NCBI GenBank assembly: GCA_947167235.1
Contig: CAMVHF010000004.1
Location: 1 to 49,798, forward strand
Direction of reading: 5' to 3'
DNA: 49,798 bases
From: an uncultured Alphaproteobacteria bacterium
GTDB lineage: Bacteria; Pseudomonadota; Alphaproteobacteria; RF32; CAG-239
In this document: positions 1-49,798 of the stretch, piece by piece
Position numbering within the stretch: the stretch's first letter is position 1
Layout of the letters: the number at the start of each line of letters is the position of its first letter
Translations under genes and position numbers: made by a program
The notes under the pieces: model-generated
What the model was told of the DNA's origin: nothing
Databases searched by the model: none
The model's input: only the letters and a program-made list of their open reading frames with translations

Positions 1-200
1 CGTCGTCGAAAAATAACGGCGCATTTCCCGCATCAGCCGAGTTTTCCTCATAAGCCGTGCAATTTCTTCGTGTACTAATGTGTACACGTCGTCGAAAAAT
101 AACGGCGCATTTCCCGCATCAGCCGAGTTTTCCTCATAAGCTGTGCAATTTCCTCGTGTACTAATGTGTACACGTCGTCGAAAAACAACGGCGCATTTCT
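1..200. repeat. 86-bp tandem repeat, about 2.3 copies, truncated by the left window edge
   Basis: cgtcgtcgaaaaa(t/c)aacggcgcattt recurs at 1, 87 and 173 (period 86). Copies 1 and 2 differ only at a few bases. Each unit contains cgtgtac-taatgt-gtacacg (7-bp stem). Confidence 0.93.
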
Positions 201-213
201 TTTAAGAAAAGTC

Positions 214-238
214 ATTCTTGCGCCAAAGGCGCGAGAAT
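214..238 (-). terminator. Intrinsic terminator of the ELM1-like gene
   Basis: attcttgcgcc-aaa-ggcgcgagaat stem (one G-T pair), T-rich on the minus strand downstream of the stop at 250. Confidence 0.6.
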
Positions 239-249
239 CTCGGCTGATT

Positions 250-1221
250 CTATAATTTTTCGATTAACTCGGCGATTTCTTGAGCGGCGTTTAAACTGTT
301 TTGCGGTTTAAATGTTGCGGCATTTTCATCATCAATCATGGTTGCGCATTTACCGTCGCATAACGATTGAACAAAGCGTTGATGTTTGGAGGTGAGCCAA
401 TTTTTACCCGTAAACAAATAAATCGGTTTGCCGGTGCCGGTAGCTTCGCAGCACATTGAAACAGAATCGCCGGTAACGATAATATTATCGGCACAGGCTA
501 AAAAGCCGCTATACGGGTTTTTTTTGGTATCTCCCCATAAAAATGTGTATTGCGGAATATCTTTGATTTCATTTAAGATGATTTTTTCAGCATTTATGCC
601 GGTGCGGCGTGAAGTTGTAATTAAAATCGAACCTCCGGTTTTTTCCTTAAATTTTCGGATTGATTGGCCGAGAGCCAAAGCATTTTCATCGGAAAAAGGT
701 TTGCCTTTGATGGCACCGCCGACAATAACGGCTGTTAAAGGTTTGGGTAAATCGGCAAATTCACTTGCCCACTCTTCTTTGGCGGTACTCAAGTATTCAG
801 GTGTTACACGGTGCGGGCATCCGATGATATAGTGAACATTTGCCGTGCATTTTTTATTTTTATCATGTTCCGGTACAACAATCAGTGAAAAGTCGTTAAT
901 ACCGGTGTTTCCGGGGTGCATGAGTTGTATAAGTTTGGTCTGCGGCGACAATTTCTTAATATATCGAGCAACCGGAACCGTACGGCGGCTGATAGACATC
1001 ACATAATCCGGAAAAGGCGGTGTTATTTCGGCTTTGCTTTCGGCTGTCAGGCCTAAAAGACTGCGACCGCGCAGCCAATTTGGCAATGATGCGGTTTTGG
1101 TGTAAACGATTTTCTTTTCAACAGCGGTTATTTTTTGGTTATCGAGGGCCGTAATTATCCCTAAAGCCTGTCCGACACTGCCGCGTCTGTCATCCATTAG
1201 AGCCCAAAGTATTTTTTTCAT
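250..1221 (-). CDS. ELM1/GtrOC1-like putative nucleoside-diphosphate-sugar epimerase/mitochondrial fission ELM1 family protein
   Basis: 323-aa ORF with motifs QLMHPG, DFSLIVVPEHD, AVIVGGAIKGKPFS, ILITTSRRTG, IIVTGDSVSMCCEATGTGKPIYLF, typical of the alphaproteobacterial ELM1 family. Confidence 0.85.
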   Translation of the reverse strand: MKKILWALMDDRRGSVGQALGIITALDNQKITAVEKKIVYTKTASLPNWLRGRSLLGLTAESKAEITPPFPDYVMSISRRTVPVARYIKKLSPQTKLIQLMHPGNTGINDFSLIVVPEHDKNKKCTANVHYIIGCPHRVTPEYLSTAKEEWASEFADLPKPLTAVIVGGAIKGKPFSDENALALGQSIRKFKEKTGGSILITTSRRTGINAEKIILNEIKDIPQYTFLWGDTKKNPYSGFLACADNIIVTGDSVSMCCEATGTGKPIYLFTGKNWLTSKHQRFVQSLCDGKCATMIDDENAATFKPQNSLNAAQEIAELIEKL

Positions 1222-1310
1222 ATCATACTCCGCAGATTTAATTTTGCTTTTTGCTTAATATATGTTATATACAAAATATGGCAAGCAAAATTTAATAAGG
1301 AGATGCAAAT

Positions 1311-1676
1311 ATGATGAAAGTTGCGATGTTAGCTCTGTCGATGTTGTTTTTTATGCCTGTTGAAACACAAGCTTATGATAATCAGATTAGAGATAATCCC
1401 GTGATTAAAACCATGCGCGGATCGCTCAGGAATTCGGGTGATGAACGCACGGCTCGCAATTTGCTGATTGTTAAGGAAGTCGCTAATTATAAAATTGGTG
1501 ATGAAAAGTACTCTAAAGATTTTGAAAATGTTGAAAATACACGCGAATTTCATCGCAAAATGGAAAAAATAATGAGTAAGCTCAGCAATAATAAAAGACG
1601 TAATCTGAAAAATGATGAGGTTGTTAAAATTTTAAATGAAGCCGGTGATAAGATTTATAATCTTTTAGCCAATTAA
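1311..1676 (+). CDS. Small putative secreted protein, unknown function
   Basis: 121-aa ORF with N-terminal signal peptide (MLALSMLFFMPVETQA) and an upstream aaggag. Confidence 0.65.
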   Translation: MMKVAMLALSMLFFMPVETQAYDNQIRDNPVIKTMRGSLRNSGDERTARNLLIVKEVANYKIGDEKYSKDFENVENTREFHRKMEKIMSKLSNNKRRNLKNDEVVKILNEAGDKIYNLLAN

Positions 1677-1745
1677 GAATTGTTTAATATCTTTTATCTA
1701 TAATCTCACTTAATAGAATAGGCTCTATGGCTATAAAGAGAGGTT

Positions 1746-2096
1746 ATGATGAAAAAATTTGTATTTATCGGATTGCTTGCAGTGTTATGTTCCTGCCGTG
1801 CCAGAACCGTTAATCAGCCGGCTCCTGCCGCAACTTATGACGAGACAGGGTATACCGCCGAGTATACAATGCCGGAAGAAGATTTATATCGATATAATAT
1901 TTCCGTTAAAGCAATGGGAGATGATTATGTTGTCTATGAATATTCCGATGTTCGCGTAGATAAAGTGGCAACTTTGGCTTCGGCGTATTGTTTTGAAACA
2001 AATCCGGGTAAAAAAGCTTACTTGCGTGATATATACCTGCATAAAAATCATAAGAGAAGAGCTACATTCGATTGTGTCGACCTTGCAACGGAATAA
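1746..2096 (+). CDS. Putative lipoprotein
   Basis: Hydrophobic N-terminus with lipobox-like VLCSC; 116 aa. Confidence 0.65.
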   Translation: MMKKFVFIGLLAVLCSCRARTVNQPAPAATYDETGYTAEYTMPEEDLYRYNISVKAMGDDYVVYEYSDVRVDKVATLASAYCFETNPGKKAYLRDIYLHKNHKRRATFDCVDLATE

Positions 2097-2132
2097 TTTT
2101 ATCCCTATATAATTACTTAGGGAGATATTGCA

Positions 2133-3053
2133 ATGGCAAAGGATTTATATCAGATTTTAGGTGTCAGTAAAACCGCAACGGAAGCAGAGATTAAATCTGC
2201 ATATCGTAAGCTCGCGCGTAAATATCATCCGGATTTGAATAAAGACGATAAAAATGCCGCCGAGAAGTTTAAAGAAATATCAAATGCTTATGATATTATC
2301 GGTAATGCCGAAAAGCGTAAAAAATATGATAATAATGAAATAGATGCCGACGGCAAACCGACGGGTTTCGGTGCCGGTTTCGGCGGTGGTGGCGGTTCTT
2401 ACGGCTATGGCGGAGCAAATCCGTTCGGTGGCGGTTTTGGCGGCGCACATGGTTTCGATTTTTCTTCTATATTCGGTGAAGATATCTTTTCGCAGTTTAC
2501 CGGAGGCAATTCCGGCGGTTTTAAAACCGGACGTCGTGCCGCTAAAGGACATGATGTTTCATTTAATATGCGTGTCGATTTCTTGGACGCAGCCTTGGGT
2601 GTTGAAAAGAAAGTAAATATGGGCGGTAAAAACATCAATGTTAAAGTTCCCGCCGGCACGCAAAGCGGTCAGACCCTTCGTTTAAAAGGTATGGGCGATA
2701 TCAGTCCGAGCGGCGGTGAGAACGGCGATGCTTTAATTACCATATCAGTTGATGAACATCCTTATTTTAAGGCAGATGGTCTCAATATTGTGCTCGATTT
2801 ACCGATTTCGGTTGTCGAGGCAATTAAAGGTGCCAAAATAACAATACCTACCATTCACGGCAAAGTTGCCGTAACGGTTCCGCCGTTTTCTTCCAGCGGT
2901 GATAAATTACGCTTGAAGGGGCAAGGTATAAAGTCACGCTCTGGACAGGGAGATGAAATAGTCAACTTGCAAATTGTTATGCCAAAAGGCGGTGATGCGG
3001 CACTGACGGCAGTAGCCGGACAAATGCAAAATTATGCTGTCAGGAGTTTTTAA
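2133..3053 (+). CDS. J-domain co-chaperone (class II DnaJ/CbpA-like)
   Basis: J domain with HPD ([16 protein letters not shown]), Gly/Phe-rich linker, C-terminal substrate-binding domain, no CxxCxGxG zinc repeats. Confidence 0.92.
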
Positions 3054-3616
3054 TGCTGTTAGAGACGCTTAAAGAATTTGACTGGATGAATGAGCCACAG
3101 CGCGTGCGTTTTGATGATGATGGTATGCATGTTACTTCGAAATATCGAACCGATTTTTGGGCTTGTGCGCGTTATGATTTCAGAAAAGATGACGGGCATT
3201 TCTTTTTCAGCTATGTGTTGGGTGATTTTTGTTGTGATTTGGACTGGAAGTTTGGACAGCCCGAATCATTCGATCAATGCGGTATAATGGCTCGTATTGA
3301 TGTTAATAATTGGTTTAAGGCATCAATTATGTACGAAAATGATAATGCACCGATGCTGGCCACTTGCCTGACGAATGACGGCTATTCCGATTTGGCAACT
3401 ATTCCTTTACCGCAAGGAACCAACCATATATGGTACAGGCTTAAAAGACGTAAAGGCTGTTATATCGCAAGTTATTCACTTGATGGTGAAGAATATATGC
3501 AATTGCGTAAGTTTTATTTAATTCATGATGCCGATGATGTTAAAATAGGCGCATATATCTGTTCGCCGCAAAGAGAAGATTTTGAGGCCGTTTTAGGCGG
3601 ATTACAAATGTCATAA
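3053..3616 (+). CDS. DUF1349-like (concanavalin-type fold) protein
   Basis: 187 aa; FRKDDGHFFFSYVLGDF...DQCGIMARIDVNNWFKASIMYEN...IGAYICSPQREDFEA pattern of DUF1349. Confidence 0.75.
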   Translation: MLLETLKEFDWMNEPQRVRFDDDGMHVTSKYRTDFWACARYDFRKDDGHFFFSYVLGDFCCDLDWKFGQPESFDQCGIMARIDVNNWFKASIMYENDNAPMLATCLTNDGYSDLATIPLPQGTNHIWYRLKRRKGCYIASYSLDGEEYMQLRKFYLIHDADDVKIGAYICSPQREDFEAVLGGLQMS

Positions 3617-3637
3617 ATACAAAGCAGAATAAAAAAA

Positions 3638-3662
3638 TCCCGCACTATGCGGGATTTTTTTA
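3638..3662. terminator. Bidirectional intrinsic terminator between convergent genes
   Basis: aaaaaaatcccgc-acta-tgcgggattttttt hairpin with A/T flanks. Confidence 0.88.
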
Positions 3663-3681
3663 TGATTAATTACTAATCGAA

Positions 3682-4554
3682 TTATTTAGCTTCAGCCGGT
3701 TTAGTCGTTTCAACAGCTTCTTTTTTAGCAGCTTCGATTTTCTTACCGTTTAAATCAAATTTTTCGATTTGGGCATCTTTGTTTAAACCGTCAACGATTT
3801 GTTCAACGGCCTGACGAGCCAACTTGCCTTTAATTTGTTCTTCCAAAGCTTCAAAAGGCAAAGGTTGCGAATCGCGGGTATCTTCAACCAAGATGATATG
3901 ATAACCGAATTCTGTTTTAACCGGTTCTTTTGAATAAGTATTCTTTTCCATTGCGAAAGCAGCTTTAGAGAATTCAGGAACCATCATCTCTTCGGTGAAG
4001 TAACCGAGCTCCGGTTGGTCGTCGGAATATTTTTGAGCTAATTCTTCAAAAGAAGCTTCTTTGCTGTCTAATTTAGCAATAATTTCTTTTGCCAAATCTT
4101 CGGTTTGTACCAAAATGTGTTTAGCTTTTACTTCTTTGCTGCTCTTAAAGCCGGCTACATATTCATCGTAAGCTTTTTTAACTTCAGCCGGTGTAATTTT
4201 AGCATTGATTTGTTGGTCAAGATAAACTTGACGAGCAATTTCATCTTGAACGGCAGCAAGCTGTTTTTGATATTCGGGAGTTGCCTGAATATTAGCTTTT
4301 GTTGCTGCTTGTAAGGCTAACTTTGCATTAACCATAACATCAAGAGCATAATTGTAAAATTCTTCAAATTTAGCATTTGAGCTGAATTGCGGATTTTGAT
4401 CACAAGCTTCTCTGACTTCGGCAACCGTAATTTGCTCACCGTTAACGATTGCGGCAATACCGTTATTTCTTTCAGCATATACTTTGTATGTGAAAGCACC
4501 GGCAATCAATACAACCAGAGCGGCAGATGTCGCGAAAATATATTTCTTTTGCAT
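3682..4554 (-). CDS. Parvulin-type peptidylprolyl isomerase (SurA/PrsA/PpiC family)
   Basis: N-terminal membrane anchor/signal; AKHILVQTEDLAKEIIAKL...FEELAQKYSDDQPELGYF...GYHIILVEDTR rotamase motifs. Confidence 0.92.
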   Translation of the reverse strand: MQKKYIFATSAALVVLIAGAFTYKVYAERNNGIAAIVNGEQITVAEVREACDQNPQFSSNAKFEEFYNYALDVMVNAKLALQAATKANIQATPEYQKQLAAVQDEIARQVYLDQQINAKITPAEVKKAYDEYVAGFKSSKEVKAKHILVQTEDLAKEIIAKLDSKEASFEELAQKYSDDQPELGYFTEEMMVPEFSKAAFAMEKNTYSKEPVKTEFGYHIILVEDTRDSQPLPFEALEEQIKGKLARQAVEQIVDGLNKDAQIEKFDLNGKKIEAAKKEAVETTKPAEAK

Positions 4555-4660
4555 TTAAATTCCTCCATAAAACAATCGACCTCATAATATAGGCATAATT
4601 TTAAATTTCAATTAAAATTCAAATATTTTTTATAATAAGTTCATAACTTTTGCGCATATA

Positions 4661-4689
4661 TTGACTTTATCATTTATTCAAACTAAGTA
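4661..4689 (+). promoter_or_regulatory. Candidate sigma70-type promoter for secA
   Basis: TTGACT - 17 nt - TAAGTA, 32 nt upstream of the secA ATG. Confidence 0.4.
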
Positions 4690-4720
4690 TAAAGTGACGT
4701 AATTTATATAGGAAACACTA

Positions 4721-7393
4721 ATGTTAGGACAAATAGCTCGTAAAATTTTTGGTAGCGCCAATGATCGCTTTGTAAAAAAACAGTATAAAATAGTTAATCA
4801 AATCAATGCTTTAGAACCGGATTTCGAAAAGCTTTCCGATGAAGAATTAAAAGCTAAAACCGATGAGTATCGCAGTCGTATTAAAGAGGGCGAAACTTTA
4901 GATGATTTGTTGCCGGAAGCCTTTGCAACAGTGCGTGAGGCTGCTAAACGTGTTATGGGACAAAGACACTATGATGTCCAACTTATCGGCGGTATTGTCT
5001 TGCATAAAGGTATGATTGCCGAAATGAAGACCGGCGAAGGTAAAACTTTGGTGGCCACATTGGCCGCATACTTGAACGCGCTTGAAGGTAAAGGCGTACA
5101 CATCGTTACCGTAAATGATTATTTGGCCCAACGTGATGCTCAATGGATGGGGCAGATTTATCGCTTTTTAGGCTTAAGTGTAGATTATATTATTCACGGT
5201 AAAAACGATAATGAACGCCGTATGGCCTATAATGCCGATATCGTTTACGGTACGAATAATGAATTGGGGTTTGATTATCTGCGCGATAATATGAAATTCA
5301 ATTTATATGAAAAAGTACAACGTGATTTTAATTTCGCCATTGTCGATGAAGTTGACTCCATTTTAATCGATGAAGCCCGTACACCGCTGATTATTTCAGG
5401 CGAAGCCGAAGATTCTTCATCAACATATTTGACAATTGCCAAGATTATTCCGCAGCTTAAAGATTCCGATTATGAAAAGGATGAAAAACAAAAGAGCGTT
5501 ACTCTTACCGAAAGCGGTATGGAACATATTGAACAGCTTTTGCGTGAAGTCGGACTGATTAAAGAAGGCTCGCTTTATGATATAGGCAATGTTAATCTGG
5601 TTCAGCATGTTAACAACGGTTTGCGTGCCCATAAAATGTTCCAACGTGATGTAGATTACATTGTTAAAGATGATAAAGTCGTTATTGTTGACGAATTTAC
5701 CGGTCGTATTATGGAAGGTCGCCGTTTCAGCGACGGTTTGCATCAGGCTTTGGAAGCCAAAGAAGGAGTAACCATTCAGTCCGAAAATCAGACATTGGCT
5801 TCTATTACATTCCAAAATTATTTCCGTTTATATCCGAAGTTGGCCGGTATGACCGGTACGGCTATGACCGAAGAAACAGAGTTTTGCGATATTTATAACT
5901 TGGTTTGTGTTGAAATTCCGACCAATAAACCGGTTAAACGTGAAGATTTGCAAGACGAAGTTTATCGCACGGCTGCCGAAAAGTATCGAGCCATTATCAA
6001 TACGATATTGGATTGTCATCGTCGCGGTCAACCGGTATTGGTCGGTACAACTTCTGTCGAAAAGTCGGAAATTGTTGCCGAATTGCTGCATAAAGCGGCA
6101 CCGGATGTTAAGTTTGAAGTCTTGAATGCCCGTCACCACGACAAAGAAGCTGCTATTGTTGCACAAGCCGGCGTTTCGGGTGCTATTACAATTGCAACCA
6201 ATATGGCCGGTCGCGGTACCGATATTCAGCTCGGCGGTAATCCGGAAATGAAACTGAAAGAACAACTGACCGGCGAAGAAACGCCGGAGCAGGTTGCGGC
6301 CTTAAAAGAAAAAATCGAAAAAGAAGTCGCTGCAGATAAAGAAAAAGTTTTGGCGGCCGGCGGTTTGTTTATTATCGGCACCGAGCGCCATGAAAGCCGT
6401 CGTATTGATAACCAGTTGCGCGGTCGTTCCGGTCGTCAGGGTGATCCGGGAACGTCTAAATTTTTCCTTTCAATGGAAGATGATTTAATGCGTATTTTCG
6501 GTTCCGAAAAAATGTCTAATGTTTTACAGCGCTTAGGCTTACCTGAAGGCGAAGCATTGGTCCATCCGTGGATCAGTAAGGCTCTTGAAAAAGCTCAGAA
6601 AAAAGTCGAAGAACGCAACTTTGATATCCGTAAAGATTTGCTTAAATTTGATAATGTTATGAACGATCAGCGTAAAATTATTTATGCCGAACGTCGTGAT
6701 ATTATGGAACAGGAAGATGTTTCCGAAAGCATTAAAGAAATGCGTGATGATTATTTAAGCGGCATTATTGATGCACATGTTCCTTACGGAACTTCGGTCG
6801 AAGAATGGAATAAAGAAGGCTTAAAACAAGATTTGCAAAACGTAACGAGTTTTGTTTTGCCGATAGCAAATTGGTGTAATCAGCCGGACATGGATAGCGA
6901 AAAGCTCAAAGAGATGATTTTTGAAGAGGTTGATAAGCGTTTGGAAGAAAGAAATGCCAACGTCCCGCCTGAAGCCGTTCAGATGATTCATAAGAGCTTG
7001 TTGTTGCAGGTATTGGATCAATTGTGGAAAGATCATATTGCAGCGCTTGATTTAATGCGTCGAACCATTGTTTTGCGCGCTTACGGACAAAAAGATCCGT
7101 TGAACGAATACAAAAAAGAAGCATTTATGATGTTTTCAAATTTACTGAAGACTCTTAAAGAAAGATTGGTAATCATTGTCTGTCATACGGTTTTGCAACC
7201 TGAAACGCGCGAAAAACTTGAACAAGCCATGGAAAAAGAGCAAAATCGCAAAGTGTCAATTGTCCGTGACGGAGAAACGATTGACGGGGATAAGCTTGAT
7301 CCGAAAATTTTTGCCAATGTCGGCCGTAATGATCCGTGCCCTTGCGGTAGTGGCAAAAAGTTCAAACATTGCCACGGGAGAATAACGGGGTAG
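4721..7393 (+). CDS. secA: Preprotein translocase subunit SecA
   Basis: 890 aa; [52 protein letters not shown]-terminal zinc motif [14 protein letters not shown]. Confidence 0.99.
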
Positions 7394-7396
7394 TTT

Positions 7397-8425
7397 ATGG
7401 AAGAAATTAAGCAAAAGACAGAAGCCGAATTAGCTCAAGAAGCTATCGAACGCAAGATTCTTGAAGAACGACGTGCTGCCCGTCGTCGGAAAGAAGCACG
7501 CGAAGCAAAGATGAAATTGTTTCTCGAAGTTCTGTTTTTGCTGGTTGTCTTTGTCGGCGGCGCTATGTATAAAATGCATAAGTTTGCGGCACAATCCAAA
7601 TATAAATTGGAACAGGATACACTCTTGAATGCGACCACACAACAAGTATCGCAGATTATCGATAATGTTCGCAAGGCCTATGCTATTTACAGCGAAGAAA
7701 AAGAAATATCCATGGAAAGATTGATTGAGCTCGGAGCAATTCCGGAATCAATCGTTGACGGTAAAGAAGCGTATAATTTATACAACGGCAATATCGTTAT
7801 TGAGGCTTCGCGGCCTTTGGAAAATATTAAGGAAGCCGTGGAATCCCCGACATTTAAAATGGCGTATAGAGGATTGCCGCACAGCGTATGCGTTAATCTG
7901 GCCGTATTGAACTGGGGTGATAAAATTAACGGTTTGATGGCTGTTGCAATCGGCGATTATGATGGTGAAAGAGATACAGCCTTAGATGAAATCGATAAAA
8001 TATATGAAGAAGAAAAACCGATAGAATTTATAGATAAATTCGGGCGTATTCGCACAATTCAGCCTCGTAAACACTATGCGCTTAACGTGGCAAAACCTGG
8101 TGATTCGTTTATTCCGACACCTTTTACAAGGGATAATGCCGAAGGCGGATGCTCTTGTTCTCGAAGCGATTCATCATGTTCATTTGCATGGCGTTATGCT
8201 ATTTATGCGGTAGATAAACCGAATCGTGTCGAATCGGAAATCGAAAAAATGGAACGCTTGATGAAAGAGCGTCTTGAACAGCGTGTTAAAGAGCAGGAGG
8301 CTGAGCAGCAACGTTTGCGTGAGGAAGAATTGAAGAAACGGGCAACCGAGGCCATGAAAAAAGAATTGGAAGCGCAACAGCAAGCGACTGAAGCGCAGCA
8401 ACAAGAAACAAAACCGGCACAATAA
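7397..8425 (+). CDS. Membrane protein with type IVb pilin (PilS-like) central domain and C-terminal coiled coil
   Basis: Begins 3 nt after the secA stop; single TM (LFLEVLFLLVVFVGGAMY); QIIDNVRKAY...LIELGAIPESIVDG...YNLYNGNIVIEA...FKMAYRGLPHSVCVNLAVL resembles PilS-type pilins; long Glu/Gln/Lys/Arg-rich tail. Confidence 0.7.
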   Translation: MEEIKQKTEAELAQEAIERKILEERRAARRRKEAREAKMKLFLEVLFLLVVFVGGAMYKMHKFAAQSKYKLEQDTLLNATTQQVSQIIDNVRKAYAIYSEEKEISMERLIELGAIPESIVDGKEAYNLYNGNIVIEASRPLENIKEAVESPTFKMAYRGLPHSVCVNLAVLNWGDKINGLMAVAIGDYDGERDTALDEIDKIYEEEKPIEFIDKFGRIRTIQPRKHYALNVAKPGDSFIPTPFTRDNAEGGCSCSRSDSSCSFAWRYAIYAVDKPNRVESEIEKMERLMKERLEQRVKEQEAEQQRLREEELKKRATEAMKKELEAQQQATEAQQQETKPAQ

Positions 8426-8437
8426 GTGCCGGTTTTT
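8411..8437 (+). terminator. Intrinsic terminator overlapping the 3' end of the preceding CDS
   Basis: aaaccggcac-aataa-gtgccggtttttt; the stop codon TAA (8423-8425) lies in the loop. Confidence 0.88.
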
Positions 8438-8460
8438 TGCATAATCGTATTTAATCGATT

Positions 8461-9483
8461 TTATAAATTACCAAACAATGTTTCTTTTAAGCGAGCCAAT
8501 GTTTTTTGAGCATACGGACGTGCTTTGGCGGCACCATCTTCTAAGAAACCGCGGGCTTCGTCATAATGAGCCACATAGTAGTTATAGATTTCTTTAGCGT
8601 CTTTGGTCTGTTCCAAAATCGTATCTAACAGCATGGCTTTAATGTGGCCATAGCCGAGTTTACCCTGTTTTAACCCGTCAGCCATTTCGGCAACCTGTTC
8701 CGGACGAGCCAGACATTTATAGATTTGATAAACAATAACATCATCCGGATTTTTCGGTTCTTCGATCGGTTTCGAGTCGGTTACGGTTGAATAAACGGCC
8801 TTTTTGATGGTCTTATCATCTTCAAATATAGGAACGACATTGTTGTAAGATTTACTCATTTTACGGCCATCAATACCCGGCAGTACGGCAACATTTTCGG
8901 CTGTGACGTAACTAGGCAGCTTTAAAAGTTCTTTATCATAATAAGCATTAACGGCACCGGCAATATCACGAGCAATTTCAACGTGTTGAATCTGGTCTTT
9001 ACCGACCGGAACGATATCGGTATCCATTGATAAAATATCGGCAGCCATTAAGGTCGGATAAGTGTACAGGCCCATATTAATACCGTCATCGGTCGGCTTG
9101 TTATCGGCCAAGTTTTTATCGACGGCAGCTTTATAAGCATGCGACTTATTCATGAAACCTTTAGGCGTGAAGGCATAGAGAATCGTTGTTATTTCATTGA
9201 TTTCCGGAATATCCGATTGACGATAAAAATAATCTGTTTTCGGATCTAAGCCGGCTGCCAAATAGGTGCAGGCAATTTCCTTGATTTCTGTTTGCAGAAG
9301 CTGCGGATCTTTCATAAAGTTAATGGCATGGTAGTCGGCAATAAACAGATTAAAACGTTCGGCCTTATGTCCCATCTTAACGGCAGGTAAAATGGCACCG
9401 AAATAATTGCCGATATGCGGCTTTCCGGTCGGTTTAACGCCGGTCAAAATACACTTTTTTGCAAAATCATTTGTATTTGTCAT
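8461..9483 (-). CDS. trpS: Tryptophanyl-tRNA synthetase
   Basis: GVKPTGKPHIGNYFGAI (HIGH-like) and GRKMSKSYNN (KMSKS). Confidence 0.98.
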   Translation of the reverse strand: MTNTNDFAKKCILTGVKPTGKPHIGNYFGAILPAVKMGHKAERFNLFIADYHAINFMKDPQLLQTEIKEIACTYLAAGLDPKTDYFYRQSDIPEINEITTILYAFTPKGFMNKSHAYKAAVDKNLADNKPTDDGINMGLYTYPTLMAADILSMDTDIVPVGKDQIQHVEIARDIAGAVNAYYDKELLKLPSYVTAENVAVLPGIDGRKMSKSYNNVVPIFEDDKTIKKAVYSTVTDSKPIEEPKNPDDVIVYQIYKCLARPEQVAEMADGLKQGKLGYGHIKAMLLDTILEQTKDAKEIYNYYVAHYDEARGFLEDGAAKARPYAQKTLARLKETLFGNL

Positions 9484-9655
9484 TATATCTTCCTTTCCAA
9501 TTCTTTGCTAAATTATTCCGATTTATGCAAAAAATCAATAAATATTGCATTTAATAGTCGATAAAGAGTCAATAAGCTGAAAATTTGTGTTGTAATCTTA
9601 TCGAAACAACGTATAATTTTCCATGGTTTAATTTAATTTTTGAAGGCACAAAACT

Positions 9656-10936
9656 ATGTTGGATATAAAATTTGTCGTCGATAATGTCGATTGGGTTAAA
9701 AAAAGCTTGGGGAAGAAAGGTTTCCCGGCAGAAAAAGTTGATGAATTGGTACAAACTTTTTATGATATGAATAAGTTGAAAACCTCATCACAGGCTTTGG
9801 CAGAAGAAAAAAATAAACTGAGTAACTCAATCAAAAGTGCCTCAAGTGAGGATCGTCCGGCAATTATTGCCAAGAGTAAAGAAGTCGGTGAACAATTTAA
9901 GGCCGAACAAGAAAAATTATCCGAATTGGAAGCAAAATTCAATGATATGATGCTCAGAATGCCGAACTATCCGAGCGAAGACAGTCCGGAAGGACCGGAT
10001 GACAGCGCAAACGTTGTTTCCCGCAAGGTCGGTGATTTGCCGCATTTTGATTTTACACCGCGTGATCATATTGAGTTAATGGAAATCAATGATTGGAGCG
10101 AAATGGAGAGGATTGCTAAAGTTTCCGGTTCCAGAACATATGCAATCAAGAATGATTTGGCGCAGCTCGAATTAGCTATTCATATGATGGTTATGGATAA
10201 ATTGCGCGCGAACGGTTTTACTTTGATAACCGTACCGGCTATTTCTAAGGAAAAACCTTTGTATAATCAAGGATATCTGCCGTTTGCACGCGATGAAATT
10301 TATTATATGCCGGCCGATGATATATATTTGTCCGGAACGGCCGAGTTGATTTTGAATTCACTGCGTGCCGATGAAATGCTGACAGAAGCCGAATTGCCGA
10401 TTTTGTATGCCGGATTTTCGCCATGCTTCCGTCGTGAAGCCGGTGCCGCCGGTAAAGATACCCGCGGTTTGGTGCGTGTACACCAGTTTTTCAAGACCGA
10501 ACAATTCGTTATTTGCAAAAACGATATAGAGGAAAGCGAAAAATGGCATAAGAAATTGTTGCAGATTTCCGAAGAAGTTTTACAGGATTTGGAATTACCG
10601 TATCAGGTTTTGGAGGTCTGTACCGGTGATATGGGTGCGCCTAAATATCGTCAATACGATTTGGAAGCTTGGGTTCCGTCGCAAAATTGCTATCGTGAAA
10701 CACACTCTTGCTCAAATATTACCGAATGGCAGGCTCGCCGCACGAACTTGAGATATCGTGCCAATGACGGTAAAGTCAGATTTTGCCATACCTTGAATAA
10801 TACCGGTATTGCAACACCGCGTGCGTTGGTTCCGTTTATCGAAAACCATCAGCAAGCTGACGGAACGGTTCGGATTCCGGCCAAATTGCAACCGTATATG
10901 GGCGGTAAAAAGTTTATAGGTAAAAATGCAAAATAA
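9656..10936 (+). CDS. serS: Seryl-tRNA synthetase
   Basis: N-terminal coiled coil; class II motifs FSPCFRREAGAAGKDTRGLVRVHQFFKTEQ and ETHSCSNITEWQARR...LNNTGIATPRALVPFIENHQQADGTVRIPAKLQPYMGG. Confidence 0.98.
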   Translation: MLDIKFVVDNVDWVKKSLGKKGFPAEKVDELVQTFYDMNKLKTSSQALAEEKNKLSNSIKSASSEDRPAIIAKSKEVGEQFKAEQEKLSELEAKFNDMMLRMPNYPSEDSPEGPDDSANVVSRKVGDLPHFDFTPRDHIELMEINDWSEMERIAKVSGSRTYAIKNDLAQLELAIHMMVMDKLRANGFTLITVPAISKEKPLYNQGYLPFARDEIYYMPADDIYLSGTAELILNSLRADEMLTEAELPILYAGFSPCFRREAGAAGKDTRGLVRVHQFFKTEQFVICKNDIEESEKWHKKLLQISEEVLQDLELPYQVLEVCTGDMGAPKYRQYDLEAWVPSQNCYRETHSCSNITEWQARRTNLRYRANDGKVRFCHTLNNTGIATPRALVPFIENHQQADGTVRIPAKLQPYMGGKKFIGKNAK

Positions 10937-11552
10937 AGCCGCACAAATCTTGAATTTTATGAAAGTGTTGGATAAGGCGTGTTTGGTCAAACGTGCCACA
11001 CGCCTTTCCGATGGTCAGTTTGAAACCGATTCTTCGCATACTTTTAAACTTTGTTTTCTATGTATGCTCGTCTATCCTTATTTGAAGCATGAATATAACT
11101 ACACGCGTTTATTGGAATTGGCGTTGGTGCATGATATTGCCGAGGCCGAAACCGGTGATTGTCCGCGTTCGGTACAGCGTCGGCATCCGGAGATGAAAGC
11201 CCAAAAAGATTTGAATGAACGTGAAGCCATGCTTAAATACAAAAATATGCTACCGGCACTGCTCGGGGAGCAGATTTTTGATTTATATCAGGAATATGAA
11301 GATAAAAAGACGCCGGAATCGCGTTTAGTTACGGCCTTGGATAAAATAGATGCCAATCTGCAGGCAAATCAATATCATGACGGTGATGTTCGCTATTGGC
11401 TTGATTTGGAAGACGGCGATGAATATCTGACAATTAATACCGAGAAAAAAGAAGTTGTTGCCGTTTTAGATGAGAAAATCGTCGAAGAAGTCGAAGATGC
11501 CGTCATCGCTTTAACCAAAGGAAATATCAAAAAGTGCAATCTCAAACCTTAA
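10926..11552 (+). CDS. HD-domain phosphohydrolase (HDDC2/YfbR-like)
   Basis: SHTFKLCFLCML...LELALVHDIAEAETGD (HD motif); overlaps the serS end by 11 bp. Confidence 0.85.
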   Translation: MQNKAAQILNFMKVLDKACLVKRATRLSDGQFETDSSHTFKLCFLCMLVYPYLKHEYNYTRLLELALVHDIAEAETGDCPRSVQRRHPEMKAQKDLNEREAMLKYKNMLPALLGEQIFDLYQEYEDKKTPESRLVTALDKIDANLQANQYHDGDVRYWLDLEDGDEYLTINTEKKEVVAVLDEKIVEEVEDAVIALTKGNIKKCNLKP

Positions 11553-12211
11553 ATGTGGAAAAATTGCGTGTTGCCGCTTTTGATTGGGATAATACCTTAT
11601 CTCTTAATCGCGATGTTTTGGTTAAATCAATTGATAAAGTTTTAGCCGAATATGGTCTGCCAAAGTGGGAAGTCGTTAAAAATAAACGTAATCCGGATTT
11701 GTCTTTTAGGGATAATTTTCCGCTGATTTTCGGAGATAATTTCGTTACCGCTTATGAAAAATATTGCGCTTACTATCGTGAGTTGGCGCCAAATAAAGTC
11801 AAAGCACCTGTCGGTGCGATTGATTTATTGAATCTTTTACGCGATAAAAATGTTAAAGTTGTTGTTGTGACAAACAAAGACCGTCGGCTTTTGGAATTTG
11901 AATTGCCGTTCTTATATCAACCGGAACTTTTTGATAATATCGTGTGCGGTCATGAGGCACCGAAAGATAAGCCGGCGCCGCAGCAACTCGAATTTGCCGT
12001 GCAGAAATTTACAACAAATATTACATCCGAAAGCGTATGGATGGTCGGTGACAGTGCGATGGACAGCAAGTGCGCGCTTGCGGCCGGCGCGAAGGCTGTT
12101 CGTATAGGAAATCCGATTTGGGGCGATGCGGAAAAGCAGGACGGGAGAATTATCCGTTTTACGGATTTTTCTTCTTTATTGCAGAGTGTTAAGGAACAAA
12201 ATAATGCCTAA
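11534..12211 (+). CDS. HAD-superfamily hydrolase
   Basis: FDWDNTLS (DxDxT), VVVTNKDRR, KPAPQQLEFA, VWMVGDSAMDSKCALAAGAKAVRIG; GTG start overlapping the previous gene. Confidence 0.88.
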   Translation: MQSQTLNVEKLRVAAFDWDNTLSLNRDVLVKSIDKVLAEYGLPKWEVVKNKRNPDLSFRDNFPLIFGDNFVTAYEKYCAYYRELAPNKVKAPVGAIDLLNLLRDKNVKVVVVTNKDRRLLEFELPFLYQPELFDNIVCGHEAPKDKPAPQQLEFAVQKFTTNITSESVWMVGDSAMDSKCALAAGAKAVRIGNPIWGDAEKQDGRIIRFTDFSSLLQSVKEQNNA

Positions 12212-13481
12212 GCAATCGACAAATCTTTTTAAAAAAATTGTACGTCGACTTTTATTAGCGGCTGTTTTGGTTTTGATTGTTTGGGCCAATGTTATCCGTT
12301 TCAACGATAATTTATATGCCAATTATGAAAAAATTGTTGATTACGGGCGCGTACGAGAGGTTGCCGAAGTTGTCAATCCGGTAATGGCAGCCATTTTTTA
12401 TGATGATAAGGTGACCGTTCGTAAAAATATTTCGACTTACTATAATCATTTTGATAACTATAAGAAACAGAATGTTAAAATAGTTGTTGTTCCTAAAAAA
12501 ATTACGCCGGACAGTCAGTTGATTGTTAAAAAATTATATGCCGAAATTTACAGATATAATAAAGTTGAAAAAATAGCTCTGGTGGCAGATGAAACCGGAG
12601 ATATTTCGGCTCATATAGCGTTGCTGGAAAAAGTAATGCACATTGATAAAATTAAAAAAATTGTCTTAAATGATAATGATTTATCAGCCGAAAAGACCAT
12701 TGATGAATATTTAAATAATAAACATAACGTGGTTGTGATGTTAGCCGATCTGTCTAAAGGTTTTAATTCGGATAATACTGATTTTCTGTTGGAAGAAGCT
12801 GTCTATTTTGCGCAAAAGTATTTTTATCACTTAGAAGTTTTTGATGTGGTGGATACGCAAATTGCGCATGCTGTCGAAAAAGATTACTTTTCGTTGCTGT
12901 CTTTAACCAACAATAAAGATGAGCCTGTTGCGATGAAACAAAAACGCAATTTAGCCTTGTTTACACAACATTATGAAACTGAATTGCTGCGGTATTTTAA
13001 AATGAATTTGCATAGTTCCGAAGATATAATCTGGCCGGAGAAAACGGCGCGCAATTTCAGAATGTTTGACCGCGGCTGGCTGTATGTGCGGTTGTATGAT
13101 GAAGAATTTAAGGAAATATTTGATCGAAAAATCATTAATTATGATAAGGGTGTTATTGTTTCTTTAATTAATATAGCGCGTAAAGCGGCCGTCAAAATAG
13201 GTGCGAAAAGGATTAAATATATTCGAATAAATTTACTGACCGATATAGAAAAAATTAATAAAGCTAAAGATACAATGCTTATCAGTTATTTGGATCAGGA
13301 TGACGGGGTGTATGTCGAGTATAAAGAGTATAAGGCCTTACTAATTGCCGACGAACGACCGGACGATCCGGCCGAATTGACGGCGGCAGTACGCAAAAAA
13401 GCCGGTATTCCGTCGGAAGTTCCGGATGAGGAAATTAACTTTTATAAGTTCAAATCAGTGGAGATAAATGATGAAAATTAA
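12204..13481 (+). CDS. Membrane-anchored protein with MEMO-like N-terminal and AMMECR1-like C-terminal regions (degenerate)
   Basis: ATG at 12204 overlaps the HAD stop, so the ORF-track start at 12126 is likely too early. TM segment LLLAAVLVLIVWANV; NPVMAAIFYDD and KIVVVPKKI resemble MEMO; KAGIPSEVPDEEINFYKFKSVEI resembles the AMMECR1 C-terminus. Confidence 0.6.
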   Translation: MPKQSTNLFKKIVRRLLLAAVLVLIVWANVIRFNDNLYANYEKIVDYGRVREVAEVVNPVMAAIFYDDKVTVRKNISTYYNHFDNYKKQNVKIVVVPKKITPDSQLIVKKLYAEIYRYNKVEKIALVADETGDISAHIALLEKVMHIDKIKKIVLNDNDLSAEKTIDEYLNNKHNVVVMLADLSKGFNSDNTDFLLEEAVYFAQKYFYHLEVFDVVDTQIAHAVEKDYFSLLSLTNNKDEPVAMKQKRNLALFTQHYETELLRYFKMNLHSSEDIIWPEKTARNFRMFDRGWLYVRLYDEEFKEIFDRKIINYDKGVIVSLINIARKAAVKIGAKRIKYIRINLLTDIEKINKAKDTMLISYLDQDDGVYVEYKEYKALLIADERPDDPAELTAAVRKKAGIPSEVPDEEINFYKFKSVEINDEN

Positions 13482-15186
13482 CGGTTTTAATTTGAAGTAT
13501 TCGGCAGAAGATCTGAAGCATAAATTAACCGAAGAAACCAGACAAGTGATATTGATCGATGCCAATCATCCGTCATACCTGAATTTGTCTGACGGTGATA
13601 AAAAAGCTTTCGGCTATCTGATTAATGCGGCTAAAATAATGAATGATGTTGCTCTTGAAATGGATCATCCGCTGAATTTGACGCAAAAACAGGCATTGGA
13701 AGTCGAAGCTGCAAACAGCGAATATGCGGCAGATGCCTTGAAATTATTTAATTTTCTGAACGGTGTTGCCGGTTCTAACGGTATAGATAAAGAACCGGTA
13801 GAGATTTTTGAAGGTATTCACATTTATCAGGGACGCAATTTTTATCCGACCGATTTAACGGAAGAGGAATTTCATCAAATAATAGATAAAATGCTTGATG
13901 AAGATAAAATTGACGAAGTTAAAAAGATTTTAAGCGCTCGAACCATGGTCAGACGTCAGGAAGATGAGTTGACGGCGCTTGATTATACCGAATATTTTGC
14001 CGACGAGTTTTCGGAAATTGCCAACGAGTTGGAATGTGCCGCACACTTTACAACCGATGAATTATTTAAAGATTTTTTGGGTTGGCAGGCTCAAGCTTTG
14101 TTGCAAAATAATGATGAAATGGACGAGTTGGCCGATAAACATTGGGCGCGTATGCAAGATACACCGCTTGAATTTACCATAAGCCGCGAAAACTATGATG
14201 ATCAGATGACGCCGACAATATTTTCCAATAAAGAATTATGTGCGCGCCTGGAAGAATTGAATATTAAACCGGTTCCGAAAGATATGCTCGGCGTGCGTGT
14301 CGGTGTCGTTAATAAAGAAGGAACAAAGTTGTTGCTAACCTTCAAAGATGAAATGACAAAATTAGCATCGCTTATGCCTTTTGCCGATACATACACGCAA
14401 AATGTCGGCGGAAGTAAGGGACTAAAACAAACAATGGTTGATGCCGATATTGCCGCTTTAACCGGAGATTATGCACTTTGTCGCGGTGGAATTACGTTGG
14501 CTCAGAATTTACCGAATAATGATAAGCGCTCGCTTCAGCACGGCGGCGGACGCCGTAATGTTTATCATCGTCAGGTTCGCCAGAGTTCGGATAAAGCTAA
14601 AACACAAAAAATTCTGGAGCATTTGGTTAGTCCGGAATTGCATCAATATTATGATGAAGAGGCCGATCATTTGTTTGTTATCGGGCATGAAAACGGTCAC
14701 TCTTTGGGACCGGACAGCTCGTATCAGACGGCTTTGGGAATTTATCAGCATATTATTGAAGAGCATAAAGCCGATGTTATTTCCGCTTCCATGATGCCGC
14801 AATATGTTAAGGCCGGTATAATCAGTGAAGAGCAACTTAAAAAAATCTATACGACATGGGTGGTTCGTCGTTTGTTTATGACGGCTTATCCGGAAGATAA
14901 AGAAGCACATCGTGTTGCGGATTTGATTGAATTTAACTATTTGCACGATCATAAAGCTTTTAGCTTTGATGAAGATAAGAAGCTGCATATTGATTTTGCC
15001 GCCATGGAGAAAGTTACGCGTTTACTTTTGGAAGATATAATCAAAGTACAGCTGTCAAAATCTCCGGAATATGCTAAAGAATTTGTTGACAAGTGGACGC
15101 AATGGGGCGATATATTAAAATATATTTCGGAATATAAGCGCAGCTTAGGTGTTAAGCCGTATATCGAAATTGTATCATCGTTTTAA
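13468..15186 (+). CDS. M49 (dipeptidyl-peptidase III)-like zinc metallopeptidase
   Basis: VIGHENGHSLGPDSSYQTALGIYQHIIEEHKADVISASM: HExxH followed by an EExxAD-type glutamate, as in M49/DPP III relatives; no signal peptide. Confidence 0.72.
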   Translation: MMKINGFNLKYSAEDLKHKLTEETRQVILIDANHPSYLNLSDGDKKAFGYLINAAKIMNDVALEMDHPLNLTQKQALEVEAANSEYAADALKLFNFLNGVAGSNGIDKEPVEIFEGIHIYQGRNFYPTDLTEEEFHQIIDKMLDEDKIDEVKKILSARTMVRRQEDELTALDYTEYFADEFSEIANELECAAHFTTDELFKDFLGWQAQALLQNNDEMDELADKHWARMQDTPLEFTISRENYDDQMTPTIFSNKELCARLEELNIKPVPKDMLGVRVGVVNKEGTKLLLTFKDEMTKLASLMPFADTYTQNVGGSKGLKQTMVDADIAALTGDYALCRGGITLAQNLPNNDKRSLQHGGGRRNVYHRQVRQSSDKAKTQKILEHLVSPELHQYYDEEADHLFVIGHENGHSLGPDSSYQTALGIYQHIIEEHKADVISASMMPQYVKAGIISEEQLKKIYTTWVVRRLFMTAYPEDKEAHRVADLIEFNYLHDHKAFSFDEDKKLHIDFAAMEKVTRLLLEDIIKVQLSKSPEYAKEFVDKWTQWGDILKYISEYKRSLGVKPYIEIVSSF

Positions 15187-15204
15187 GTAAAGTGAGAAAG
15201 GTTG

Positions 15205-15594
15205 ATGTTTAAGAAACTTGGCGCAGGTGAATATCCTTTAAAAACGGTTTTTTGGATGTTCGGTTTGTTGGGCTTTTTCTTTTTCTATATTATAACCAGT
15301 ATTACGCACAGCGGTATACTTCGATTGATTTGTCCTTATCGCACTTTATGCACGCGCAATCTTATTTCGTATATTCATTTGAATGCACCGACAATTATGT
15401 TGCATAGAGGCAATTTACTGCCTTATATTGCTTCTCATATTTTGTTGGGCGCGGCATTTACCGTTTATATGTATGTGGTATTGCGCGGCTTATGGAAATG
15501 CTGCGAAACATACGAAGGAAGTAAATTTTGGGAATACAGTGCTAAGTTTATTTTAATAAGTTTAAGCTTATTATGCTTCAAGTCTTTAATATAA
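15205..15594 (+). CDS. Small integral membrane protein, unknown function
   Basis: About 129 aa, three hydrophobic stretches; ATG at 15205 preceded by gagaaagg. Confidence 0.6.
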   Translation: MFKKLGAGEYPLKTVFWMFGLLGFFFFYIITSITHSGILRLICPYRTLCTRNLISYIHLNAPTIMLHRGNLLPYIASHILLGAAFTVYMYVVLRGLWKCCETYEGSKFWEYSAKFILISLSLLCFKSLI

Positions 15595-15606
15595 GGAGTT
15601 CGGACT

Positions 15607-15774
15607 ATGAAAAAAATTCTTATATTGTTCATGTTGATTATGGTGGCTTCTTGCACTGTTTTTGAAGCCGGTAAAATGAAAGATGAACGCAAAAAGCTTT
15701 ACGAACATAATAATAATGCGGAATATTGCAAACAATATCCTAAAAAGTGTGTTAATAATATTCCGTGGACATAG
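15607..15774 (+). CDS. Small lipoprotein (55 aa)
   Basis: MKKILILFMLIMVASCTVFEAGKMKDERKKLYEHNNNAEYCKQYPKKCVNNIPWT; lipobox MVASC; upstream aaggag. Not in the ORF track because it is under 60 aa. Confidence 0.65.
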   Translation: MKKILILFMLIMVASCTVFEAGKMKDERKKLYEHNNNAEYCKQYPKKCVNNIPWT

Positions 15775-15786
15775 TTTTATGGTAAC

Positions 15787-15818
15787 AAAAAAAAAGCCCC
15801 TTTGGTCGGGGCTTTTTT
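15787..15818. terminator. Bidirectional intrinsic terminator
   Basis: aaaaaaaaagcccc-tttggtc-ggggctttttt. Confidence 0.9.
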
Positions 15819-15841
15819 AATTAAGTATTTTGTTTTAAGTT

Positions 15842-16348
15842 TTATTCTATGGCATAAATGTCTTTAACATGCCACTCTTTTACGGTTGCATTTGCGGGTG
15901 TCAAAACGTAAATAATCGTGCCTTGGCATAAGCCGAACCATTTGCCGTTGCAAGCACTGTCGGTATATATTTCAACCGTATTGTTAGGTAAAACCTTTTT
16001 AGCGGTAAATTTATAACTGATTTCCGTCGGTCTTTCCACACTTTGTTCGCTCATAAAGATAAAACGAGGCAAATCAAGATTTTGACAATATTTTATATTG
16101 GTGTCGATGGTACATTTGATGGCTTTTTCGACAGCACATAACATTTCGTTTTGTTCGGAACATTCTTCCGGTAAATTTTCGATATTAAAAGTATACAGAC
16201 TGTCAGGTAGTTTTTCTTCCTCTTGTTGGACGGTCGTTTCTTCACTTTGAACCGTTGTTTTTTCTTGCGGTTCGGATTTTTTTAATAGCGTGCAGCTGAA
16301 ACCTAATAAGCCGAGCATGCACAATACAACAATGATTTTTCTTAACAT
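15842..16348 (-). CDS. Putative lipoprotein, unknown function
   Basis: Lipobox LLGFSC, low-complexity E/T/Q linker, 168 aa. Confidence 0.6.
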   Translation of the reverse strand: MLRKIIVVLCMLGLLGFSCTLLKKSEPQEKTTVQSEETTVQQEEEKLPDSLYTFNIENLPEECSEQNEMLCAVEKAIKCTIDTNIKYCQNLDLPRFIFMSEQSVERPTEISYKFTAKKVLPNNTVEIYTDSACNGKWFGLCQGTIIYVLTPANATVKEWHVKDIYAIE

Positions 16349-16357
16349 TTTGTTTCC

Positions 16358-16912
16358 TTAATTAAAATGGTATTCAATACCGATGGTATATTCGGTGGCA
16401 TATTTGTAATTGCTCAGATGATCAAAATTAATGTATCTGGCAAGTAATCGGGTTTGCCATGACGGCGTTATGAGATATTTCAGACCGCCGCCGAAACGAT
16501 ATCCGTACCCATGTTCGTTATGATGTTTTTGCGGATGATTTTTTATTTTAAAAACATATTCGCCGATGCCGGCCGTCGCAATCAATGAAATTGTTTTATC
16601 GCAGCCGAGCGGCAAATAAGCGTTTGCGTCCAAACCATAGGCTCGATAAGACTGCTTATTTTTGATATCCGGACGGCGGTGATTATCGGTATTGCTTTGG
16701 TCGAAAAATATTTCCGTGCCGAAATAAGGGCTGTATTCCGAGCCTAATCTTAAATTAATGTTGTGATGGTGCGGTGACATATTTCGAGCCGAAGTTCGGG
16801 TGTAAGCATAATCAGCACCGACATACGGAATATATTTATATGTATCGGCTTTTGCAAAAGAGCTCATTGACATTAAAATTGCCGTTGTTAAAAGAAATGT
16901 AATTTTTTTCAT
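16358..16912 (-). CDS. Outer-membrane beta-barrel protein (OmpA/OMP_b-brl-like)
   Basis: Signal peptide; YIPYVGADYAYTRTSAR...LRLGSEYSPYFGTEIFF...LIATAGIGEYVF...YRFGGGLKYLITPSWQTRLLARYI...YTIGIEYHFN. Confidence 0.8.
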   Translation of the reverse strand: MKKITFLLTTAILMSMSSFAKADTYKYIPYVGADYAYTRTSARNMSPHHHNINLRLGSEYSPYFGTEIFFDQSNTDNHRRPDIKNKQSYRAYGLDANAYLPLGCDKTISLIATAGIGEYVFKIKNHPQKHHNEHGYGYRFGGGLKYLITPSWQTRLLARYINFDHLSNYKYATEYTIGIEYHFN

Positions 16913-17040
16913 TTAATATTCCTTTTGTTATATTCGGTGTTATTATAATAAAAATATTGCAAAAATAAAGTATTTTATAAAAAATATTGTTTATGATTAA
17001 TTTTTATGTTATTTTAGATAAACAGACGAGGTGGTTTAAA

Positions 17041-17718
17041 ATGTTGAAAAGAGATAATGAAACAGGTCGTTCAATGGTTGAAATGATGGGCTATATGGCC
17101 GTTGCCATTTCATTGGTTGCATCCGTAGGTCATTTGGTTGCAAAAGCGTTTGACGATTATAAATACAGTAAAGCTTATATACAGCTGACCGATTTAGTTG
17201 ACAGTATAGTTCAAGCGGCCGCCATAGATGCCGACTATCAGGAAGTTGTTAAAATGATAAACGGCGAAAGTGTCGACGCCAAGAAAAATGCCGAAGGTCA
17301 AAAGATGATTCCGTCTTCTTATCGGCGAATCGGTAAGACATTATACCACGCTTTCGGCGGCAAAGTGACAATTTCTCTGCCTCCGGTTGACGGGGCTATT
17401 GATTTGGGCGAAGCAATTAATGATGCCGAAGATGAAACCGCCCATTCCGATAAATTAGCCATTACTTTTGAAGGATTAAATCGAAAACAATGTATCGAGA
17501 TGTCCTTAAAAGACTGGAATAATAACAAAAATATAGATTTGTACGCCATCATCATTAATTCGACGAATTATTGGTATTGGCCTGCTTATACGTCTTTCTC
17601 GGGTACAACGGATAATACCCTGCCGGTAACGCGTGTTGCCGTCACCGGTACCGGAGACAGTGATGAAGGACAGTGTAACCGAGATAAAAATAATTCGATA
17701 ATGTGGATATTTAACTGA
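17041..17718 (+). CDS. Prepilin-like protein with type III/IV prepilin cleavage motif
   Basis: ETG|RSMVEMMGYMAVAISLVASVGHLV (Gly at -1, Glu at +5, hydrophobic helix); IPSSYR...GGKVTISL...LAITFEGLNRKQCIEMSL resembles PilS-type pilins. ATG at 17041 preferred over the track start at 16987/16993. Confidence 0.75.
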   Translation: MLKRDNETGRSMVEMMGYMAVAISLVASVGHLVAKAFDDYKYSKAYIQLTDLVDSIVQAAAIDADYQEVVKMINGESVDAKKNAEGQKMIPSSYRRIGKTLYHAFGGKVTISLPPVDGAIDLGEAINDAEDETAHSDKLAITFEGLNRKQCIEMSLKDWNNNKNIDLYAIIINSTNYWYWPAYTSFSGTTDNTLPVTRVAVTGTGDSDEGQCNRDKNNSIMWIFN

Positions 17719-17809
17719 TAACTTTATGTGATTAAATGATAATTACACTTGAAGTTATGATGTTTTGTGATAATTATTGTAAAAATATACTTTTATAAGG
17801 AGAACAAAG

Positions 17810-18238
17810 ATGACCGGTTCTATTGTATTACCACCTGATTATAAGCCATCTGCAGATGAAGAATATATGAACGAAATGCAGTTGGAATATTTCCGCCAAA
17901 AATTGGAAGCTTGGAAAAAGTCTTTGGTATCTCAGTCTGCGGATACCTTGGATGATTTGCGTCAAGGCGGTTTGAACCAGCCTGATGAAATTGACAGAGC
18001 TTCTTTGGAAACGGATAAAGCTCTTGATTTGCGTACAAAAGACAGAATTCGTAAATTGATTACCAAAATCGATCAAGCTTTAGACCGCATTGAAGACGGT
18101 TCCTACGGATATTGTGAAGAAACAGGCGAACCTATCGGTATTGAACGTTTGGAAGCTCGCCCTGTCGCAACGCTGTCAGTTGAAGCTCAAGAACGTCACG
18201 AGCGTATGGAGAAGACTTTCGACGACGAAAATGCTTAA
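17810..18238 (+). CDS. dksA: RNA polymerase-binding protein DksA
   Basis: YFRQKLEAWK...ALDRIEDGSYGYCEETGEPIGIERLEARPVATLSVEAQERHE. Confidence 0.95.
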   Translation: MTGSIVLPPDYKPSADEEYMNEMQLEYFRQKLEAWKKSLVSQSADTLDDLRQGGLNQPDEIDRASLETDKALDLRTKDRIRKLITKIDQALDRIEDGSYGYCEETGEPIGIERLEARPVATLSVEAQERHERMEKTFDDENA

Positions 18239-18255
18239 AATTTTTTAAGGTTCCT

Positions 18256-18828
18256 ATGGAAAAGAAAGATTTTATTTTAGCATCCGGCTCGCCGCAACGT
18301 ATTGCACTGTTGCGGCAAGTTGCTTATGAGCCGAAAGAAATTTGTCCGGCAGATATTTGTGAAGATTGTTTATTGCACGAAAAACCGCTGCCTTATGTTC
18401 GCCGTATGGCTCTTGAAAAAGCTAAGCATGTTGCCGGTTTAAAAAAAGGTAAAAATATATTGGCTTGCGATACGATTGTGGTTGTCGGTCAGCGTATTTT
18501 GCATAAATCGAAAGATGCCGATGAACAACGCGAACACATGAAATTGCTTTCGGGAAGAACGCATCGTGTCATAAGTTCGGTTTGTGTTATCGATAAGAGC
18601 GGCCGTATTTCACAGCGTACGGTTTCTACAAAAATTTCAATGAAGTGTTTGACAAAGCAGGAAATAGAGGATTATTTGGCGTGCGGCGAATGGATCGGCG
18701 TATGCGGATATAAAATTGAAGGCAGGCTTGCCGCGTATGTGACCAGAATGGTCGGTTCGTATTCCGGTGTTGTCGGTTTGCCGCTGAATGAAACGGTTAA
18801 TTTATTAAAAGGAGTAGGGGTAAAATGA
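18256..18828 (+). CDS. maf: Maf-like septum formation/nucleotide pyrophosphatase
   Basis: ILASGSPQRIALLRQ, ACDTIVVVGQRIL, LSGRTHRVISSVCVI, GEWIGVCGYKIEG, GSYSGVVGLPL. Confidence 0.95.
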   Translation: MEKKDFILASGSPQRIALLRQVAYEPKEICPADICEDCLLHEKPLPYVRRMALEKAKHVAGLKKGKNILACDTIVVVGQRILHKSKDADEQREHMKLLSGRTHRVISSVCVIDKSGRISQRTVSTKISMKCLTKQEIEDYLACGEWIGVCGYKIEGRLAAYVTRMVGSYSGVVGLPLNETVNLLKGVGVK

Positions 18829-19988
18829 AGGCTGAAAAAATAGTTTATGACAGAAATGAAGATGCTTTCGGTATTGCCGTATTTGATGCCGAAGGTTTGA
18901 TGGAAATAGATATTTATAATGATCATCGCGCTATTGAAGGAAATGTGTATTTAGGACGTATTGTCAAGAAAATTAATCTGGCCAATGATAAATACGGTTT
19001 TATGGTTAATATCGGTGACGGTCATGAAGCTTTCTTGAATTCTTATGAACCGGCTTTAAAAGAAGCAAATATGAGTGAAGGACAAAGTGTTGTCGTTCAG
19101 GTTAGTCAGGAAAAACGCGCCGAAAAAGGTGCCAAACTGGTTCGTAATGTTCAGTTGGTCGGCACATATTTGGTTTATTGCCCGTTTAAGTACTCGGTTG
19201 AAGCTTCCCGCAAAATCGAAGATGTTGAAAAGGCTGAAAAATATACTAAATTGGTACAGGAACATTCAACTAATCAGGAAGGATGGATTTTACGCACGCT
19301 GGCTGCCGAAGCAACCGAACAGCAGATTATTGATGAAATGACGAGCTTAAGAGATATTTATGAAAATATTCGTAAAAAAGCGCGTGTCGAACAGGCCCCG
19401 GCATTATTGTATGCTAAAGAAAATCCGCTGTTTGAATATATTCGCCGTTATCGTGACAGCTTGAAAGAAATTGTTGTCGATACGCCGAAATTGGCTGAGG
19501 AAGTTAAGGCTGCGTTTGCCGGAACGGTAACATTGCAGAAAGAAGGGTTTGAGGAATACGGGGTTGACGATGCCATTGTCGAAGCTTTAAATCGCACGGT
19601 TAAATTAAAACACGGCGGCAGTTTGCAAATAGAAGAAACGCGCGCCTGTGTGGCAATAGATGTAGACAGCGGCAATGTTCATAACGTGGGTGATATCGAC
19701 GGTTTGAATATGGAAGCCGCTAAAGAAATTGCCCGTCAGGTACGTTTGCGCAATTTATCGGGTAAAATCATTGTTGATTTTGCCGGTTCTTCCGAATATC
19801 GCTTTATGAAGAGCATTATTGACTGCTTGGAAGAAGAATTTGCCGATGATGCCTGCCATAGTCGCGTTTTAGGCTTGAGCCGCGCCGGAAATATCGAAAT
19901 TTTGCGCCAAAGACGCAGACCTAGTTTGCGTGATTTGTACACTGTTGAATGTCCGACTTGCTCCGGTACGGGGAGAGTAGAACCGTGA
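18825..19988 (+). CDS. rng: Ribonuclease E/G family protein (compact RNase G)
   Basis: S1-like NVYLGRIVKKI...GFMVNIGDGHEAFL, ACVAIDVDSGN, IDFAGSSEYRFM-type catalytic region, CPTCSGTGRV. Confidence 0.93.
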   Translation: MKAEKIVYDRNEDAFGIAVFDAEGLMEIDIYNDHRAIEGNVYLGRIVKKINLANDKYGFMVNIGDGHEAFLNSYEPALKEANMSEGQSVVVQVSQEKRAEKGAKLVRNVQLVGTYLVYCPFKYSVEASRKIEDVEKAEKYTKLVQEHSTNQEGWILRTLAAEATEQQIIDEMTSLRDIYENIRKKARVEQAPALLYAKENPLFEYIRRYRDSLKEIVVDTPKLAEEVKAAFAGTVTLQKEGFEEYGVDDAIVEALNRTVKLKHGGSLQIEETRACVAIDVDSGNVHNVGDIDGLNMEAAKEIARQVRLRNLSGKIIVDFAGSSEYRFMKSIIDCLEEEFADDACHSRVLGLSRAGNIEILRQRRRPSLRDLYTVECPTCSGTGRVEP

Positions 19989-20197
19989 ATAATGTGGTGA
20001 AAACACATAAATGCCCTATCTGTAAAAAGCTTTTTACGGATGAAAAATATGCCCCGTTCTGTTCGAAAAGATGTGCAGATGTTGATTTGGGGCGCTGGTT
20101 TAACGGGAGTTATGCCGTGCCGTTGGTTGAACCTGATGAATTAGATACGGAAGAGTTAAATGAAATCGCCGAAAGTAACGGATATACCGATGAATAA
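19985..20197 (+). CDS. yacG: DNA gyrase inhibitor YacG
   Basis: CPICKKLF...PFCSKRCADVDLGRWFNGSYAVP; GTG start at 19985 overlaps the rng stop (GTGA). Confidence 0.93.
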   Translation: MNNVVKTHKCPICKKLFTDEKYAPFCSKRCADVDLGRWFNGSYAVPLVEPDELDTEELNEIAESNGYTDE

Positions 20198-21299
20198 CAT
20201 CGTAATTACGGCTGAAAATGATAAACTTAATATCATTTTCAGCGGTGATGTGCTCGGTTGCGACAGTGCCGGCGCAGTTCAAAAGATTCAAGGTATGCTG
20301 CAATCAGGCATTAAACAGGTCGTCATTAAGGCGGAAGATCTCGAACAATGGGATTCTTCGCTTTTGGTTGTTATATACGAAACTTTGCGCTTGGCTCTGG
20401 CAACTAAATTGAAAGCGGATATTAAAGGCTTGCCTAAGAATTTGCGCGATTTAATGCAGTTGGCTTTTGCCGATGATCGTAAACCGACGCATGGCGGCAG
20501 TGAATATTCATTTTTAGAGCGTATCGGTAAGGCAACAATTGATTTATGCAAACAAGTTGCCGCAACATTTTCGTTTATAGGACAGACTTTGTCGGCACTG
20601 GGGCGGTTTTTTGTCGGCCGTTCAATTATGCGCGGCGTTGATTTTTGCAGTGTCCTTGAAGATTGCGGTCCGAAAGCAGTTGCCATTGTTTCGCTTATCA
20701 GTTTTTTGGTGGGCTTGATTTTGGCCTTTGTGGGGGCGATTCAGTTGCAAACATTCGGTGCGCAAATATATGTGGCCAGTCTGGTAACAATCGGTATGTG
20801 TCGGATTATGGGCGCAATTATGGTCGGAATTATTATGGCCGGCCGTACCGGCTCATCTTATGCCGCAACAATCGGTACCATGCAGGTTAATGAAGAATTA
20901 GATGCTTTGCAAACCATGGGATTATCTAAAATTGATTTTTTGGTGATGCCGCGAATGTTTGCTTTGATTTTGGCAATGCCTATTCTGACAATGCTGGCTG
21001 ATATTATGGGTATGATCGGCGGCGCGGCAGTCGGTGTGTTTATGCTGGATTTGCCGTATGAGGAGTATTTGAAATATATGCTCAATGCCTTTAATTTGAA
21101 GAATTTTCTGGTCGGTATTTTCCACGGATTTTGTTTTGGTATAATTATCGCATTGTGCGGCTGTTATTGCGGTTTAACTTGCGGGCGTAACGCTGACAGC
21201 GTCGGTGTGGCTACAACCAAATCGGTGGTTAGCGCAATTGTCTGGATGATTGTGACAACCGGCATTATTACGGTCATTTGTTTGGAGCTCGGGATATGA
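20190..21299 (+). CDS. mlaE: MlaE family lipid ABC transporter permease with N-terminal STAS-like domain
   Basis: STAS-like N-terminus (AEDLEQWDSSLLVVIYE), then VGLILAFVGAIQLQTFGAQIYVASLV...GIIMAGRTGSSYAATIGTMQVNEELDAL; ATG 20190 overlaps the yacG end. Confidence 0.93.
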   Translation: MNNIVITAENDKLNIIFSGDVLGCDSAGAVQKIQGMLQSGIKQVVIKAEDLEQWDSSLLVVIYETLRLALATKLKADIKGLPKNLRDLMQLAFADDRKPTHGGSEYSFLERIGKATIDLCKQVAATFSFIGQTLSALGRFFVGRSIMRGVDFCSVLEDCGPKAVAIVSLISFLVGLILAFVGAIQLQTFGAQIYVASLVTIGMCRIMGAIMVGIIMAGRTGSSYAATIGTMQVNEELDALQTMGLSKIDFLVMPRMFALILAMPILTMLADIMGMIGGAAVGVFMLDLPYEEYLKYMLNAFNLKNFLVGIFHGFCFGIIIALCGCYCGLTCGRNADSVGVATTKSVVSAIVWMIVTTGIITVICLELGI

Positions 21300-22051
21300 A
21301 GAAGGCGGTTAAAATAGATGTTAAGGATTTAACCGTCGGTTACGGCAGTTATGTGCTGTTGCACGATGCCGATTATCAGGTCAATCAGGGTGATATCTTT
21401 ATCATTATGGGCGGCAGCGGTTGCGGTAAGAGCAGTATGTTGCGTGTGTTGACCGGTTTAATTCCGCCGCTTAAAGGTAAAGTTGTTATCGATGGTGTCA
21501 ATATGGTCACCGGTGACGCCGAAAAAATTCAGAAAATACATGAGAAATCCGGTATTTTGTATCAGAGCGGGGCCTTGTTCAGTTCAATGACTTTAGCAGA
21601 AAATATTATGCTTCCGTTACAGCAGTATTCCGATTATTCGCCGGCAACCATGCGCGAAATAGCCAGTTTGAAATTGGCACTTGTCGGGTTGACCGGATTT
21701 GATGATTTTTATCCGTCGGAAATCAGCGGCGGTATGAAAAAACGTGCCGGTTTGGCACGCGCTTTGGCACTTGATCCGGATATTGTGTATTTTGACGAAC
21801 CGTCAGCCGGTTTGGATCCGATAAGTTCGCGTAATTTAGATGATTTGATTCTGGAATTAAATCAAAGCTTGGGAACAACGATCGTGGTCGTAACGCATGA
21901 GCTGGCCTCGATTTTTGCCATCGGGAATAATTCAATATTTTTGGATGCCGAAACTAAGACAATTATGGCACGCGGCGATCCGCATGAACTTTTGAAAAAT
22001 CCGCCGAATGAGGCTGTTTATAAATTTTTGACACGCGGGGAGAAAAAATAA
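21296..22051 (+). CDS. mlaF: MlaF family ABC transporter ATPase
   Basis: Walker A GGSGCGKSSM, signature EISGGMKKRAGLARAL, Walker B IVYFDEPSAGLDP; ATGA overlap with mlaE. Confidence 0.95.
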   Translation: MKKAVKIDVKDLTVGYGSYVLLHDADYQVNQGDIFIIMGGSGCGKSSMLRVLTGLIPPLKGKVVIDGVNMVTGDAEKIQKIHEKSGILYQSGALFSSMTLAENIMLPLQQYSDYSPATMREIASLKLALVGLTGFDDFYPSEISGGMKKRAGLARALALDPDIVYFDEPSAGLDPISSRNLDDLILELNQSLGTTIVVVTHELASIFAIGNNSIFLDAETKTIMARGDPHELLKNPPNEAVYKFLTRGEKK

Positions 22052-22052
22052 A

Positions 22053-22829
22053 ATGCAACAAAAGAAAACGTTTAAAATGGTTGGTCTGTTTGTCCTGATC
22101 GGTTTTATCGGTTTGGGTTCGATAATCTTTTATTATGTACGCAAGCAGTTTGCGGTTAATACGCAGGATTGGGTTGTGATGTATTTTGAAGAATCCATTC
22201 GCGGTTTGAACGTCGGCTCGTCGGTTGTTTTCAAGGGTGTTGAGATCGGCAAAGTTGCGCAAATTAAATTAAGAACCAACTTAAAAGAAGGGACTTTTCA
22301 GACGCCGGTTTTCGTAAATATCGAGGGTAATGAAAAAATTATTGAACGGGTAGACACCGGCGAATACGAAGATTATATGTTGGATAATCTGATAAAGAAG
22401 GGCTTGCGTGCCAAGTTGATCAGTGCCAATTATTTAACCGGTCAGTTGATGATAGAACTGGTTATGGAGCCGGATGTTAAGGCCGAATTCCGCGGTACGG
22501 GCAGGTATCCGGAAATTCCGACAATGCTTTCACCGTTTGCCGCCATTTCGAATGATTTAAAAGAAATTCCGATGCGTGAGAGTTTAATGAGGTTCGGCAA
22601 TATCTTGCAAGATATTGAAGATAAATTGCCGCAGATTTTGGATAACACGGCTCAGGCAACTCAAAAAATAAATGCAATACTGGATAAAAAATCCGCAGAA
22701 ACCTCAAAATCGATGAACGGCTTTAATTCGGCAATGGAAGAAATCAGCAAAACCAGCCGTTCGATTAAGAATTTGACGGATTACTTGGAACGCCATCCGG
22801 AAGCTTTGTTAAGAGGAAAGGAGAAGTAA
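22053..22829 (+). CDS. mlaD: MlaD/MCE family substrate-binding protein
   Basis: TM then SIRGLNVGSSVVFKGVEIGKVAQIKL MCE motif. Confidence 0.93.
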   Translation: MQQKKTFKMVGLFVLIGFIGLGSIIFYYVRKQFAVNTQDWVVMYFEESIRGLNVGSSVVFKGVEIGKVAQIKLRTNLKEGTFQTPVFVNIEGNEKIIERVDTGEYEDYMLDNLIKKGLRAKLISANYLTGQLMIELVMEPDVKAEFRGTGRYPEIPTMLSPFAAISNDLKEIPMRESLMRFGNILQDIEDKLPQILDNTAQATQKINAILDKKSAETSKSMNGFNSAMEEISKTSRSIKNLTDYLERHPEALLRGKEK

Positions 22830-22830
22830 T

Positions 22831-23394
22831 ATGAAAAAATTTATTTGTGGACTTTTCTTGGTTTTGTGTGCGTGCAGCTTTCGCTCGCCAAGTTCGACTT
22901 TTTATATGATGAACAGCCAAAATTTGCAGCCTGTATCGACACGTCAAATCAGTGTGGCGGTGGCACGGGTAAAAGTTCCGGAATTGCTTGATCGCTCACA
23001 AATGGTTGTGTATGAAAGCGGCAGCGATGAAGTACAGATTATGGAATTTAATCGCTGGGGCGAGGCCTTTCCGGATATGTTGCAGGCAACCGTGACTAAT
23101 GATTTAATTGCGTATTTGCCGAAGGCATTTATTAAGCGCACTTATTTTGATAACGGTAAGATGTCGTACAGCGTGAATATTGAAATTAATAATATTCAAG
23201 CGTATTCCGACGGAAAGATTGTCCTTTCGGCATGGTGGAATATTGCCAATGCCTCGGGGTATGTCGTTAAGCGCCAACAAGTTTCTTACCAGATCGAAGC
23301 AAAAGGTAAAAGCATGCAGGATCTGGTTAATGCCCAAAGTGAGGCCGTGCATCAAATGACGCACGATATTGCCGAAGCTTTATCCAAGCTATAA
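22831..23394 (+). CDS. ABC-type transport auxiliary lipoprotein (PqiC/DUF330-like)
   Basis: Lipobox VLCAC; VARVKVPELLDRSQMVVYESGSDEVQIMEFNRWGEAFPDMLQATVTNDL. Confidence 0.9.
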   Translation: MKKFICGLFLVLCACSFRSPSSTFYMMNSQNLQPVSTRQISVAVARVKVPELLDRSQMVVYESGSDEVQIMEFNRWGEAFPDMLQATVTNDLIAYLPKAFIKRTYFDNGKMSYSVNIEINNIQAYSDGKIVLSAWWNIANASGYVVKRQQVSYQIEAKGKSMQDLVNAQSEAVHQMTHDIAEALSKL

Positions 23395-23413
23395 TGAGAT
23401 GATTTGAAAAAAG

Positions 23414-23440
23414 AAAACCGCACGTTATTGTGCGGTTTTT
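23414..23440. terminator. Intrinsic terminator between convergent genes
   Basis: aaaaccgcac-gttatt-gtgcggtttttt; contains the stop of the minus-strand ORF ending at 23425. Confidence 0.85.
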
Positions 23441-23901
23441 TCATGTTTTCTGCGGATGAATACCGCGTAGGTAGCAGATAGAAGCGGGATAATTAAACAA
23501 CCGGATCCCATAATTATCAGAGCAAGATATATGTATTCCGGTGCGATGATATCTGCGGGAGCAAACTGTGCCCAAGCGAAAAGACAACCGTAAAAAATGA
23601 TGAAAATATAGAAGAATAACCCAAAATGACATAAATAAACGGCTGTTCGCGGATAATTATCTATTATTTTTTGTAAAAAGGCAGGTACTCTGTCTGTCCA
23701 TAGGCAAACGAAAAACAATACTAAAAATATATAAAAACATCCGGTTGATATTACGGATGTACCATCATCAACAAGGGATATATATTTTTCCGGCGTTATC
23801 AGCGGCAGAAGACGAATTGCTGATTTTATAATGTAATTGAGAACTTCTAAAATTATCCCTAAAATACAGAGCAAACCAGCTAAAAAATTTAGTTTTGACA
23901 T
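23425..23901 (-). CDS. Four-TM membrane protein, unknown function (accessory locus)
   Basis: 158-aa hydrophobic ORF. Confidence 0.6.
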   Translation of the reverse strand: MSKLNFLAGLLCILGIILEVLNYIIKSAIRLLPLITPEKYISLVDDGTSVISTGCFYIFLVLFFVCLWTDRVPAFLQKIIDNYPRTAVYLCHFGLFFYIFIIFYGCLFAWAQFAPADIIAPEYIYLALIIMGSGCLIIPLLSATYAVFIRRKHEKTAQ

Positions 23902-23926
23902 TTTATATCCTTATTTTAAATTCCTT

Positions 23927-24505
23927 TTACTGTTTGAAGAAAAGGTGGGTAATCAAAATTAAAGATATTGATATTATCCAGCATATCATTATGTATAATA
24001 AAGGATGTTTCAATAAAGGACTTCGCAGATTTAAGTCCGAATTATCTGCGCTTGGAATACATAACAAAATGAGAAGTGGACCGTAAGAAATATGGCTGAA
24101 GCGCAATAAATTTATAAAGACACTCTCGTCTGATGGTAAATATGATGTGTATAATGCACTTCGAAATAAAGTGATAATTGTTATATATAGAATCCAAAAT
24201 GTTCCGTTGTAATTAAAATCACGACATCTTTTTTGAATAGCCGCTAAAAGTGCGTACAGTGATAATAAACACAAGATATAGGTTATTATAGGATTTGTCA
24301 ATTTGCCAATACCGGATACGATTTTATAAAATATCAGCAATATCAGGAAAAATTGACCTCTGCTTAATCGTCCGTCAAACGAATAGAAAGGGGTTATCTT
24401 TTCTGTTCCAAATATCAGAGCACGAAAAAGTCGATAAAAAGGCATAAAGATTTCATTCTTTATGAAATCAGATAATTGGGAAAATATATTTTTAATTGTA
24501 TACAT
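23927..24505 (-). CDS. DUF805-like membrane protein
   Basis: FYSFDGRLSRGQFFLILLIFYKI...IQKRCRDFNYNGTFWILYI matches the DUF805 layout. Confidence 0.7.
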   Translation of the reverse strand: MYTIKNIFSQLSDFIKNEIFMPFYRLFRALIFGTEKITPFYSFDGRLSRGQFFLILLIFYKIVSGIGKLTNPIITYILCLLSLYALLAAIQKRCRDFNYNGTFWILYITIITLFRSALYTSYLPSDESVFINLLRFSHISYGPLLILLCIPSADNSDLNLRSPLLKHPLLYIMICWIISISLILITHLFFKQ

Positions 24506-24520
24506 TTTAAGCCTTTTTCA

Positions 24521-24560
24521 CTTTTACCGAGTATGATTTTGATATCATACCCGGTAAAAG
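24521..24560. repeat. Inverted repeat, 17-bp stem, between the tagged protein A and the DUF805-like gene
   Basis: cttttaccgagtatgat-tttgat-atcatacccggtaaaag, one G-T pair; no strong T tract. Confidence 0.7.
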
Positions 24561-24579
24561 TCAATAATTATATGTAAAA

Positions 24580-25128
24580 TTACAGAAGTTTCTTACCTAA
24601 AAGAGCCTCATAATAGTATTTCAGCAGCTTTGAGCTTGTGTCTATAGTACTATTTGCAATGTTATTTATCCCATCTAAACCAAATTGTTTAGCTTGGTTT
24701 TGCAATTTTTGTTGCCTATTTGAATAAGCGTTGTCGAATAGATTATCGACAGTGTTGCCGTAATAATTATCAGTAATACCGTTAAGAAAACGTTCTGTTC
24801 CTCCGGCTATACCTTGAGTAAATCCGCTTAATCCTGCCGAGGTTACACTTCTTAGACCTGACGGTCTAGGTGAATTATTTGAATTTTCTTTACTTTCTGG
24901 GATTGTACTCCATGCATAATTTTTATCATCGCGAATGTTATATTCCGCGACTTTAGGCACTTGAATATTTTGCAACATCGGTAAATTATTTGCATAATAT
25001 TGTGCCAATGCTCTTTTATTTGCGCGTTTGAAGTTGTACTCAATTTCATCGCGTAAAGAAAATTTTGAATGATCGACATCAAATTCATCAACCATTGTGT
25101 TTCTATTTATTTTATATAATGGTTTCAT
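24580..25128 (-). CDS. Tagged protein A: shared N-terminal module plus unique C-terminus
   Basis: MKPLYKINRNTMVDEFDVDHSKFSLRDEIEYNFKRANKR...; ATG at 25128 with aaaaggg upstream. The track start at 25266 is unlikely because it runs through the leader hairpin. Confidence 0.7.
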   Translation of the reverse strand: MKPLYKINRNTMVDEFDVDHSKFSLRDEIEYNFKRANKRALAQYYANNLPMLQNIQVPKVAEYNIRDDKNYAWSTIPESKENSNNSPRPSGLRSVTSAGLSGFTQGIAGGTERFLNGITDNYYGNTVDNLFDNAYSNRQQKLQNQAKQFGLDGINNIANSTIDTSSKLLKYYYEALLGKKLL

Positions 25129-25150
25129 GATTTTTTCCCTTTTAAAAAAG

Positions 25151-25195
25151 GAAAACCGCACGTCTAATGATGTGCGGTTTCCGGTTAATACAAAA
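25151..25195 (-). promoter_or_regulatory. Hairpin leader preceding protein A, duplicated before protein B
   Basis: gaaaaccgcacgt...gtgcggtttccggttaatacaaaa; stem aaaccgcac/gtgcggttt at 25153-25161 and 25172-25180. Confidence 0.7.
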
Positions 25196-25198
25196 GAA

Positions 25199-25528
25199 TC
25201 AGTTACACTGTGTAACGGAAGCGTCAATACATCTGGCAGTTTTCCAATTATGATAGATTTCATCATTGAAGCGGATGAACCCCCATATCATTAAAATAGA
25301 AAGACCTAGAAAAATGATCCGTCGGAGATTAAATGATGATATGATGCACCATGCACATATAGCATAGAAAATTATTATTATTCCTGTAACTATATACCAA
25401 TTAAGAATATTTTTATAATCTGCCGAAATACCGACTTCAATATAAACCATTCCCATAAAAAACATAGGCAAACACAGTATCAAACTGCGTTTTAGCATGG
25501 CATATCCGTGAAGTAATAACTTATTCAT
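25199..25528 (-). CDS. Small membrane protein (109 aa) between tagged genes A and B
   Basis: Three or four hydrophobic segments; lies immediately upstream of the A leader hairpin. Confidence 0.6.
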   Translation of the reverse strand: MNKLLLHGYAMLKRSLILCLPMFFMGMVYIEVGISADYKNILNWYIVTGIIIIFYAICAWCIISSFNLRRIIFLGLSILMIWGFIRFNDEIYHNWKTARCIDASVTQCN

Positions 25529-25586
25529 TTTTATTAATTTCCTTTATTAGTAGTTAATATTAAAATTAACACTTATTTGTTTAATG

Positions 25587-26165
25587 TCAATAAATATCTT
25601 CGTAATCATCCGGATTTACATAAGATTTTGGGTTTGTTGGGCAGCTTTGTCGTAAGGATAAGCCATTTCTGGCTCCATTCCAACCGCGTTGATTGGCATG
25701 CCAATCTTTTCTTACATCGGCCAACGGATCACCTGAAGCAATACCCCAAAGTTCTCTGCCTGTACTGATTGCCTTTCCGACGGTTTGTCCCCATAATCCG
25801 CGTTTAGCAGCTTCATAGTTTGCTTTACAATGAAAGAAATTATCTGCACCTACTAAACCTGTTTTCCTCAAATCTTGGTAGTTTCGTAGCATATCTTTTG
25901 TAGGAGCCAGTATTCCTGTACGAGTTGTTCCCGGATACTCATGGTAATTATCTAAATAGTTATTTAATTGCTGAGCAGTTTTCTCTCCCCAGTCGGAGGA
26001 TGTATATACCTCAGCGGGTGTAAGATAGTTATTTATTTCTTGTTTGCTTCTTTCTTTGGCGCGTTTGAAGTTGTACTCAATTTCATCGCGTAAAGAAAAT
26101 TTGGAATGGTCGACATCAAATTCATCAACCATGGTTGTCGGATTTATTTCATAAAGTTTTGTCAT
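25587..26165 (-). CDS. Tagged protein B: shared N-terminal module plus distinct C-terminal domain
   Basis: MTKLYEINPTTMVDEFDVDHSKFSLRDEIEYNFKRAKERS...GADNFFHCKANYEAAKRGLWGQTVGKAISTGRELWGIASGDPLADVRKDWHANQRGWNG; aaggaaa upstream. Confidence 0.75.
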   Translation of the reverse strand: MTKLYEINPTTMVDEFDVDHSKFSLRDEIEYNFKRAKERSKQEINNYLTPAEVYTSSDWGEKTAQQLNNYLDNYHEYPGTTRTGILAPTKDMLRNYQDLRKTGLVGADNFFHCKANYEAAKRGLWGQTVGKAISTGRELWGIASGDPLADVRKDWHANQRGWNGARNGLSLRQSCPTNPKSYVNPDDYEDIY

Positions 26166-26184
26166 GTTATTTTCCTTATAAAAA

Positions 26185-26231
26185 AGAAAACCGCACGTTT
26201 GTTAACGCACGGTTTTCCGGTTAATACAAAA
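26185..26231 (-). promoter_or_regulatory. Hairpin leader preceding protein B (copy of the A leader)
   Basis: gaaaaccgcacgtttgttaacgcacggttttccggttaatacaaaa. Confidence 0.7.
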
Positions 26232-26263
26232 AAAAGAACGCAAGTTCAAAAGAACTTCGTTCT
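26228..26263 (-). terminator. Intrinsic terminator-like hairpin in the B leader
   Basis: Minus strand: agaacgaagttc-tttt-gaacttgcgttct followed by a T run (A8 at 26228-26235 on plus). Confidence 0.75.
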
Positions 26264-26370
26264 GCCTAAAAGAGTGAATTGTCACACTTATTCACTCTAT
26301 AAAACAGAGTATCATACAAGTCACTTGATGTCAAATTCTTCTGCAACTTGTGGATAAAATTATTAATTTT

Positions 26371-27009
26371 TTATACTTTAAGTTTATCTTTACTGTGGCA
26401 GTAGTCATAAATCGGGCATTGGTCGCACAGAGGTTTTTGTGCTTTGCAGGTATAGCGACCGAACAGCACCAGCCAGTGATTGGTGTTGATAACCATATCT
26501 GTTGGCAGAACTTTTATTAAATCATTTTCAATTTCGAGCGGGGTCTTGCCATGGCTGAAATCCAAGCGGTGGGCAATGCGCATAACGTGCGTATCGATTG
26601 CCAAAGTCGGCTGATGATACCACACGTTCATAACAACATTGGCGGTTTTGCGGCCGACACCGGCGAGTCGAGTTAAAACATCGCGATCAGCCGGAACTTC
26701 GCCGCCAAAATCATCAATCAATTGTCGGCTCATCAGTATAATATTTTTGGCCTTATTGTTAAATAAACCGATGGTTTTAATGTACGATTTAAGCTTTTCT
26801 TCGCCCAAATCGAGCATTTTTTGCGGTGTGTCGGCAATTTTGAACAGGGCTTCAGTCGCTTTATTGACGCCTTTGTCAGTGCTTTGTGCCGAAAGCATGA
26901 CCGCCACCAACAGCGTATACGGATTATGAAAATTCAGTTCGCATTGCGGATTAGGATTTTCGCGGCGGAAAATCTCCATAATTTCTAAGATTTCTTTTTT
27001 TGAACGCAT
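26371..27009 (-). CDS. nth: Endonuclease III
   Basis: LSAQSTDKGVNKAT, LAGVGRKTANVVMN (HhH), C-terminal 4Fe-4S CKAQKPLCDQCPIYDYC. Confidence 0.97.
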   Translation of the reverse strand: MRSKKEILEIMEIFRRENPNPQCELNFHNPYTLLVAVMLSAQSTDKGVNKATEALFKIADTPQKMLDLGEEKLKSYIKTIGLFNNKAKNIILMSRQLIDDFGGEVPADRDVLTRLAGVGRKTANVVMNVWYHQPTLAIDTHVMRIAHRLDFSHGKTPLEIENDLIKVLPTDMVINTNHWLVLFGRYTCKAQKPLCDQCPIYDYCHSKDKLKV

Positions 27010-28086
27010 TTAAGCTTTTACTCCGCCGGCACCCGGTGCTTTGGGTGCGTTTTCATCCAGCGGCCAACGCGGACGCGGTTTGAAGTCAAGCGGGCTTGTA
27101 AATCCTTTACGGAAGCGCTCCAAGCCGGCCCAAGCCACCATAACGCCGTTATCGGTGCAAAAACGAATCGGTGGGGCGGCAAAGTCTAAATCATAACGTG
27201 CGGCCAAATTTTTTAAGGCCGAACGCAGATAGGTGTTGGCGGCAACACCGCCGGAAACAACCAAATCTTGCCCGTCAGGATAGTTTTCTTTGAAATATTT
27301 AATGGCTTTTTCGAGTTTGCGAACCAGACAGTCGGTTGCCGTCATCTGAAAACAGGCGCATACGTCGGCAACATCCTGTTTAGGCAAAATGGCATGTTCG
27401 ATTGATCCGTCCGGTGAGTATGATTCGATAATTTTTCTTACAGCGGTTTTCAAACCGGAAAATGATAAATTGCAATCACCGGAACCGATTAACGGCCGCG
27501 GTAATGTAAAGCGCGAATCGTCACCGGTGGCGGCTAATTTTTCGATCATCGGACCGCCCGGATAACCTAAGTTGAGCATTTTGGCGACTTTATCAAAAGC
27601 TTCACCGGCAGCATCATCAATGGTTGTACCCAAGCGTTCGTATTCGCCGACATCTTTAACGACCAAAATCTGACAATGACCGCCGGATACCAAGAGCAAT
27701 AAATACGGAAAACGGACATCGCTGGCAATGCGTGCGCATAAGGCATGTGCCTCCAAGTGATTCACTGCGACAAACGGCTTGTTTAAGGCTAAGGCCAGAG
27801 CCTTCGCCGTCATAACGCCGACAACCACGCCGCCGATTAATCCCGGTCCGGCCGAAGCGGCTATGGCATCGACGTCTTTTAAGTCGATACGGGCACGTTG
27901 CATGCAGACCGATATAATTTCATCAACATGTTCCAAATGGGCGCGGGCAGCAATTTCCGGTACAACTCCGCCGTATTGCTTATGTTCTTCTTGTGATTGC
28001 AGTGCATCGCCCAAAATTTCTTTGCTGTCGGTTACAACTGCGGCACCGGTATCATCACAACTACTCTCTATTCCTAAAACAATCAT
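27010..28086 (-). CDS. tsaD: tRNA N6-adenosine threonylcarbamoyltransferase TsaD
   Basis: VLGIESSCDDTGAAVV, NHLEAHALCARI, LLLVSGGHCQI, LVVSGGVAANTYLR. Confidence 0.97.
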   Translation of the reverse strand: MIVLGIESSCDDTGAAVVTDSKEILGDALQSQEEHKQYGGVVPEIAARAHLEHVDEIISVCMQRARIDLKDVDAIAASAGPGLIGGVVVGVMTAKALALALNKPFVAVNHLEAHALCARIASDVRFPYLLLLVSGGHCQILVVKDVGEYERLGTTIDDAAGEAFDKVAKMLNLGYPGGPMIEKLAATGDDSRFTLPRPLIGSGDCNLSFSGLKTAVRKIIESYSPDGSIEHAILPKQDVADVCACFQMTATDCLVRKLEKAIKYFKENYPDGQDLVVSGGVAANTYLRSALKNLAARYDLDFAAPPIRFCTDNGVMVAWAGLERFRKGFTSPLDFKPRPRWPLDENAPKAPGAGGVKA

Positions 28087-28185
28087 TTATTTTTCCAGAT
28101 ATGTTTATTATTGTGTTTAAAATATTTTCTTTTATAAATATATGCAGTATATTCTTTAATAATGTCAAGAAAAAGGATATGTGCT

Positions 28186-29268
28186 ATGGCTAAAAATGAT
28201 AAACAAATACCGGAAAAATCTGTCGTGAAGGCAGAAAATAATGTTGAAATTAAGACCGAATCGGTTGTTGATGCTAAACACGAAAATAATAAATCCAAGG
28301 GTTCTTTTGCAAAAAAAGTTAAAGCAAAATTGATATTGTTGCTGGTTTTGCTTGGAATCGGCGGTGTCGGCTATTTGGCCGTTACCAGTTCGATGCAAAA
28401 GCATTCAGCGGCAGATAAGAATTCGGCAGCGGTGCAGGTTACATCTAATTCGGCTGAAAAACGCATAGCTCAATTAGAAACTAAAGTTGCCGAGCTTCAA
28501 GTATTGGTTAATCGCGCAGCCCAGAATCAGGGTGTTAGCGAGGATATTGTTGATAAAAAAGTAGGCCAACTGCGTTCAGAAGTTAAAATCGCGTTGGATA
28601 ACGTTATGGCACAAGCCGCCGCATCTGCAAAAGCTGCCGAAGATAAAGCAGGACAAGCTGATGCACCGCAAGTTGTCAAAACCGTTACGGAAGTAAAATT
28701 GTCGCAAGAAATGCTTCTGGCCAACGGTGCGATTATGGTGCGGGATTTAGCCGAAAAAGGCCTGCCGTTTGCTTATGAGGCCGAAGTGTTGCGCATTTTG
28801 GCTCAAGGTAATATTCCGGCCACCGAATATGCTCAGATTATTCAGCGCTACGCCGCATCGGGTGTCAAAGGCAAAAATATTTTAACGAGCGCTTTTAATC
28901 GCTTTTATGCTTCTTTGAATAACTCAAAATGCACGGATGCCGAAGTTAAGCCGGTCGAAGTCAAAGAACCGACAACATGGGATGAAAAAGCAATTGCTTG
29001 GCTTAAAAGTGCAATAATTCGCAAGAAAAAAGCGCCTATGCCGGTATTTATTCCGCAAGAGGATAAAGTTTATGAATTAGTCAACAGCGGAAATTTGGCC
29101 GAAGCGTTACGCACCATGCAGACAGATGCAAAATATGCGCAAATCGAAAGTCCGTTCTTGCAAGAATGGAAGGCACAAGTTCAAAATTATTTGATTTTCG
29201 AATCGGCGGTGTCCGGATTGATTATGAATGCGTTGGCTAACGTTCATCTTAAAGAAATGGAACACTGA
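28186..29268 (+). CDS. Membrane-anchored coiled-coil protein (mitofilin/COG4223-like)
   Basis: Single TM near the N-terminus, coiled coil, C-terminal helical region. ATG 28186 follows aaaagga; the track start is 28162. Confidence 0.6.
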   Translation: MAKNDKQIPEKSVVKAENNVEIKTESVVDAKHENNKSKGSFAKKVKAKLILLLVLLGIGGVGYLAVTSSMQKHSAADKNSAAVQVTSNSAEKRIAQLETKVAELQVLVNRAAQNQGVSEDIVDKKVGQLRSEVKIALDNVMAQAAASAKAAEDKAGQADAPQVVKTVTEVKLSQEMLLANGAIMVRDLAEKGLPFAYEAEVLRILAQGNIPATEYAQIIQRYAASGVKGKNILTSAFNRFYASLNNSKCTDAEVKPVEVKEPTTWDEKAIAWLKSAIIRKKKAPMPVFIPQEDKVYELVNSGNLAEALRTMQTDAKYAQIESPFLQEWKAQVQNYLIFESAVSGLIMNALANVHLKEMEH

Positions 29269-29279
29269 TCGGAGTAAAA

Positions 29280-30680
29280 ATGACTGAAACTGATTTACAA
29301 AAAAAATGGACTGAATTTTACGATATCGTGCCGGAACAACTTGAAAAAGTCAGACAAATAAACAGTGTGGCAACGGCATTTAATACGAATATCGATGCCG
29401 TGCTGAAAATCAGCGGTCGGCGCATTGCCGAACTGGCAGAGCTTGTCGGTTTAACGGCGGCTGATTTGGAAGGCGGAAAAACGCAAATCGAAACGGCTAA
29501 AGATGTGGTGCGCGGTATTATAAAATGTTTCAGTCAGGGAATTGCCGAAGAATGGCTGTGTGAAAAATCGGAAGTTTATCAGTGGATGCGTGATAATATC
29601 AGCTATGATCGGTTGCAAATGGGCGGTCAGGGCGGAATTGTTGCCAATGCCATGGCTGTTGTCGGGGTGCAAAAAGTGTATGCACATACCAATTCGCATC
29701 CGGCATTGCAGGCCGAACAGTTTTTGGATTTGGATAATTTGCTCGGTTTTGACGAGAATGGTCGACCGCAGAAAGCAATCCTGATTGATCGGGTAACGGA
29801 GGATCCTCTTATTCACTGGATTATCGAGTTTGATGTCGGGGATGAAACAATGGTCGGCGGGCAAAAATTCGTATGTCCGAAATCAAATCGCTTTATTGCA
29901 ACGTATGATCCGGCAAATATTGAATTTAAAATTGATGACGGTTTTGTTAATTATCTTAATAAAAACGGTTATGATTACCTGATATTATCTGGCTACCATA
30001 ACCTGACTTCCGAGCGTGACGGTGTACAAAAAGTTATTAAAAATGCCGAAATGGTCAGCAAATGGCATAAGCTTAATCCGCAGGGAATTATTCATCTGGA
30101 GTTGGCTTCAACGCAGGATAAAGCCGTACGTCAGGCGATTATCGAGCATATTGCTCCGCTGGTTGATTCTATCGGCTTGAATGAGCGGGAAGCCCTTGAT
30201 GCTTTAGAGGTTATTGATGCACAGATGTTTGCCGAAGTTCAGTCTCAAGAATTGACTTCTTCGGTATTGTTTAAGGTTTTAATGCGAATCAAGCAGGCTG
30301 TTAAAACACCGCGAATTCAATTGCACATGTTCGGTTTGTATATGACATTGCAGGATAAAGATTTTTGCATATCACCGGAAGCCAATCGCAACGGTATGAT
30401 GTTGGCGGCAACGTTGGCGGCGACAAAATGCGGTATCGGTAATTTGAATGATTATGATAATTTGCTTTGGGCTTACGGAAGCACTGTTTCCGAAAAAAGT
30501 CTGAAAGCCTTAGATACGCTTGCCGGCTCATTAAATCTGCCGGCATTGTTGACGGACGGTGTGTCGACGTATCAGAACTTTGATATTATTGCCGTACCGA
30601 CAATTCTTATAGATAAGCCGTTAACATTAGTCGGAATGGGCGATACGATTTCGTCGGTGTCGCTGATAGGGGCAAGATAA
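29280..30680 (+). CDS. ADP-dependent glucokinase/phosphofructokinase family protein
   Basis: ATAFNTNIDAVLKI, MGGQGGIVANAMAV, YDYLILSGYHNLT, DSIGLNEREALDAL, LVGMGDTISS (GxGD catalytic motif of the ADP-GK/PFK family). Confidence 0.82.
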   Translation: MTETDLQKKWTEFYDIVPEQLEKVRQINSVATAFNTNIDAVLKISGRRIAELAELVGLTAADLEGGKTQIETAKDVVRGIIKCFSQGIAEEWLCEKSEVYQWMRDNISYDRLQMGGQGGIVANAMAVVGVQKVYAHTNSHPALQAEQFLDLDNLLGFDENGRPQKAILIDRVTEDPLIHWIIEFDVGDETMVGGQKFVCPKSNRFIATYDPANIEFKIDDGFVNYLNKNGYDYLILSGYHNLTSERDGVQKVIKNAEMVSKWHKLNPQGIIHLELASTQDKAVRQAIIEHIAPLVDSIGLNEREALDALEVIDAQMFAEVQSQELTSSVLFKVLMRIKQAVKTPRIQLHMFGLYMTLQDKDFCISPEANRNGMMLAATLAATKCGIGNLNDYDNLLWAYGSTVSEKSLKALDTLAGSLNLPALLTDGVSTYQNFDIIAVPTILIDKPLTLVGMGDTISSVSLIGAR

Positions 30681-30693
30681 TTGTTAATTGAAT

Positions 30694-30724
30694 AAAAAGG
30701 CTTCGAGTTATCGAAGCCTTTTTT
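30694..30724. terminator. Bidirectional intrinsic terminator
   Basis: aaaaaggcttcga-gtta-tcgaagcctttttt. Confidence 0.9.
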
Positions 30725-30755
30725 GTTGTTATACAAGTAAATTCCGGAGAATTTT

Positions 30756-31106
30756 TTAGTGTCTGTGATGATGTCTGTGATGGTGATGACCTCCGTAAGT
30801 GAGTGCGCTTCCGATAACAGCACCCGTAAAACCGGCCCATAATGCGGTTGCGGTTGAATCATAGTAGTAACTGCGTGCAACAGGGCGCGGGCGTACGACA
30901 ACAACTTGTTGAGGCGGTTGTTGTACATAAACTTGCTGCGGTTGAACGTACGTTGTTTGGGTTGCAGCTACCGGCTGTTGAGCTGTGGTCTGAGTATAGA
31001 TTTCTTGTTTGACATTGTTGTTATCGTCCAAAATTATAATGCGGTCTGCGTGTGCAGTATTGCAGAATAACATTGAAACAGCGATTAAACTAAGTACTTT
31101 TTTCAT
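30756..31106 (-). CDS. Secreted Gln-rich protein with glycine-rich helix and His-rich C-terminus
   Basis: Signal peptide; TAQQPVAATQTTYVQPQQVYVQQPPQQVVVV; ALWAGFTGAVIGSALTYGGHHHHRHHHRH. Confidence 0.75.
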   Translation of the reverse strand: MKKVLSLIAVSMLFCNTAHADRIIILDDNNNVKQEIYTQTTAQQPVAATQTTYVQPQQVYVQQPPQQVVVVRPRPVARSYYYDSTATALWAGFTGAVIGSALTYGGHHHHRHHHRH

Positions 31107-31161
31107 TTCAGTATCTCCTTTGTTGTTTATAATTTATATGTAATACATTTTTGGATATAAA

Positions 31162-31207
31162 GCAATAAAAGAAATATACATTCAGGTATGTATATTTCTT
31201 TTATTGC
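31162..31207. repeat. Perfect 20-bp inverted repeat (hairpin)
   Basis: gcaataaaagaaatatacat-tcaggt-atgtatatttcttttattgc. Confidence 0.9.
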
Positions 31208-31246
31208 AAAAAGTTATGTTATTACAATATGTTATAGTGCTAAAAA

Positions 31247-31630
31247 TTAATAACTGTTTGGATATTGCGGGCCGTCAGGTTGCTCAGGCTGGCCTTCTTC
31301 TTCAGTACCTTCTTCTTCAAAATTGAAATCTCTGATGATTTCAGCCTCATAAGCATAAACAATTTCAGCTTCTTCCGGATTATCGGCATCATTCGGATTG
31401 ATTTCGCAAACGAGAAGGGTTTGTTCGTTTTCTAAATTCTTAAATACGTCGTCGCTGACTTGTTCAAGCGTCATCGCTTCGTTATCCGTGCGGAATAATT
31501 CTATAGCATGTTCTTCAGGGTCTAAGATAACTCCCGGATTTTCATGCGGCGGCGTATCACGGGCATATAAAACCAGCATGACTTCACCTAAATCGGTAAT
31601 CATAAAATCAAAAATATTTAAGTCGGCCAT
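31247..31630 (-). CDS. Acidic protein, unknown function
   Basis: MADLNIFDFMITDLGEVMLVLYARD...; Glu/Asp-rich C-terminus; ATG at 31630 after aaagggtaaag. The track start is 31663. Confidence 0.65.
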   Translation of the reverse strand: MADLNIFDFMITDLGEVMLVLYARDTPPHENPGVILDPEEHAIELFRTDNEAMTLEQVSDDVFKNLENEQTLLVCEINPNDADNPEEAEIVYAYEAEIIRDFNFEEEGTEEEGQPEQPDGPQYPNSY

Positions 31631-31709
31631 AATCTTTACCCTTTCGTTTATTGATGTTAGCATAATATTAGGATATTTTTGTTAAAATTTAAATAATAAA
31701 AGGTGAGAT

Positions 31710-32393
31710 ATGAGTAAATTTATTGATTTTATCATCAATTTATGCAAATGGCCGGTTGCAATAATTTTGCTGGTGTATTTACCGGCGCTTATACAATCGT
31801 ATCACTATTTTAATTTTCATAATGTCAAATTTTATGCCATGGCCGGCGGGGCCCTGTTTTACGGAGTGACGATATTATTTGCCGGCTATAATACCTGTGC
31901 TTTAATGCAGATAATCTCGCATGAATTGACACATACGGTATTTGCGTATCTGACTTTTCATAATGCCGGCAGAATCCGCGTTAATCCTGACGGAAGCGGC
32001 GGTTCAATGGCCTTAAAAGGAATCGGAAATTGGATGATTTCGCTGGCACCGTACTTTTTTCCGTTGTTTGCTTTTATTTATATGCTTATTCTGCCGGGGA
32101 TTTTAATAATGGCATCCGGTCATTGGTTGGTTTATTCCGTTTTGGGGTATTTTATTGCCTATTACTGGGCAACCGTTATTTCGCAAGTGCACTCGGAACA
32201 GACCGATATTATCAAAGAAGGATATGTTTTTTCCGGCATTATTATTGTCTGCTTAAATGCTTTGGTTACAGGGATTCTGTTTGCTTTTACCAATAAATCA
32301 TGGAGCGGGGTGGAACATTATCTGCAAATAGTGCAAAAATTGACGGTTAAAAATATTTTATGGGTTTTGGATTTAATTGAACATTATGTTTAA
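31710..32393 (+). CDS. Integral membrane putative metallopeptidase (M50-like HExxH)
   Basis: MQIISHELTHTVFAYLTFHNAGRIRVN within a multi-TM protein. Confidence 0.6.
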   Translation: MSKFIDFIINLCKWPVAIILLVYLPALIQSYHYFNFHNVKFYAMAGGALFYGVTILFAGYNTCALMQIISHELTHTVFAYLTFHNAGRIRVNPDGSGGSMALKGIGNWMISLAPYFFPLFAFIYMLILPGILIMASGHWLVYSVLGYFIAYYWATVISQVHSEQTDIIKEGYVFSGIIIVCLNALVTGILFAFTNKSWSGVEHYLQIVQKLTVKNILWVLDLIEHYV

Positions 32394-32400
32394 TATATGC

Positions 32401-32436
32401 AAAACCGACGACGAAGCAGCCTTCGTCGCCGGTTTA
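32401..32436. terminator. Intrinsic terminator between convergent genes
   Basis: aaaaccgacgacgaag-cagc-cttcgtcgccggttt. Confidence 0.75.
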
Positions 32437-32448
32437 CAGATTTATCTA

Positions 32449-33810
32449 TTACAGGCTTGCCAATATTTTATGACACAGGAGCGTCAGTGAATTATCGCGT
32501 GCGCCCATAATAACTATACGATCCCCTTGATGTGCATTTTCAATAATAAATTTCGCCGCCTGCTCTTTATCCGCAAAATAGTAACTGTTTTGCTTGCCGA
32601 GCGTATGTGTGTGGTTGATTAAATCTGCAGAAGATATATCGCGCGTTACGGTACCGCCGACAAAGAAAATTTCGGGCATAACCAAAATATCGTCTTTAGC
32701 CATATTAGCTACAAATTCTTGCATAATTTTTTTTCCGAGGGAGCGCATCGGGCCGAATCCGTGTGGTTGGAACATGATGATTAAACGGCCGTCATATTGG
32801 CGTAAGGCTGAAACAGAGGCTTTAACTTTATCCGGATTGTGGGCAAAATCATCAATAACCGTAATATTGTTTTTCGTTCCGATAACTTCCAAACGACGTT
32901 TGGTGCCGTGAAATTCTTGCAAAATTTCGGCGGCCTGTTCGATTGATACGCCGAATTCGGTGCAGGCGGCAATTGCTGACAAAGCGTTTGCAACATTGAA
33001 GGCACCGATTAAATTCAGAGTGTAGGTTTTGCCGTTCAGCGTATATTGTGTGCCGTGCGGCAAAGGTCTAATCTCGGAAGCATAAAAATCGGCCTGCGGA
33101 TTTTTCAAAGAAAAGCGTATAAGCTTTTTATGCGTGATTTTACGGCATAAATCATAATCATCATTGATGATGACACTTTGTGCCGTGCGATTGGCTAAAT
33201 TTTGGAACAGGATAACCAGTTCATCAAGAGATTTATGGTCGGCCGAGATGTTAGATATAACCGAAACATACGGATTATATAAATCAATACTGCCGTTACT
33301 TTCATCGGCTTCGACAACGCATATATCACCTTTATTGAAAATAATATTCGGGATACCGGCATCGCTTTCATAATCGCGCAGCAGTCCGCCGTTAATCATA
33401 CACGGTTTTTTACCGGCTTTATCCAAAATAAATCCGATCATTGCGGTGGTTGTGGTTTTTCCGCTGGTACCGCCGACGGCAATACCGTATTTATATTTAT
33501 GGAATGTTTCGGATAACAGTTCCGGACGTGTTTTAATTAAGATGCCTTTTTCTTTGGCGGCTTTGATATCCGGAATGGTGTCTTCAACGGCCGTAGATGC
33601 GCACAAATAATCCAAATCGCCCGTAATACCGGAACCGTCTTGAGGATACATTTTGATACCGAGTTTTTCCAAGGCATTTTTGTTTTCCAAATCACGGTTC
33701 AAATCAAAGTTGCGATCAGAACCTTGTACTTCATAGCCGGATAACTTTAAGATTTGAGCCAGAGAACTCATTCCGCTACCGGAAATTCCGCAAAAACTTA
33801 CTTTAGTCAT
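32449..33810 (-). CDS. Mur ligase family protein (MurC/Mpl-like)
   Basis: GISGSGMSSLAQIL, GGTSGKTTTTAMIG (P-loop), VVEADESNGS, IDDFAHNPDKVKAS, MFQPHGFGPM. Confidence 0.9.
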   Translation of the reverse strand: MTKVSFCGISGSGMSSLAQILKLSGYEVQGSDRNFDLNRDLENKNALEKLGIKMYPQDGSGITGDLDYLCASTAVEDTIPDIKAAKEKGILIKTRPELLSETFHKYKYGIAVGGTSGKTTTTAMIGFILDKAGKKPCMINGGLLRDYESDAGIPNIIFNKGDICVVEADESNGSIDLYNPYVSVISNISADHKSLDELVILFQNLANRTAQSVIINDDYDLCRKITHKKLIRFSLKNPQADFYASEIRPLPHGTQYTLNGKTYTLNLIGAFNVANALSAIAACTEFGVSIEQAAEILQEFHGTKRRLEVIGTKNNITVIDDFAHNPDKVKASVSALRQYDGRLIIMFQPHGFGPMRSLGKKIMQEFVANMAKDDILVMPEIFFVGGTVTRDISSADLINHTHTLGKQNSYYFADKEQAAKFIIENAHQGDRIVIMGARDNSLTLLCHKILASL

Positions 33811-33828
33811 GATGTTGAATATCCTTTT

Positions 33829-34815
33829 TTATAAATCGTTGATTAATTCGCTTAAATCTGCCTCTTTTTCCTGCTTCATAAGACTTAAATTTCTAAAATC
33901 CAAAGTAATGTAACTTTGATTGTTCTTATCGACAAAGACAGATAGGGTAACCCCGATTTTACCGTTATCAAAAACGGCATACAGTGATGCTTTGTCGTCG
34001 CGAAGTTCTTCTAAGAATGTCGGACCGCCCAAAGGATTTTCCTTTTCAATTTTAGTGATTTTTGGTTTTTTAGGATCATCGGTTTCTTCGACAATTTCTT
34101 CGGTATATTTGTAAGGCTTGAAAAACTCTTTAGCGTTGCCGTATTTCTTATCTAAGGCGGTATAGTACTTTTTATAAACTTTTAAGATTTCTTCGGCATT
34201 CGACTGATCATTTATCGGCTTACCTTGTGCATAGATGCACCACAAATGGTTCTGCGTCCCGTAAATAGCCATAATATGCTCAAAAGTATCTTGTTGTGTT
34301 TTATTTTTAAGTAAGTATACTTCCTGATAATCGGCACGTTTTGTCGGTTTCATTTCAAATTCCAAATCCCTGGTTTCTTGAGGGGAAATATCCCAGAACA
34401 GACCAAATGGTGCCGGTTCAAAATTCTTTTGAATATATTCTTTTTTTTCTCTGGCGCGTTCTTCATCGGCTTTTTTCTTATTAATTCTTTCTTCGAGTTT
34501 TTCTCGTTCTTTTTTACCTTGATCGATAATTTTTTGCTGACTGTCGCGAAGTGTCAGAATATTCGGTTTTTGCGAAAGGATATCGCGAGCTTCGTTTTTA
34601 GCCTTTTGCCCTGTTTCGACATCATCCATGTACTCATTTAAAAAATCCTTCTTTTTAGGATTTAATATATCATCGGATTTATTTCCGTCGGTTTTATTAT
34701 CTGATGTTTCATCGGCATTGTTTTCGTCAAGTCCTAAAATGTCGAATTGAGCGTAGGCAACGGAGTATAACGCTGTCGATACTGCCAAAATCGATAAAAG
34801 TTTGAATGTTTTCAT
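33829..34815 (-). CDS. Exported protein with charged coiled-coil region, unknown function
   Basis: Signal peptide, Lys/Glu-rich helix, 328 aa. Confidence 0.65.
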   Translation of the reverse strand: MKTFKLLSILAVSTALYSVAYAQFDILGLDENNADETSDNKTDGNKSDDILNPKKKDFLNEYMDDVETGQKAKNEARDILSQKPNILTLRDSQQKIIDQGKKEREKLEERINKKKADEERAREKKEYIQKNFEPAPFGLFWDISPQETRDLEFEMKPTKRADYQEVYLLKNKTQQDTFEHIMAIYGTQNHLWCIYAQGKPINDQSNAEEILKVYKKYYTALDKKYGNAKEFFKPYKYTEEIVEETDDPKKPKITKIEKENPLGGPTFLEELRDDKASLYAVFDNGKIGVTLSVFVDKNNQSYITLDFRNLSLMKQEKEADLSELINDL

Positions 34816-34926
34816 AAATTATTCCTTTGATAACCGCAAAAAAAAATTGAATACCTTATCTAACTGCGTTATTGTATTATAAAAATACAAATATTTTATT
34901 AAACATACGGCAGTTTATGATTTAAA

Positions 34927-35523
34927 ATGGAAAAAGACAATATTCAAAATATGTTGTTGCAAATCGGTCGCAAAATGGTTCGAGAAAAAGGAACCGAAGC
35001 GCTGACGGTGCGTAAATTATCCGAAGCTTCAGGTTGTTCGGTCGGGGCTATTTATAACCAATTCGCCAATATGGAAAATTTTATAGTCATTCAAAATTAT
35101 ATGACTTTGGATGAACTGACCTCCAGGTTGGAAAAAGTTAAAGAAACCGATAATACTTTCGGTGATTTGAATAAACTTTTACAGGTTTTTGTTGATTATG
35201 TTGAAAATAATAAAAATTTGTGGTTTTTGCTGTATAGTTCGCATTTGAACAGTGAACGGACTTTTTCGTATTTCTATATGAAAAAAGTTGTTCGTATTAT
35301 CAGTTTGGTTAACAACTTTTTGTATCGTGCCATGCCGGATATGGAACGCCCCGAAAGATTGGTTTCGGCGCATGTTTTATGGCTGACACTGTTCGCTTTA
35401 AGCTCCTTTTTAACGAAAGATATTTTGGATTCTTTTGCAAAAGTCAATAAAAAAACAATTTGTCAGTTGGTACTGAATACTTATTTGGCCGGGTTGACCG
35501 TGTTGGAGAACAAAAATGCTTAG
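34927..35523 (+). CDS. TetR family transcriptional regulator
   Basis: GTEALTVRKLSEASGCSVGAIYNQFANMENFIV HTH. Confidence 0.92.
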   Translation: MEKDNIQNMLLQIGRKMVREKGTEALTVRKLSEASGCSVGAIYNQFANMENFIVIQNYMTLDELTSRLEKVKETDNTFGDLNKLLQVFVDYVENNKNLWFLLYSSHLNSERTFSYFYMKKVVRIISLVNNFLYRAMPDMERPERLVSAHVLWLTLFALSSFLTKDILDSFAKVNKKTICQLVLNTYLAGLTVLENKNA

Positions 35524-36079
35524 CGAACTTTTCAAGCACTTTTCTGATTTTTTGAATTCATCGGAAGTATTGGAAGAAATTGTCTCTAATCGTTTTATTT
35601 TAATTTTGTTGGTTATTTTCTTGTCACGCTTAAAATATAAAACATACAGCAGTATGTTTTTGACGGCTCTGGTTAATATTCCGGGGACTTTTCTGCATGA
35701 AACGGCACATTTTACCGTCGGTTTTTTGCTTAATGCCCGCCCGACTTCATATACGTTGGTTCCGAAAAAGTCATTGGAGGGCGGTTATACGACAGGCAGC
35801 GTGGGGTTTAAGAATTTACGTTTTTATAACGCTCTGCCGTCGGCTATGGCGCCTCTTTTATTGCTGCCGGTCGGATATTACTTTGATCAATGGTTGTTTT
35901 CTAACTTTGATTTGAATTTCGGTAATTATATTTTTTATGTTTTGTTGCAAAGTATTATCATTGAAAATGCACTGCCTTCCTCAACGGACTTTCGTGTCGG
36001 TTTCGGGAATATCTTAGGTGTCGCATTTTATGGTGTTATATGCTTTGCGGCATTAATCGTCTGGTTGGCCGTCCGATAA
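35516..36079 (+). CDS. Integral membrane putative metallopeptidase (M50-like HExxH)
   Basis: NIPGTFLHETAHFTVGFLLNARPTSYTLVPK...GGYTTGSVGF; overlaps the TetR 3' end by 8 bp. Confidence 0.6.
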   Translation: MLSELFKHFSDFLNSSEVLEEIVSNRFILILLVIFLSRLKYKTYSSMFLTALVNIPGTFLHETAHFTVGFLLNARPTSYTLVPKKSLEGGYTTGSVGFKNLRFYNALPSAMAPLLLLPVGYYFDQWLFSNFDLNFGNYIFYVLLQSIIIENALPSSTDFRVGFGNILGVAFYGVICFAALIVWLAVR

Positions 36080-36826
36080 AACGGCTGTTTCATCGATGGT
36101 TTTATCATCGTTTTCGACTGTTTTCTCAGAGCTTTCCTCCGGAAGGTCTGCCGGTTCTTCTGTCTGAATTTCGGTTTCATCCGTTGTGCTCGGTTGTTCC
36201 GGTTGCAATGACGTATCTTCATCTTCATCAAATGAAAATTCTGTGGTCAGCAGCATTTCCGGTTCCGATACGGCCGGTTTTGTCTCTTCAGGCATTTCGG
36301 CAATAGGCTTCTGCTCATTTTCCGGCTTATTTTCTGCGATTTGTGAGCCGTTTTCGATTTGAGAATCTTTAAGAGGCGGTAGTTTTAACATCGGTATATT
36401 ATCACGTTCAGTCAGTTGTTCCTCTGTTAAAATTAAAGCTTCTTTATTTTCCTGATCAATGCATTGTAACAGCCATACGTCGTAAATCGGATGTTCTAAA
36501 GCATGAGTTGCGGGAGATGACGAAATCATCCAGCCTTTGAAAATATTTTGAGTTTCATTTTTCGGGGATGTATCGGTAATGTCGACAAAGGCGAAATTAT
36601 CCGGCGTTTCTTCGGCAGGTCTGGTCTGGCAACTGCGTACAACAATAGACAATGAGCCGAATTTAACTTCACCGTTGACAGGCACATTAATTTCACTGAC
36701 ACGACCGGTAATTTTATCCATGGCCTGCATGTGAGCCGTATTTTTATCAATATTGGCGGCTTGTGCCGAAGCAGCCAAATTTAAGCCTAACAAGAAATTA
36801 CAAATTGCCAGAGTGTTATTTTTCAT
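36053..36826 (-). CDS. DUF2155-containing exported protein with acidic tail
   Basis: AHMQAMDKITGRVSEINVPVNGEVKFGSLSIVVRSCQTRPAEETPDNFAFVDI...FKGWMISSSPATHALEHPIYDVWLLQC. Confidence 0.88.
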   Translation of the reverse strand: MKNNTLAICNFLLGLNLAASAQAANIDKNTAHMQAMDKITGRVSEINVPVNGEVKFGSLSIVVRSCQTRPAEETPDNFAFVDITDTSPKNETQNIFKGWMISSSPATHALEHPIYDVWLLQCIDQENKEALILTEEQLTERDNIPMLKLPPLKDSQIENGSQIAENKPENEQKPIAEMPEETKPAVSEPEMLLTTEFSFDEDEDTSLQPEQPSTTDETEIQTEEPADLPEESSEKTVENDDKTIDETAVLSDGQPDD

Positions 36827-37281
36827 TTTTTATCGCCGTTATCCGTAATCATAAATATAATTTCGCCGACCATATCTTCTAATGTCTTGAAGTCTTTTGT
36901 TTTTGCAAACGAATCTCCGTCTTTTAAGTATTCATTTGATTTTCCAGGTTCAATCTTTACAAATTTATCGCCCATCAAACCATCACCGACAATGGCTACA
37001 ACGCTGTCTTTCGGGAGTTTGGTGTCGGCAGAAATACTGAATTCGACATTAACGGTATAGTCTTCATTGTTTAAATGCTGAGCCGTAACCGTTCCGATTT
37101 TTATACCGTTAATTCGTATGTCGGAGCCGATACTTAAACCGCCGACTTTCATAAATTCAGCCGTTAATTTATAGCCTTTGACAACTTGCAAATCTGAAAC
37201 CCGATATGCAAACGCCAAAAATAATACGGCAATAATCAGGACAACCAGTCCCATAATTGTTTCAACGGGTTTTTTACGCAT
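36823..37281 (-). CDS. MlaD/MCE domain protein (paralogue 2)
   Basis: KVGGLSIGSDIRINGIKIGTVTAQ...GLMGDKFVKIEPG. Confidence 0.92.
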   Translation of the reverse strand: MRKKPVETIMGLVVLIIAVLFLAFAYRVSDLQVVKGYKLTAEFMKVGGLSIGSDIRINGIKIGTVTAQHLNNEDYTVNVEFSISADTKLPKDSVVAIVGDGLMGDKFVKIEPGKSNEYLKDGDSFAKTKDFKTLEDMVGEIIFMITDNGDKK

Positions 37282-37282
37282 T

Positions 37283-37804
37283 TTATTTCTCCGTATCTTG
37301 TACAGCTTCGGCCGACGGGCCGGAAGGTTGATGTGTTTTACGCTTTGATTTTCCTAATGAAATAATCCGATCTATAAGTTCTTCCAATATCATGGCATCC
37401 TGAGTATAGCCGAATTCACCGCCTTCTGCCAGAAAATCATCGGATCCTCCCGGCTCCACTTCGATATATTTGTTACCCATGATACCGTTACTGACAATTG
37501 ACGCACTGCTGTCATCCGGAATTTTGACATCCGAGCGGATTTTAAGTGTTAATGTGGCGCGAAAATCTTCATCTAATACAGCATCTTCAACACGTCCGAC
37601 ATCTATACCCGCCATACGGACTTTATTACCGATTTCAAGACCGTCCGTGCGGTTAAACGTCGCAAACAGAGTATAATCGGAATTATCGGCATTTTCCCAA
37701 CTGTTATGCTGATACCTAAAAAGCCCGATACATAACAATGTCATACCGATAACGCATAAACCGATAATAAAATTTTTAACTTCTTCTTTTGTAAAATTAT
37801 CCAA
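37283..37804 (-). CDS. MlaD/MCE domain protein (paralogue 1)
   Basis: RTDGLEIGNKVRMAGIDVGRVEDA...GIMGNKYIEVEPGGSDDFL. Confidence 0.92.
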   Translation of the reverse strand: MDNFTKEEVKNFIIGLCVIGMTLLCIGLFRYQHNSWENADNSDYTLFATFNRTDGLEIGNKVRMAGIDVGRVEDAVLDEDFRATLTLKIRSDVKIPDDSSASIVSNGIMGNKYIEVEPGGSDDFLAEGGEFGYTQDAMILEELIDRIISLGKSKRKTHQPSGPSAEAVQDTEK

Positions 37805-37938
37805 CTGATTGCTCCATCTAAGCGTTTTGTTAATTATTACTCCATTAAAATCAATTTGTCACATAAATTTTTTATTATGGTTGCAAAATTGTTATAAATT
37901 TATGTATTATATAGCTGTTGAGAATTTATTTTTGGAAT

Positions 37939-38655
37939 ATGAAAATGTTAAGAGTTCAGAAAATATCTAAATTTTTCGGTGAAAAGCAAGCATTGAAAGA
38001 CGTTGATTGTTCCGTTAAAAAAGGACAAATTGCGGCCTTACTCGGCGAAAATGGTGCCGGAAAATCAACTTTGCTGCGTATTTTAAGCGGTTTTATCGAA
38101 CCAAACACCGGTACGGTCGATATAGATGATGTCGAAGTGAGCAAAAACCGCTTGGAATTTTTACGACAAGTCGGGTATGTGCAGGAAATTTCGGCTTTGT
38201 ACGGCGAAATGAACGTTTTTGAATTTTTGAACTTTGTTGCCGATATTCGCCAAGTCAGTGCCACTGAAAAAAATACCCGAATTAAAGAAGTCGTTAATTT
38301 ACTCGAACTGCAAGATGTTATAGGGCAGAAAAACGAAACACTGTCCAAAGGTTTTAAGAAAAGAGTGGAATTGGCTGCCGTTTTATTGGCTAAACCTTTG
38401 GTTTTGCTCTTGGATGAGCCGACGGAAGGGTTAGATCCGAACCAAAAGTTCTCAATTCGTCAGACTATCAAAAAATATGCCAAAGATCATATAATCATTA
38501 TTTCAACGCACACGTTGGAAGATGTAGAGGCTGTTGCCGACAGAGTTTTACTGTTGCATAAAGGCGAACTTTTGGCAGATGCCAAATTGAGCGATTTTAA
38601 GAAAAAAGCTAAAAATGATTTACTGGAATCATTTAGAAAAGCAACGAAAGATTGA
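37939..38655 (+). CDS. ABC transporter ATPase (GldA-like)
   Basis: LLGENGAGKSTLLRIL, LSKGFKKRVELAAVLL, LVLLLDEPTEGLDPNQ. Confidence 0.93.
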   Translation: MKMLRVQKISKFFGEKQALKDVDCSVKKGQIAALLGENGAGKSTLLRILSGFIEPNTGTVDIDDVEVSKNRLEFLRQVGYVQEISALYGEMNVFEFLNFVADIRQVSATEKNTRIKEVVNLLELQDVIGQKNETLSKGFKKRVELAAVLLAKPLVLLLDEPTEGLDPNQKFSIRQTIKKYAKDHIIIISTHTLEDVEAVADRVLLLHKGELLADAKLSDFKKKAKNDLLESFRKATKD

Positions 38656-38663
38656 GGTGGATT

Positions 38664-40982
38664 ATGCAACAATTTAAGGCTTTATTGAAAAAAGAAACGG
38701 GCAGCTATTTTAAGAGTTATTTTGCATATCTTATCTTTGCTATTTATTTATTTGCCTCGGCCGGTACATCTTGTTATTTCGGTTCGTATTTGGCCGCAAA
38801 AGATACAACGGTTTTTTCATTGTTTTATTTGCAGCCGATTATATTGTTGTTTATCATTCCGGCATTGACGATGAAAAGTTGGTCTGATGAATATAAATCC
38901 GGAACGGCCGAGTTTTTGCTAACGCAACCGATAGATGACTTTAAAATCGTTGTGGCCAAAGTGGCGGCGGCATTTGCGGTATGCGTAGCCATGAGCCTTT
39001 GCTTGTTGCCGCAGATTATTTATACCGGTACATGGTTGCAATCGGATACAGGCAATATTATCTGCTGTTTTATAGGTTTATGGCTGTTGCAATTTTTGTT
39101 TTGTTCACTCGGCTGTTTGCTGTCTTCTTTCAGTCGGCACACGATTATTGCCTATATTACCAGTGTTTTTATGATGGCTTTATTACTGACCGTAAAATTG
39201 ACGAAGCTTTATGAACTTTATGATAATTTTCTTTTGGGGGAAATCGGTTTAGTTGACTTATTGTATTTTGTTTTGTTCGGCGGAGCCTTTGTGTGGCTTA
39301 ATATGCAGGTGTTGCTTTATAAGCGGAACATTCAAAAGAATAAGGTGTTAAAACTGAGTGTCTTTTCCGGTTTGCTGCTATTCGGTGCGGGTTTGTTTAT
39401 TGCCTTAATCGGTTTGGTCTTTACCGGAAAGCTTGATCTGACATCAGCTTCGGTTTTCACGCCTTCCGAGCGGTCGGCGCAGATTGTATCTCAGCTCAGC
39501 GAACCTTATAGCTTTGAGATTTATATTGCGAAAGATTACAAAAATCGTAATCCGGAATATTACCATTATTATGAGCAAGTTAAGAGATTTGCGGAAAAAT
39601 ATCAAAATCTTTCGGGCGGGTTGCTGACAGTCAAAAGCGTAGAAGTCGAGCCTTATTCCGAGTTGGAAAATATGATTTTGCGTAACGGATTATATTATGA
39701 AGAAAACGGTAACGGATCATTTGATTATTTCGGTGCTTTTTTGCGCAATGACAAGGGTACCGGCGTCGTTATAAAAAATTTTATTACCGAACGTCGACAA
39801 TTTTTGGAAAAAGATATCGATATGGCTTTGCTTAAAGTCAGTAATTCGAGATTATTGAAAACAATCGGTGTTTATATGGATGCCACCCAAAATCTGGATG
39901 AGTATCAGGGTTTGATGCAAAATATTGAAAATGACTTCAATACGATAGCCGTAACATCACAAACATACGAAATTTCATCGCTTTTGGATATGCTTATTTT
40001 GGTAAATCCGAAAAGTTTGCCACCGTATTTTGTTTATGCGGTTGATCAATACCTGGTTAACGGTGGCAGAGTTATTTTATTGTTTGATATGTTGACCGAT
40101 GATCAGTCGGATGTAACGAATTTGGAAGCGGTACAAATCAGCAAATTATTTAATCATTGGGGAATTTTTCTTAATAACAAATTTACTAATAATGTTGTGG
40201 TCGATGAACATTTCAAAACCTTAAAAAATGCGGTTCAAGTTAAAAATGCCGTTTCGTTTGATGTTAAAAATAATCTTATGGAAATTCAACCGCTGCTTAA
40301 AGACGGTGATAAGTATGTCGGTGTTTTATTAAGCGGAACAATGACGTCGGATTATCGTGCGAATCCGTTTGATGAAAAGAAATTTTCAAAACAAATGGGA
40401 GAACACACCACCGTAACGCTGACACCGGCAAAATTGGCGGTTATCGGCGATGTGGATATTATTGAAGATTATTTGTGGGTAGGCGATAATTCCAAGAGTA
40501 AGAATCCTTACAGCGTGATTATGAAAAATGATAACATCGAATTTATTCGCAACGTGTTGGAAGATATGCTTGATATAAAAGATTATCGACAATTAGCTGT
40601 TCGTTCGGGTATCGAAAATCCTGAGAGTATAGGCCAGCAGATTAACCGTCGGGTTAATCAAAGGTTTATGAAACAGTATGCCGAGGCAATGGGCCAACTG
40701 GAAGAACATAAACAATTTTTGGTAGAACGCAGTGAAGGAAATCAGGAAAAGTTGGAAACATTGATGCAAATCAGTGAGGCCGGTCAGCAGATTGCCACAC
40801 TTGAGAAAGAGATTAATCGCATGGCATATCAGATGAAACAAAAGTATGATTATAAAATCGCAAAAGTTATGCTTCTGAATATTGCGGTGTTCCCGTTGAT
40901 GGCTGTTTTATTGTTGTTCTTGTGCTTTGCGGCACTCGGACGCCGGCAAAAGAAAAATATTCGGAGATTTTCAGATGAATAG
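38664..40982 (+). CDS. Fused ABC-2 permease (GldF-like) and GldG-like protein
   Basis: Six-TM ABC-2 N-terminus (WSDEYKSGTAEFLLTQPI) fused to a GldG-type domain (SQLSEPYSFEIYIAKDYKNRNPEYYHYYEQVKRFAEKY...NGGRVILLFDML) and a C-terminal TM. Confidence 0.85.
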   Translation: MQQFKALLKKETGSYFKSYFAYLIFAIYLFASAGTSCYFGSYLAAKDTTVFSLFYLQPIILLFIIPALTMKSWSDEYKSGTAEFLLTQPIDDFKIVVAKVAAAFAVCVAMSLCLLPQIIYTGTWLQSDTGNIICCFIGLWLLQFLFCSLGCLLSSFSRHTIIAYITSVFMMALLLTVKLTKLYELYDNFLLGEIGLVDLLYFVLFGGAFVWLNMQVLLYKRNIQKNKVLKLSVFSGLLLFGAGLFIALIGLVFTGKLDLTSASVFTPSERSAQIVSQLSEPYSFEIYIAKDYKNRNPEYYHYYEQVKRFAEKYQNLSGGLLTVKSVEVEPYSELENMILRNGLYYEENGNGSFDYFGAFLRNDKGTGVVIKNFITERRQFLEKDIDMALLKVSNSRLLKTIGVYMDATQNLDEYQGLMQNIENDFNTIAVTSQTYEISSLLDMLILVNPKSLPPYFVYAVDQYLVNGGRVILLFDMLTDDQSDVTNLEAVQISKLFNHWGIFLNNKFTNNVVVDEHFKTLKNAVQVKNAVSFDVKNNLMEIQPLLKDGDKYVGVLLSGTMTSDYRANPFDEKKFSKQMGEHTTVTLTPAKLAVIGDVDIIEDYLWVGDNSKSKNPYSVIMKNDNIEFIRNVLEDMLDIKDYRQLAVRSGIENPESIGQQINRRVNQRFMKQYAEAMGQLEEHKQFLVERSEGNQEKLETLMQISEAGQQIATLEKEINRMAYQMKQKYDYKIAKVMLLNIAVFPLMAVLLLFLCFAALGRRQKKNIRRFSDE

Positions 40983-41940
40983 AAAAAGCTTAAAGATCGT
41001 TTCACTGTTTATCTTAATTGTTATTGTTGTTTTAAGCGGGGTATTATTGTATCGCAAATATACCGATGCGGAAAGAGTACGCGGTCAGTATACGTTTGCA
41101 AATGTCCGGCAAGATATTAAAGATATCGGTAAAATAGTATTGACGACACCGGCATCCGGAGAGGTAACCATTTATCGTGCCGGTGATACTTGGCGCTTTA
41201 AAGAAGCTTCGGATTATTTTGTTAATATGAAAATGCTGTCGAATTTTTATACGATGGTTAACGGTTCGGTTATTATTTCGGTGCAGAAAGCTATGCCGGA
41301 TTTATTAAAACATCATAATTTGCTGGCTGCCGGTGAGAGTGAAAACGGCGAAAATATGGGAACGGAAGTAGCCGTTTATAATAGTGAAGGGGCGCTTTTG
41401 GATGATATTATTATCGGGGAACGGAATGACGAAAATGCGGCATACGTTTCAGCGCGTCCGAAGGGAAAAAACTATATATATACAATCAGCAATGTCGGTC
41501 GCTTTTCCGGTGCGGCGCAAGCGTGGATTCCGTATCCGCTGCTGCAAATAGCGAATCCGCATATCAACAGTATTGAAACCGACAATGTTAAGCTGGATCG
41601 TCGGCAGCTGACAAAATTAACGTATGATTCGGTTCGTATCGGTAAGATGATGGATGTTTTAACCTTTCTGAATTATCAGGGAATCGTTAAAAAAACGGAT
41701 TTCTTTGCAAATGTCGATGCGGTTAGCCCTAAAGAAATAAAGTTTAACATGATTGGCGGATTAGTGTATGTCTTTCGGATTTATTATGTCGATGATTACT
41801 ATTGGTTGACGATTGATCTGGCTGCCGATCAGATTGCTCATAAGGATATCATTCCGTTTGTACGCGATAATCAAAAATATTTTTCGGACTGGGCATTTCA
41901 GTTGTTTGATGAAGAAGGCGAAATACTTTACGGAGAATAA
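40975..41940 (+). CDS. DUF4340 domain-containing protein
   Basis: TM anchor then IGKIVLTTPASGEVTIYRAGDTWRFKEASDYFVNMKMLSNFYTMV; overlaps the previous ORF by 8 bp. Confidence 0.85.
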   Translation: MNRKSLKIVSLFILIVIVVLSGVLLYRKYTDAERVRGQYTFANVRQDIKDIGKIVLTTPASGEVTIYRAGDTWRFKEASDYFVNMKMLSNFYTMVNGSVIISVQKAMPDLLKHHNLLAAGESENGENMGTEVAVYNSEGALLDDIIIGERNDENAAYVSARPKGKNYIYTISNVGRFSGAAQAWIPYPLLQIANPHINSIETDNVKLDRRQLTKLTYDSVRIGKMMDVLTFLNYQGIVKKTDFFANVDAVSPKEIKFNMIGGLVYVFRIYYVDDYYWLTIDLAADQIAHKDIIPFVRDNQKYFSDWAFQLFDEEGEILYGE

Positions 41941-41941
41941 T

Positions 41942-41974
41942 AAAAAAGCTTCCCGAAACAGGGAAGCTTTTTTA
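41942..41974. terminator. Bidirectional intrinsic terminator
   Basis: aaaaaagcttccc-gaaaca-gggaagctttttt. Confidence 0.92.
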
Positions 41975-41990
41975 TTGAGATGATATCGGA

Positions 41991-43172
41991 TTAATGAGTC
42001 AAACGAACGGTATCTTTGGCAATCATTAATTCTTCATCGGTCGGAATGATATAAACTTTTACTTTCGAATCCGGTGTCGAAATCATAATTGTTTCACCGC
42101 GGACGCGATTGTTTTTCTCATCCAATTTAATGCCTAAATAAGCTAGTTTCTCCATTAAAATTTGGCGTAACAACCAACCGTTTTCGCCAACGCCGGCCGT
42201 GAATACGATGGCATCAACGCCGCCTAAAACGGCTATATAGCTACCGATGATTTTTAACAGAGAGTGAACATAGCAATATGTTGCCAAAGTGCATCTCTCA
42301 TCGCCTGCGAGCATGCCGTTTTCAACATCGCGGTTATCCGAAAAGCCCGATAAAGCCAGCATACCGCTTTGCTTGTTCATCATATCATTAACTTCATCAA
42401 TGGATAAACCGTCTTTTTTCATGATATAAAGCGGAATGTACGGGTCGATATCGCCGCAGCGTGTGCCCATAATCGTACCGGCTAACGGGGTGAAACCCAT
42501 AGATGTATCAACGCATTTGCCGTTTTCAATAGCCGAAATCGAAGCACCGTTGCCTAAGTGGCAGGTAATGATTTTACCTTCTTTGCCGATTAATTTGGCA
42601 CATTCCTGCGCAACATATTTGTGCGATGTACCGTGGAAACCGTAACGACGAATTTTATTGCGTTTATATTGGTCTTCCGGCAACGGATACAAGTAGGCTT
42701 CCGGTTTCATGGTTTGATGGAATGAAGTGTCAAATACCACAACTTGCGGAACATTCGGCAAAACTTCCTTAACGGCTTTTAATCCGAGAACGTGTGCCGG
42801 ATTGTGTAACGGTGCTAAATCAGATAAGCCGGCAATTTGCTCGATAACTTCATCGGTAACCAAAACAGATTCTTTGAAAATATCGCCGCCTTGAACGATA
42901 CGATGACCGACGGCGGTCACTTCATCCATAGACTTTAATGCACCGTTTAACAATAAGTCAAATACGCCGCGAATCGCTTCAGAGTGTGTCGGCATTGAAA
43001 TATTGTGTTCTTGCTTCGGGTTGCTGCCGTATTGGATTTTAATAACCGAGTTCGGTTGACCGATACGCTCGGCAATACCCTTTGATATGACAGTATATTC
43101 TTCGCCCTCAACATTATAAAGTTGGAACTTTAATGATGAAGAGCCGCAGTTAATAACGAGAATTTTTTCCAT
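41991..43172 (-). CDS. ackA: Acetate kinase
   Basis: VINCGSSSLKFQL, HRIVQGGD, RYGFHGTSHKYVAQE, TCHLGNGASISAI, FTAGVGENGWLLR. Confidence 0.98.
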   Translation of the reverse strand: MEKILVINCGSSSLKFQLYNVEGEEYTVISKGIAERIGQPNSVIKIQYGSNPKQEHNISMPTHSEAIRGVFDLLLNGALKSMDEVTAVGHRIVQGGDIFKESVLVTDEVIEQIAGLSDLAPLHNPAHVLGLKAVKEVLPNVPQVVVFDTSFHQTMKPEAYLYPLPEDQYKRNKIRRYGFHGTSHKYVAQECAKLIGKEGKIITCHLGNGASISAIENGKCVDTSMGFTPLAGTIMGTRCGDIDPYIPLYIMKKDGLSIDEVNDMMNKQSGMLALSGFSDNRDVENGMLAGDERCTLATYCYVHSLLKIIGSYIAVLGGVDAIVFTAGVGENGWLLRQILMEKLAYLGIKLDEKNNRVRGETIMISTPDSKVKVYIIPTDEELMIAKDTVRLTH

Positions 43173-43184
43173 TTATTTTTTTCC

Positions 43185-44189
43185 TTATTTTGTAGCTTGT
43201 AAACAGGTGATGGCAATTGCGCCGACAACATCTTCGGCAAAACAACCGCGTGATAAATCGTTAACCGGTGCGTTCAGACCTTGTAATATTGGTCCATAGG
43301 CTTCGCAACCGCCTAAGCGTTGCAGCATTTTGTAGCAAATATTACCGGCTTCTAAGCTCGGGAAGATTAATACGCGTGCCTTACCGGCAACTTCGCTGCC
43401 CGGTGCTTTTTTGGCGGCAACAACCGAATCCAGTGCAGCATCAGCTTGCAACTCACCATCGAGTTTAATGCCGAGATTTTTATATTCATCGGTTTGTAAA
43501 GCTTCTAAAGCCATCTTGGTGGCGCGTTGAACTTTTTCAACTTCATCGCCTTTGCCGGAACCTTTAGTCGAGAATGACAGCATGGCAACGTTCGGTTCAA
43601 TACCGAATTGAATGGCTGTTTCGGCGGCGTCTAAGGCTATATCTGCCAATTCTTTATCGGTCGGATTAATGATAATACCGCAGTCTGAAAAGATGTAAGG
43701 TACGTTATTTGACAGCATGATAAAGAATGATGAAGCGCTGCGCCCTTTTTTGGCAGACTTGATGATTTGTAAAGCCGGACGAACCGTGTCGGCGGTGGAG
43801 TGATTAGCGCCCGATACCATACCGTCGGCATGACCGGATTTAATCATCAATGTACCGAAATAATTATAATTTAAGGCCAATTTTGCGGCATCTTCTTCGG
43901 TTAAGCCTTTTTCTTTACGCAAGTTATACAACAATTCGGTATAGGCTTTTAAGTTGGCGGATTTTTCCGGTTCAATGATTTCGATACCATCTAAATCCCA
44001 GTTGTTTTTAGCGTAAAAAGCTTTGATGTTTGCTTCATTACCTAAGATGACGATTTTAGCCGCTTTTTCGGCAGCAACAATATGTGCCGCTTCCAAAACG
44101 CGTTCATCTTCGCCTTCAGGTAAAACGATGGTTTTAACGTTGTTCTTTGCTTTATCAAGCAAGCTTAAAATATATTTGCTTTTTATCAT
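43185..44189 (-). CDS. pta: Phosphate acetyltransferase
   Basis: IVLPEGEDERVLEAA, DGMVSGANHSTADTVRPALQIIK, VLIFPSLEAGNICYKMLQRLGGCEAYGPILQGLNAPVNDLSRGC. Confidence 0.97.
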   Translation of the reverse strand: MIKSKYILSLLDKAKNNVKTIVLPEGEDERVLEAAHIVAAEKAAKIVILGNEANIKAFYAKNNWDLDGIEIIEPEKSANLKAYTELLYNLRKEKGLTEEDAAKLALNYNYFGTLMIKSGHADGMVSGANHSTADTVRPALQIIKSAKKGRSASSFFIMLSNNVPYIFSDCGIIINPTDKELADIALDAAETAIQFGIEPNVAMLSFSTKGSGKGDEVEKVQRATKMALEALQTDEYKNLGIKLDGELQADAALDSVVAAKKAPGSEVAGKARVLIFPSLEAGNICYKMLQRLGGCEAYGPILQGLNAPVNDLSRGCFAEDVVGAIAITCLQATK

Positions 44190-44329
44190 TATACGATCCC
44201 TTGTAGAAATTATTTAAGATAATATTTGCCACTAATAAACAACGGATAAGCTAAAAAGTCCATAAAAAGTTTTGATTTTTATACTGATTTGTAATATTGT
44301 GAAAAAAATTAATTAAGAGGTATCAGTTG

Positions 44330-45364
44330 ATGAAATATTTTTGGTTGATATGTGCAGGGCTTTTAATTGGTCTGCCGGCGTGGGCAAAAATCGAGTATTC
44401 GGCAACCGTTCCGGTTGATGTCGATGCCGAAAATTCCGTCGTGGCTAAGGAAAACGCGATGATTGAAGCACAACGTAAGGCATTTTTAGAAGTAGCCGGA
44501 CAGCTGACAAATGAGGAAAATGTGCAAAAATTAAATGAACTGACAGATGATGCCATTGCTTATTTTGTGCAGTCTGTCGGGGTGGCTGATGAAAAAGCCG
44601 GCGGCACAAAGTATATTGCCAATTTAACGGTTCAAATTAAAGAAGATTTGCTTAAAGATTATCTGGCCGAAAATGATATGATTCAATCGGAGAGTACGGA
44701 ACTTACGGTTATTCCTGTTTTTCAGGACAGACCGGACGGATATCCGTTATTGTGGGAAGAAAATAACGAATGGCTGCGCAGTTGGCGTTCTAAAGGCCAA
44801 ATAAAATTCGGCACGATGAGTTTACGCGCATTGAATAATAATTATCGCAATATCGAAAATTTGAATGCTCAGAGTGCCCTATATATGGATGCCGATATTT
44901 ATACTCGAATCGCTGAAATGAGTGGCTCGGAAGATGTTTATGTCGTTTATGCCGAAAAACAGCAAAACGATGATTTGAAAGTTACGATAAAGGCCGAAAA
45001 AACAAAAGCCGAAGATTCTTTTACCGTGTCGGCAGCAACCGATGCCGATTTGTTTGAAGAGGCCATTAAAAAGAGCGTTATGTTTATTTCAAACATGCAA
45101 CGTGAGACCAAAAATGCCGATGACGTCGTTGCTGTCAATAATATCAATGCCGTTTATGCCTATCAGGATATGAAAGATTGGTTGGCCAAGAGTAAAACAA
45201 TCAGCGATTTGCCGCAAGTTGAGGGAATTGATACCAAGAGTTTCGGCGGCGGCAAGGTTAATTTTTCCGTTCGCTATACAGGTGCATTGGATGATTTGTG
45301 GTCAGCTTTGCAGGAAATCGGATTCAGCCATGAAACGGCCGGCAACTATTTTATCATAAGGTAA
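44330..45364 (+). CDS. DUF2066 domain-containing exported protein
   Basis: Signal peptide; YSATVPVDVDAENSVVAKENAMIEAQRKAFLEVAGQLTNEENV; upstream of an AI-2E transporter gene as is common. Confidence 0.8.
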   Translation: MKYFWLICAGLLIGLPAWAKIEYSATVPVDVDAENSVVAKENAMIEAQRKAFLEVAGQLTNEENVQKLNELTDDAIAYFVQSVGVADEKAGGTKYIANLTVQIKEDLLKDYLAENDMIQSESTELTVIPVFQDRPDGYPLLWEENNEWLRSWRSKGQIKFGTMSLRALNNNYRNIENLNAQSALYMDADIYTRIAEMSGSEDVYVVYAEKQQNDDLKVTIKAEKTKAEDSFTVSAATDADLFEEAIKKSVMFISNMQRETKNADDVVAVNNINAVYAYQDMKDWLAKSKTISDLPQVEGIDTKSFGGGKVNFSVRYTGALDDLWSALQEIGFSHETAGNYFIIR

Positions 45365-45368
45365 GAAA

Positions 45369-46439
45369 ATGACGAAACAAAATGTAAATAATCAGCGGTA
45401 TGTACTTATTTTAGGCGTGCTGTTGTTGACGGGTATATTTTTGTATGCGCTTCGTTCGGTATTGCTGCCGTTTGTTGTCGGTATATTGGTCGCCTACTTT
45501 TTGGATCCGCTTGTTAATAAATTGACTTTTAACGGTAAAATATCGCGTTCGTTTGCGTCTATCGGAATACTGACTCTGTTTTTGCTGATTTTACTGCCGA
45601 TATTGGTGTTTTTGGGCGGTGTGGCTTTTTCGCAAGTAAGCGATTTTATTGTTAATCTGCCGGAATATATCAATACATTTAAGGCTAAATTTTTAGAATT
45701 TTTCAAGACGGCAAAAGAGTATTTTCCGGCATTGGCGTCTGCCGATATCGAAAATGTCTGGCAGGGTAATGTCGGGGATTCGTTAAAACCGTTTGTCGCG
45801 ATTGTGCGTAAGATTATTTCTAACGGGTTTGCCTTTATTAATGTTCTTTCTCTTTTGTTGATTTCACCGGTGGTGGCATTTTATATGTTGCGCGATTGGC
45901 ATGAATTTACCCGTAAAATCTTTGATTTGGTTCCGAAAAAACATAAAAAAGCCATCAAAGACGGCGTTAAAGAAGTTGACCGTATTATTTCGGGTTATTT
46001 GCGCGGTCAGTTTTTGGTATGCGTTTCGCTCGGCACATTCTATTCCTGCGGTTTATGGCTTGTAAACTTGCACTTGGGAATTCTGGTCGGATTTTTGGCC
46101 GGTATGATATCGTTTATTCCGTATGTGGGCTCGATTTCCGGCTTTTTAATGGCGATGGTTTTGGTTGTGACGCAATACGGTACAATGCCTAAAATCATTG
46201 AAGTTATTGTCGTATTCGGAATAGGCCAGTTTTTGGAAGGCAATTTCTTAACACCGAAATTGGTCGGCGAGAATATCGGTTTGCATCCGGTGTGGGTGAT
46301 GTTTGCACTGCTAGCCGGCGGTGTGTTGCTCGGCCTGTTGGGTATGATTATTGCCGTGCCTGTTGCCGCTTGTATAGGTGTGTTCCTGCGCTATTTGATT
46401 AATAACTATAAAAAGAGCGCCCTTTATTTGGAAAAATAA
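45369..46439 (+). CDS. AI-2E/PerM family transporter
   Basis: Multi-TM; LRGQFLVCVSLGTFYSCGLWLVNLHLGILVGFLAGMISFIPYVGSISGF...FGIGQFLEGNFLTPKLVGENIGLHPVWVMFALLAGG. Confidence 0.95.
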   Translation: MTKQNVNNQRYVLILGVLLLTGIFLYALRSVLLPFVVGILVAYFLDPLVNKLTFNGKISRSFASIGILTLFLLILLPILVFLGGVAFSQVSDFIVNLPEYINTFKAKFLEFFKTAKEYFPALASADIENVWQGNVGDSLKPFVAIVRKIISNGFAFINVLSLLLISPVVAFYMLRDWHEFTRKIFDLVPKKHKKAIKDGVKEVDRIISGYLRGQFLVCVSLGTFYSCGLWLVNLHLGILVGFLAGMISFIPYVGSISGFLMAMVLVVTQYGTMPKIIEVIVVFGIGQFLEGNFLTPKLVGENIGLHPVWVMFALLAGGVLLGLLGMIIAVPVAACIGVFLRYLINNYKKSALYLEK

Positions 46440-47240
46440 TTAATCACGAGGTCTATCGGTGCGATATTTTTCCATGTAGCGCCGACGGTTGGCTTCGGTA
46501 TTGCCTTGCGGTGTATGCAAAAAGGCATTATCGGCTTTACGTTGAAAATTAAATGCTTGTGCTGTGTAATATTCAATAGCATCCTGCCGGTAACCGGCTT
46601 GGCGACAAATAGCAACAGCCTTATTACAATAGTCACGCTTATATTCGTTGGCTTTAACATGTCCGAAATGTTTTTCACGGATTAAGTCAATAGCCTCATC
46701 AATTAAAGACAGTTTTTTATCTGTCGGTGTTTCTTCATAATCAATGAAAAAGTCAATTTTAACCAGTTCTTGTTCGATTTCTTCTCGCTCGGCTTTATTT
46801 TGTGCGGTTAATACATTTTTGCGGTAAGCGTGCGCCGCTTTTGCATAAGGAAATGTTTTCTTATTGCTCGGTGAAAGCTTTTGATAAATTTCATATATAA
46901 CCGCGCCATACTTTTCAAATTCGGCGTTGCGGCTGTGCATAGATGTCAATTGCGCTAAATTCAGAAGCTTGTCCTGATCTTTTTTGTTTGTCAGTTCGAC
47001 GCGTTGTTTCATGGTTTCACAATAGGCATTATGGGCGCGCGGATAAATACGATCAGTCTCCCATAAAACCCGATCTAAAGCTTCGGCCTTTTTATCCTTG
47101 CCGACAACCGAATCCATGATTTCAAATTTGCGTTGATCAAGCAATGACCATGCCTCATCGGCTCCTTCCGGAATTTCGGAAATGATTTTGTTGAATTCTC
47201 TGCTGCGAACTTCGAAACGCATTTCTTCGAGGTCAGCCAT
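46440..47240 (-). CDS. Helical repeat-like cytoplasmic protein, unknown function
   Basis: 266-aa charged ORF; stop abuts the convergent AI-2E gene stop. Confidence 0.65.
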   Translation of the reverse strand: MADLEEMRFEVRSREFNKIISEIPEGADEAWSLLDQRKFEIMDSVVGKDKKAEALDRVLWETDRIYPRAHNAYCETMKQRVELTNKKDQDKLLNLAQLTSMHSRNAEFEKYGAVIYEIYQKLSPSNKKTFPYAKAAHAYRKNVLTAQNKAEREEIEQELVKIDFFIDYEETPTDKKLSLIDEAIDLIREKHFGHVKANEYKRDYCNKAVAICRQAGYRQDAIEYYTAQAFNFQRKADNAFLHTPQGNTEANRRRYMEKYRTDRPRD

Positions 47241-47255
47241 TGTTTTTTGCCTTTG

Positions 47256-47693
47256 CTAGAGGTTTTTGACCATTTTCAAGAAGGTAATGCCTTGTTCTTC
47301 AAAAACATCGCCTTCGGCGTGGTAGCCCATTTTTTCATAAAAGTCGACGACAAACAGCATGGCGTGCATAACGATTTTGGTGTATCCGGCTTCTTTAGCG
47401 CGTTTTTCGGCATATTTCACCAACTCGCGGCCGATACCCTCACCCTGATAGATAGTGTCTACCGCAACTTGCATTAAGCGGATGGTATCATCATCAATCG
47501 GCGCTAAAATTAAACCGCCGACCAATTTGTTATCAAGCATTTCAACACAACCGATGTGTAAATATCGGGCTTCTTCCGGACGGAATGAATCCAAAAACTT
47601 TAAGCCGAGCGGCTGTAACAAAATCTTATAGCGCAATTCAACCAACTCGTTGTAGCGAGATGAACCGAATTCTATATCAATCATTTTACGCAT
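47256..47693 (-). CDS. GNAT family N-acetyltransferase
   Basis: LMQVAVDTIYQGEGIGRELVKYAEKRAKEAGYTKIVMHAMLFVVDFYEKMGYHAEGDVF; ATG 47693 preceded by aaaggaga. Confidence 0.93.
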   Translation of the reverse strand: MRKMIDIEFGSSRYNELVELRYKILLQPLGLKFLDSFRPEEARYLHIGCVEMLDNKLVGGLILAPIDDDTIRLMQVAVDTIYQGEGIGRELVKYAEKRAKEAGYTKIVMHAMLFVVDFYEKMGYHAEGDVFEEQGITFLKMVKNL

Positions 47694-47763
47694 AATATCG
47701 TCTCCTTTGAAATTATTAAAACATATTTTTGTCTGTTTGACAATAGGGAAAGTAGGGGCCACT

Positions 47764-47792
47764 TGACAAATTTTCCGAATTCGGCTAGAATA
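47764..47792 (+). promoter_or_regulatory. Near-consensus sigma70 promoter
   Basis: TTGACA - 17 nt (aattttccgaattcggc) - TAGAAT. Confidence 0.7.
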
Positions 47793-47810
47793 AAGATGCT
47801 ATTTTTTTAA

Positions 47811-47870
47811 GGATTATGGATGAAATTAAGATACAACAACAATGTTGCTTTTCCATAATTCTTTTTTTTT
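47811..47870 (+). terminator. Leader hairpin plus T9 (terminator, attenuator or sRNA 3' end)
   Basis: ggattatgga (47811-47820) pairs with tccataattc (47852-47861), 10 bp with one G-T, followed by T9. Confidence 0.72.
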
Positions 47871-47872
47871 GA
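47816..47872 (+). CDS. Possible 18-aa leader peptide MDEIKIQQQCCFSIILFF
   Basis: ATG preceded by aagga; the ORF spans the leader hairpin and ends at TGA just after the T tract. Confidence 0.3.
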   Translation: MDEIKIQQQCCFSIILFF

Positions 47873-47894
47873 TAACTAATTAAAAACGAGCAAT

Positions 47895-48371
47895 ATGGAA
47901 AAGAACTTAAACAAAATGCAGATGAAAGAAGAGGAAATTAAGGCTGATTGGCGCAGTGTCTTATTCTTAGTATTTTTCGGTCTTGCCATGGTTATGTGGG
48001 GACTGACAATAAATGAATTGCGTGAACAGCCGGATTTGTGCAGATCTCTCTATTATTATAGGGAAAGTCTGTCGTTGCAGACATGGCACATGATTGTCAC
48101 GCTCTGGGGATGCTCATTGTGGTTCAAGCTGTGGATAGTTTGCGATATCATTTCGGCGATTTGCGTATTTCCTGCGGCTGTTCTGTTGTCCTGCGCTATG
48201 GTGCCAGTGACATTCTTCTTTATTCTGCCGATTGATTACGGAATGAATTTGGTATCTGTTTCACTGGGTACTTGGTTGTTCCTGTTAATCTGTAATTTGA
48301 TTGTATCTTTATTGGTCATCATCACGATGCCAATGAAAGATAGCAAAGAGGAAGTCTCACCCGCAAGGTGA
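47895..48371 (+). CDS. Membrane protein, unknown function
   Basis: 158 aa with four hydrophobic segments; weak Shine-Dalgarno region. Confidence 0.6.
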   Translation: MEKNLNKMQMKEEEIKADWRSVLFLVFFGLAMVMWGLTINELREQPDLCRSLYYYRESLSLQTWHMIVTLWGCSLWFKLWIVCDIISAICVFPAAVLLSCAMVPVTFFFILPIDYGMNLVSVSLGTWLFLLICNLIVSLLVIITMPMKDSKEEVSPAR

Positions 48372-48386
48372 AACTTCCTTTTTTTG
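48348..48386 (+). terminator. Intrinsic terminator overlapping the CDS 3' end
   Basis: gaggaagtctcacc-cgcaa-ggtgaaacttccttttttt; the TGA stop is inside the 3' arm. Confidence 0.75.
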
Positions 48387-48465
48387 TTGCCGGTGGGGAT
48401 GTTTGACAATAATTATTGATTAAAACAAAAAAATAAATTATGTTTGAGCAAAATCAGGAGGAATT

Positions 48466-49798
48466 ATGCACGATTTAAGTTTAATCCGGAATTTTGCGAT
48501 TATTGCACATATTGACCACGGAAAATCGACTATTGCCGACCGCATTATCGAATATTGCGGCGGTTTGCAACAGCGTGAGATGACCGAACAGGTCTTGGAT
48601 TCAATGGATATCGAACGTGAGCGCGGTATTACCATTAAGGCGCAAACCGTGCGCTTAAATTATAAAGCCAAAGACGGTAAAACTTATCAGCTTAATTTAA
48701 TCGATACACCGGGACACGTCGATTTTACTTATGAAGTGTCGCGTTCACTGGCCTCGTGCGAGGGTTCGGTTCTGGTGGTTGATGCGACGCAGGGTGTTGA
48801 AGCACAAACGCTTGCCAATGTGTATTTGGCTTTGGATAATGATCATGAAATTGTGCCGGCCTTAAATAAAATCGATTTGCCGTCTGCCGATGTCGAACGT
48901 GTTAAACAACAGATCGAAGATGTTATCGGTTTGGATACTTCTAACGCGGTGGAAGTGTCAGGTAAAACCGGTTACGGCATCGAGGATTTACTTGAAGCGG
49001 TGGTGAAATATCTGCCGGCGCCGACGGGCGATGAAAGCAAACCGACAAAAGCTCTGCTAATCGACAGTTGGTATGATTCTTATCTTGGTGTGGTTATTTT
49101 GGTGCGTGCCAAAGACGGTATTTTGCGTAAAAAACAAAATATTCGCATGATGTCTAACGGTATGGATTACGTTATTGACAGGATCGGCGTGTTTACCCCT
49201 AAAATGAAAGATGTTGAGGCCCTTTATCCGGGCGAAGTCGGCTTTATTACCGCGAGTATTAAAAGTCTGGACGACTGCCGTATCGGTGATACGATAACCG
49301 ACAATAAACAGCCGTGTTCCGAGGCTTTACCTGGATTTAAACCGTCGGTTTCGGTGGTATTTTGCTCGATTTTTCCGGTCGACAGCAGTCAGTATGATGC
49401 CTTAAAAGAAGCGTTGGCAAAACTCAAACTCAATGATGCCAGTATCGAATATCAGCCGGAAAATTCCGGTGCACTCGGGTTGGGTTTCAGATGCGGCTTT
49501 TTAGGCTTGTTGCATATGGAAATTATTCAGGAACGAATCGGCCGTGAATTTGATTTGGATATCATTACGACAGCGCCGTCGGTTGCGTATAAACTCTATA
49601 TGACAAATGGCAGTGAATCCACGCTTGATAATCCGGCCGATATGCCGGATCCGTCAACCATTAAATTGATAGAAGAACCGATGGTGCGGGCAACCATTAT
49701 GGTGCCGGATGAATATTTAGGCTCGATTTTGAAGCTGTGTACCGAACGTCGCGGCTCGCAAGAAGATTTGACCTATGTCGGTAATCGTGCCATGGTCG
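48466..49798 (+). CDS. lepA: Elongation factor 4 (LepA), truncated by the right window edge
   Basis: [70 protein letters not shown]; aggagg Shine-Dalgarno. Read directly from the sequence because it is open-ended and absent from the ORF track. Confidence 0.98.

What the first reader, a model, noticed from the sequence alone, without database searches (positions are those of the whole stretch)
23395..26370. Modular 'tagged protein + membrane partner' locus resembling a new effector/immunity system
Seen in sequence: two minus-strand genes (24580-25128 and 25587-26165) encode the same N-terminal module, (M)VDEFDVDHSKFSLRDEIEYNFKRA, followed by unrelated C-termini. They are interleaved with small integral membrane proteins: 109 aa at 25199-25528, DUF805-like at 23927-24505, and 158 aa at 23425-23901. 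The whole block sits between the conserved Mla operon and nth/tsaD and looks like an accessory insertion. Established knowledge: a constant N-terminal sorting module with swapped C-terminal domains and adjacent membrane or immunity genes is the usual architecture of polymorphic toxins and secreted effectors. Inference: the tag may be a recruitment or secretion signal, the variable C-termini may be effectors, and the membrane proteins may be cognate immunity or channel partners.
Basis: partly seen in the sequence, partly recalled or inferred. Interest (0 to 1): 0.82.

Follow-up and report, generated by a model that had tools for sequence, protein, structure and literature searches.

The report
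Swappable toxins of a phage-derived particle
These gut bacteria carry a family of swappable toxin genes, each followed by a matching membrane protein that probably protects the producer, and the family is found almost only in genomes that also keep the genes of an old phage turned into a permanent part of the chromosome, which suggests the phage-like particle is the delivery vehicle.

Summary
In detail: genes A (25587-26165, -) and B (24580-25128, -) share a near-identical N-terminal tag and have unrelated C-termini next to small membrane proteins. The block is an insertion: nth and the Mla lipoprotein gene are 3 bp apart in two related genomes.

The tag occurs in 61 of 142 genomes of the order, all in one family of gut Alphaproteobacteria, in up to 14 copies per genome. 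Over a dozen C-terminal types include serum-amyloid-A (A; sequence and fold), Tlde1/YkuD, GH108, phage-lysozyme/pesticin and SLT. A membrane protein follows in 41 of 43 cases, and its family tracks the toxin family. Truncated tags lie downstream of intact ones in 16 of 17 cases, as with displaced Rhs/CdiA toxin tips. This is a polymorphic toxin-immunity system.

The carrier looks new. No T6SS is present, and T4SS presence is unrelated. The tag tracks a single-copy, vertically inherited, purifying-selected podovirus-like virion and lysis cluster (58 of 61 tag genomes), and in several genomes tagged genes end that operon. I infer that the tag loads toxins onto this GTA-like particle. The system is well supported; delivery is an inference (about 0.5). 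SAA as a toxin tip was already published (eLife 2025).

The parts
25587..26165 (-). Gene A: tagged protein, 192 aa; residues 1-38 tag, residues 88-166 serum-amyloid-A (prok-SAA) domain, predicted toxin
   Evidence: ORF; Pfam SAA 9.6e-18; PDB SAA1 9.2e-11; AF2 model and Foldseek, top 7 hits all SAA
26052..26165 (-). Tag module of A (short form; small beta region plus helix in the model)
25668..25904 (-). SAA domain of A
25199..25528 (-). tm109: 3-TM protein, candidate immunity partner of A
   Evidence: the same pair at the same site in G010 (51% and 86% identity)
24580..25128 (-). Gene B: tagged protein, 182 aa, glycine-rich helical C-terminus, predicted toxin
   Evidence: homologous C-termini in L088, L128 (two genes), L138, and behind a different tag in L122, L148, L154, L167
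25018..25128 (-). Tag module of B
24598..24852 (-). Variable C-terminal domain of B
   Evidence: alignment A6
23927..24505 (-). DUF805-like multi-TM protein, candidate immunity partner of B
   Evidence: Pfam DUF805 9.2e-5, below the gathering score; homologue directly downstream of B-type tips elsewhere
23425..23901 (-). tm158: 4-TM protein, probable orphan immunity gene of the 'YNLGY' toxin type
   Evidence: looks like the 152-153 aa partner of the tagged toxin in viral contig L028 and in L129 by eye (size, 4 TM, shared short motifs); no BLAST match at 1e-3 was obtained between them
26186..26217 (-). Terminator-like hairpin just upstream of A (start of cassette 1)
   Evidence: similar hairpins before short-tag genes in L110, L126-L129
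25151..25181 (-). Terminator-like hairpin between tm109 and B (border of cassettes 1 and 2)
23413..23439 (-). Terminator-like hairpin after tm158 (end of cassette 2)

Best explanation
The block is two toxin-immunity cassettes of a polymorphic toxin system that belongs to one family of gut Alphaproteobacteria. A short N-terminal tag is joined by recombination to interchangeable C-terminal toxins that act mostly on the cell envelope: A carries a serum-amyloid-A (lipocone) domain predicted to attack lipid head groups or lipid-linked wall precursors, and B a glycine-rich helical, possibly membrane-active tip. The membrane protein directly downstream is the immunity partner of the producer (tm109 for A, the DUF805-like protein for B); tm158 is probably a left-over immunity gene. 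New tips insert behind the tag and push old tip-immunity pairs downstream as orphans. Inferred, not shown: the tag is the loading signal that puts the toxins on or into particles of a domesticated, vertically inherited podovirus-like (GTA-like) element in the same genome, released by its lysis genes, so that competing relatives without the matching immunity gene are harmed.
For: Constant tag, variable tips: 64 tagged ORFs in the genomes sampled, over a dozen tip clusters. Tips include SAA, Tlde1 above cut-off (34.8 and 36.1 against 30.1 bits), YkuD, GH108 (1e-18), pesticin/phage lysozyme, SLT. Partners: 41 of 43 have a predicted TM segment against 33% of ORFs of that size; 73 gene pairs are similar in both toxin and partner, against a shuffled mean of 11.8 and maximum of 28 in 2000. 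Displaced tips: 16 of 17 truncated tags lie downstream on the same strand of an intact tagged gene, none upstream, none on the other strand. Insertion hot spot: nth-mla site empty in G014 and G016, orphan A'+tm109' in G010, tagged toxin + 4-TM protein in G021. Particle link: tagged genes follow the virion operon in L013 (the window's own genome), L028, L065, L122, L125, L139, and lie downstream of it on the same strand in four genomes of two other genera. The tag occurs in 61 of 142 genomes, 58 of which hold the capsid gene (Fisher 1.6e-15). The cluster has portal, terminase, capsid, adaptor, fibres, endolysin and no recognised integrase or replication gene; it is single-copy in nearly every carrier, its divergence tracks host divergence (Mantel r 0.62, p 0.0005) and dN/dS is 0.015-0.19. 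Other short N-terminal tags sit at the same operon position with the same tip pool. Alternatives: no T6SS sheath gene in 29 genomes.
Against: No toxicity, immunity, particle or packaging was observed. Most tagged genes (roughly 50 of 62), including both window genes, are not next to virion genes. 26 capsid-positive genomes lack this tag, and three tag-positive genomes lack a detected capsid gene. The tag is not detectably homologous to the neighbouring virion protein p6121. The co-occurrence test treats related genomes as independent. A's partner tm109 is not the Cys-rich partner seen with most other SAA tips, so that pairing rests on two genomes. A has W for R in the lipocone sNxxGR motif (ANQRGW) and may be a weakened enzyme. 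B's tip has no known homologue and a poor model (pLDDT 46).
Confidence: 0.55

Rival explanations
1. The same toxin-immunity system, but the tag is a signal for another exporter, such as the family-wide VirB-type T4SS, an unrecognised secretion system, or release by lysis alone; the link with the virion cluster is shared ancestry or shared insertion site.
For: A VirB10 homologue is in 116 of 142 genomes, including the window's own. Most tagged genes are far from virion genes.
Against: VirB10 presence is unrelated to the tag (about 80% with or without it, with at least 11 tag-positive genomes lacking it), whereas the capsid gene is in 58 of 61. T6SS is absent. Four kinds of short N-terminal tag sit at the same place behind the virion operon.
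Confidence: 0.25
2. The tagged proteins are internal virion or ejection proteins whose variable wall-degrading tips help DNA entry, and the membrane proteins are holins or superinfection-exclusion proteins rather than immunity proteins.
For: Position right after p6121, where podoviruses place ejection proteins (inference from known podovirus order); SLT, GH108 and lysozyme tips; multi-TM partners.
Against: Many copies in chromosomal cassettes away from virion genes, displaced orphan tips, partner families that track tip families, and tips such as SAA and Tlde1 used as toxins elsewhere (PMC12419801). The virion cluster has its own endolysin.
Confidence: 0.15
3. The cassettes are decaying prophage debris without present function.
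For: Some tags are broken by stops or contig ends.
Against: Most tagged ORFs are intact, the virion cluster is under purifying selection, and the system is kept across a whole bacterial family.
Confidence: 0.05

Closest known systems
MuF polymorphic toxins (Jamet et al. 2017, PMC5576092)
   Same: Phage-derived N-terminal module with variable C-terminal toxin, proposed to be delivered by phage particles; common in the gut
   Different: MuF is a different domain, located in the packaging module of complete temperate phages of Firmicutes, with mostly cytoplasmic targets; here short unrelated tags, a vertically inherited cluster without recognised replication genes, many scattered cassettes, mostly envelope-directed tips and membrane immunity, in Alphaproteobacteria
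prok-SAA / lipocone toxin tips (eLife 2025, PMC12419801)
   Same: SAA domain as toxin tip; membrane or periplasmic immunity including a four-cysteine family that fits the 80-aa partner of the other SAA tips here
   Different: Not reported with this tag or this particle link in what I read; window A has a 3-TM partner and a degraded sNxxGR motif
Rhs / CdiA systems with orphan toxin-immunity modules
   Same: Displaced tip-immunity pairs downstream of the active gene, swapped by recombination in a shared stretch
   Different: Carrier is a 40-90 residue tag, not a giant Rhs or filamentous haemagglutinin-type protein
Gene transfer agents, especially FpGTA (Nat Commun 2026, PMC12946183)
   Same: Structural and lysis genes, no recognised replication genes; podovirus-like; gut host
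   Different: Unrelated host phylum; that paper's text mentions no toxin; DNA packaging by this element is untested

Membership tests
Polymorphic toxin system | Constant N-terminal module with variable C-terminal domains | tested here: met
Polymorphic toxin system | Immunity-like gene directly downstream whose family follows the toxin tip | tested here: met
   73 observed against a shuffled maximum of 28
Polymorphic toxin system | Orphan or displaced tip-immunity modules | tested here: met
   (16 of 17 downstream); G010 orphan A'
Polymorphic toxin system | Toxicity and neutralisation by the partner | not testable with these tools
   needs expression experiments
MuF toxins | MuF domain at the N-terminus | tested here: not met
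   No MuF match in Pfam scans of tagged proteins
T6SS effectors (MIX/RIX type) | A T6SS in the genome | tested here: not met
   VipB sheath in 0 of 29 genus genomes, control E. coli positive
T4SS killing effectors | Co-occurrence with a T4SS and a conserved C-terminal signal | tested here: inconclusive
   T4SS common but unrelated to the tag; C-termini are variable
prok-SAA (lipocone) | SAA domain by sequence and fold | tested here: met
   Pfam 9.6e-18; Foldseek top 7 all SAA, TM-score to target 0.60-0.69
prok-SAA (lipocone) | sNxxGR motif in helix 4 | tested here: not met
   A has ANQRGW; most other tagged SAA tips have NxxGR. So A is filed as an SAA-domain protein that may lack the family's activity
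Gene transfer agent | Structural and lysis genes without replication or integration genes, vertically inherited, under purifying selection | tested here: met
   a repressor-like HTH gene flanks the cluster
Gene transfer agent | Particles package and transfer random host DNA | not testable with these tools
   needs particle sequencing
DUF805 | Match above Pfam's gathering score | tested here: not met
   23.3 against 25.7 bits; homologues also below

The most novel reading that the evidence does not exclude
A whole family of gut Alphaproteobacteria keeps a domesticated podovirus-like particle as a weapon (or as a gene-transfer agent that also carries weapons) whose payload is a recombining pool of tag-bearing toxins with membrane immunity. 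The toxin-immunity pairs could also explain why such GTA-like elements are retained: losing the matching immunity gene would be punished by kin.
Probability: 0.45. Interest if true: 0.88.

Novelty: new variant of a known kind. Interest (0 to 1): 0.72.

Why it matters
It adds a carrier class to polymorphic toxins: very short tags tied to a domesticated podovirus-like cluster that is conserved across a family of small-genome gut bacteria. If the particle is the vehicle, it links two open questions, how toxins without a known secretion system are delivered and why GTA-like elements persist, and makes both testable by sequencing and proteomics of particles from these gut bacteria.

Tried and rejected
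Tag confined to one genus: my first sample suggested it, the order-wide search corrected it to 6 genera of one family. T6SS delivery: rejected for lack of a sheath gene. T4SS delivery: not excluded, but no association. Tag derived from the virion protein p6121 (shared 'GYET' look): not supported by profile comparison. SAA acquired from an animal host: not needed, since bacterial SAA toxins are published as the source of the animal ones. Anti-phage defence: only a weak PADLOC hit to A (NsnC, 0.0012), not pursued. PHROGs and NCBIfam gave nothing useful for the window proteins. The B model was too poor for a fold search. A literature search for SAA with bacterial homologues and gene transfer found nothing; the relevant paper came from a second wording.

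Full report
OBSERVATION. A and B share MVDEFDVDHSKFSLRDEIEYNFKRA and almost identical DNA beneath it. The rest of the two proteins is unrelated. A GTGCGGTTTTC hairpin occurs three times in the whole window, only at 26186, 25151 and 23413, and so frames two cassettes: A+tm109 and B+DUF805-like+tm158. Similar hairpins precede short-tag genes in other genomes.

THE TIP OF A. Residues 88-166 match Pfam serum amyloid A at 9.6e-18 and human SAA1 in the PDB at 9.2e-11. An AlphaFold model of modest confidence (pLDDT 61, pTM 0.49) finds SAA crystal structures as its seven best Foldseek matches, TM-score to target 0.60-0.69. A second SAA gene with the tag exists in the same genome. SAA as a toxin tip is known: the lipocone superfamily paper describes prok-SAA and Min-Wnt domains as tips of polymorphic toxins, predicted to act on lipid head groups, with membrane or periplasmic immunity proteins including a four-cysteine family (PMC12419801). 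That family fits the 80-aa Cys-rich partner following the other SAA tips here (a match by description, not by sequence comparison). A itself has a 3-TM partner and W for R in the sNxxGR motif, so its activity is less certain.

A MODULAR FAMILY. In its own genome the tag occurs in 8-9 places. It is in 61 of 142 genomes of the order, in 6 of 16 genera, all of one family, and the listed pattern hits in GTDB genomes (best 80 of 138) come from uncultured, mostly gut and rumen, Alphaproteobacteria or unclassified proteobacterial MAGs apart from one small, probably misbinned contig. Sixty-four tagged ORFs fall into more than a dozen C-terminal clusters, including Tlde1/YkuD, GH108, pesticin or phage lysozyme, SLT and SAA. 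The clusters whose names I coined (Gzip, TGAT, YNLGY, DKYKH, c4, c6, c7) have no confident family.

IMMUNITY-LIKE PARTNERS. For 43 toxins with a close downstream ORF, 41 partners have a predicted transmembrane segment (background 33%), and partner similarity follows toxin similarity: 73 pairs against a mean of 11.8 and a maximum of 28 in 2000 shuffles. B-type tips are followed by DUF805-like proteins under two different tags. tm158 looks like the partner of the 'YNLGY' toxins in L028 and L129 and has no such toxin here, so it is probably an orphan; this resemblance is by eye and did not reach a BLAST threshold.

RECOMBINATION. Of 17 truncated tags, 16 lie downstream on the same strand of an intact tagged gene, none upstream and none opposite. 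This is the pattern of displaced tips in Rhs and CdiA systems. At the window's site, nth and the Mla lipoprotein gene abut in G016 and G014; G010 holds a tagless A' (86%) with tm109' (51%); G021 holds a different tagged toxin with a 4-TM partner.

THE PARTICLE LINK. In the window's own genome (L013) and in L028, L065, L122, L125 and L139 a tagged gene follows the virion operon terminase-scaffold-capsid-g204-adaptor-nozzle-like protein (PHROG 5107)-GNAT-p6121. In four genomes of two further genera tagged genes lie downstream of the operon on the same strand. The cluster includes a portal (1.4e-111), GroES-like protein, fibres and an endolysin, with no integrase or replication gene recognised and a repressor-like HTH gene at its edge. 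The capsid gene is in 28 of 29 genus genomes and 84 of 142 order genomes, nearly always once. Virion divergence follows host divergence and selection is purifying. Tag and capsid gene co-occur (58 of 61; p 1.6e-15, not corrected for relatedness). At the same operon position other short N-terminal tags carry the same tip pool. T6SS is absent and T4SS presence does not track the tag.

INTERPRETATION. Shown by sequence: a modular tag-tip-partner system with displaced tips, tied to genomes with this virion cluster. Inferred: tips are toxins, partners are immunity proteins, the cluster makes a particle, and the tag loads toxins onto it. I put the toxin-immunity part at about 0.9 and the whole model including particle delivery at about 0.55. 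The closest published kinds are MuF toxins for phage carriage, lipocone tips for A, and FpGTA as the first podovirus-like GTA; I found no paper in the held library that joins a GTA-like element to polymorphic toxins, but that library is partial.

LIMITS. The genomes are MAG-type assemblies, contigs often break at the repeated tags, and the host was not identified by name beyond the record titles of relatives. TM prediction was a simple hydropathy count.

Noticed in passing
L148, L150, L153, L154, L158, L161, L166-L168, L155, L026: At least three further kinds of short N-terminal tag (ETVRQTLERV, PGES.YYL, SYAAYGG) at or near the end of the virion operon, with the same C-terminal pool.
   Followed up: partly
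26186, 25151, 23413 (minus strand): Terminator-like hairpins directly before the ribosome-binding sites of the tagged genes; possible attenuation or antitermination control.
   Followed up: partly
G000:C19:9209-9808 and relatives: VirB10/TrbI homologues sit in very long open frames (about 1400-2100 aa) across the family; one genome shows 25213 aa, probably read through unknown bases.
   Followed up: no
L110:5022-6592, L091:4424-5470: Tandem arrays of related immunity-like membrane genes behind one toxin, as expected for collected orphan immunity.
   Followed up: no
G028 and G084: Genomes with two or three copies of the capsid gene; the second G028 copy is divergent (62%), perhaps a related active prophage.
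   Followed up: no
L015:8474-8767: A tagless B-type tip (97 aa) followed by a DUF805-like protein: an orphan toxin-immunity pair.
   Followed up: partly
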